Below the pieces are notes generated by a model that saw only the letters and a list, made by a program, of their open reading frames with translations, was not told the DNA's origin and ran no database searches. Positions 1 to 36,974 of a stretch of DNA of 36,974 nucleotides are shown here, piece after piece; positions within the stretch are counted from its first letter, which is position 1; the number at the start of each line of letters is the position of its first letter. The stretch is from positions 1 to 36,974 of the forward strand of contig CALVKF010000011.1 of the NCBI GenBank assembly GCA_944332555.1, given 5' to 3'. Both the position numbers and the translations under genes were made by a program. This DNA is from an uncultured Bacilli bacterium. Its GTDB lineage: Bacteria > Bacillota_I > Bacilli_A > RF39 > UBA660.

Positions 1-498
1 TTTTGATAGATTATCTTATGTTGATAAAGAACATATTGAAATTATTAGTGATACTAATAATACTTAATTATCAATTAAAGATATGATAAAAGATCCAATA
101 ATATTAAAGACAGATAAAAATATGGATAAAATTAATGAACAAGCAATTCACAAATATATCATATCTTTACTGGAAGATAAATTTCTAGAATTAGGTACCG
201 GATTTGCTCTTATAGGTCATGAATATAAAATACATATAGATAATAAGACTAAAAACAAGATTTATTATTCTTTAATTATAAATTAAATGCCTTTGTAGTA
301 GTAGAAGTTAAAACCAGAAAAATAAAACATACTGATATAGGACAATTAATTTTTTATGTTAACTATATAGAAAATAATATAAAAGACATTAATCATAATA
401 AAACAATAGGATTATTAATAGTTAAAGAAAACGATGAATATATTATTAAATATACTACAAGCGATGATATTTTAGTTACTACTTATGCTTTAAATTAA
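1..498 (+). pseudogene. Decayed DUF1016 (YhcG-like) PDDEXK nuclease, C-terminal part
   Basis: This is the 3' part of a third tandem copy of the nuclease family found at 510-1394 and 1403-2293; its 5' end lies outside the window. The frame starting at position 2 has a stop TAA at 65-67, reopens at ATG 83, then is lost near 259-286, where about one base is missing. Reading continues in the frame of position 289, with a VVVEVK segment matching the family's E-x-K catalytic motif, and ends with TAA at 496-498. The frameshift falls on the stretch that in the paralogues holds the catalytic Asp (YIDLLLYN). With both a stop and a frameshift it should be inactive. It ends 11 nt before the next copy and shows the array formed by duplication. 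Confidence 0.8.
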
Positions 499-509
499 AT
501 GGAGGAATT

Positions 510-1394
510 ATGAATTATTATAACGAAATTAAAAATGAATTAATAAATAATGAGATAACTAAAAAAGTAAAAGATTATAGTAAGAACAAAAGTGATCTTA
601 CTACTTATTATAATGTCGGTAAGTTGTTAAGTGAAGCTGGTAAGCATTATGGTGAAGGTATTATTAAGAATTTCTCTTTGAAATTAATTAATGAAGTTGG
701 TAAAAAGTACAATACAACTACATTAAAAAGAATGCGCCAATTTTATTGGTTAATTGAAAAAGGTGCCCCTTTAGGGCACCAATTAACATGGAGTCACTAT
801 AGAGAATTGTTGCCTATAAAAGATATTAATGAAATAAAATACTATATTCATATTAGTGAAGAACAAAATCTTACTAGAGATGAATTAAAAAGCAGAATTA
901 AAAGTGATGAATATAATAGATTGCCTATTGAATTTAAAGAAAAAATAATATCTAAAGAAGAATTAATAATTAAAGATTTTATTAAGAATCCTATTATTAT
1001 TAAAAATAATACAAATAAAGAAATAATTTCTGAAAAGGTATTACATCAACTTATCCTAGAAGATTTAGATAATTTTTTAAAAGAACTAGGTAATTCATTT
1101 TGTTATATTGCTAATGAATATAAAATAAAAATTGATAATAGATATAATTATATTGATTTACTTTTATATAATATTGAGTTTAACTGCTATGTTGTTGTAG
1201 AACTTAAAATTACTGAACTTAAAAAAGAACACATTGGACAAATTGAAGTATATATCAATTATATTGATAAAACTTTAAGAAAAGTAACTCAGGATAAAAC
1301 AATAGGTATTATTATCTGTAAAAAAGATAATAAGTTTATAATGGAGTATTGTAGTGATTCCAGAATACTTGCTAGAGAATATCAAGAAATATAA
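510..1394 (+). CDS. DUF1016 family PDDEXK nuclease (YhcG-like), tandem copy 1
   Basis: A 294-residue protein with an N-terminal DUF1016_N helical/winged-helix region (about 1-140) and a C-terminal PDDEXK nuclease fold (about 170-290). Visible catalytic residues are Asp216 in YIDLLLYN and Glu231-x-Lys233 in VVVELK, followed by the HIGQIEVYINY helix. YhcG-type proteins are predicted nucleases of unsettled role, often beside restriction-modification or mobile genes. ATG at 510 follows GGAGG (501-505) at good spacing. The first 26 residues are identical to those of the next gene, only 8 nt downstream. Residues 85-90 (GAPLGH), just before QLTWSHY, are encoded by a 19-nt inverted repeat absent from the paralogue at nucleotide level. 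The function of the pair is unknown. Confidence 0.85.
   Translation: MNYYNEIKNELINNEITKKVKDYSKNKSDLTTYYNVGKLLSEAGKHYGEGIIKNFSLKLINEVGKKYNTTTLKRMRQFYWLIEKGAPLGHQLTWSHYRELLPIKDINEIKYYIHISEEQNLTRDELKSRIKSDEYNRLPIEFKEKIISKEELIIKDFIKNPIIIKNNTNKEIISEKVLHQLILEDLDNFLKELGNSFCYIANEYKIKIDNRYNYIDLLLYNIEFNCYVVVELKITELKKEHIGQIEVYINYIDKTLRKVTQDKTIGIIICKKDNKFIMEYCSDSRILAREYQEI
762..780. repeat. In-frame palindrome inside DUF1016 copy 1
   Basis: GGTGCCCCTTTAGGGCACC: 7-bp perfect arms and a 5-nt centre. It starts exactly on a codon boundary (codon 85) and is followed by AA-TTA-ACA-TGG (QLTW). It is GC-rich in a very AT-rich gene and sits at the position homologous to the unrelated palindrome at 1661-1679. Confidence 0.9.
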
Positions 1395-1402
1395 GGAGGA
1401 CT

Positions 1403-2293
1403 ATGAATTATTATAATGAAATAAAAAATGAATTAATAAATAATGAAATAACTAAAAAAGTAAAAGATTATAGTAAAAATAGAAGTGATCTTAATACTTA
1501 TTATAATGTAGGTAAATTATTAAGTGAGGCTGGTAAACAATATGGTGAAAAAATTATAAATGAATATTCTAAAAGATTAACTAGTGAATTAGGAGTTAGT
1601 TATACTAAAAGAACATTATTTAGAATTCGACAATTCTATTTGTTATTTAATAATCAAAAAGTGTCGACACTGTCGACACAATTGACTTGGAGTCATTATA
1701 GCGAGCTATTATCATTAGATAATATTGATGAAATCAACTATTACATAATGATTACAGAACAACAAAGTTTATCGGTTAGAGAGCTTCGTGAACGAATTAA
1801 AAACAAAGAATATGAACGATTAGATGATAAAACTAAAGAAAAGTTAATTACTAAAAAAGAAACTGATGTTGTTGATTTTATTAAAAATCCTATTGCTATT
1901 AAAAATACTACCAATAAAGAAATAATTTCTGAAAAAGTATTACAAAAAGTTATTCTTGAAAATTTAGATGATTTTTTAAAAGAATTAGGTAACTCATTTT
2001 GTTATATTGCTAATGAATATAAAATAAAAATAGGTAATAACTACAATTATATTGATTTGCTATTGTACAATTATGAATTTAATTGCTTTGTAGTAGTAGA
2101 ACTTAAAGTAACTGAGCTAAAAAAAGAACACATAGGTCAAATAGAAGTATATATGAACTATATTGATAAAACTTTAAGAAAACCAACTCAAGATAAAACA
2201 ATAGGTATTATTATATGTAAGAAAGATAATAAATTTATAATGGAGTATTGTAGTGACAATAGAATATTTGCCAGAGAATATTATGTACTATAA
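1403..2293 (+). CDS. DUF1016 family PDDEXK nuclease (YhcG-like), tandem copy 2
   Basis: A 296-residue paralogue of the gene at 510, with the same architecture: DUF1016_N, then a PDDEXK domain with Asp218 (YIDLLLYN) and Glu233-x-Lys235 (VVVELK). AGGAGG at 1394-1399 overlaps the previous stop codon and sets the ATG at 1403, so the two genes are almost certainly co-transcribed and translationally linked. The N-terminal 35 residues and the nuclease domain are nearly the same as copy 1, while residues about 60-92 diverge. Residues 87-92 (VSTLST) are encoded by a perfect palindrome. The divergence in the middle suggests that the N-terminal domain specifies what the nuclease recognises; this is inference. 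Confidence 0.85.
   Translation: MNYYNEIKNELINNEITKKVKDYSKNRSDLNTYYNVGKLLSEAGKQYGEKIINEYSKRLTSELGVSYTKRTLFRIRQFYLLFNNQKVSTLSTQLTWSHYSELLSLDNIDEINYYIMITEQQSLSVRELRERIKNKEYERLDDKTKEKLITKKETDVVDFIKNPIAIKNTTNKEIISEKVLQKVILENLDDFLKELGNSFCYIANEYKIKIGNNYNYIDLLLYNYEFNCFVVVELKVTELKKEHIGQIEVYMNYIDKTLRKPTQDKTIGIIICKKDNKFIMEYCSDNRIFAREYYVL
1661..1679. repeat. In-frame palindrome inside DUF1016 copy 2
   Basis: GTGTCGACACTGTCGACAC: 9-bp perfect arms around a single C. It begins on codon 87 and is followed by AA-TTG-ACT-TGG (QLTW), the same register, same length (19 nt) and same distance to the conserved LTWSHY codons as the palindrome at 762-780, but with a different sequence. Confidence 0.92.
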
Positions 2294-2327
2294 AATAGAA
2301 TGTGAAGTAACCTTCAGATTCTATTTT
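2292..2327. terminator. Bidirectional terminator between DUF1016 copy 2 and tpiA
   Basis: AAAATAGAAT (2292-2301) pairs perfectly with ATTCTATTTT (2318-2327); an inner TGAAG/CTTCA helix continues after one mismatch. T-rich flanks are present on both sides, and the hairpin covers both convergent stop codons (2291-2293 plus, 2321-2323 minus). Confidence 0.75.
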
Positions 2328-3034
2328 TCAAGTTCAATCAAAATACTTTCTAGACTATCTATATTAGTTGATGCTCCTCCAACTAAAAAACCATCAACAT
2401 TCTTTATAGTGTTTAATTCACCTATATTATCACTATTAACACTACCACCATATAATACTTTTAATTTAATATCATATTTCTCTTCTATTATATCCTTTAT
2501 AAAGCCTATATTTTCTTTAATTTCTTTAGTGGTAGGTATAATACCACTACCTATAGCCCAAACAGGCTCATAGGCGATCATAATACCCTTTAATTCAACA
2601 TTATTAAGTACTTCACTAATTTGTTTTTCTAGAGTCATATATGTATTACCATTTTCTTTATCACTTAGACTCTCCCCAATACAATATATTACTTTAATAC
2701 CACTATCTATAGCATTATTGATTTTATTTATAAAATCAATATTTAATTCATTTTTATATATTCTTCTTTCACTATGTCCAACTATTACATATTCTACACC
2801 CATACTTTTAAGTTGTTCACCTGTAATCTCCCCAGTTATAGTTTTATCTATAAATGAAGAAATATCTTGTACTCCTAATTTATAATTAATGCCATTAAAA
2901 AAGCTCAAGTATATACTTGATGGACATACAATAACTTCTATATTTTTAAAACTTAATTCATTTAATCTATTACTATATTTAACTATATCATTTTTATTTA
3001 ATTTATTTTTAAAATTTCCAACTAAATACTTCAT
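2321..3034 (-). CDS. tpiA: Triosephosphate isomerase
   Basis: Interconverts dihydroxyacetone phosphate and glyceraldehyde 3-phosphate in cytosolic glycolysis. A TIM barrel of 237 residues, slightly short for the family. Visible active-site residues are Lys9 (GNFK), His87 (VIVGHSERR) and Glu156 (AYEPVWAIGSG), plus the phosphate-binding GGSVN near the C-terminus. The start is placed at the ATG that overlaps the pgk stop codon (TAATG at 3034), giving the usual short MKYLVGNFK N-terminus; an upstream in-frame ATG at 3046 would lie inside pgk. Translational coupling to pgk is expected. The N-terminal motif is GNFKNK rather than the common GNWKMN. Confidence 0.95.
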   Translation of the reverse strand: MKYLVGNFKNKLNKNDIVKYSNRLNELSFKNIEVIVCPSSIYLSFFNGINYKLGVQDISSFIDKTITGEITGEQLKSMGVEYVIVGHSERRIYKNELNIDFINKINNAIDSGIKVIYCIGESLSDKENGNTYMTLEKQISEVLNNVELKGIMIAYEPVWAIGSGIIPTTKEIKENIGFIKDIIEEKYDIKLKVLYGGSVNSDNIGELNTIKNVDGFLVGGASTNIDSLESILIELEK

Positions 3035-4158
3035 TATTTCATCCATTCTAGAGCTTTTAGAGTTTTATCAGCAATATATTCAAGTGTTGCTCCCCCACCA
3101 CTTGAAACAAAACTAAATGCATTATCAAAACCAAACTTCTTAACGGCACTTGCAGTATCTCCCCCACCAATAATTACTGTTTTACCACTTTCCTTTAATG
3201 TTTCAAATAAACCTACAGTTCCTTCCGTAAATCTCTCATCTTCAAACTTACCACAAGTACCATTAACAAACACTATACTAGCACTATTTATATATTTTTT
3301 ATATAAATCAATACTTTTATTACCAATATCATATATTATTCCATTATCAATAGTAAAATCTATTGGTAATACTATTTTTTCTTTATAAGTATTCAATAAT
3401 TCTTTTATTTCTTTTAATATATTTTCATCATTAGTAGCTAAACTATCTCCAATATTGGCTCCTTTAGCTTTTAAGAAGGAATTAGCAATACCACCACCAA
3501 GAAGTAAATAATCACATCTATTAATTAATGACTTTATAATAGGTAATTTATCATCAACTTTAGCACCACCCATAAATACTACAAATGGTCTTGGAGTATC
3601 TTTAATAAGTACTTCTAAATTATTAAGTTCTTCTTCTACTAAAAAACCTATAGCATGTGGTAAATATTTTGCAATACCAGCAGTTGATGCATGAGCTCTA
3701 TGCATTGATCCAAATGCATCATTAATATATACTTCTCCTAAACTTGCCCAAAATTTAGCAAGTTCCAAATTATTAGAACTTTCAAGTTTTTCTGGATAAT
3801 CCATAAATCTAGTATTTTCTAAAAGTATTACATCACCTAATTTAGCATTATCAACTATTTTCTTTACTTTTTCACCATAACAACTACTCACAAACTTAAC
3901 TTCATGACCAAGTAAATTAGCCAGTTCTCTTCCCACATACTTTAAAGTAAATTTATTCTTATCTTCTTCACTTTTTACTCTTCCAAAATGACTTATTATA
4001 ACAATCTTACAATTGTTATTAAGTAAATACTTTAAAGTATCCAAGCTCTTAACTATCTTACTATTATCTGTAATTTTAGTTCCTTCCATAGGAATATTAA
4101 AATCACATCTAATAACTACACTTTTATTATTTACTGATATATCTTTTAATGTATTCAT
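3034..4158 (-). CDS. pgk: Phosphoglycerate kinase
   Basis: Transfers phosphate from 1,3-bisphosphoglycerate to ADP in glycolysis. 374 residues in two lobes: N-lobe substrate motifs RCDFNIP and HFGRVK, and C-lobe nucleotide motifs GGAKVDDK and GGGDTASAVKKFG. The start is set at ATG 4158 (MNTLKDISV), preceded by AAAGGA; the reading frame stays open about 19 codons upstream, but those codons run through the GC-rich hairpin at 4201-4229 and are not conserved-looking. It overlaps tpiA by one base. No convincing -35 box is visible upstream, so it may be read through from the surface-protein gene at 4241-5812 or from a weak -10 (TATAAA) near 4175. Confidence 0.95.
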   Translation of the reverse strand: MNTLKDISVNNKSVVIRCDFNIPMEGTKITDNSKIVKSLDTLKYLLNNNCKIVIISHFGRVKSEEDKNKFTLKYVGRELANLLGHEVKFVSSCYGEKVKKIVDNAKLGDVILLENTRFMDYPEKLESSNNLELAKFWASLGEVYINDAFGSMHRAHASTAGIAKYLPHAIGFLVEEELNNLEVLIKDTPRPFVVFMGGAKVDDKLPIIKSLINRCDYLLLGGGIANSFLKAKGANIGDSLATNDENILKEIKELLNTYKEKIVLPIDFTIDNGIIYDIGNKSIDLYKKYINSASIVFVNGTCGKFEDERFTEGTVGLFETLKESGKTVIIGGGDTASAVKKFGFDNAFSFVSSGGGATLEYIADKTLKALEWMK

Positions 4159-4200
4159 AGCATCCTTTCTTATTTTTATATTTTCGTTGATAACTCGCGA

Positions 4201-4229
4201 CCTCCGGGCGGACACGCCGCCAGCGGAGG
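4201..4229. repeat. GC-rich bulged hairpin between the surface protein and pgk
   Basis: CCTCCG (4201-4206) pairs with CGGAGG (4224-4229) and GGCGG (4207-4211) with CCGCC (4217-4221), leaving a 5-nt loop and a 2-nt bulge. The block 4201-4230 has 24 G/C of 30, extreme for this genome. There is no T-tract on either side, so it is not a standard intrinsic terminator. It lies 12 nt past the stop of the gene at 4241, where a target-side hairpin of a diversity-generating retroelement could sit. Confidence 0.85.
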
Positions 4230-4240
4230 ATTAAGGTTTA

Positions 4241-5812
4241 TCACACTACCAAAGTAAATGGGTCACTTTCAGTTCCACTTCCACCATTATATTCTACATT
4301 AGAGTTTAGATAAAAGACAGGGCGGACCGCAAGCCCGTAATTAGCATCATTAGCGTCGACTTGACCGCTGATGAGCAGAAAAAATGCGCTATAGCTGTAC
4401 GCCGAAATCGGAGTAATTGTCCATTCGAAAAGTCCCATATATAACCAATTATCTGATGTTATTGAAGAACTACTATAACCACTTAAATTTGTTGTCCAAA
4501 CATAAGGATATGCGGCATAACCATAATCACTTGGATACATTAATCCTATTTCATCAGTATATGTTATTGGATTACTACTATATCCCGCATTATTTCTTTC
4601 GCCATCATAAAACGCTTTGGCTGTATAGCCGTTTGATGTCATTCCTCCAAGATGCCATGTTGTTGGTGCTATTAAATTTTGCCAAGTTGCTCCTAAATAA
4701 TTCCAATAATTTTTATTTAAATTTATTGTATTAAATTCACTTGTTGTCCAGTTATTTGAGCCATTACTACTTACACTTGTATCATAATTCCAGTGATATG
4801 TGGCAATATCAGATTGTGTCATGTCTCCTTTATAATAGTCTGTTGGCATTCCTACTTCAGCTACTGTTCCCTGATAATCTCTTCCATCTGTTCCAAGCAT
4901 GGCACTTGTTGTATAATCACTCTTTATTAATTTTACTTGGTATTCGCCATTATCATTTAACACGCCAATAATTCGATATAGATTTTCTACAGGACACGGT
5001 GTTGTTGTTGAACCAAAACATACATAATTATTTGGATTTGCTCCAGCATATCTATAACCATTATCTGCTGCTCCATTTGCTAAATCTGCATCATGGTAGT
5101 AAAGTCCATTATCTCCATCTGTTCCTGTATATTGACCTATGACATATTGTGCTAAAGTAGGCTTTAATTCATTTTGTTGTATTATAATTTCAGCATCCAT
5201 CTTTTTGCCGGCATTATCACCTTGGTCAGTATCAAGATTTATAAATGTTGCGGTAAACTCCCATTCTTGTACTGTTGGTTTTACACTAGAATTAGATGTT
5301 ATAGTATACTCACTTGCTACTGCAAATGTGCCATTGGCAGTTGTAATATCAAAACCTCCTAATTCTTGATTGTATGTTAAACCATCAATTGAAGTAACTG
5401 GTGCTCCAGTTGGATCTGTTACTGTAAGAATGATTTCTGGCTTTTGATCGGCAGTTGTATAAACATAATTATTATTATTTATTTTAAAATAAACATAATA
5501 AGTATAAGTTGCAGTATTATTAGTACTGTTGGCGGTTAAACTAGCACTAGCTATAGCACTATCACTTTGATTTCCCGCATTAGGTCCAAAATTAAATTGA
5601 GTAATAGTTATACCAATATCTTTATTAACATCAAATACTAAATTATCTGGTATATCGGTATCAACATCAACATTAGCATTAGCCCCATCATCTAATTGAC
5701 TTTGAAAATAAGCATAAGTTACTCCTACCACCAAAACAATAAGTATTGCAATACCTAAAACAATTAACAATACTTGTCTTTTATTTAATTTTTGTTTTTC
5801 TTCCATAATCAT
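4241..5812 (-). CDS. Secreted surface protein with SipW-type signal and variable-looking C-terminal lectin-like domain
   Basis: 523 residues. After a charged start (KQKLNKRQ) comes one hydrophobic segment (about 13-33) ending in VGVTYAYFQ, the signature of SipW-dependent (TasA/camelysin-like) signal peptides. Residues about 35-220 are beta-rich, Asn/Thr/Asp-rich and resemble TasA-like modules. From about 265 a CFGS-CPVENLYRIIGV-VKLIKSDYT block leads to a C-terminal domain ending GLAVRPVFYLNSNV...GGSGTESDPF, like the C-type-lectin/FGE-fold proteins of gut Bacillota that are often targets of diversity-generating retroelements. It is transcribed from a promoter at 5830-5858. ATG 5812 is used here; ATG 5806 (MEEKQK) is an equally good start. 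The ligand is unknown. Confidence 0.75.
   Translation of the reverse strand: MIMEEKQKLNKRQVLLIVLGIAILIVLVVGVTYAYFQSQLDDGANANVDVDTDIPDNLVFDVNKDIGITITQFNFGPNAGNQSDSAIASASLTANSTNNTATYTYYVYFKINNNNYVYTTADQKPEIILTVTDPTGAPVTSIDGLTYNQELGGFDITTANGTFAVASEYTITSNSSVKPTVQEWEFTATFINLDTDQGDNAGKKMDAEIIIQQNELKPTLAQYVIGQYTGTDGDNGLYYHDADLANGAADNGYRYAGANPNNYVCFGSTTTPCPVENLYRIIGVLNDNGEYQVKLIKSDYTTSAMLGTDGRDYQGTVAEVGMPTDYYKGDMTQSDIATYHWNYDTSVSSNGSNNWTTSEFNTINLNKNYWNYLGATWQNLIAPTTWHLGGMTSNGYTAKAFYDGERNNAGYSSNPITYTDEIGLMYPSDYGYAAYPYVWTTNLSGYSSSSITSDNWLYMGLFEWTITPISAYSYSAFFLLISGQVDANDANYGLAVRPVFYLNSNVEYNGGSGTESDPFTLVV
4319..4440 (-). other. Candidate DGR variable region (VR) at the 3' end of the surface-protein gene
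   Basis: Base composition jumps here: 4321-4380 has 33 G/C of 60 and 4381-4440 has 25 of 60, against 16 of 60 in the adjacent 4441-4500. The segment encodes FEWTITPISAYSYSAFF through YGLAVRPV and contains codons such as TAC, AGC, ATC, CTC, GAC, GCT and AAT, all reachable from AAC/AAT by changes at A. It ends in a GC-rich GCGGTCCGCCCTGTC, as an IMH-like end would. The composition is seen; that it is a VR is inference. No reverse transcriptase or template repeat lies in the window. Confidence 0.45.
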
Positions 5813-5829
5813 CTATCCTTACTATATTA

Positions 5830-5858
5830 ATAATATCATGTATATTTTATATTTTCAA
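5830..5858 (-). promoter_or_regulatory. Sigma-A promoter of the surface-protein gene
   Basis: On the minus strand TTGAAA (5853-5858), a 17-nt spacer ending TGA, and TATTAT (5830-5835), about 18 nt before the start codon. Confidence 0.7.
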
Positions 5859-5878
5859 TCTTTTTTTTGTTAATTCTA

Positions 5879-5907
5879 TAGACTTTAGACACAAATTGTG
5901 TTATATT
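5879..5907 (+). promoter_or_regulatory. Promoter with an internal operator-like palindrome
   Basis: TAGACT (5879-5884), 17-nt spacer, TATATT (5902-5907). The spacer contains the odd palindrome ACACAAATTGTGT (5889-5901), a good place for a repressor. The gene starting at 5934 follows. Confidence 0.5.
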
Positions 5908-5933
5908 AGCAACTTGAAAACGAGGGATATATA

Positions 5934-7142
5934 ATGCAAGTTAATATAATAATTATTCCTGATAATGAAGAAGCTATATATATGCATATAACTACAAATT
6001 ATATAGATAATTTATATACATATACATTATTTTTTCCAAGCACTAAAAATTATTTAGATTTTATAAAATCTAAAAAAATATATATTAGTGATTTTGAAGA
6101 ATATAATAAAGATCATCTAGATTATTTAAAAAATAATCTAGATGAATTTACTAAACAAGTAGCAAATACAATGCCAATTTATATATTATTTGATTTAGAA
6201 TCTATAGATATAATAGATAATGTAATATTAGATATAAGCAATTTATCATGGAATGATAAATTACTTATTATAAATAATATTGCCACCGAAAATACTTATT
6301 TTATGGATAAATATACTGTAAATGAAATAATATCTTTAGAAGAAATTAAATGTATTTATCAAATAATTACAGATATTGCTAGTAATTTAATAAATAAATC
6401 TCCATTAGAACAAATATATAGTATATATAATTTATTAAAGGAAAGACCATATTTAAGAGAACAAGAAAATGAAAGTACTTTAGTAAGTAGAAGTTTAAAC
6501 CATATATTATATACAGAACCTATAGTATGTATTGGCTATTGTAATTTTTTCATGGCCATATGTGATGCATTAGGTATTAATACAAGTACTATTAAATGGA
6601 AAAATGAAGAATCACACGCCTCCAACATGTGTTTTATAAATGATTCTAAATATAATATAGTAGGCATATTTGCTATGGATATAACTTGGGATAATACTAA
6701 ATATGATACTCTTAAAAACTTTTTAAATCCTCTCTTAATTGAAGAAACAATTAAAAAAATGAGTGGTTTTACAATAAAAGATTCCAATAATATATTTTAT
6801 TCTTTAGTAAGTGATTATCAAGAATATAATCATTTAGAAAATGAATCAGATATATTAAATAAAAGAAAAATAATTATAGATAAAATAAATGAAATATATA
6901 GCTTATTAAAAATAAATAAAAAAATAGAATTTATATGTGATATTGATAAAGAAGTATGGGAAATATTTAAATTAAGTTATGTAATCATATCCCCATATAT
7001 ATTAAAAAGTATTATTAATAGTGATAATAAACTAGATGATGAAACTTGTTTAGAATTAATCCAAACAAGTTTCCATTATCAAACATTACCAAATGAATCT
7101 AAATTATTAACAAATAAATTATTAAGAACCAAAGAAAGATAA
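5934..7142 (+). CDS. Transglutaminase-like (cysteine protease fold) protein
   Basis: 402 residues, no signal peptide or clear membrane segment, so probably cytoplasmic. The centre carries a transglutaminase-like triad: Cys199 in VCIGYCNFFMAICDALGI (the C-x-G-Y nucleophile motif), His228 in ESHASNMCFIND and Asp249 in AMDITWDN. The regions before (1-150) and after (about 290-402) are not recognised. Members of this fold act as peptidases, amidases or protein cross-linkers; the substrate cannot be told here. ATG 5934 follows GAGGGA at about 7 nt. It lies alone on the plus strand between a divergent surface-protein gene and the palindrome module, and is very AT-rich like the genome. Function unknown. 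Confidence 0.7.
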   Translation: MQVNIIIIPDNEEAIYMHITTNYIDNLYTYTLFFPSTKNYLDFIKSKKIYISDFEEYNKDHLDYLKNNLDEFTKQVANTMPIYILFDLESIDIIDNVILDISNLSWNDKLLIINNIATENTYFMDKYTVNEIISLEEIKCIYQIITDIASNLINKSPLEQIYSIYNLLKERPYLREQENESTLVSRSLNHILYTEPIVCIGYCNFFMAICDALGINTSTIKWKNEESHASNMCFINDSKYNIVGIFAMDITWDNTKYDTLKNFLNPLLIEETIKKMSGFTIKDSNNIFYSLVSDYQEYNHLENESDILNKRKIIIDKINEIYSLLKINKKIEFICDIDKEVWEIFKLSYVIISPYILKSIINSDNKLDDETCLELIQTSFHYQTLPNESKLLTNKLLRTKER

Positions 7143-7153
7143 AATATTTATTA

Positions 7154-7445
7154 AAATGCGTCAACATGTTGACGTATTTCATTACTGATTAAATATATTA
7201 TTACATATAGATTTCACCGACACGTCGGTGAAATTCATTATATATCATATTAAACACATTTTATCTAACTTATATAATTTTTATTTTTTGACATATATTT
7301 GGGAAATTTTAAAAACTATGATACAAAATATATATTACTTAAAACACGAACAGATTTTACCGACGCGTCGGTGAAATTCAAAGTAAGTTATATTTTAGAT
7401 TTTATCAAATCAAAACATAATATATTTGGACAACGCGTTGTCCAA
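7154..7445. repeat. Upstream nested-palindrome module of DUF1016 copy 3
   Basis: This 418-nt gene-free stretch (7143-7560) holds four palindromes. P1, 7154-7179, core CGTCAACATGTTGACG; P2, 7211-7234, arms ATTTCACCGAC around AC; P3, 7354-7377, core ACCGACGCGTCGGT with one flanking mismatch; P4, 7426-7445, TTGGACAACGCGTTGTCC plus AA, perfect. P2 and P3 share arms, and P1 and P4 resemble each other, giving the order A-B-core-B'-A'. Between P2 and P3 lie a 25-nt block (7285-7309, TTTTTGACATATAT then TTGGGAAATTT) and CGAACA (7347-7352), both repeated in the downstream module at the same spacing. Confidence 0.85.
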
Positions 7446-7492
7446 CTTTAAAAATGGGATAATCACAAAAAAATTTGATTTTTTTAACTTCT

Positions 7493-7535
7493 TCGACATT
7501 TTTCGACAATTTTTTTGATTTGAATGTGTTATAGT
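7493..7535 (+). promoter_or_regulatory. Promoter of DUF1016 copy 3 with tandem TCGACA boxes
   Basis: Extended -10 TGTTATAGT (7527-7535) with a weak -35. TCGACA occurs at 7493-7498 and 7503-7508, exactly 10 bp apart, over the -35 region. Each is the reverse complement of a Spo0A-box-like TGTCGA(A). Regulation by Spo0A is inference. Confidence 0.5.
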
Positions 7536-7560
7536 AATACATCGAAAGGGGGTTTTGGTT

Positions 7561-8592
7561 ATGAATACCAAACCTGTTATCGAAGAAAAAGTTGTTAATA
7601 ACATTTATAATGATATTAGTACATTGATTGATGATGCCAGAAGGAAAGTATATTATACCGCTAATTCAGAAATGCTTTATATATACTGGAAAATCGGAGA
7701 AATAATAGTCAAAATGCAAAATGGTGATGAAAGAGCTACTTATGGCGATAATATTATTAATATTTTATCACAAATGTTAGCGGCAAAATATGGAAATGGA
7801 TTTTCAGTAGAAAATCTAAGAAGAATGCGAAAGTTTTATTCTACTTTTCCAGATTATAAATTAATAAATCTCCATTTAAACTGGTCTCATTATTTAATAT
7901 TGCTTCGAATTAACAACGAGAAAAAAAGAAACTTTTATTTTAATGAATGTATTAATTCTAATTGGAGTGTAAGAGAATTACAAAGACAAATTAATTCTTT
8001 ATTATATGAAAGACTTATATCTAATGCTAATACAGATAAAATACTACAATTAGCTGAAAAAGGTCACGAAATAAAAGAAACTAAAGATATAATAAAAGAC
8101 CCTTTAGTTTTAGAATTCCTTGATTTAAAAGATAATGATAAATATCATGAATATGATTTAGAAAAAAATATATTAGAACACTTAAAAGAATTTTTATTGG
8201 AACTAGGAAAAGGTTTTACTTTTGTTGGTTCACAAGTTAAAATAACTATAGGAAATGACCAATTCTATCCTGATTTAGTATTTTATAATCGAATATTACA
8301 ATGCTTTGTAATATTTGACCTAAAAATAGGAAAAGTAACACATCAAGATATTGGCCAAATGCAAATGTATGTTAATTATTATGATAGAGAAATAAGAAAT
8401 GAAAATGAAAATAAAACAGTTGGTATACTATTATGCACTAATAAAAATGAAACTGTTGTAAAATATACTTTACCTGAGGATAATGCAACTATATTTGCAG
8501 CAGAATATATGTTACATCTTCCTACAGAAAAAGAACTAATTAAAACTATAGAAGAAGAAAAAGTATTTTTAGAAACAATAAATAAAAAATAA
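7561..8592 (+). CDS. DUF1016 family PDDEXK nuclease (YhcG-like), copy 3, divergent
   Basis: 343 residues. An N-terminal DUF1016_N domain (about 15-150, including RRMRKFYSTF and LNWSHY) precedes a PDDEXK domain with Asp238 (FYPDLVFYN) and Asp253-x-Lys255 (VIFDLK), so the usual E-x-K is D-x-K. An acidic C-terminal extension (about 315-343) is missing in the copies at 510 and 1403. ATG 7561 is chosen because AAAGGGGG lies 8 nt upstream; an in-frame TTG at 7555 would be too close. Unlike the other copies it has no strong internal palindrome before LNWSHY (only AGATT/AATCT 5-bp arms), but it is flanked on both sides by modules of nested palindromes. Confidence 0.85.
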   Translation: MNTKPVIEEKVVNNIYNDISTLIDDARRKVYYTANSEMLYIYWKIGEIIVKMQNGDERATYGDNIINILSQMLAAKYGNGFSVENLRRMRKFYSTFPDYKLINLHLNWSHYLILLRINNEKKRNFYFNECINSNWSVRELQRQINSLLYERLISNANTDKILQLAEKGHEIKETKDIIKDPLVLEFLDLKDNDKYHEYDLEKNILEHLKEFLLELGKGFTFVGSQVKITIGNDQFYPDLVFYNRILQCFVIFDLKIGKVTHQDIGQMQMYVNYYDREIRNENENKTVGILLCTNKNETVVKYTLPEDNATIFAAEYMLHLPTEKELIKTIEEEKVFLETINKK

Positions 8593-8608
8593 GCTTAATT
8601 TATAATTT

Positions 8609-8882
8609 GAATTTGGCAGACGCGTCTGCCAAATTCATTTATGGTTATTAATGGGTAAATTCGGTCAACATGTTGACCGAATTTAAATTTAACTAATTTT
8701 CAGTAAGAATGTTATTTGTTTTAATATCAAATTTTTGGCATATATTCGGGAAATTTATATTATTATACTATTTTTGATTATAGTTTAAAAAGCGAACAAA
8801 TTCGGTCAACGCGTTGACCGAATTCAAATATAAAAGTAAAAACTGTTTATTTAAATTTGGCAGACGCGTCTGATAAATTTAA
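8609..8882. repeat. Downstream nested-palindrome module of DUF1016 copy 3
   Basis: Four palindromes in the gene-free stretch 8593-9044: P5, 8609-8636, 28 nt perfect, core GGCAGACGCGTCTGCC; P6, 8656-8685, 30 nt perfect, core GGTCAACATGTTGACC; P7, 8799-8824, 26 nt perfect, core GGTCAACGCGTTGACC; P8, 8851-8882, core CAGACGCGTCTG with two inner mismatches. P5/P8 and P6/P7 share arms, giving A-B-core-B'-A' as in 7154-7445. The conserved 25-nt block is at 8732-8756 (23 of 25 identical) and CGAACA at 8793-8798. P6-P7 centre distance is 141 nt, against 143 nt for P2-P3. P5 may also terminate the nuclease transcript. Confidence 0.88.
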
Positions 8883-8924
8883 AATGTATTATAGAAAATG
8901 AACAAATTCATTTACATTTTTAAG

Positions 8925-9005
8925 TTTCATGTCCACTTTGATGTCCAGTTTCATGTATACTTAACCACCGACTTGACCACCAACTTGACCACTGACTTGA
9001 CCACT
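8925..9005. repeat. 12-nt periodic repeat tract
   Basis: About 6.75 degenerate 12-nt units: TTTCATGTCCAC, TTTGATGTCCAG, TTTCATGTATAC, TTAACCACCGAC, TTGACCACCAAC, TTGACCACTGAC, TTGACCACT. The last units read QVSGQVGGQVGG on the minus strand, like the short Gln-Val-x-x linkers of some AlbA-type ATPases, so it may be a gene remnant. The 12-nt period is also four codons in the plus frame. Confidence 0.7.
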
Positions 9006-9042
9006 AAAAAAGAATTTCACAATATGTTAGTGAAATTCTTTT
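9006..9042 (-). terminator. Terminator of gapA
   Basis: 13-bp perfect stem (9008-9020 with 9030-9042), 9-nt loop, followed on the minus strand by six T (9006-9011, partly in the stem). It starts just after the gapA stop. Confidence 0.85.
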
Positions 9043-9044
9043 AA

Positions 9045-10049
9045 TTATTCAAACATTTTTTTAGCAGTTCTAAGCATCTGTGCGGTATAACCGTATTCAT
9101 TATCATACCAAGCTACTACTTTAACTAGTTGAGTACCATCTGCCTCAACAATACTTGTTGAAAGCCCATCAACTAAAGCTCCATATTTTTTACCAATAAT
9201 ATCACTTGATACAATTGGGTCTTCTGTATATTTTAGAGTTTCATCTTGATTATTTTTAAATAAATTATTTATTTCTTCAACTGTAGTATTCTTTTTAAGT
9301 TCTAGTGTTACATCGATAACTGAACCATCAGCAACAGGAACTCTAAATGCATTACCATCCATTTTATTAAGTAAATCTGGAATAACTAAACCTATGGCTT
9401 TAGCAGCCCCAGTTGAAGCTGGAACAATATTTTGAGCACATGCTCTACCCCGTCTTGCTTTAATACCTTTTTTATGAGCAATATCTAGGGTTGCTTGATC
9501 ATTAGTATAAGCATGAACAGTTGTCATAAAACCTTTTTTAATACCAATGTTATCATTAATAACTTTTAGTACTGGAGCAAGGCAATTAGTTGTACAACTT
9601 GCTGCTGATACTATTGTATCTTCACTTGTTAAATCATTATGATTAACATTATAAACTATTGTTTTCATTAAACCTTTGCCAGGAGCCGAAATTAAAACTT
9701 TTTTTGCTCCGGCATCTAAATGTTTTTTAGCATCTTCATACTTTGTAAATTTACCAGTACATTCAAGTACTAAATCAACACCCAATTCACCCCAAGGTAA
9801 ATCTGCGGGATCCAATTCAGAATAAACTTTAATTCTTTTGGTGCCTGCAACAACAATAGAGTCACCTTCATAAGTTATTTCATCTTCATGAAAGCTTCTG
9901 TGAACTGTGTCATACTTAACTAAATATGCTAAATCTTCTGCACTTGTTACATCATTGATAGCTACAATATCAAAATCTGTTTGTGTAACTATTTGTCTAA
10001 ATGCCAGTCTCCCTATTCTACCAAAACCATTAATTGCTACTTTAATCAT
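9045..10049 (-). CDS. gapA: Glyceraldehyde-3-phosphate dehydrogenase, type I
   Basis: Oxidises glyceraldehyde 3-phosphate with NAD and phosphate to 1,3-bisphosphoglycerate, the substrate of Pgk. 334 residues with an N-terminal Rossmann fold (INGFGRIGR, then AINDV with the Asp that favours NAD), catalytic Cys152 in SAASCTTNC, His in TVHAYTNDQ and C-terminal WYDNEYGYT. ATG 10049 is preferred because AGGAGG sits 5 nt upstream; ATG 10052 is only 2 nt from it. The first codons overlap the end of the kinase gene at 10042, so the two are coupled. gapA is normally next to pgk-tpiA; here a terminator and about 4.9 kb of accessory genes separate them. Confidence 0.96.
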   Translation of the reverse strand: MIKVAINGFGRIGRLAFRQIVTQTDFDIVAINDVTSAEDLAYLVKYDTVHRSFHEDEITYEGDSIVVAGTKRIKVYSELDPADLPWGELGVDLVLECTGKFTKYEDAKKHLDAGAKKVLISAPGKGLMKTIVYNVNHNDLTSEDTIVSAASCTTNCLAPVLKVINDNIGIKKGFMTTVHAYTNDQATLDIAHKKGIKARRGRACAQNIVPASTGAAKAIGLVIPDLLNKMDGNAFRVPVADGSVIDVTLELKKNTTVEEINNLFKNNQDETLKYTEDPIVSSDIIGKKYGALVDGLSTSIVEADGTQLVKVVAWYDNEYGYTAQMLRTAKKMFE

Positions 10050-11685
10050 CATTTCCTCCTATAAATTCGCGCAATATTGAATCATCTGTGACAAATTCCC
10101 CAGGTATTGGGAAAAATATCTTTAAAAAATCTATTAATCTCCTTGCTTCCTCATAATAAATGGAATCAACACCCACTGAAAGTAATAATGGTTCAACATA
10201 AACCTTTAGCACTCCAACTTCATAAGCTAAAGCTGTATTGATAATTATATTTGCTTGATGAATATATGGAAAAATATATTTTTCCTCTCCTCTTCTTACT
10301 CTTTGCCAATTATCAATAGTATTAAATACATCATAACCTCTAGTACGGTTGTCCCTAACAATTCTTCTAAGTAATCTTAGATCAATTGTTGAAACATAGT
10401 TATGTTCATCTATATTTAAAGGAATAAAAGGACTTAAATAAATTCGATACTTACATTTCTTATCAACATCCTTTGTAAGTTCATCATTTAAAGCATGTAA
10501 CCCTTCGATTAAAAATATACTATTTTCTTTTAATTTTACTTTATTTTTCGAATATTCTCTTTTACCACTTAAGAAATTATATATTGGTAAATTTATTTCT
10601 TCACCATTAAGTAATCTATTTAAATCTTGATTAAATAATTCTATATCAATAGCATCTATTCGTTCAAAATCATATTTACCCTCTTCATCCTTCGGAGTAT
10701 CTTCTCTATTTACAAAATAATCATCTAAACTTATTTTAACGGTATCATACCCTAAAGCCTCTAGGTAATAAGCCATTCTTTTAGTAGTTGTAGTCTTTCC
10801 ACTAGAAGATGGTCCTGCAATTAAAATAAATTTAATATCTTTATCTCGAACAATTTCATCTATTACTTTAGCAATATCTAAACTAAACATAAGTTCACTA
10901 GATCTAATAAAATCTTTAATTTTACCACTACCTATAGTTTTATTTAAATCACTTATGTAGGGCATTCCTAAATTATCTAGCCATTTCTTTCCTTTAAAGA
11001 ATGATTCAATTATATTATCATAATGCACATATTCAGGTACTTCACCATTACTTTTAGTACTTGGAAACATAAATATAATTCTATTATTACCCAAATATAT
11101 AAGTTCATATTTATTAATACTTCCTGTATTATATGGCATAATTGAATAAAAATAATTTAATTTATTATGCAACTTATATAAAGTAACTAATTTATCACTA
11201 ACACTTTGAACATTCATCGCTTTTTCTAATTCATTACATCTTTTATAATATTTAATTGCATCTTTAGGATGAACATTTAATCTCTCAATATTCTCATTAT
11301 TACCAACTATTACAGCCATTCTTTCTTTAATCTTTGATAAATCATCTTGCGTTAATATTTTATCGCCCTTAACAACTCCCAGCATTCCTCTTGGAACACT
11401 ATGTTCATAACTTACTTCCATTCCTGGAAAAGTCTCAATTAAAGCAATTTCAAATAAATATTTCAATCCTGCTTTATATATTTTATTACCAATTATATCA
11501 TTAGTATTAATAAATTCAATCTTTTCTTCTTCTATTACTTTAGTATCTAGAGAATATACTTCATTACCAATTTTATATCCCATAATATTTTCCATATTAT
11601 AGTCTTTACTTACATCATAAAAAAGTGTTCCTTTTTCATAGTAATGTTCACTATTATCCTGAAAAGTAATTTTTACTTTTTCCAT
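10042..11685 (-). CDS. Nucleoside (uridine) kinase-like protein with N-terminal TGS/tRNA-synthetase-editing-like region
   Basis: 547 residues. Residues 1-60 look like a TGS domain and 70-210 like the threonyl-tRNA-synthetase second additional/editing domain (VPRGM, LNVHPKDAIKYY). The C-terminal half is a phosphoribulokinase/uridine-kinase P-loop domain with Walker A GPSSSGKT (291-298), SLDDYF, and LIEGLHALN. This fused architecture is common in Clostridia and Bacilli as the annotated 'nucleoside kinase'; the physiological substrate is not firmly established. ATG 11685 follows AGAGGG. It has a promoter at 11708-11736 and continues into gapA by overlap. Confidence 0.85.
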   Translation of the reverse strand: MEKVKITFQDNSEHYYEKGTLFYDVSKDYNMENIMGYKIGNEVYSLDTKVIEEEKIEFINTNDIIGNKIYKAGLKYLFEIALIETFPGMEVSYEHSVPRGMLGVVKGDKILTQDDLSKIKERMAVIVGNNENIERLNVHPKDAIKYYKRCNELEKAMNVQSVSDKLVTLYKLHNKLNYFYSIMPYNTGSINKYELIYLGNNRIIFMFPSTKSNGEVPEYVHYDNIIESFFKGKKWLDNLGMPYISDLNKTIGSGKIKDFIRSSELMFSLDIAKVIDEIVRDKDIKFILIAGPSSSGKTTTTKRMAYYLEALGYDTVKISLDDYFVNREDTPKDEEGKYDFERIDAIDIELFNQDLNRLLNGEEINLPIYNFLSGKREYSKNKVKLKENSIFLIEGLHALNDELTKDVDKKCKYRIYLSPFIPLNIDEHNYVSTIDLRLLRRIVRDNRTRGYDVFNTIDNWQRVRRGEEKYIFPYIHQANIIINTALAYEVGVLKVYVEPLLLSVGVDSIYYEEARRLIDFLKIFFPIPGEFVTDDSILREFIGGNDD

Positions 11686-11707
11686 TTCAATCCCTCTATT
11701 CTATAAA

Positions 11708-11736
11708 ATTATATCATAAATTAAATTTTTTTTGAA
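11708..11736 (-). promoter_or_regulatory. Promoter of the kinase-gapA transcript
   Basis: Minus strand TTCAAA (11731-11736), 17-nt spacer, TATAAT (11708-11713). The same intergenic region carries a weaker plus-strand candidate for clpP, TTGAAT (11732-11737) and TACTAT (11754-11759). Confidence 0.6.
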
Positions 11737-11779
11737 TAAAATATCGCAGTTTTTACTATTATTATTTTAGGTGATTATT

Positions 11780-12358
11780 TTGAATATTATTCCAACAGTA
11801 ATAGAAAAAAGTAGTAATAAAGAATATGCCTATGATTTATATTCTAGACTTCTAAAAGACCGAATTATCTTTTTAACTGGTGAAATCGATGATTCAGTTG
11901 CTTCTATTGTAATTAGTGAACTTTTATATTTAGATAATTTATCTAACGAAGATATTTATTTATATATCAATAGTCCTGGTGGATCTATTACGTCTGGCAT
12001 GAGTATATATGATACTATGAATTTCATTAAAAGCAATGTAATAACTATTGGTATTGGCATGACGGCATCTATGGCGGCCTTCCTTTTATCTAGTGGTAAC
12101 ATTAGATATGCCTTACCTAATACGGAAGTAATGATTCATCAACCACTCGGAGGTGCTCAAGGTCAAGCAACAGACATCAAAATTGCCGCTGAGAGAATTA
12201 TCAAATTAAAAGAAAAACTAAACCAAATTCTAGCTAAAAATACAAATCAACCACTAGAAAAAATCTATAATGATACTGAACGCGACAATTTCCTATCAGC
12301 AAACGAAGCTCTAGAATATGGTTTAATTGATAAAATAATAGAAAAGAATGAATTTTAA
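11780..12358 (+). CDS. clpP: ATP-dependent Clp protease proteolytic subunit
   Basis: Serine peptidase subunit that forms the double-heptamer chamber fed by ClpX/ClpC. 192 residues from TTG 11780 ([10 protein letters not shown], the normal ClpP N-terminus), preceded by AGGTGA 6 nt upstream; the in-frame GTG at 11771 overlaps that ribosome site and is rejected. The catalytic triad is visible: Ser97 (GMTASMAAF), His120 (MIHQPLGG) and Asp169 (TERDNF), plus the SPGGS oxyanion motif. It is the only plus-strand housekeeping gene in this part, and it overlaps the end of divIC by 4 nt with no terminator between the convergent genes. Confidence 0.96.
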
Positions 12359-12639
12359 TCCATTCTTAATATTGTATCTCCATCTTCGCTATACATAAAT
12401 TTTTCTTTAGCATAACGCATTACATATTCACTATCTTGTAATTTTGTAACATCACTTTCTAACTTTTCTTCTTCATTAAGCAATTTCTCATATTCGGCAC
12501 TTAAAGCCTTAATTTGGCTATTATTATCCATTATTTCTTGCCAGTCTTTAAAAACAGATGAAACCAAAGTTACTAATAACCCTATTATACAAAACGAAAT
12601 AAACACTAATCTTTTCTTTTCTTTCTTGGTTTTTTTCAT
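12355..12639 (-). CDS. divIC: Septum formation initiator DivIC/FtsB family
   Basis: A 94-residue bitopic protein: basic cytoplasmic N-terminus (KKTKKEKKR), one membrane segment (about 11-29), then a coiled coil (about 35-70) and a conserved tail with [13 protein letters not shown]. In Bacillus DivIC pairs with FtsL and DivIB in the divisome. AGGAG lies 5-6 nt before the ATG. Gene order yabP-yabQ-divIC matches B. subtilis and supports the name. A strong hairpin separates it from yabQ. Confidence 0.85.
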
Positions 12640-12670
12640 TTTTTCTCCTTTTTCTACTCTTCATTATATC

Positions 12671-12707
12671 AAAAAAAGTAAAATAACAATTATTATTTTA
12701 CTTTTTT
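12671..12707 (-). terminator. Terminator at the end of yabQ
   Basis: 15-bp perfect stem (12672-12686 with 12693-12707), 6-nt loop, T-tract on the minus strand. It includes the yabQ stop codon and would limit read-through into divIC. Confidence 0.75.
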
Positions 12708-13006
12708 CTTAACTTTTTGACATATTTTTTACACATGTTTTTTATTCTTCCATAAAAAACATGCGTTACTATAAAACCAATTATTACAGTAAATATAAAA
12801 TATATATGAAAATAGCCATGATTAATACGATATATTATATAAATATATAATATTGCAATATCAATAATAAATATTAAAGTAATAATAAATCTAAATACTA
12901 TTTTTCTATTTTCTATAATATATTTATTAAATCTTGTAAGTAAATAAAAGATAATACCATAGATAAAAGATACTAAAAATGATATTAATTGAACAGTACT
13001 ATTCAT
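12698..13006 (-). CDS. yabQ: Spore cortex protein YabQ
   Basis: A 102-residue membrane protein with three or so hydrophobic segments (about 5-23, 38-58, 68-88) and a very basic tail (CKKYVKKLRKK). Sequence similarity is weak by eye; the name rests on size, topology and position between yabP and divIC, as in B. subtilis, where YabQ is needed for cortex formation and sits in the outer forespore membrane. The start ATG overlaps the yabP stop (ATGA). Confidence 0.75.
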   Translation of the reverse strand: MNSTVQLISFLVSFIYGIIFYLLTRFNKYIIENRKIVFRFIITLIFIIDIAILYIYIIYRINHGYFHIYFIFTVIIGFIVTHVFYGRIKNMCKKYVKKLRKK

Positions 13007-13281
13007 TTAAATAATTTACTTATAACACTTTCTTCTTTATTTTTAACTTTACCATCAATATAAGCGAGTGTATTAATTTTACCCTTTATTTTCACATTAC
13101 CATCATTAGTATCCAGTTTTAAAAGTTCTAAAGATTCTCCTAGTATTCTTAAATTACCCATAGTTGTTTCCATTAAAAACTCTTCATCATCGAAACTTAC
13201 TATTTTTTCTACTCCTGATAAAGTTATACTTGCTCTATCAACAATTTTTATCTCGCCATTACCAAAACTTATTCCATCCAT
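13003..13281 (-). CDS. yabP: Sporulation protein YabP (YabP/YqfC family)
   Basis: 92 residues, soluble and beta-rich, with the family core ASITLSGVEKIVSFDDEEFLMETTMGNL and GNVKIKGKINTLAYIDG (quoted here in parts). It is a mother-cell sporulation protein in Bacillus. The start is placed at ATG 13281, with GGTGA 6 nt upstream; the longer frame would begin at a GTG inside the terminator hairpin of the upstream gene (13317-13342). It is coupled to yabQ by a 4-nt overlap. Confidence 0.85.
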   Translation of the reverse strand: MDGISFGNGEIKIVDRASITLSGVEKIVSFDDEEFLMETTMGNLRILGESLELLKLDTNDGNVKIKGKINTLAYIDGKVKNKEESVISKLFK

Positions 13282-13311
13282 TATCTTCACCACTAAATTA
13301 TATGCCCAAAC

Positions 13312-13342
13312 AAAAAGTTTTTTCACTTTTTTGTGAAAAAAC
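13312..13342 (-). terminator. Terminator of the orphan gene at 13342
   Basis: GTTTTTTCAC (13317-13326) and GTGAAAAAAC (13333-13342) form a 10-bp perfect stem around six T/A; on the minus strand T5 follows. It begins at the gene's TAG stop codon. Confidence 0.7.
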
Positions 13343-13812
13343 TATTTTGTTGAAATTCGTGTACGCGTATAAGGTAAATCATAAAATTCAACCATTGGAT
13401 CATCTAATTCAAAAGTATTTTCAATTTGTTCTTTAAATTCTTCACTTGATACTTCCATTTCTCTAAATGGAGCAACCACTATATCAAGTGATTCTTCTAC
13501 AGACTTATCTTCTGAATAATCAATAACAGTGTCTGACTTTCCTAAAAAGCCATAACTACCAGTTTGAGGAAAATATACTATTCCTGCAGCATTAGCAGCA
13601 TAGTAATTTCTTTCAAAACTTGCAATATTTCTAACCCCTAATTTTTCTTGAATAGATGTATTATTAATTACATCATTTATATTTAAACTTAAACCAACAT
13701 AATACTCAAAACTTTTCACTGCATATCCATCAATAGTTGCCACTTTAGCTCCGATTAATTGAGCTTCATTAGATTTGTCCATTTCATACACATAATCAAT
13801 TTTACTTACCAC
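13342..13812 (-). CDS. Hypothetical protein, unrecognised
   Basis: 156 residues from a GTG codon (GGAG 8 nt upstream). No signal peptide or membrane helix; the sequence looks globular, mixed alpha/beta, with an acidic half (residues 95-140) and features such as AGIVYFPQTGSYGFLGK. I do not recognise a family. It has its own good promoter (13846-13875) with a Spo0A-box-like pair upstream, its own terminator, and lies directly upstream of yabP. That position suggests, but does not show, a sporulation or envelope role. Confidence 0.6.
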   Translation of the reverse strand: MVSKIDYVYEMDKSNEAQLIGAKVATIDGYAVKSFEYYVGLSLNINDVINNTSIQEKLGVRNIASFERNYYAANAAGIVYFPQTGSYGFLGKSDTVIDYSEDKSVEESLDIVVAPFREMEVSSEEFKEQIENTFELDDPMVEFYDLPYTRTRISTK

Positions 13813-13845
13813 GATATCATCTCCATTTCTTTGGTTGTGAAAACA

Positions 13846-13911
13846 ATTTTACCACATATATTTATTATATGTCAAGGCATAATAAAAAGAACCGTTCGAC
13901 AAAAATCGACA
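13846..13911 (-). promoter_or_regulatory. Sigma-A promoter with upstream tandem TGTCGA boxes
   Basis: Minus strand TTGACA (13870-13875), 18-nt spacer, TAAAAT (13846-13851). Upstream, TGTCGA boxes at 13896-13901 and 13906-13911 are 10 bp apart; the inner one reads TGTCGAA, a perfect 0A-box core. Confidence 0.65.
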
Positions 13912-13945
13912 AAAAAAGCTTAATTTAATATAATTTTAAGCTTTT
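13911..13945 (-). terminator. Terminator of the abiE operon
   Basis: AAAAGCTTAA (13914-13923) pairs with TTAAGCTTTT (13936-13945), followed on the minus strand by seven T. It includes the abiEii stop codon and abuts the TGTCGA boxes. Confidence 0.75.
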
Positions 13946-14852
13946 CAACTAGTTCTGATAATGCTTTTTCTACATAATTAATTGTCATTTTATTAACATC
14001 ATCAAACACATATATCTTTTGCATTTCATTAAGTGCTTGACTTACTTCCCTACCAAAATGCAATTTTAAGTAACTAAAATCTAAAATTCTTTTATTATCT
14101 GGTATTCCTCCAAGTCTTACTTTTTCTTCTTGTCTTTTATATTCAACTAATTTTAGAAATTCTTCTCGTTTTTTTAATAAAGCTTTTATTTTATCATCTT
14201 TCATCATTGTTACAATATCATAAATATGTTTAGCAAAATCTCTATACATTTCTCTTTCATAGTAAAATTCTGCCGCAAAGATTTTATCAACAAAAATTCT
14301 TTCTAGAGTTATTATTCCAATACTAAATGGATTAATTCCATATTCTTTTAAAATTTTCTTTTCATCATCTGTTGCATATTTATAAATTAATGGTTCAATT
14401 TCATAAACATTAACTGGTTCTGAAACTGTAAATGAAGTAGCTTCAATTTGTATTTTTCCAGATTTAAATAAATTTCCTGTTCCAAATAAAGATTCATATT
14501 TATAAAATGCCGTTATACTCCCTTTTTTATCAACTGTTTCTTCTTTTATAAGTTCTAAATTAGGGATATTATATCCTAAAGCTGATTTTTTTAACCTAGT
14601 TTTATTACTATTATTTGATTCATCATCATTTACTTTAACAGTTAAATCTATATCTTCAGAGAATCTATTAAAATTATCCAAAATTTTATAAACAGCAGTT
14701 CCACCTTTAAAATAGGCTTGTAATTTGTCTTGTTTCAAAGATAAATCCTTTAATACAAGACAAACATAATAATCTTTTTCTAATATATAATTACTTATAT
14801 TACTTCTTTTAGATATTTTTCTAATAATTGTTTTTAACAATTTTCTATCCAT
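13920..14852 (-). CDS. abiEii: AbiEii/AbiGii-type nucleotidyltransferase toxin
   Basis: 310 residues. The nucleotidyltransferase (DNA polymerase beta-like) motif is plain: FKGGTAVYKI (Gly50-Gly51-Thr52) and, after a short gap, FSEDIDL (Ser65, Asp67, Asp69). The middle region has the conserved ERIFVDKIFAAEFY and AKHIYDIV typical of the family. AbiEii toxins transfer nucleotides to target RNAs (tRNA in related MenT proteins) and give phage-exclusion phenotypes as type IV toxin-antitoxin systems. It lies 3 nt downstream of the putative antitoxin, in one transcript with its own promoter and terminator, like a portable defence cassette inserted beside the yabP cluster. Confidence 0.88.
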   Translation of the reverse strand: MDRKLLKTIIRKISKRSNISNYILEKDYYVCLVLKDLSLKQDKLQAYFKGGTAVYKILDNFNRFSEDIDLTVKVNDDESNNSNKTRLKKSALGYNIPNLELIKEETVDKKGSITAFYKYESLFGTGNLFKSGKIQIEATSFTVSEPVNVYEIEPLIYKYATDDEKKILKEYGINPFSIGIITLERIFVDKIFAAEFYYEREMYRDFAKHIYDIVTMMKDDKIKALLKKREEFLKLVEYKRQEEKVRLGGIPDNKRILDFSYLKLHFGREVSQALNEMQKIYVFDDVNKMTINYVEKALSELVEKLKIILN

Positions 14853-14855
14853 ATT

Positions 14856-15500
14856 CTACTCCATTTCAAAAAGCTTTTCTATAGCTTTTTTATTATCTGT
14901 TTCTTTAGCATACCTAAATATTTCTTCCATTTCTAAACCGTTACTTTTTATAAATTTATAAATAATATCTTTTTCTTTGTTTATATCAACTTCCACAAAT
15001 ATTTTTTCTTTATTATTAAGTAAATCTAATAATTGTAAATATTTATAATTATTATCATTTATTTCTATTTTTGGCTTTTTAATAATTACACCTAAAGAAT
15101 AGTTATTATATTTATTATTGTTTGGACATTCATTGGTTACTATATAATAATATCTAGGGACTTGAGTTGTTAATCCTAATTGATTAAATAATGTAGCGCC
15201 ATATGTAAAACCTTTACATCCGTTATCATCTTCCAAATATTTTTTATTAATAATAGTTTCCTTATCTATTTCACTTTCCCCAAAAATATCTATAGTTGGT
15301 TTATAATAAATTCCTTTTAAATATTGAACTAATATATGTTTTTTTACTAAACGATTAATATAGACATAAATAGTTTTAATAACTTTATCTATTTTATCAC
15401 CAACAATAGCTTCAAAATATTTTTTTATATCTTCAATAAATATTGGTTCATCATATGGACATTTATCTATATATTCTGTTAAAATAGCATTGTAATTCAT
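14856..15500 (-). CDS. abiEi: AbiEi-like antitoxin/transcriptional regulator (DUF6088-like)
   Basis: 214 residues. The N-terminal 75 residues form a winged-helix-like domain (DIKKYFEAI, IYVYINRLVKKHILVQYLKGIYY), and the rest contains FTYGATLFNQLGLTTQVP, typical of AbiEi-type proteins. In known systems the antitoxin represses its own promoter. AGGAGG sits about 6 nt before ATG 15500, and a near-consensus promoter lies 60 nt upstream. Gene order antitoxin-toxin fits AbiE. The exact subfamily is less sure than the pairing. Confidence 0.8.
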   Translation of the reverse strand: MNYNAILTEYIDKCPYDEPIFIEDIKKYFEAIVGDKIDKVIKTIYVYINRLVKKHILVQYLKGIYYKPTIDIFGESEIDKETIINKKYLEDDNGCKGFTYGATLFNQLGLTTQVPRYYYIVTNECPNNNKYNNYSLGVIIKKPKIEINDNNYKYLQLLDLLNNKEKIFVEVDINKEKDIIYKFIKSNGLEMEEIFRYAKETDNKKAIEKLFEME

Positions 15501-15558
15501 ATAAACCTCCTTGTTATTATATTATTAAAAGCGGTAATATTTATCACATTTCAATAAC

Positions 15559-15587
15559 ATTATACTACAACTTTTATTTAAAGTCAA
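15559..15587 (-). promoter_or_regulatory. Promoter of the abiE operon
   Basis: Minus strand TTGACT (15582-15587), 17-nt spacer, TATAAT (15559-15564). The 58-nt leader contains GTTATT and AATAAC arms that might serve as an operator for the antitoxin. Confidence 0.75.
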
Positions 15588-15604
15588 AAAAAACACAGCT
15601 TTCA

Positions 15605-16282
15605 CTAATGTTTTATTACAATTTCTATATTTTTACTCTTATCACTTGCTTCATTAAAACTATAATTTTCATATAATTTATACTTTAAATTATATTTATT
15701 TAATATATCTTTAATCTTATCTATTTCATAAATTTTAAATTCATGCATATCATGATATATTTTATTATCTATAATATAATCTATATCTGTATGTTCAATA
15801 AAGTGTTCTTTATCAAATTGCCACTGCATTATTCTTTTAAATTCGTTATAATTTGTTTCTTTTTCTCCATTACTTCTTCCATTATGCAAATCAATTATTA
15901 AAATACCATTATCTTTTAAATGATTATAACTGTTTAATATGCCTTTTTCTAATTCTTTATAACTTTTTAAATGATTAAAAACCGCAAACATAGAGATAAT
16001 TACATCATATTTTTTATTTATTTTATAATCCAATAAATTACCTTGATAAACTTTACCATTTACTCTTGAATCTGCAATATCTAACATATCTTTACTTAAA
16101 TCAATACCATCAACCTCATAGCCAATAGATTCTAATAAGTGCATATGTATCCCTGTACCACAACCAACATCTAAAATAGTTTTTCGATCATTTATTAAAC
16201 TAACAATAAAGTTAATTTCTTTGTTATAATCTTTATCTTTATAAAATAAATCATAATATTTAGCCATCTTACCATATTCCAT
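15605..16282 (-). CDS. Class I SAM-dependent methyltransferase
   Basis: 225 residues with the SAM-binding motif ILDVGCGTG (36-44), an acidic motif II (VDGIDLSKDML) and motif III-like DVIISMFAVFNHL. This is the small-molecule methyltransferase type (Methyltransf_11/25); the acceptor cannot be deduced. ATG 16282 has AGAGGG 7 nt upstream. It starts 13 nt after the CoA-transferase gene, so it is probably in the same transcript, but there is no obvious metabolic link. Confidence 0.8.
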   Translation of the reverse strand: MEYGKMAKYYDLFYKDKDYNKEINFIVSLINDRKTILDVGCGTGIHMHLLESIGYEVDGIDLSKDMLDIADSRVNGKVYQGNLLDYKINKKYDVIISMFAVFNHLKSYKELEKGILNSYNHLKDNGILIIDLHNGRSNGEKETNYNEFKRIMQWQFDKEHFIEHTDIDYIIDNKIYHDMHEFKIYEIDKIKDILNKYNLKYKLYENYSFNEASDKSKNIEIVIKH

Positions 16283-16295
16283 TATAAAACCCTCT

Positions 16296-17855
16296 TTAAA
16301 TAACTAAATTCATTTTTTCATCTTTAAAAATTCTTTCATACATTAATTTTAATTCATCACTAACATTTGGTTTAAAATCCATTTGTTCTAATATATCACT
16401 AACTACATTTACACCTGGTGCTATTTCAATTAAAGTAATACCTTCATCATCTAATTTAAATACAGCTCTTTCAGTTACATATAAGATTTCTTGACCATTA
16501 ATTCTGGCTTGTTTAGCACTAAATGTTATTTGTTCAACACTATCAACAAATTTCTTTTTAGCACCTTCCTGCTTTATTACTAACTTGCCATCAATAATTT
16601 CTTCTTCTAACCCTTTAGTGGTAAATGTCCCAATAAATACCACTTTTTTAGTACATTGCGTAATATTAATAAATCCACCAGGACCTGTAACCCGAGGCCC
16701 AAATTTAGAAACATTGACATTACCAAATTTATCTACTTCCGCAAGACCTAAAACAGCCATATCAAGAGAACCACCATTATAAGCATCAAATTGTTCCGCA
16801 GTTGATACAACTGAATCCGGATTTATTGAACCACCAAAAGCTACACCTCCGATTGGAACTCCTCCAGTTGGACCAGTTTCAACAGACAAATATAAATCAT
16901 CAGAAAAGCCTTCTTCAATAGCAACATTAGCAACACTATCAGGCATACCAACACCTAAGTTGATAACATCACCGCTCTTTAGTTCCATTGCGGCTCTTCT
17001 GCCACAAACTTTACGATTATCTAGTTCCCTTATTTTAACATCTTCTAAAGGCACCCTTTTATCACCAACAATTTCAGGACGATATCCAGGTAAATTGTAG
17101 TCTCCTAAAGAATAATCAGGTTCAGTCACTACTACATAATCAACATATGATGAATGAATCATAGCATCTCTTGCGCGAAGACTTCCTTTTGGTACAATTT
17201 TTTCAACTTGAGCAATAACTATCCCCCCACAGTTATGTGCAGCAATTGCCATATTATATTGTTCCCCAATTAAAGCTTCATGTTCTAGTGAAACATTTCC
17301 CGATTCATCAGCATATGTTGCTTTAATTACCGCAACATCTATTTTAAAAGTTTTATAAAATAATTGCTCTTTGCCATCGATATTAATAGCTGATACCATA
17401 TCAGGTAAGTTTTTAGCAGATTCATTAGCCCGACATCCATTATATCTTGGATCAGCATAAGTATTTAAACCAATATGAGTAACTATTCCCATTTCTCCAC
17501 CTGCAATAGCTCGGTACAAATGATTAATTACCCCAAGAGGCATAGCAAATGCTGGAAATTGTTCATTGCCAATTGCATTGCCAAATACTTTACCCATACC
17601 AAGGTGAGCACAAATAGCCCTTCCTACTAGCCCCGGTTTAGCAAGTATATTCATACCTACTTCATCTTCTGTTAAATTTCCCGGACTAATTCCACAAGTA
17701 ACTCCAATATCTTTAGGATGCCCAGTACTAATAAATGAATCCCTAATCGCTCTAATAACGCTTTCTGCTGAACCGCTTCCACCACTACCAGATATCGCAA
17801 CCATATCACCATCTTTAATTAATTTTCCAACTTCACTTGCATCTATTACTTTCAT
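16296..17855 (-). CDS. Acyl-CoA:carboxylate (acetate/propionate/butyrate) CoA-transferase, YdiF/Pct type
   Basis: 519 residues, the fused alpha-beta form of family I CoA-transferases. The alpha half has SGSGGSGSAESVI and GICAHLG-like glycine-rich segments. The beta half has SVETGPTGGVPIGG, where Glu is the expected covalent CoA-thioester residue (Glu in E-S/T-G), and DMAVLGLAEVDKFGNVN. It moves CoA between short-chain acids, as in fermentative butyrate or propionate pathways. The start is ATG 17855 (MKVIDASEV), 5 nt after AAGGTG; the frame is open for 13 more codons upstream. An extended -10 (TGGTATAAT, near 17874-17882) precedes it. Confidence 0.9.
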   Translation of the reverse strand: MKVIDASEVGKLIKDGDMVAISGSGGSGSAESVIRAIRDSFISTGHPKDIGVTCGISPGNLTEDEVGMNILAKPGLVGRAICAHLGMGKVFGNAIGNEQFPAFAMPLGVINHLYRAIAGGEMGIVTHIGLNTYADPRYNGCRANESAKNLPDMVSAINIDGKEQLFYKTFKIDVAVIKATYADESGNVSLEHEALIGEQYNMAIAAHNCGGIVIAQVEKIVPKGSLRARDAMIHSSYVDYVVVTEPDYSLGDYNLPGYRPEIVGDKRVPLEDVKIRELDNRKVCGRRAAMELKSGDVINLGVGMPDSVANVAIEEGFSDDLYLSVETGPTGGVPIGGVAFGGSINPDSVVSTAEQFDAYNGGSLDMAVLGLAEVDKFGNVNVSKFGPRVTGPGGFINITQCTKKVVFIGTFTTKGLEEEIIDGKLVIKQEGAKKKFVDSVEQITFSAKQARINGQEILYVTERAVFKLDDEGITLIEIAPGVNVVSDILEQMDFKPNVSDELKLMYERIFKDEKMNLVI

Positions 17856-17897
17856 AGCTTCACCTTCTATTTTATTATACCAAAAATGACCCAAAAT

Positions 17898-17916
17898 AAA
17901 AACCTACAATTGTAGG
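17898..17916 (-). terminator. Terminator of the acyltransferase gene
   Basis: CCTACAATTGTAGG (17903-17916), self-complementary, followed on the minus strand by TTTTTATTTT; 3 nt after the gene's stop. Confidence 0.8.
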
Positions 17917-17919
17917 CTT

Positions 17920-19158
17920 TTACTTCGCTTCTTTTTTCTTTAGTATAGTCGCATCCATAATAGCTTTTATTACACCAGATAAGACTATTGTAATAATCAC
18001 AGTTGGTATAAATATTAGCCAGAATGAATAAGTTGTTTCGGCAGTATTTTGGCCTAGTAGCCTTAATACCATTATTGCTACTGGATAATGTAACATATAG
18101 ATGTATAATGATATACTACCTAAATATTCAAATAAAGAATGCGTAACTTTATTATTTAACGCTTTAGTTAGACCATCAACATTAAGAAGTGATAAACCAA
18201 TTACTATGATACATAATAAAGAAACTGTCCATCTTTCTAAATTAAACCAAGTAGCAGGATAAATTGTGTACCATAATAACAAGACTGATGCTACAATATT
18301 TAAAATTGTAAGAGCAGTTTTACCACCAGTAGAGAATTTATGTTCTTTAACCTTTTGGATTAAATAATATAACAAAACTCCACCAAGCATACCTAGCATA
18401 ACAAATAAAAGGCCATTGTTAAAACCTATTACTGCAGTTGCATCGGTTGCTGAACCACCCATACCATTTGTTGAAGTAGTTTGAAGTCCAAATGTTGACC
18501 AAGCAGTTTGAGCTGCTCTAGTATCTGTAAAACTCCACCAACCACTTAAGAAAATAAATAGGAATGGTGCAACAAAGCCAGATGTAACATCTTCGTTTTT
18601 ACAAAGTGCCCAATATAAGAAATAACCAACTATGATTATTGCAGATATAAACCACAATGTACCATTTAAATTGAAGAATTCATTACCTAGACTTCTAAGA
18701 CCAACTGAATGGAAACCTAAAAATTCCCAAGCACTATTAATAATCATACTGCAAATTTGCTCAAAATTATAATCAGGATAGAAAAATTTAGTTGAAATTA
18801 AAACACCTAAAATGTATCCTAATATTAAAACTGGCATTAAACCTTTAATTCTAGACCAAGTATATTCCCAAGCTCGAGATCCAGCACTACGACTAGCATA
18901 GTCTTTATCTTTCATTCTTCTTTTGAAGTGTGAAACCATAAAGTAACCAGCCGTCAAAGTAAATACTAGCAATACTTCACTAGAACCAAAGAACCAATTA
19001 GTTGTTTCCATATAATAGCCTAAAGAGCCATCACAACTTCTTGCTATTATCCAACCAGTATGGAATCCTATGATTGCAACAGCAATTAGAAATCTCCACA
19101 ATTCAATTGCAACATTTCTTGTTTTAGTTGCAGGTGCTTCCTTTTTTTTGGTTGCCAA
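17920..19158 (-). CDS. Membrane acyltransferase (acyltransferase 3 family)
   Basis: 412 residues with about ten hydrophobic segments. The N-terminal helix carries VAIELWRFLIAVAIIGFHTG, matching the R-(x)-H signature of acyltransferase-3 proteins (Arg and His in the first membrane segment). These enzymes O-acetylate or O-acylate cell-surface sugars, peptidoglycan or exported molecules; the substrate is unknown. The start TTG at 19158 (MATKKKEAPATK) is preferred because AAAGGAG lies 8 nt upstream; the longer GTG start at 19167 overlaps that site. It is monocistronic, bounded by the spoVG terminator and its own terminator. Confidence 0.85.
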   Translation of the reverse strand: MATKKKEAPATKTRNVAIELWRFLIAVAIIGFHTGWIIARSCDGSLGYYMETTNWFFGSSEVLLVFTLTAGYFMVSHFKRRMKDKDYASRSAGSRAWEYTWSRIKGLMPVLILGYILGVLISTKFFYPDYNFEQICSMIINSAWEFLGFHSVGLRSLGNEFFNLNGTLWFISAIIIVGYFLYWALCKNEDVTSGFVAPFLFIFLSGWWSFTDTRAAQTAWSTFGLQTTSTNGMGGSATDATAVIGFNNGLLFVMLGMLGGVLLYYLIQKVKEHKFSTGGKTALTILNIVASVLLLWYTIYPATWFNLERWTVSLLCIIVIGLSLLNVDGLTKALNNKVTHSLFEYLGSISLYIYMLHYPVAIMVLRLLGQNTAETTYSFWLIFIPTVIITIVLSGVIKAIMDATILKKKEAK

Positions 19159-19220
19159 AACTAACACTCCTTTCTACATAAGTATTACCCTATGATAAAT
19201 AAATTATACCTAAATAAAAG

Positions 19221-19252
19221 AAAAAAATCAATTATTCTTCATTGATTTTTTT
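19221..19252 (-). terminator. Terminator of spoVG
   Basis: 12-bp stem (19221-19232 with 19241-19252), 8-nt loop, T7 on the minus strand; it contains the spoVG stop codon. Confidence 0.8.
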
Positions 19253-19516
19253 TGCTTCTTCAAGTTTACGATTGTATTCATCCATTATAGCAGTTTCTAA
19301 TTTTTCTCGCATTTCCTTATTTGTTGGAAATACAACATTTTCTTCTTTACCTTCTTTATTTAATTTACCAGGCATAGCCACAAATAATCTTGAATTACCC
19401 TCAATTATTTTAGCTCCTCTAATAGCAAGGCAATCATCTAAAGTAAAGTCAACAAATGCTTTTAATCTAGAACCTTCTTTTTCTCTCGGATAAACTTCTA
19501 ATCTTGTAATTTCCAT
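19232..19516 (-). CDS. spoVG: Septation/RNA-binding regulator SpoVG
   Basis: 94 residues, full length. Conserved core EITRLEVYP, LKAFVDFTLDDCLAIRGAKI and GLFVAMP-like LFVAMPGK, followed by a C-terminal helix (REKLETAIMDEYNRKLEEAK). SpoVG binds RNA and DNA and affects sporulation, division and virulence genes in Bacillota. GGAG lies 6 nt before the ATG. It has its own promoter and terminator. In B. subtilis it is near veg and purR; here it follows veg directly. Confidence 0.93.
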   Translation of the reverse strand: MEITRLEVYPREKEGSRLKAFVDFTLDDCLAIRGAKIIEGNSRLFVAMPGKLNKEGKEENVVFPTNKEMREKLETAIMDEYNRKLEEAKKINEE

Positions 19517-19547
19517 AACTTCTTCTCCTTACAGTGTTTCTAATATC

Positions 19548-19576
19548 ATTGTATATTATTTTTGCATTTTTTGCAA
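19548..19576 (-). promoter_or_regulatory. Promoter of spoVG
   Basis: Minus strand TTGCAA (19571-19576), 17-nt spacer, TACAAT (19548-19553), about 30 nt before the start codon. Confidence 0.55.
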
Positions 19577-19592
19577 CTATTTTTTAACAATT

Positions 19593-19805
19593 TTATAAAT
19601 ATTTTATTTTTACCTCACCAGTTATAACATCTCGGTAGGTAAAACTTTTCTCTTCACCATCAATTAAAACCGTAAAAATATTGGGATAAACTTTATAAAT
19701 TACCCCTTCATATCTATTTACCCTATTTCGAAGTCCAAATACACTAATACTTACTTTTCTATTAATTTTACCCTTTATTTCTTCTTTAATTATATTAATA
19801 TTCAT
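19593..19805 (-). CDS. veg: Veg family protein
   Basis: 70 residues, all-beta, with the Veg pattern of KINRKVSISVFGLRNRVNRYEG followed by VIYKVYPNIFTVLIDG and a FTYRDVITGEV end (given in pieces). Veg is linked to biofilm gene control and spore outgrowth in B. subtilis. Its start codon overlaps the yabG stop by 4 nt, as the conserved yabG-veg pair predicts. Confidence 0.88.
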   Translation of the reverse strand: MNINIIKEEIKGKINRKVSISVFGLRNRVNRYEGVIYKVYPNIFTVLIDGEEKSFTYRDVITGEVKIKYL

Positions 19806-20578
19806 CTTGGATACCCCACATACATAAGGCCATTACAAATAATTCCTCCCATACCTTCTTCTTTATATTTCGTTTTATCAAGTAATTTCTTTAAGTCAAT
19901 TTCTTTATTTCGTTCAGTTAATGATATAGTACTCGCAATAATCGCCGGATCTAGGGCATGAATATTAACTCTTTTAGGACTAGATGCAAAATTAGACCCA
20001 GCTTTAATTAGTTCTTCATAGTTACTTTGACAAGCACCAGCTATAACAACTAACTTTTCATGACTTTTCTCATACCTCCGACATGCTTGAACAGCCTTCA
20101 CAAAATAAGCGGAATTCTTATAATTATTTAAATCATTTATATCGCCTTTTTTCCTTAAATAAGCATCATGGCCTGTAATAATAACTATATCTGGTTTATA
20201 TTCTTTTAAGAGCATAGGTATTTGTTCATAAACATTTTTCTCATTTATTTTTTTACCTATTGCAAGTATACCATTTCTTTTATAAAACTTTAAACATCTA
20301 TTTAAATAATCTTCATCACCATCAATATGTAATACTTTCGCCGGCAAATAAAAGTAATCACCCCTAGTTAATAATTCATCTTTAATATCTACTTCATCAA
20401 GTGTTTCATCTTCTACAACATTTTCTTCTATTTTTAAATCCGTAACCAAGGCATCCGCATATAATCTAACCTCAACCCCTTTTAAATAAACCATATCATC
20501 AACAACATTAATTACTTTAAAAACCGTATCATTACCATAACTATTTCTAGTTACATAATCACCTTTTTTAATTTGCAC
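19802..20578 (-). CDS. yabG: Sporulation-specific protease YabG
   Basis: 258 residues. The N-terminal SH3-like part is KKGDYVTRNSYGNDTVFKV; the catalytic part contains DIVIITGHDAYLRKK, FVKAVQACRRYE, VVIAGACQSNYEEL and SSPKRVNIHALDPAIIAS. YabG is a cysteine peptidase that trims spore coat proteins in the mother cell; the His/Asp in GHDA and the Cys in GACQS are likely active-site residues. The start is GTG 20578, weak ribosome site GGTGA. It is followed by veg with overlap. Its presence is good evidence for sporulation ability. Confidence 0.92.
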   Translation of the reverse strand: MQIKKGDYVTRNSYGNDTVFKVINVVDDMVYLKGVEVRLYADALVTDLKIEENVVEDETLDEVDIKDELLTRGDYFYLPAKVLHIDGDEDYLNRCLKFYKRNGILAIGKKINEKNVYEQIPMLLKEYKPDIVIITGHDAYLRKKGDINDLNNYKNSAYFVKAVQACRRYEKSHEKLVVIAGACQSNYEELIKAGSNFASSPKRVNIHALDPAIIASTISLTERNKEIDLKKLLDKTKYKEEGMGGIICNGLMYVGYPR

Positions 20579-20600
20579 AATATCACCATTACATTATATG

Positions 20601-20629
20601 AAAAAAATTAGGATTCTTTCCTAATTTTT
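20601..20629 (-). terminator. Terminator of the gene at 20628
   Basis: AAAAATTAGGA (20603-20613) with TCCTAATTTTT (20619-20629), 5-nt loop, T7 on the minus strand; includes the stop codon. Confidence 0.8.
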
Positions 20630-21119
20630 AAACATCCAATATATTTAATTTTTCACACATAAACTTATATCCGGTCTTAGATTCACTAAAACTAAATACT
20701 TTTTTCTTACCAACATATACACTAATCACATTATCTTTTTTACCTAATTTAGTCTTTGTTTTCGTAACATCTCTTATATCATAAACTTTATGATTAAATA
20801 CTTTGTGGATAACTATCTTATTATCAACAACAATTATTTTATTATAACCATTTATAAAAGCTATAATACTAGTTACAAGCATTAAAACGCTCATAAATAT
20901 TAAAAATACTTCTTTATTTTCACTTATATAAAAATAACTTATTATACTTACCCCCAACATAATTCCCAACAATGAAAATAATAACCCAACAAAAGAAGAA
21001 TCATCCCTAACATAAAAATTATCTATCGTCATATTACTATTTTCTCTATCAAATAAACTTTTAACACTTGCAAATATTAAAGCACTACAAACAACAATTA
21101 ATATAATTTCTGGCCTCAT
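20628..21119 (-). CDS. Membrane protein of unknown function with C-terminal PH-like domain
   Basis: 163 residues: hydrophobic segments at about 4-20, 44-64 and 70-90, then a soluble beta-rich part (IIVVDNKIVIHKVFNHKVYDIRDVTK) that looks like a bacterial pleckstrin-homology domain. I do not recognise a specific family. Its ATG overlaps the stop of the ATPase gene by 4 nt, so it is translated with it; whether they work together is unknown. Confidence 0.6.
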   Translation of the reverse strand: MRPEIILIVVCSALIFASVKSLFDRENSNMTIDNFYVRDDSSFVGLLFSLLGIMLGVSIISYFYISENKEVFLIFMSVLMLVTSIIAFINGYNKIIVVDNKIVIHKVFNHKVYDIRDVTKTKTKLGKKDNVISVYVGKKKVFSFSESKTGYKFMCEKLNILDV

Positions 21120-22411
21120 AAAAACATCACCATATATAAAGGATAGTTAACAATATTATTATTTACAGTAATATTGTTAGTAGATAATTTTATACCTTGG
21201 GGAACATGCCAATTTTCTATTGCTGAATTTAAGCTTTTAGATTTTGTATTATTAGCAGATTTAACTTCTAATGCCGCTACTTCATGATTATATTCTATTA
21301 TAAAATCGATTTCTAAACTCGATCTATAATTAAAATAATATAATTTTTTATTTTTTTTAGCAAGTAAATCAGCAATAACATTTTCATATACGGCACCCTT
21401 ATATATTCCAAAATTACCTTTCATTATATCTACTGCAGCATCATTTCCAAGCATAGAGACAAGTAATCCTGTATCTGCCATATATATCTTAAAACAGTCC
21501 AAATTCACATATCCAATAAGTGGTTTTTCTAAATTAGTAAGATTATAACAACGATTTGCAATTTTAGCATCTATTAACCAAGTTAGACAATCAGCATAAT
21601 TTCTAGTTGTTGCATTTTTATTAACAACTTTATATTGAAATTTTTTATTTTCTTTAGCGAGTTGAATTGGTATTGAATCAAAACATTCTCTAATCTTATT
21701 TTTATCATTTTCAAAAGCATATTTAACTATATCGGCTTTATAATCATCTATAATATCGCTTTGCAATTTAAATACCTTTTGAAAATCTTTACTAGTTACA
21801 TATTCATTTACAACTTTAGGCATTCCGCCAACTATCATATAAGTTTTAAAATAATCTAAAAATTGATGGTGAATTGCTATCGGCAATGGTTTTTTTTGAT
21901 CAAAAAAACTTTTAACATATTCTATTCCACTATCATTCATTCCATTTGCCCACAAAAATTCTTCAAAATCTAATGAATACATATCTAAATATTCAACATA
22001 GCCTACTGGATAAGAACTAGCTTCTTCTTTATGTATTACTCCGAGTAAAGAACCAGATGCAATAACATCATACTTATTGTAAATAGTTAAAAATTTTAAT
22101 GCCGTAATAGCATTTGGACAAGTCTGAATTTCATCCAATATAATCAATGTGTCCTTTGAAACCAATTTAACATTAAACCTTAAAGATATTTGGCTAATAA
22201 TTTCTTCACCACTTAAACTACCCTCAAATATTTCTTTATAATTAGGATTTTCTTCAAAATTAATATAAACATAATTTTCATAATACTTTTCAGCAAAATC
22301 TTTAATAACAAAGGTTTTTCCTACTTGCCTAGCACCACGAACAACTAAAGTCATTTTATCATTTTTATTTTTCCATTCCACCAATGCATCAGTGGCTTTT
22401 CTTTTAAGCAT
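21116..22411 (-). CDS. ATPase of the AAA_14/DUF4143 family
   Basis: 431 residues. Walker A GARQVGKT (26-33), Walker B LIILDEIQ (about 87-94) and a sensor-like IASGSLLG. The C-terminal DUF4143 part (about 210-420) ends in a PD-(D/E)xK-like fold: LEIDFIIEY, then AALEVKS. Such proteins are abundant in gut bacteria and archaea and of unproven function; many are multi-copy and look mobile or defence-related. It has a strong promoter only about 20 nt upstream (very short leader), AGGTGAT before ATG 22411, and a 33-nt direct repeat tract upstream. Its insertion separates ksgA from yabG, which are usually adjacent. Confidence 0.88.
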   Translation of the reverse strand: MLKRKATDALVEWKNKNDKMTLVVRGARQVGKTFVIKDFAEKYYENYVYINFEENPNYKEIFEGSLSGEEIISQISLRFNVKLVSKDTLIILDEIQTCPNAITALKFLTIYNKYDVIASGSLLGVIHKEEASSYPVGYVEYLDMYSLDFEEFLWANGMNDSGIEYVKSFFDQKKPLPIAIHHQFLDYFKTYMIVGGMPKVVNEYVTSKDFQKVFKLQSDIIDDYKADIVKYAFENDKNKIRECFDSIPIQLAKENKKFQYKVVNKNATTRNYADCLTWLIDAKIANRCYNLTNLEKPLIGYVNLDCFKIYMADTGLLVSMLGNDAAVDIMKGNFGIYKGAVYENVIADLLAKKNKKLYYFNYRSSLEIDFIIEYNHEVAALEVKSANNTKSKSLNSAIENWHVPQGIKLSTNNITVNNNIVNYPLYMVMFL

Positions 22412-22429
22412 TTCTTATCACCTATAAAA

Positions 22430-22458
22430 ATAATAGCATATCTTGCCCATAAAATCAA
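22430..22458 (-). promoter_or_regulatory. Promoter of the AAA_14 ATPase gene
   Basis: Minus strand TTGATT (22453-22458), 17-nt spacer, TATTAT (22430-22435). Confidence 0.75.
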
Positions 22459-22475
22459 GAAATTTTATACAGCTA

Positions 22476-22557
22476 TCATTTTTTTACAGGGAATAATTGC
22501 TATTGTCATCATTTTTTTACAGGGAATAATTGCCATTGTCATCATTTTTTTACAGGC
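22476..22557. repeat. 33-nt direct repeats, about 2.5 copies
   Basis: Unit 1 (22476-22508) and unit 2 (22509-22541) differ at one base (GCTATTGTCA against GCCATTGTCA); a partial third starts at 22542 and drifts after TTTTTTTACAGG. Each unit contains a T7 run followed by ACAGGGAATAATTGC. Confidence 0.9.
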
Positions 22558-22612
22558 AATGCTATTTCGACGCATCAGTTACAACAATCTCAAAATAAAA
22601 TTATTAAAACAA

Positions 22613-23398
22613 TTATTTTCCCACAGGAAAATATAATGCATTAAACAACTCTATAAATATATCTCCATCTATTTCTTCTGCTCTAACACTTTCACTCAAA
22701 TTATGTATATCTAATACTAATTTAACTTTATCCCAATCATAATTACTTAAATTATTTTTTAAAGTCTTTCTTTTTTGTCTAAAAGCTAATTTCAAAAATT
22801 CTTTATACTTTTCTATATCAATGTCTGCTCTTTCTTTTTCTACAAAAGATAACACTGTACTTTCTACTTTAGGTACAGGATTAAAAGAATACTTTGATAC
22901 ATTACAAACTCTTTTTATATCAAAATAATATTGTAATAATACACTAATATACCCATAATCTTTAGTTTTAGGATTTGCTAAAAACCGATCAGCTACTTCT
23001 TTTTGAACCATTATAACGAGTTTCTCAAAATTAATATTACTATCTATAATATGTTCAATAATTGGAGTAGTAATATAATATGGCAAATTGCCAACAATAA
23101 ATAGATTGTTATATTTTATATTTTTAATAGCTTCCTTTATATCACTTTTTAAAAAATCTTGCCATATTATTTTAGTTTTGTTATCTACAAACCCAGATAA
23201 AATATCTTCTAAATCTCTATCTACTTCATAAGCGATCAAAAAACTCCCTTTTTCTTTTAATTTTTTAGTTAAAGCTCCCCGACCTGGACCGATTTCCACA
23301 ATTAAATCATTACTGTCACTAGTAATTTCTCCAATTATTTTTTCTATTATATTATTATCTACTAAAAAATTTTGTCCTAAACTCTTTTTTGCTTTCAT
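22613..23398 (-). CDS. ksgA: 16S rRNA (adenine1518/1519-N6) dimethyltransferase
   Basis: Dimethylates two adenines in helix 45 of 16S rRNA. 261 residues from ATG 23398 (MKAKKSLGQNFLVD). SAM motif I VEIGPGRGALT, and the catalytic NLPY motif in GNLPYYITTPI, followed by MVQKEVADRF. An alternative GTG start at 23431 overlaps the 3D-protein gene and has a badly spaced ribosome site; neither start has an ideal one, so the N-terminus is uncertain. It follows the 3D-domain gene as in Bacillus, but the RNase M5 gene (rnmV) that normally lies between them is absent. Confidence 0.93.
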   Translation of the reverse strand: MKAKKSLGQNFLVDNNIIEKIIGEITSDSNDLIVEIGPGRGALTKKLKEKGSFLIAYEVDRDLEDILSGFVDNKTKIIWQDFLKSDIKEAIKNIKYNNLFIVGNLPYYITTPIIEHIIDSNINFEKLVIMVQKEVADRFLANPKTKDYGYISVLLQYYFDIKRVCNVSKYSFNPVPKVESTVLSFVEKERADIDIEKYKEFLKLAFRQKRKTLKNNLSNYDWDKVKLVLDIHNLSESVRAEEIDGDIFIELFNALYFPVGK

Positions 23399-23417
23399 AA
23401 AAAAACTTGGGGTAGTT

Positions 23418-23945
23418 TTATTCCCACCCACTCCTTAATACATCATAAGTAATACTGCTTCTTCCAACATTGTTATAAGCAAATGCTAAATCTGGAGCTA
23501 AAAAATCTATAGCAGTTCCTCTGACTCCTCGGTCAAGTACAATAGCTAAATTTCTGCCATCACTGATCCTATTACTATAAAAACTTATAATTGATCCACA
23601 TGGTAAATTGGCACTTGATGCAACAATATATACTTCACCATATTCAGCATCATTGTAAGTATTTGTTCCATCAGTAATATCATAACTAGGCATACAAGCT
23701 AGCGTTCCATTACATGCTGGACAATTATATACATAACCAGTTAAATCACCTGTATATGTATCAATAGCAGTAAATTTCATAGCTTCTTCAACTTCTACCA
23801 CTTTAAGTGCCATAGTTGATAAATTAACTGTCTTATTTATATTGTCATTTTCAACCTTTGTTATTGCAACATTAGTACTACTTTTAGCAACTACTAATAC
23901 TATAATTATTAATGACAATTTTATAAAATAATTTATAATTTTCAT
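23418..23945 (-). CDS. Secreted or membrane-anchored 3D-domain protein (YabE/YuiC-like)
   Basis: 175 residues from ATG 23945. One hydrophobic N-terminal segment (about 5-22) serves as signal or anchor. The C-terminal half is a 3D (Asp-Asp-Asp) domain of the MltA/RlpA double-psi barrel type, with SGSII-like SIISFYSNR, VLDRGVRGTAIDFLAPDLAFAY; the Asp residues of DRG, IDF and PDL fit the motif. Two Cys pairs (CPAC, LAC) are unusual and may form a disulfide. Such proteins cut peptidoglycan glycan strands or act in spore germination/resuscitation. It lacks the DUF348 and G5 domains of YabE. It precedes ksgA as yabE does. Confidence 0.75.
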   Translation of the reverse strand: MKIINYFIKLSLIIIVLVVAKSSTNVAITKVENDNINKTVNLSTMALKVVEVEEAMKFTAIDTYTGDLTGYVYNCPACNGTLACMPSYDITDGTNTYNDAEYGEVYIVASSANLPCGSIISFYSNRISDGRNLAIVLDRGVRGTAIDFLAPDLAFAYNNVGRSSITYDVLRSGWE

Positions 23946-24044
23946 ATAATACATCCACCTCAATTGGATAACTTAATTATAGCATTATATTACATATAAG
24001 TCAAAAGGAAATATGTGGGAAAATATGTAATGAATTTTATATTA

Positions 24045-25328
24045 TTATTGAGAATCATGAGTTTTCCACCAATTTTCCAGATTACAATCAACTATCGTTT
24101 TGTCATATCCATCAATGCATAAATCGCAATATCCTGAATTCATCTCAAGCTTATAACTATAATTTCCAACAGTTGAAGCACTTTGAGTTTCTAAAACCAA
24201 ATAGTCTTCATATAAAGCATATCCTTGATTCATATTATAAGTTGTAATATTTCCTACTATATCCTGTGTATAATAAGATTCCTTTATAGAAATAAAATCA
24301 TTAATAGATATATCTGTTGTATAGTTCAACGAATAAGACCCTTCTCTTTCAAATGTTGGAGATTCATAAGTAGGATATACAGGATCGAGCAATGGATAAT
24401 TAGTCACTAAAGCACTTAATAATTTAGTTCCAACTGCCAGATATTTAGTACAAGAAATAGTTTCAGCATTTATTGTATATACATTTGACTCTACTCCTGT
24501 TGTATCTCTTACATATACTCTTATACTATAATTTGTTCCTGAATTTAAACCACTAAATGTATAGGTATTCGAACTACTACTTGTATATGCTCCATTGTTT
24601 ATTGAATAATGGTATGTTTGTATTGCATTAGTTCCAGCAGATGCACTTACACTTACTGTGATTGAATCATTTTCTACATTTGTCGCTGTTACACTATTAA
24701 CCACAGGATTTACATAATTATCTGTTGTTACTTCTATTACTTCTTCATTTGATTCATATCCAAGTGTATCTACTGCATATATTTGAATTGTATATGTTGT
24801 TCCATAATCAAGATTGCTAAATGTATAGGTATTGGTATTACTTTCTTGATAACTTCGTCCACCATCTATACTGAAATAATATGTTGCCACTGGATTTTCT
24901 CCCGCTTCGACTGTTACTGTTAAAGTTATACTGTTTATTGTTTTTGTTGTTTGTACATTAGTTATTTGCACTACATTATATAAATCAAAGTAAACATAAC
25001 AACCATCAGATTTATTAGATAATAGTTTTACAATTCCTTGTTCTCTATCCCACTCTAGTTCTCCACCATTTTCACATCTACTTAAAGATTCATTAAAAGC
25101 ATAGTTACCACTTGGCCAAGTATTTGATGTACTTTCTTGATATGTTCCATCACTTTGTTCTAACATTAATGTTAATAATGAATTATTGATTAAGTTTTTA
25201 TTATTATCGTTATCACTTAATATAACATTATCATTACTTTTAAATAAAGTTAATGATAATGTTGTAATAATTATTGCTATTACAAATGCACTACTTACTC
25301 CAATTAATATTAATTTTTTCTTATTCAA
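24045..25328 (-). CDS. Membrane-anchored surface protein with two fibronectin type III-like repeats
   Basis: 427 residues. One N-terminal membrane segment (about 5-30), then an Asn/Asp/Ser-rich region with CENGGELEWDREQGIVKLLSNKSDGCYVYFD (in parts), two similar beta-sandwich repeats (about 115-200 and 205-290) that share TYTFSxLxxGTxYxIxxY, and a unique Cys-containing C-terminus (CDLCIDGYDKTIVDC). It resembles exported adhesin-like proteins of gut Bacilli. The start is TTG 25328 with AGGATG somewhat far upstream. It has a near-consensus promoter next to an operator-like palindrome shared with the divergent regulator gene at 25458. Confidence 0.7.
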   Translation of the reverse strand: MNKKKLILIGVSSAFVIAIIITTLSLTLFKSNDNVILSDNDNNKNLINNSLLTLMLEQSDGTYQESTSNTWPSGNYAFNESLSRCENGGELEWDREQGIVKLLSNKSDGCYVYFDLYNVVQITNVQTTKTINSITLTVTVEAGENPVATYYFSIDGGRSYQESNTNTYTFSNLDYGTTYTIQIYAVDTLGYESNEEVIEVTTDNYVNPVVNSVTATNVENDSITVSVSASAGTNAIQTYHYSINNGAYTSSSSNTYTFSGLNSGTNYSIRVYVRDTTGVESNVYTINAETISCTKYLAVGTKLLSALVTNYPLLDPVYPTYESPTFEREGSYSLNYTTDISINDFISIKESYYTQDIVGNITTYNMNQGYALYEDYLVLETQSASTVGNYSYKLEMNSGYCDLCIDGYDKTIVDCNLENWWKTHDSQ

Positions 25329-25367
25329 AACATATCACATCCTAATATCTTTTATTTTATTAATTAG

Positions 25368-25396
25368 ATTATATAATTAAATAAATTAAAAGTCAA
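25368..25396 (-). promoter_or_regulatory. Promoter of the fibronectin-like surface protein
   Basis: Minus strand TTGACT (25391-25396), 17-nt spacer, TATAAT (25368-25373). Confidence 0.8.
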
Positions 25397-25426
25397 CGGA
25401 TATCCGGAATAAAATGATATTATAAT
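25397..25426 (+). promoter_or_regulatory. Operator-like palindrome and -10 box of the Xre regulator
   Basis: CGGATATCCG (25397-25406) is a perfect palindrome directly beside the divergent -35 box; 15 nt on is TATAAT (25421-25426). The palindrome occupies the -35 position for the plus-strand gene, so one bound repressor could control both directions. Confidence 0.6.
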
Positions 25427-25457
25427 AAGTTAAAATCTTATTAAAGAGGTGTTGAAC

Positions 25458-25691
25458 ATGTACTTAAAAGAAGCAACAAGTAAAAGAATAATAGAATTAT
25501 GCAATGAATATCATTATACACCAAATAAGCTTGCTGAAATGTCTAGAATAGCGCCTTCAACTTTTAACGATATGTTAAATGAAAAAAGAGATAACCCTAG
25601 TTCTATGGTTATCTGTAAAATTTGTAAAACATTAAATATTGAAATGAAAGACTTTTATAATTCGGAATTATTTAAAAATTTAGAGGATTAA
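25458..25691 (+). CDS. Xre/Cro-family helix-turn-helix regulator
   Basis: 77 residues, a single HTH_3/HTH_26-type DNA-binding domain: TPNKLAEMSRIAPSTFNDMLN is the helix-turn-helix (shown here at 20 or so residues), followed by SSMVICKICKTLNIEMKDFY. No effector domain. ATG 25458 is used, with GAGGTG 6 nt upstream; GTG 25449 lies inside that ribosome site. It is divergent from the surface-protein gene, with a shared palindrome between, so that gene is its likely target. Confidence 0.85.
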   Translation: MYLKEATSKRIIELCNEYHYTPNKLAEMSRIAPSTFNDMLNEKRDNPSSMVICKICKTLNIEMKDFYNSELFKNLED

Positions 25692-25715
25692 TTTAAATAT
25701 ATATTATGTAAACTT

Positions 25716-25753
25716 ATTGAAAATTTTTGCCGTTTACGGCAAAAATTTTCAAT
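25716..25753. terminator. Long perfect hairpin between convergent genes
   Basis: 17-bp perfect arms (25716-25732 and 25737-25753) with loop TTTA; AAAATTTTTGCCG/CGGCAAAAATTTT. Runs of T lie inside rather than after the stem, so termination is likely but not textbook. Confidence 0.55.
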
Positions 25754-25759
25754 GGAAAA

Positions 25760-25792
25760 CAAAAACTATTGAATATTGCTACTCAATAGTTA
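25760..25792 (-). terminator. Terminator of the dut-metG-tatD operon
   Basis: On the minus strand AACTATTGA and TCAATAGTT arms flank the tatD stop region, followed by TTTTTGTTTT. Confidence 0.7.
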
Positions 25793-26537
25793 ATTTTTTA
25801 TACATTCTTTTAGCATTTTCTGTAGTTGTTTTAGATACTTCTTCTAAAGAAGTATTATAAACATCTGCAATAAATTTAGCTATATCTAAAATATATTTAG
25901 GACTATTTTGTTTTCCTCTATTAGGTGTTGGTGTAAGGTATGGAGCATCTGTTTCTAATACTATATTATCTAAACTAATACTTTTTAATGTATCTTTTAA
26001 ATTGCAATTTTTAAATGTTATTACTCCATTTATACCTAACAAAAATCCCATTTTAATATAAATTTTAGCTGTTTCTAAACTACCAGAAAAGGAATGAATA
26101 ACACCAGTTACTTTATATTTTTTTAAAATATTAATTGTATCTTCTGTTGCATCTCTTGAATGTATTATCACTGGCATATTATATTTTTCTGCTAAAGATA
26201 ATTGTGTTTCAAATAGTTTTATTTGTTCAACTTTATTTTCTTTAGTAAAGTGATAATCTAATCCAATTTCCCCAATAGCTACTATTTTAGGATTACTTAA
26301 GTTATCTTCAATAAATTTAATATCTTCTTTTGTATAATTATCAACACTCTCCGGATGAATTCCTATAGCACCATAAACTTCAGGATACTTTAATGACTCT
26401 AATACCTCTTTATTACTTGGAGTATCACAACCATTATTAATATAATACCTTACATTATTATTAATTGCTTCACTAATGATACTAGGAATATCTTCATAAT
26501 ACTCTTTAAATAAATGTAAGTGAGTATCAATAAGCAT
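25779..26537 (-). CDS. tatD: TatD family metal-dependent deoxyribonuclease
   Basis: 252 residues, a TIM-barrel amidohydrolase-like hydrolase. Metal ligands are visible: DTHLH (Asp4-x-His6-x-His8), GEIGLDY (Glu), VIIHSRDA (His), IHSFSG (His) and ETDAPYL (Asp). TatD/YabD proteins have 3'-exonuclease activity on DNA and RNA. The start ATG overlaps the metG stop by one base (TAATG), and the metG-tatD order is conserved in Bacillota. The signature LTPTPNRGKQN is slightly different from the usual LTPxPxRGKRN. Confidence 0.94.
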   Translation of the reverse strand: MLIDTHLHLFKEYYEDIPSIISEAINNNVRYYINNGCDTPSNKEVLESLKYPEVYGAIGIHPESVDNYTKEDIKFIEDNLSNPKIVAIGEIGLDYHFTKENKVEQIKLFETQLSLAEKYNMPVIIHSRDATEDTINILKKYKVTGVIHSFSGSLETAKIYIKMGFLLGINGVITFKNCNLKDTLKSISLDNIVLETDAPYLTPTPNRGKQNSPKYILDIAKFIADVYNTSLEEVSKTTTENAKRMYKKLTIE

Positions 26538-28060
26538 TATTTTACCTCAATTCTATCAAATAGATGAATTGGTTCATTTAAATTATATTTATTATCTTTA
26601 TTAAATGTATTATTTTCATAACTTGTTTTATCAGTATTTAATACTTTAAATATTTTTTTAGATGTATCAGGTAAATAAGCTTGTAAGTATACAATTGCTA
26701 CTCTAATTGATTCTAGTAAATTGAAAAGCACTGTTTCTAGTCTATCTTTCTTAGTTTCATCTTTAGCTAGTACCCAAGGAGTTGCTTCATCAATATATTT
26801 ATTACATTTTCTAAATACATCAAATAATTCATCTAATGCTTCATTAATTTTTAAACCATCCATTTTTTCATTTAAAACTTTATCTAAATTATTAACTGAA
26901 TCTATTAGAGAGTTATCATAATCTTCTAAAACTTCTTTGTTTTCTACTAAACCACTAAAATATTTATGAGCCATAGATACTGTTCTATTAAATAAATTAC
27001 CTAAATTATTTACTAAATCAGCATTAGTTCTATTAATTAAAGCTTCTTCAGAAAATGTTCCATCAGCTCCGAAAGGTACTTCTCTTAAAACAAAATATCT
27101 TACGGCATCAATACTATAAGCATCAATATATTCTCTAGGATCTTTATAATTACCTAAAGATTTAGAAATTTTTCCCCCATTAATTATTAACCAACCATGA
27201 CCAAATACTTGTTTAGGTGTATCAATTCCTAAAGCCATAAGAAGCGCCGGCCAGATGATGGCATGAAATCTTGTAATTTCTTTACCCACTAAATGAATAT
27301 CTGCCGGCCAATATTTTTTAAATAATTCGGCATTTTCATCAGGATAACCTAATGAAGTAATATAATTTGATAAGGCATCAATCCATACATATACAACATG
27401 TTTTGGATCAAAATCTACTGGTATTCCCCATTTTACAGAAGTTCTTGAAACACATAAATCTTCTAATCCTGGTTTAATGAAATTATTTACAAGTTCATTT
27501 TTTCTTGTAATTGGCAAAATAAAGTTTGGATTTTTATCATATAATCCCATTAATTTATCTTGATATTTTGATAATCTAAAGAAGTAAGCTTCTTCAGTAA
27601 CTTCTTTTACTTCTCTACCACAATCCGGACATTTACCATCAACAAGTTGAGTTTCCGTCCAAAAAGATTCACAAGGAACACAATAAAGTCCTTTGTATTC
27701 TCCTTTATAAATATCACCTTGATCATATAATTTTTTAAATATTGCTTGAACACCTTTTATATGTTGTTCATCTGTTGTTCTAATAAAATAATCATAAGAA
27801 ATATCCAAAGCCTTCCATAAATCTTTAGCATTTTCAATTATTTTATCAACATATTCTTTTGGAGTTACTCCAGCTTCTTCTGCTTTTTGAGCTATTTTTG
27901 CTCCATGTTCATCAGTTCCTGTTTGAAAAAAAACATCATATCCTTCTAATCTTTTAAATCTAGCTATCGCATCTGCTGCAATAGTTGTGTAACAATGTCC
28001 AATATGAAAATTAGCACTTGGATAATATATTGGAGTTGTTATATAAAATTTTTTATTCAT
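26537..28060 (-). CDS. metG: Methionyl-tRNA synthetase
   Basis: Charges tRNA-Met. 507 residues from ATG 28060 (MNKKFYITTPIYYPS); several closely spaced ATGs (28066, 28069) precede it within the end of dut and GGAAGG serves them. HIGH motif at NFHIGHCY, KMSKS variant KISKS (GKISKSLGN), and a zinc knuckle CVPCESFW...CPDCG. The anticodon-binding helical domain is present, but the C-terminal Trbp111-like domain found in the long Bacillus form is absent. It overlaps dut by 8 nt and is under the T-box leader at 28561-28758. Confidence 0.96.
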   Translation of the reverse strand: MNKKFYITTPIYYPSANFHIGHCYTTIAADAIARFKRLEGYDVFFQTGTDEHGAKIAQKAEEAGVTPKEYVDKIIENAKDLWKALDISYDYFIRTTDEQHIKGVQAIFKKLYDQGDIYKGEYKGLYCVPCESFWTETQLVDGKCPDCGREVKEVTEEAYFFRLSKYQDKLMGLYDKNPNFILPITRKNELVNNFIKPGLEDLCVSRTSVKWGIPVDFDPKHVVYVWIDALSNYITSLGYPDENAELFKKYWPADIHLVGKEITRFHAIIWPALLMALGIDTPKQVFGHGWLIINGGKISKSLGNYKDPREYIDAYSIDAVRYFVLREVPFGADGTFSEEALINRTNADLVNNLGNLFNRTVSMAHKYFSGLVENKEVLEDYDNSLIDSVNNLDKVLNEKMDGLKINEALDELFDVFRKCNKYIDEATPWVLAKDETKKDRLETVLFNLLESIRVAIVYLQAYLPDTSKKIFKVLNTDKTSYENNTFNKDNKYNLNEPIHLFDRIEVK

Positions 28061-28547
28061 CTTCATCATCCTTCCTTTTATTACTGCTTCCAAGGCCACC
28101 AATTCGTATACCTTCTGCAGTATCATCATCACTTAATAAGTATTTCATAAATATTCCTTGCCCGTAAGCTTCCCCAGCTTTTATAACATAATCTTTATCT
28201 CCTTCATTTTGTAGAGATATAAAGATATGTCCCTCATTATCTATATTATTATAAAAATCACTATCGATTACTCCAACTTGATTGGTAAGTCTTACATTAT
28301 ATTTAAATCCCATACTGCTACGAACTACAATTAATAATACTTCATCTCCTTGCATTCGCGCCTTTACTCCAGTAGGAATCTTTAATATTTCTTTGGGTCT
28401 AATTATATAATCTTTAACTGCCAAAAAGTCATATCCAGCACTATGTTTAGAACTTCTCCTAGGTAAATTGTATTCTTGATATAATTCTTGATCATCCCCA
28501 AATGCTTTTCTAAATTCCGCAAAACTAATTTTTTCAAATCCACGCAT
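28053..28547 (-). CDS. dut: dUTP diphosphatase
   Basis: Hydrolyses dUTP to dUMP and PPi. 164 residues, trimeric all-beta dUTPase. Motifs: SAGYDFLA (motif 1), RSSMGFKYN (motif 2, R-S-S), NQVGVIDSDFYNN (motif 3, with the catalytic Asp) and a C-terminal RIGGLGSSNK standing for the flexible P-loop-like motif 5 (usually RGxxGFGSTG, here RIGGLGSS). ATG 28547 is set by GGAGG 5 nt upstream. It is the first gene after a methionine-type T-box leader and overlaps metG, an unusual operon partner. Confidence 0.9.
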   Translation of the reverse strand: MRGFEKISFAEFRKAFGDDQELYQEYNLPRRSSKHSAGYDFLAVKDYIIRPKEILKIPTGVKARMQGDEVLLIVVRSSMGFKYNVRLTNQVGVIDSDFYNNIDNEGHIFISLQNEGDKDYVIKAGEAYGQGIFMKYLLSDDDTAEGIRIGGLGSSNKRKDDEDE

Positions 28548-28560
28548 AGAAACCTCCAAA

Positions 28561-28758
28561 ATAAAAAATCATAAATTAAAGGACGAGTTAAACCCGCGGT
28601 ACCACCTTAATTCATGATTTATCATGCACTTTAATTGATAACGGAATAATCCGAGTTTTTTCTCCAGAGCCATGTTCGATATGTTCATTTATTCTTTTCC
28701 ACCATCCAAGAACTCTCTAAAAAAATCCCATATCTACTCTTTCCTTCACAGTTAAACT
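28561..28758 (-). promoter_or_regulatory. T-box leader (methionine type) of dut-metG
   Basis: The minus strand carries the T-box sequence AAGGTGGTACCGCGGG (28593-28608). The competing terminator pairs AATCATGAATTAAGG (28605-28619) with CCTTTAATTTATGATT (about 28567-28582), followed by T6. Upstream, AGAGTAGA and GGATGGTG match Stem I elements, and GAACATGGCTC offers ATG (28671-28673) as specifier codon, agreeing with the downstream metG. Low charged tRNA-Met should open the operon. Confidence 0.9.
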
Positions 28759-28764
28759 AAACAT

Positions 28765-28793
28765 AGTTTAACACATATTTTTTTATCTAGCAA
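28765..28793 (-). promoter_or_regulatory. Promoter of the T-box-dut-metG operon
   Basis: Minus strand TTGCTA (28788-28793), 17-nt spacer with TG before the -10, TAAACT (28765-28770). Confidence 0.55.
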
Positions 28794-28866
28794 CATTTTT
28801 TTCAAAAAAATTACCAAATACTATTTACATAAATTACTTGAGATTTTAAACAAATAATCCGATTTA

Positions 28867-28921
28867 TGTCGTTTTTTGTCGAACGATTTTTCTTGCTATT
28901 TTAATATTTTCCATTTAGAAT
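28867..28921 (+). promoter_or_regulatory. Promoter of the structured RNA with tandem TGTCG boxes
   Basis: TTGCTA (28893-28898), 17-nt spacer, TAGAAT (28916-28921). Just upstream are TGTCGT (28867-28872) and TGTCGAA (28877-28883), 10 bp apart; the second is a perfect Spo0A-box core and lies 9 nt before the -35. Confidence 0.65.
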
Positions 28922-28927
28922 AAATAA

Positions 28928-29157
28928 CCGTTACCTGTATTGGTGCAACGCCGACGGTCTTTTTAGCTAAAGACTCCAGGGGGTCAGGATATGATTCTTA
29001 AGAGGGATCCAAGGTTAAGAAGGCAGTTTATGATTAGAAAAATAAAACTCTATATCATGATAATTATTAATATTAAAATAAAATTTAGTATTAATAAAAA
29101 AGACGCCACTAGAAAGTAGCGTCCGATAACAACAGGGCGTTACCCAATACAGGTAAC
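28928..29157 (+). ncRNA. Structured non-coding RNA with closing helix and pseudoknot
   Basis: No gene lies in this stretch. GTTACCTGTATTGG (28930-28943) is fully complementary to 29144-29157, and AACGCC (28947-28952) to GGCGTT (29136-29141), closing a 230-nt domain. Inside are a GTCTTT/AAAGAC hairpin (28957-28974), an H-type pseudoknot (GGAT 28987-28990 with ATCC 29007-29010, crossed by TTCTTAA 28995-29001 with TTAAGAA 29015-29021), an AT hairpin (about 29065-29098) and a GACGC/GCGTC hairpin with AGAA loop (29102-29123). A promoter fits the 5' end. Sequence motifs of SRP RNA, RNase P RNA, tmRNA and the ydaO riboswitch are not seen. The raiA RNA of sporulating Bacillota is a candidate, unverified. 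Confidence 0.75.
29096..29123 (-). terminator. Terminator downstream of spoVT
   Basis: On the minus strand the GACGC/GCGTC hairpin (29102-29123) is followed by T6 (29096-29101). The same hairpin is the last helix of the plus-strand structured RNA, so one sequence appears to serve both strands. Confidence 0.7.
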
Positions 29158-29202
29158 ACTTACATATATAGTATATCAAATTATAAATAAAATTACAATA
29201 TA

Positions 29203-29697
29203 TTAAATATTTAATTTTTCTGATAAAATTTTAGCCATAAATCTAGCAATATTTTTTAAATCTAAATCATCATTACTAATTAAAATAATTAAACCTAAAG
29301 AATCAATCGATGCAATAATTGGCACAATGGTAACCTTACTAATGGTTCCAAAAATATCTTTTCTTCCCACAAACTCTTCTCTATTATCAATTAAATAAAT
29401 TAATTCTTCATCAAGTAATTTATTAATTAAAATATCTCTTTTTGTAGATGCAATAACCTTTTCTCTATCGGTAATAATTACATCAACTTTAAAAATACTT
29501 TCAATTAAATCGGATAATTTTTTACCTAAATCTTCAAACTTCTCTATTTCTGAATGTTTTTTTAATATAATACTATCTTCTTCTGTAAATATTTCTAAAC
29601 TTTCTCCATCTCTAATACCTAAATTTTTTCTAATTTCTTTAGGAATAACAATTCTTCCTAAATCATCTATTTTTCTAGTAACACCAGTTGATTTCAA
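29203..29697 (-). CDS. spoVT: Stage V sporulation regulator SpoVT (AbrB family)
   Basis: 164 residues. The N-terminal SpoVT/AbrB swapped-hairpin DNA-binding domain reads KSTGVTRKIDDLGRIVIPKE and IRKNLGIRDGESLEIF; the C-terminal GAF-like domain (about 55-164) marks SpoVT rather than AbrB. In Bacillus it tunes sigma-G forespore genes. The start is TTG 29697, 8 nt after GGAG, giving the family's MKxTGxxRxIDDLGR start; a GTG at 29706 would overlap the ribosome site. It follows mfd as in B. subtilis, with a hairpin over its translation start. Confidence 0.93.
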   Translation of the reverse strand: MKSTGVTRKIDDLGRIVIPKEIRKNLGIRDGESLEIFTEEDSIILKKHSEIEKFEDLGKKLSDLIESIFKVDVIITDREKVIASTKRDILINKLLDEELIYLIDNREEFVGRKDIFGTISKVTIVPIIASIDSLGLIILISNDDLDLKNIARFMAKILSEKLNI

Positions 29698-29734
29698 AAA
29701 ATTCACTCCACTTCTCTAATAGTGTGGAGTGAAT
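29695..29734 (-). terminator. Terminator/attenuator hairpin over the spoVT ribosome site
   Basis: ATTCACTCCAC (29701-29711) pairs with GTGGAGTGAAT (29724-29734), an 11-bp perfect stem with 12-nt loop. On the minus strand the GGAG of spoVT lies in the 3' arm and the TTG start codon in the following T6 run. It can terminate mfd transcripts and hide the spoVT ribosome site. T-runs on both sides make it bidirectional. Confidence 0.75.
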
Positions 29735-29747
29735 TTTTTAAATTATA

Positions 29748-32700
29748 CTACAAAACATGTTCTAATAATGTTACTAAATAAAATATAAAATGTTTATCTA
29801 ATTGTTTAATATATAAAGAAATTTTAATTTTATTGTTTTTATAACTAATATTAAAGTGTTTAGTTAAACTCATCGCTTCAATTAATAATTTATCTCCTTT
29901 AATATTATTAGAAACTTCCTCCGGCAAAGTAACTTCTACTAATCTATCTGTTTGAACAACCTCTTTAATATTATATTTTTGAGCAATTTTTTCAAACCAT
30001 TCTTCATACATATAAACAAGCATATCATCTGTTACTTGACCAAATCTATCTTCTAGTTCATTTTTTATTTCAAGGAGTTTATCATATGAATCGATTTCAT
30101 TAATTTTTTGATGAATTTCAATTTTAATATCTTCATCTGATACATAATTATCACTAATATGAGTTGTAACATTAAGTAGTGACTTATTAGATGTATCTTC
30201 TTCTTCAACTTCCATTCCTTGTTCGCGTTTTAATTCATCTTCAATCATTTTCATATATAAATTAATACCTACACTATCAACAAAACCCGCTTGGGAAGCA
30301 CCAAAAATATCTCCAGCTCCTCTAATACTTAAATCCCGCATAGCAATTTTATAACCACTACCAAGTTCCGTAAATTCCTTAATTGTATTAAGTCTTTTAA
30401 TAGCAATTTCATTTAATAATTTGCTTTTTTCATACATTAAATAAGCATAAGCAATTCTATCACTTCTACCAACTCGACCTCTAATTTGATAAAGTTGCGA
30501 AAGACCAAAACTATCGGCATCATGAATAATTAAAGTATTAACATTTGGTATATCTATACCACTTTCTATAATAGTTGTACATACTAAAATATCATATTTG
30601 TTTTGGATAAAATCTTCCATAACTCTATCCATTTCATATTTATCCATTTTGCCATGAGCATAAGTAATCCTCGCATCAGGTACCAAAGTATGTATATGAT
30701 TAACATAATCAAGTATTGTTTCAACTCGGTTATATAAAATAAAAGTTTGACCACCACGAGCTAATTCTTTATAAATAGCATCTTTAATGAGTAAGTCATC
30801 CTCTGCCACCACATAAGTTTGCACTGGATATCTATTAACTGGTGGAGTATCAATAATTGATAAATTTCTTAAGCCCGATAAAGCCATTTTCAAAGTTCTA
30901 GGAATTGGAGTGGCACTTAAGGTTAAAACATTAACATCTTTTTTTAATTGTTTAATCTTTTCTTTATGAGTTACTCCAAATCTTTGTTCTTCATCCACAA
31001 CCAACAATCCCAAATCTTTAGGTTTTACATCTTCACTTAAAATGCGGTGTGTTCCAAATAAAATATCAATTTTGCCATTTTTAAAATCATCTATAATTTG
31101 ATGTGTTTCTTTTACTGATGTATATCTATTAAGTAGCTTAATAGAGACCGGCCAATCTTTAAATCTATCTATTGCTACATTATATTGTTGTTTTGATAAA
31201 ATTGTCGTTGGACATAAATACATAACTTGATGATTATTAACAATTGTCTTAAACATAGCACGCATTGCTACTTCTGTTTTACCAAAACCTACATCACCAC
31301 ATAAAAGTCGATCCATTGGTATATCACTTTTTAAATCACTATCAATATCAATTATACTTTTTTGTTGATCTTTAGTTAAAGTATATTTAAAGCTACTTGC
31401 AAATATTTTTTCTTCTGGATAATCTTTATAAGGAATCTTTTTTAAAGCTAGTCTTTCTTTATATAATCTAATTAGTTCCTCTGAAATATCTTTTATCTTA
31501 CTTTGAACATATTTTTTAGTTTTTTCCCAAGCATTAGAACTTAAACTATTAAGTTTTGGCACTACTCCATCTTTGCCGGTATATTTATAAATTGTACTTA
31601 TTTTTTCAACAGGTACATATATTTTATCTCCCCCAAAATATTCTATTGTTAAAAAATCCTTCTCTACACTCCGCACAGTTAAAGTAGTAATGCCTTGATA
31701 TTTACCAATACCATGGGCAATATGAACTACATAATCTCCCTTTTCTAATTGATTATAATCTTTAACTTTTTTACCAATATGAAAATTATTTTTATAATTA
31801 TTTGCTTGATGATTAGTATTTTCAATATCAAATTCTGATATTACAACATATTTATCTAATATAAATCCATGATTAATCATTTGTTTTACAATATTAGCAT
31901 CAGGTATATATTCTTTAATAGTTTTTATTTCTCCATCATTACTTAAATAAAAATAAACTTCTTTTCCTTGCTTTTTCCAACCATAGTAATCTTCCACTAA
32001 CTTTTCAAAATTAGAATTATAATTTATTATTGATTTAGCATGTAAGTCATTTTTACCACTATTTATTAAATTAACATATATTTTATCAAAATCTCTTATA
32101 TCCTCAAGTTCATACATTAATTTATCATTAATTACATTTTTTTCCTTATATTCTAATATATCTTCACATAATTTTTTGTATGAAGCTTTTATTTGTTCCC
32201 AATCTATATAAACCACAAGAGGATTTTTAGCATAATCAAATAAACTACTTACTTCATCTGTTGCAACTTCTTCAATAGCTTTTACTTTAATATTATTTAA
32301 ATTTCCAAAAGATAATTGATTATTTTCATCAAAATATCTAATAGATTCTATAACATTTCCATCAAATTCTATTCTAATTGGATGTCTTTCTTCAATTGGA
32401 TAAATATCCACAATAAATCCCCGGACAGCCATTTCTCCACTTGCTGTAACTAAAGAATCTACTTTATATCCAAGTTCACTTAGTTTATTAACTAAATCAT
32501 CTCTTCGAATTGTATCTCCTACATTAATTTCTATAATGTTCTGCGTACCCACCTTCGGCAAAAACTTTAAATATCCCATTAAATTAGTAACTACTATATG
32601 TTTATCATCACTTTTAAGTTTATCTAGTGTTTCTAATCTTTTATATTTTAACTCTGGTGATGCTGCGATAATCATGGAAGATAAAAAATCATCCATTGGA

Positions 32701-32897
32701 AAAAAACAAGTATTATCCATTATATTACTTAAATCATTATATATTTTATTAGCTTCATACAAAGAACTAGTAAGTACTATAATATTTCTACCCTGTTTTT
32801 CTAGTAATTTTTGCAAGTAAAAAATGTTTAACTCACTCGTTAAACCAGAAACTTCACTACCAATATCATATAAAAAGTACTCATCTAAAAATTGCAT
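29748..32897 (-). CDS. mfd: Transcription-repair coupling factor
   Basis: ATP-driven DNA translocase that removes stalled RNA polymerase and recruits UvrA. 1049 residues, shorter than the roughly 1150-1180 usual. N-terminal UvrB-like domains; RNA polymerase-interacting domain with DYVVHIAHGIGKYQGI; helicase motifs LCGDVGFGKTEVAMRA (about 535) and VVDEEQRFG (about 633); SATPIPRTL; a QIRGRVGRS motif VI; C-terminal TRCF domain. The missing length appears to be in the N-terminal UvrB-homology part. It starts 2 nt after pth, the conserved pth-mfd-spoVT order. Confidence 0.97.
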   Translation of the reverse strand: MQFLDEYFLYDIGSEVSGLTSELNIFYLQKLLEKQGRNIIVLTSSLYEANKIYNDLSNIMDNTCFFPMDDFLSSMIIAASPELKYKRLETLDKLKSDDKHIVVTNLMGYLKFLPKVGTQNIIEINVGDTIRRDDLVNKLSELGYKVDSLVTASGEMAVRGFIVDIYPIEERHPIRIEFDGNVIESIRYFDENNQLSFGNLNNIKVKAIEEVATDEVSSLFDYAKNPLVVYIDWEQIKASYKKLCEDILEYKEKNVINDKLMYELEDIRDFDKIYVNLINSGKNDLHAKSIINYNSNFEKLVEDYYGWKKQGKEVYFYLSNDGEIKTIKEYIPDANIVKQMINHGFILDKYVVISEFDIENTNHQANNYKNNFHIGKKVKDYNQLEKGDYVVHIAHGIGKYQGITTLTVRSVEKDFLTIEYFGGDKIYVPVEKISTIYKYTGKDGVVPKLNSLSSNAWEKTKKYVQSKIKDISEELIRLYKERLALKKIPYKDYPEEKIFASSFKYTLTKDQQKSIIDIDSDLKSDIPMDRLLCGDVGFGKTEVAMRAMFKTIVNNHQVMYLCPTTILSKQQYNVAIDRFKDWPVSIKLLNRYTSVKETHQIIDDFKNGKIDILFGTHRILSEDVKPKDLGLLVVDEEQRFGVTHKEKIKQLKKDVNVLTLSATPIPRTLKMALSGLRNLSIIDTPPVNRYPVQTYVVAEDDLLIKDAIYKELARGGQTFILYNRVETILDYVNHIHTLVPDARITYAHGKMDKYEMDRVMEDFIQNKYDILVCTTIIESGIDIPNVNTLIIHDADSFGLSQLYQIRGRVGRSDRIAYAYLMYEKSKLLNEIAIKRLNTIKEFTELGSGYKIAMRDLSIRGAGDIFGASQAGFVDSVGINLYMKMIEDELKREQGMEVEEEDTSNKSLLNVTTHISDNYVSDEDIKIEIHQKINEIDSYDKLLEIKNELEDRFGQVTDDMLVYMYEEWFEKIAQKYNIKEVVQTDRLVEVTLPEEVSNNIKGDKLLIEAMSLTKHFNISYKNNKIKISLYIKQLDKHFIFYLVTLLEHVL

Positions 32898-32899
32898 AA

Positions 32900-33451
32900 T
32901 TACCTCGAATTATATATATTCATTGTTTTATCAGCTCCATTATTTATAAAAGAATTAATAATTTCTTTAAATGTATCCATATTTTCATCCATTATACTTA
33001 ATTCTTTTTTACTAAATTTTCCTAAAACAAAATCTATTGTATCTCCCACATGTTCATTTCTAATACCTACTTTAAGTCTTAAAAAGTCTTCACTATTTAA
33101 AGCCTTAATAATTGACTTTATTCCGTTATGACCACCACTACTACTATGCTTTTTTAATTTATATTTTCCAACAGGTTCATCTAAATCATCTTGAATAACT
33201 AAAATATCATCAATATCTATATTAAAATATTTAACATATTTTCCAACCGCAATACCCGAATTATTTACATAAGTTAAAGGCTTTATAAAATACACAATTT
33301 CTCCGTTGATATCCATTTTTTTATAAAGCGCTTCAAACTTTTCTTGATATTTTATTTTACCCAAAAAATTATCGATTATCATAAAACCGACATTATGTCT
33401 TGTAAAATCATACTCCCGACCAAAATTTCCAATACCAACAATTAACTTCAT
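32900..33451 (-). CDS. pth: Peptidyl-tRNA hydrolase
   Basis: Releases peptidyl groups from drop-off tRNAs. 183 residues with GIGNFGREYDFTRHNVGF (catalytic His19, Asn9-type residue), KPLTYVNNSG (Asn) and LVIQDDLD (Asp), and SSGGHNGIKSI. All the usual residues are present. It begins 3 nt after the methyltransferase gene and is followed at once by mfd. Confidence 0.97.
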   Translation of the reverse strand: MKLIVGIGNFGREYDFTRHNVGFMIIDNFLGKIKYQEKFEALYKKMDINGEIVYFIKPLTYVNNSGIAVGKYVKYFNIDIDDILVIQDDLDEPVGKYKLKKHSSSGGHNGIKSIIKALNSEDFLRLKVGIRNEHVGDTIDFVLGKFSKKELSIMDENMDTFKEIINSFINNGADKTMNIYNSR

Positions 33452-33454
33452 TTT

Positions 33455-34153
33455 TTACCTCTCAAAAATATGTTGATAAGTACTACACTTACTAACATCT
33501 AATACTTTTATCTTTATTCCATTTTTACTATTTTTAATACATTTAACCAAAATCATTGAAATATCACTATTCTTAGTTTGAACTAATATAAGCTCTTTAA
33601 CATTTAAATTATATTTTGTGGCTATATTAATTATTTCATCTAATCTATCAGCTCGATGCGACATATATAATATACCATTATTTTTTAAATAATCAAAACT
33701 TATTTTAAATATTTGTTCTAAATTTATTTTTATTTCATGTCTGGCAATTGCCTTTATTTCCTCTTTATTGTGTATGCTACTATTATTTTTAAAATAAGGA
33801 GGATTACACACTATTATATCAAAATATTCTTTATTAAAATATTTAGCAATGTTATTAACATCATCATTTTTTACTTCTATTTGGTTTTCTAACCCATTTA
33901 ACTCTACAGATTTTTTAGCTAAAGCTGCAATCTTTTCTTGTATTTCAAATGCTACAATATTACTTTTAGTTTTTGTAGAAATTATTAAAGGAATTGCTGC
34001 ATTACCACTACACATATCAAGTATTTTTAAATTATCTTTAACATGCGCATATTCCGCTATTAATATAGAATCTAGTGAAAACTTAAAACCATCTTTATCT
34101 TGATAAATATAACGATTTTTATAATCAAATAAATCATTTTTTACTATCTTCAT
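33455..34153 (-). CDS. tRNA1(Val) adenine N6-methyltransferase-like protein (YabB/TrmN6)
   Basis: 232 residues, class I methyltransferase: SAM motif KILDMCSGNAAIPL, acidic VAFEIQEKIAALA, and NPPY in DIIVCNPPYFKN, the mark of N6-adenine (amino) methylation. Positions next to yaaT agree with yabB of B. subtilis, the TrmN6 homologue. ATG 34153 is inside the end of yaaT (about 20 nt overlap); the ribosome site AGAGG is somewhat far. The neighbouring yazA and rsmI genes of Bacillus are not here. Confidence 0.88.
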   Translation of the reverse strand: MKIVKNDLFDYKNRYIYQDKDGFKFSLDSILIAEYAHVKDNLKILDMCSGNAAIPLIISTKTKSNIVAFEIQEKIAALAKKSVELNGLENQIEVKNDDVNNIAKYFNKEYFDIIVCNPPYFKNNSSIHNKEEIKAIARHEIKINLEQIFKISFDYLKNNGILYMSHRADRLDEIINIATKYNLNVKELILVQTKNSDISMILVKCIKNSKNGIKIKVLDVSKCSTYQHIFER

Positions 34154-34916
34154 CAATATAATAATCCTCTAAATTATTGTCTACCATTACTTGGCACTTT
34201 CTATTTAATATATCTATACTTACTACTTCTCCTTCACCAGATTTAGTTTTTATAACATCACCAACCTGCGGTAAATCTTTTAAATTATCTAAATAATTTT
34301 GATTTTCATAAGCAAGACAACACAATAACCTTCCGCAAGCGCCATTAATTTTACTAGGATTTAAAGCTAAATTTTGATCTTTAGCCATAGATATTGATAT
34401 AGTTTCCATTTGATTTAGAAATCTTCTACAACAAAGTTCTCCACCACAAATACCTATTCCGCCGATTTCACGAGCTTTATCTCGAGCTCCAATTTGTCTT
34501 AGTTCAATTCTTGTATGATATACTCCCGCAAGTTTACGAGCAAGTTCTCTAAAATCCACTCTTTCATCAGCAATGAAATTAAATAACAATTGTGTTCTTT
34601 CAAAAGTAAATTGAGCATTCAAAACCTTCATATTTAAATCCAGTTCTTCGACAAACTTACGACACTTTTTTAAAGCAACTTCAGCATCTTTTAAATTTTC
34701 TAAATATTGTTTCTCATCTTCTTCAGTTGCCTTTCTAATGATACTTTTTAAATTATCATTAACTTCTTTTTCTTTAGTATAATCGGCATTAATTTTAGCA
34801 TATTGTAATCCCTTGTCGGTTTCTACAATTACATAATCGTCTTTTTTTAAATCATCTTCGCCCTTAAAATCATAAGTTTTATGGCCATCTTTAAATATTA
34901 CTCCAAATACTTTCAT
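34134..34916 (-). CDS. ricT: RicT/YaaT, PSP1-domain protein of the Y-complex
   Basis: 260 residues with the PSP1 C-terminal domain. The conserved Cys set is visible: GICGGELCCRRFL and GACGRLLCCLAYE, ligands for the Fe-S clusters of the RicAFT complex in Bacillus, which stimulates Spo0A phosphorylation, RNase Y-dependent mRNA maturation and biofilm formation. A C-terminal KOW-like segment (VGDVIKTKSGEGEVVSI) follows. It overlaps holB by 4 nt, as in B. subtilis (holB-yaaT). yabA is absent downstream. Confidence 0.93.
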   Translation of the reverse strand: MKVFGVIFKDGHKTYDFKGEDDLKKDDYVIVETDKGLQYAKINADYTKEKEVNDNLKSIIRKATEEDEKQYLENLKDAEVALKKCRKFVEELDLNMKVLNAQFTFERTQLLFNFIADERVDFRELARKLAGVYHTRIELRQIGARDKAREIGGIGICGGELCCRRFLNQMETISISMAKDQNLALNPSKINGACGRLLCCLAYENQNYLDNLKDLPQVGDVIKTKSGEGEVVSIDILNRKCQVMVDNNLEDYYIDEDSKK

Positions 34917-35776
34917 GAGCTCATCTCCATTTCTATTACAAATTTATCTAACAATAGCTCAATATTAGCATTATTTTTTATTTCATCTAAAAACTTATTT
35001 AATAAATTAATTCTATATAATACATCTTTATAACTCAAAAACTCTAAATAACTCATATGTAATTTACTAAATAAATTATTTAAATTTAATTTATATTTTA
35101 ATAATTCTTCATAAATAATAACTAATATTTGAAATACTTTCTTTATATCTTCTCTTTCGCTATAAATATTTAAGAGTTCACTCTTATTATACATTATTCC
35201 CATGTTTTTTTCTACTTCTATTTTTTTAATATAATTTTTAGCTACTTCTAAATATGGTTTATTTTCATCACTATCAACACTATCTATATTAAGTTCATGT
35301 ACATCATAAAATACATTTAATATTTCACATCTACTTTTAATAGTATTAATTACATTATTAACATTATTTGTAATAAAAAAGCCTATTATATTATCTTCCG
35401 GTTCTTCTAAAAACTTAAGCATAGTATTTGCTGAAGACGCATTTAAGGCATCGGCATTCTTAATAATATAAATATTTTCTTTAGTATATATAGGTTTAGT
35501 ACTAAATTTCCTTTTTAATTCAAGTATTTGTTCCTTTTTTATTCCCTTACCATCTGGTTCAATAATTATAAGTGATGGCAAGTAATGTTGATCAATTAAG
35601 TTACAAATATTACATTTATTACAATTTTCTTGATATTCTTCATTACAACTTATTTGTTTAATAGCTATTTTTAAATCATTTAAACACTCTAAAATATTAT
35701 TTGTTGCAAGCAAATAAGCATGAGATAGCTTGTCCTCATGATATAATCTAACTAAATTTTTTATTGCTTCATTCAT
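34913..35776 (-). CDS. holB: DNA polymerase III delta' subunit
   Basis: 287 residues, clamp-loader subunit. A zinc module CNKCNIC (Cys52, 55, 58, with Cys44), YIIKNADALN, NTMLKFLEEP (the SENTLLKxLEEP motif here as SANTMLKFLEEP) and TIKSRCE (sensor-1/SRC arginine finger). Walker A is degenerate, as expected for delta'. Short C-terminal collar domain. It lies between bofA and ricT in the conserved order. Confidence 0.93.
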   Translation of the reverse strand: MNEAIKNLVRLYHEDKLSHAYLLATNNILECLNDLKIAIKQISCNEEYQENCNKCNICNLIDQHYLPSLIIIEPDGKGIKKEQILELKRKFSTKPIYTKENIYIIKNADALNASSANTMLKFLEEPEDNIIGFFITNNVNNVINTIKSRCEILNVFYDVHELNIDSVDSDENKPYLEVAKNYIKKIEVEKNMGIMYNKSELLNIYSEREDIKKVFQILVIIYEELLKYKLNLNNLFSKLHMSYLEFLSYKDVLYRINLLNKFLDEIKNNANIELLLDKFVIEMEMSS

Positions 35777-35785
35777 ACTTACTCC

Positions 35786-35974
35786 CTACAATAAGACAAA
35801 ATATATTGCAATTAAAGCCAGTAACCCACACATTCCTAAGGCTGATACTACAGTTACAGTAATAAAATTTATCGGTATAAATATCTCTAGCCCTGAAACT
35901 AATAGATTAAATGCATAAACTAAACATATTGCAAAAATCACTTTCTTAATAACTGTTATAATTATATCTTTCAT
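35786..35974 (-). CDS. bofA: Pro-sigma-K processing inhibitor BofA family
   Basis: 62 residues, almost wholly hydrophobic, two membrane segments (about 8-30 and 36-61) separated by GLEIFIPINFITV, the BofA signature. In Bacillus BofA with SpoIVFA holds the SpoIVFB protease inactive in the outer forespore membrane. Located between recR and holB as expected. It is shorter than B. subtilis BofA (about 87 residues), mainly at the N-terminus. Confidence 0.85.
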   Translation of the reverse strand: MKDIIITVIKKVIFAICLVYAFNLLVSGLEIFIPINFITVTVVSALGMCGLLALIAIYFVLL

Positions 35975-36001
35975 ACTACAATATATGTCTTATTTTCTTA
36001 A

Positions 36002-36604
36002 TTATTCTGATATTTTCTTTCGATCTTCTAGTGCCTTATCAAGTGTAATAATATCTAAATAATCTATTTCTGCTCCCATTGGAATTCCATAAGATAATCT
36101 AGATATTACGACATCTTTATTTTCAAATATTTTCTTAATATAAAGTGTGGTAGTTTCCCCTTCAACTGTTGATTTTAAAGCTAAAATTAATTCTGGTTTT
36201 TCAGCTTCATCCACCCTTTTTACTAAAGATGCTAAATTAATATTATCAGGTCCAATATTTTCAGCTGGAGAAATAAGTCCATTTAAAACATGATAAACCC
36301 CTTTGTAATTGCCGGCTTTTTCAAAAGAAAATACACTTTTATAATCTTCAATAACACAGATTAAATTATGGTCTCTTCCATCATCTTTGCAAATATCACA
36401 AATTTCATCTTCTGATAAATGGCCACATATCTTACATTTTCTTATTTTTTTCTTAACATCTTCTAAAGATTTAGCAAAATCATCAATATCTTCTTCTTTA
36501 AAATTAAGGGTTGCAAGAGCAAGCCTTTCAGCATTTTTCTCACCAATCCCCGGTAGTTTTTTATAATAATTAATTAAACTTTCAAGTGATTTTGGATAGA
36601 CCAT
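36002..36604 (-). CDS. recR: Recombination protein RecR
   Basis: 200 residues, full length. N-terminal helix-hairpin-helix (LPGIGEKNAERLAL), Cys4 zinc finger (Cys57, 60, 69, 72), Toprim domain starting LICVIEDYKSV, and a C-terminal Walker-B-like RLSYGIPMGAEIDYLD. It works with RecF and RecO to load RecA at gaps. One base separates it from ebfC. Confidence 0.97.
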   Translation of the reverse strand: MVYPKSLESLINYYKKLPGIGEKNAERLALATLNFKEEDIDDFAKSLEDVKKKIRKCKICGHLSEDEICDICKDDGRDHNLICVIEDYKSVFSFEKAGNYKGVYHVLNGLISPAENIGPDNINLASLVKRVDEAEKPELILALKSTVEGETTTLYIKKIFENKDVVISRLSYGIPMGAEIDYLDIITLDKALEDRKKISE

Positions 36605-36605
36605 C

Positions 36606-36902
36606 TTACATCAATCCACCAAGGCTTGCATAACTACCTAATTCTTTTTCAGTTTCCTTATCAATTTTACTAAAAGCATCTTTAATTGCAAGTCTAATCA
36701 TATCTTCAAGCATTTCTTTATCATCTTCATCAATGACACCATCTTTTAAAATTTTAAATGCTTTAATTTCTCTTTTACCATTAAAGCTAATTTCCACCCA
36801 TTCACTTTTTCCAGTAAACTCCATAGCATCAATAGCTTCTTTCTTCTTGGTAATTTCTCTTTGCATTTTTTGGGCTTGTTGCATAATTTGTTGCATATTC
36901 AT
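36606..36902 (-). CDS. ebfC: Nucleoid-associated protein EbfC/YbaB (YaaK)
   Basis: 98 residues from ATG 36902 (MNMQQIMQQAQKMQ), the usual YbaB start; AAAGGA is about 12 nt upstream, and ATG 36914 is a possible alternative directly after it. The family pattern is present: KMQREITKKKEAI, WVEISFNGKREIKAFKI, MLEDMIRLAIKDAF. It binds DNA as a dimer and lies between dnaX and recR in most bacteria; dnaX should follow to the right of the window. The remaining 72 nt to the end hold TTCGTT/AACGAA arms (about 36928-36950) but no gene. Confidence 0.92.
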   Translation of the reverse strand: MNMQQIMQQAQKMQREITKKKEAIDAMEFTGKSEWVEISFNGKREIKAFKILKDGVIDEDDKEMLEDMIRLAIKDAFSKIDKETEKELGSYASLGGLM

Positions 36903-36974
36903 AAATCTAATCATTCCTTTCTGCTCACTTCGTTCGTAAAGGCACAAACGAATATGAAAATATATATTTTTAAT

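Follow-up and report, generated by a model that had tools for sequence, protein, structure and literature searches.

The eight palindromes around the DUF1016 (YhcG) gene analysed here are probably, at roughly 60%, the family's own double-stranded DNA sites, comparable to parS sites or operators, which would be autoregulatory and are clustered at this locus. This reading draws on sequence comparison and structure models. The window is the whole stretch of 36,974 nucleotides that was studied, from an uncultured Bacilli bacterium (lineage RF39; UBA660; contig CALVKF010000011.1), referred to below as the host. Binding of the site by the DUF1016 protein itself, repression through this binding, and the roles of the paired layout and the spacer core are inferred.

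Palindromes at the DUF1016 locus

The locus comprises the gene, the palindromes P1 to P8, and the spacer cores of two palindrome pairs, U2 and U3:

7154-7179, no strand: palindrome P1, arms GCGTCAAC, centre ACATGT; leftover copy of pair U1
7209-7236, no strand: palindrome P2, arms CACCGAC; left site of U2
7275-7350, forward strand: U2 spacer core, TTTTTTGACATATATTTGGGAAATTT ... AAAACACGAACAG; homologous to the U3 core
7352-7379, no strand: palindrome P3, arms (T/C)ACCGAC; right site of U2
7424-7447, no strand: palindrome P4, arms GGACAAC; single copy, decaying in sister species
7561-8592, forward strand: DUF1016/YhcG gene, 343 aa; predicted ParB-type N-domain at about 34-155 and PD-(D/E)XK nuclease domain at 176-326
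8608-8637, no strand: palindrome P5, canonical AATTTGGCAGACGCGTCTGCCAAATT
8656-8685, no strand: palindrome P6, arms CGGTCAAC; left site of U3
8722-8797, forward strand: U3 spacer core, TTTTTGGCATATATTCGGGAAATTT ... TAAAAAGCGAACAAATT; homologous to the U2 core
8798-8825, no strand: palindrome P7, arms CGGTCAAC; right site of U3
8853-8880, no strand: palindrome P8, arms (G)GCAGAC; imperfect partner of P5

A preliminary description of this DNA had reported eight palindromes around the nuclease gene. On re-reading the coordinates all of them were found in place, four on each side of the gene, and the centre-to-centre distances of the inner palindromes (143 in the left module, 141 in the right) were correct as well. 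All eight centres read RAC-RY-GTY. P5, P6 and P7 are perfect over 26-30 bp, P1 to P4 carry a single mismatch in 24-26 bp, and P8 is imperfect. The description of the left module as a nested A-B-core-B'-A' arrangement did not hold, as P1 has no relation to P4 and is what remains of the separate pair U1 (GCGTCAAC). The arms of P1-P4, P6 and P7 deviate from the half-site consensus derived from other loci (AATTNKKCAGACR), and the 26-mer of P5 is identical to the palindrome before a DUF1016 gene of another genus (L365). The 5' UTR of the window gene carries no palindrome; from the end of the closest one upstream it is about 113 bp to the start.

In 395 kb of the host genome (about 30%), a sample that includes several other DUF1016 loci, no RACRYGTY-centred palindrome was found, compared with eight in 1.7 kb at the window locus. 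A pattern search of the whole host genome gave one further palindrome, at a DUF1016 remnant (L366). Since the 395 kb sample is empty and the reversed search pattern, used as a control, had 0 matches in 193 genomes, the eight palindromes are confirmed as real and not due to chance.

Some other features of the window lie close by. The promoter region of the DUF1016 gene (7469-7532) contains a repeated TTCGACA, and copies of it with about 80% identity occur at several other places in the host (C60, C7, C13, C6). Short 12-bp tandem repeats are located at 8923-9006 between the right module and the GAPDH terminator. The gene at 4241-5812 encodes a predicted membrane-anchored, surface-like protein with no Pfam match; its 3' end and the stretch downstream (about 4196-4400) look unusually G+C-rich and contain an inverted repeat.

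The palindrome precedes DUF1016 genes in other genomes

When the flanks of 69 DUF1016 loci were scanned for palindromes with any centre, GACRYGTC-centred ones turned up just upstream of the DUF1016 start in several genera. A search of 193 genomes of the family with the pattern AATTN5RACRYGTYN5AATT then returned 14 true palindromes besides those of the window. Eleven of these stand before DUF1016 genes and two before DUF1016 remnants (L353, L366). The fourteenth (L371, G126:C5) precedes a Fic gene; it is identical to the palindrome of L364, and its upstream sequence resembles a DUF1016 5' region. A random site would land in the 70 bp before a DUF1016 gene with a probability of about 1.4e-4, an estimate that assumes some 450 such genes in the 193 genomes. 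When the pattern was later searched in the genus, three new true palindromes were obtained, all three before DUF1016 starts, and three non-palindromic matches, none of which precedes one. Another bacterial family contributes one clear case (L378), likewise at a DUF1016 start. In viral contigs the palindrome consensus was not found.

The link of the palindrome to DUF1016 5' ends is thus near-exclusive. The possibility raised beforehand, that the modules occur genome-wide without any connection to DUF1016, is not what was seen, and the expected ACGCGT- or ACATGT-centred palindromes do adjoin DUF1016 genes in many genera, almost always a short way before the start codon. The end of the palindrome usually lies about 16-20 nt before the ATG, and in most loci that have a site it is placed between the likely promoter and the Shine-Dalgarno sequence. 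The half-site consensus is AATTNKKCAGACR. Its CAGAC is conserved across genera although it lies outside the search pattern, whereas the search of the 193 genomes prescribed the AATT ends and the RACRYGTY centre, so that their conservation there carries no weight.

Not every DUF1016 gene has the site. The nearest relatives of the window gene, 15 genes at 61-66% identity (L004-L018), have no palindrome, so this subclade does not need it. That relatives might keep the gene without palindromes had been named as a result that would speak against the link, and it holds for these 15 relatives. In the tree, the genes with a palindrome occupy at least two distant clades, with others scattered (5 changes), and the apparent losses in the sisters L321 and L326 are DUF1016 genes that are truncated or degraded at the 5' end.

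Three DUF1016 loci have further peculiarities. Upstream of the gene in L323 (G093:C15) three nested dyads are found in A-B-A order (CCAACCAGTGGTTAG / TTCAACACGTCTGAA / CCAGCCAATGGTTGG), which resemble the nested layout of the window modules. On a Moraxella osloensis plasmid (L391, NZ_CP014235.1) the DUF1016 gene directly follows parA-parB, and on a Cetobacterium plasmid (L388, NZ_CP143326.1) it is flanked by the M and S genes of a type I restriction-modification operon.

DUF1016 combines a predicted ParB-type domain with a nuclease domain

The window protein matches both Pfam families of DUF1016 far above their cut-offs, PF17761 (DUF1016_N) with 7e-44 and 149.7 bits and PF06250 (YhcG_C) with 1.5e-56 and 191 bits, and also the phage-defence candidate PDC-S02 of PADLOC (E 1.4e-136). 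Its catalytic residues D238, D253 and K255 are in place, and D238 and K255 are invariant across 48 sequences. The modelled C-terminal domain is structurally similar to a NucS/EndoMS-like nuclease (Z 12.6). The gene is a member of the YhcG/COG4804 family of PD-(D/E)XK nucleases (PMC1189080), with which it has the C-terminal nuclease domain in common.

The N-terminal domain resembles the DNA-binding domain of ParB and Noc, as judged by profiles and predicted structure. Modelled alone (pLDDT 87), it retrieved ParB/Noc/SopB DNA-binding domains as all 15 best PDB chains, with Z from 8.7 to 3.6; the best match has Z 8.7 over 98 aligned residues at 3.2 A, and the first unrelated chain has Z 3.6. As these Z scores are moderate, the relation to the ParB-type fold would be a distant one. 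The profile HTH_ParB (PF17762) matches 27 of 48 DUF1016 proteins, the best with 2.3e-5. The window protein itself reaches 19.2 bits, against a curated cut-off of 22.6, and three DUF1016 paralogues of the host pass that cut-off. In a profile-profile comparison (hhalign) the N-domain aligned to true ParB domains with E 9e-6 and a probability of 83%. No ParB-CTPase domain is among the matches listed for the window protein, the models show only helices for residues 1-167, and a sequence search for a solved structure gave no credible match.

ParB-type domains bind palindromes with two-fold symmetry (PMC7383237). The description of YhcG/COG4804 from 2005 gives no known fold for the N-terminal ~200 aa and no DNA site (PMC1189080), and DUF1016 is unmentioned in a 2025 survey of the ParB-CTPase fold (PMC12704722). 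In the literature searched no paper was found that assigns a DNA target or a ParB-type N-domain to DUF1016. The ParB-type fold of the N-terminal half and the DNA site are proposed here.

The host has 11 DUF1016 matches in its 1.3-Mb genome and encodes two true ParB-type proteins. Tandem DUF1016 paralogues occur in the same genome (window 1-2293; L339, L340), and the copy at the left edge of the window is incomplete or broken.

The recognition helix varies together with the site

Close DUF1016 genes that differ mainly in the region of the recognition helix also differ in their site. The sequence NLQYMRRFYL accompanies the palindrome (L029, L378), and NLFNMRK is found in genes without it (L026, L028, L030, L319). 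In hand-assembled counts, the motif NL[KQT]YMR is present in 9 of 10 palindrome genes versus 4 of 70 others, for which the Fisher test gives p 3e-8, a value that is indicative only because the relatedness of the genes is uncorrected. Three later cases (L354, L408, L410) also have both the motif and the palindrome. Variants in the region of the recognition helix are associated with the presence of the palindrome.

Sister species show how the pairs change

The same chromosomal place, between a 402-aa gene and GAPDH, was compared in three close species (G518, G522 and G523), and all three have palindromes of this type there. In this clade of four species the palindromes are arranged as pairs around ~110-bp spacers. 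At that place, eight genomes of the genus that are more distantly related have no such palindromes and lack this gene.

G518 has an intact DUF1016 gene (97% identity) with U1, U2, U3 and P4, and lacks P5 and P8. In G522 most of the gene is gone, and P1, U2 and one U3 site are kept. The gene of G523 has a 22-nt deletion; here a complete U1, P5 and one decayed U3 site are found and U2 is wholly absent. The pair U1 is complete in G518 and G523 (P0...P1, about 131 bp apart), whereas the window and G522 have a single copy, as would result if the two copies had recombined, or slipped, with loss of the spacer. The same single change is found in both P6 and P7 of G518, indicating that the copies within a pair evolve together (concerted evolution). 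P5 is unchanged in G523 (0/28) and was lost in G518 and G522 with differing junctions at short repeats. In the pairs that survive, each palindrome, P2 included, has 1/28 positions changed between the window and G518, versus 10% of the spacer.

The layout had been taken to be kept between modules. Among the sisters it is not strict, since pairs are absent, collapsed to one copy or decayed. Nor do the centres right of the conserved block always read ACGCGT, as had been proposed: P4 of G518 has the centre ACATGT. The intact palindromes that persist despite a dead gene in two of the four species fit binding by a paralogue, or recent loss of the gene; those in G522 and G523 may be relics or be bound by paralogues.

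Spacer cores and an element of inoviruses

The conserved block in the spacers is real, with 83% identity over 35 nt between 7275-7309 and 8722-8756. In the host genome the core occurs exactly twice, both times at the window locus, and it was found only in the four-species clade and in inovirus origins of the same genus. The U2 core is related to the block and the CGAACA motif of these inovirus ori regions, and they have in common with U3 an exact core of 19 nt, GCATATATTCGGGAAATTT, together with AAAAAGCGAACAAA. The close inovirus counterparts of the U3 core, present in two further genomes of the genus, sit between the replication-origin hairpin and rep. This 19-nt origin-side element is located at 7292-7309 and 8739-8756 in the window and also in L132, L192 and L200. 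The 19-mer match is better than chance; the similarity stops there and is unconvincing beyond the two short motifs. The pair U1 has no inovirus-like core.

Several other roles of the core were considered and rejected. In a 16-mer scan of a large genome collection for a dispersed repeat, the matches were mostly due to chance and had no such palindromes nearby. A dif site was dropped, as in G468 the dif-like sequence that terminates the tandem inovirus lies at the end of rep and not at the core. A promoter was dropped too, as a -35/-10 pair can be read in U3 and not in U2. A pair of rolling-circle origins was rejected because the nick motif TACTACGAC is absent from the modules.

As separate observations, GGGAAAT in the core resembles half of a Noc-binding site at the sequence level, and L190 (G468:C3:34000-53000) and L132 contain two tandem inovirus-like prophage copies with a 4567-bp period and Zot-like and Rep-like genes. 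This prophage ends at the dif-like AAGTTAACATAATAT at the end of rep and has an origin hairpin with TACTACGAC.

Alternative explanations

Several observations speak against the main reading, namely the nearest relatives without a site, the missing palindrome in the 5' UTR of the window gene, the arms of P1-P4, P6 and P7 that deviate from the consensus, the palindromes that outlive the broken gene in G522 and G523, and the site before the Fic gene. The last two would be accounted for by a separate trans-acting regulator, either a ParB/Noc paralogue of the host or a repressor of defence genes, with DUF1016 genes as its main targets, and the two true ParB-type proteins of the host are potential binders. 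Such a regulator is hard to maintain, however, when almost all of its sites belong to one gene family and only a few of the many genomes have them. In addition, the DUF1016 helix varies together with the site, and the parS of true ParB is, as generally known, a different palindrome; we consider such a regulator unlikely. We find it improbable that the palindromes are 5' UTR hairpins in the mRNA which regulate translation or serve the protein as an RNA target. The site does follow the likely promoter and adjoin the Shine-Dalgarno sequence, and the arms vary yet remain complementary. However, the sense-strand mismatches are 10 A.C and 3 G.U, where an mRNA hairpin would favour G.U, and the CAGAC of the arm is kept across genera, which points to a double-stranded DNA site at the level of sequence. 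In addition, the window sites lie outside the gene on both sides, and nothing reached the gathering score of a family among the Rfam covariance models. RNA hairpins, and with them the earlier idea of a structured RNA partner, were dropped on the mismatch types and the Rfam result.

The preliminary description had also considered a mobile element moved by the protein. That the palindrome-spacer-palindrome units move or recombine as small elements, using the palindromes as their ends or for crossover, would fit pairs that are present, absent or collapsed between sister species and a spacer core that resembles the inovirus element. Yet the units were found at this locus only, in the same place in the sisters, with no copies in the host sample or by the core pattern; where U2 is absent in G523 there is no clear target duplication and the junction is not at the palindromes, and the losses of P5, with their differing junctions, fit slippage at short repeats. 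We regard mobility as quite improbable. Integron attC or tyrosine-recombinase sites were considered because 28 bp can be divided into 11+6+11, and were dropped because at other loci single sites stand at the gene starts. The shared core and AAAAAGCGAACAAA, together with the listing of DUF1016 as a phage-defence candidate (PADLOC), could also mean that the modules are captured fragments of inovirus origins, acting as decoys or as sensors through which the nuclease would respond to filamentous phage. This is very improbable, given that the Rep nick motif TACTACGAC is missing from the modules, the likeness ends with two short motifs, U1 has no core, and no inovirus Rep was found in the host.

Comparison with known systems

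With ParB, Noc and KorB and their sites parS, NBS and OB, DUF1016 would share the type of DNA-binding domain, judged by profile and predicted fold, and those proteins too have short palindromic sites that are often clustered, as here; KorB represses promoters from such operators (PMC11790492). Unlike ParB, DUF1016 has a nuclease domain instead of a CTPase domain, and its palindrome differs in sequence from parS (TGTTTCACGTGAAACA) and is located at its own gene, not near replication origins. In restriction-modification systems usually a separate small controller protein binds the operator, whereas in DUF1016 the nuclease itself has the predicted DNA-binding domain. The self-regulating operons of restriction-modification and toxin-antitoxin systems (PMC3874152) also combine a potentially harmful enzyme with an operator-like palindrome at the gene start. 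Integron attC sites, REP/BIME and MITEs have paired palindromes around short spacers like the window; in contrast to these, the window units have a fixed place, no dispersed copies and the near-exclusive link to DUF1016 5' ends.

A proposed DNA site for DUF1016

The idea of dyad binding sites linked to DUF1016 had been put forward before, and it gains support from the ParB-type domain suggested by profiles and models and from the palindromes near DUF1016 starts in many genera. DUF1016 would join a ParB/Noc/KorB-type DNA-binding domain to a PD-(D/E)XK nuclease, and a dimer would bind the palindrome (half-site AATTNKKCAGACR) in the way its ParB/Noc/KorB relatives bind theirs. The single site between promoter and Shine-Dalgarno sequence has the place of an autorepression operator, a role that its position and its co-variation with the recognition helix support. 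In the four-species clade the site would have been copied into pairs, with diverging arms, around two ~110-bp spacers that bracket the gene, and this cluster could let the DUF1016 protein bridge or loop DNA and so hold down its own expression. The window gene has its sites in flanking pairs rather than in the 5' UTR, so this arrangement may be there for bridging or looping, as with other ParB-type proteins, or may be in partial decay.

A wider version of this idea is distinctly unlikely in our view. According to it, DUF1016 would be a class of ParB-type nucleases whose parS-like palindromes co-evolve with the protein, and the clusters would be self-address sites that bridge DNA and silence the nuclease until it is titrated by invading DNA, possibly a filamentous phage that has the origin-side element in common with the spacers.

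DUF1016/YhcG genes are found widely, on chromosomes as well as on plasmids and phages, and the family counts among the candidates for anti-phage defence. With a candidate palindromic site and a predicted ParB-type domain, a single purified protein and a 26-bp duplex are enough to test how DUF1016 recognises DNA and is regulated. The findings also suggest that a ParB-type DNA-binding domain was combined with a nuclease.
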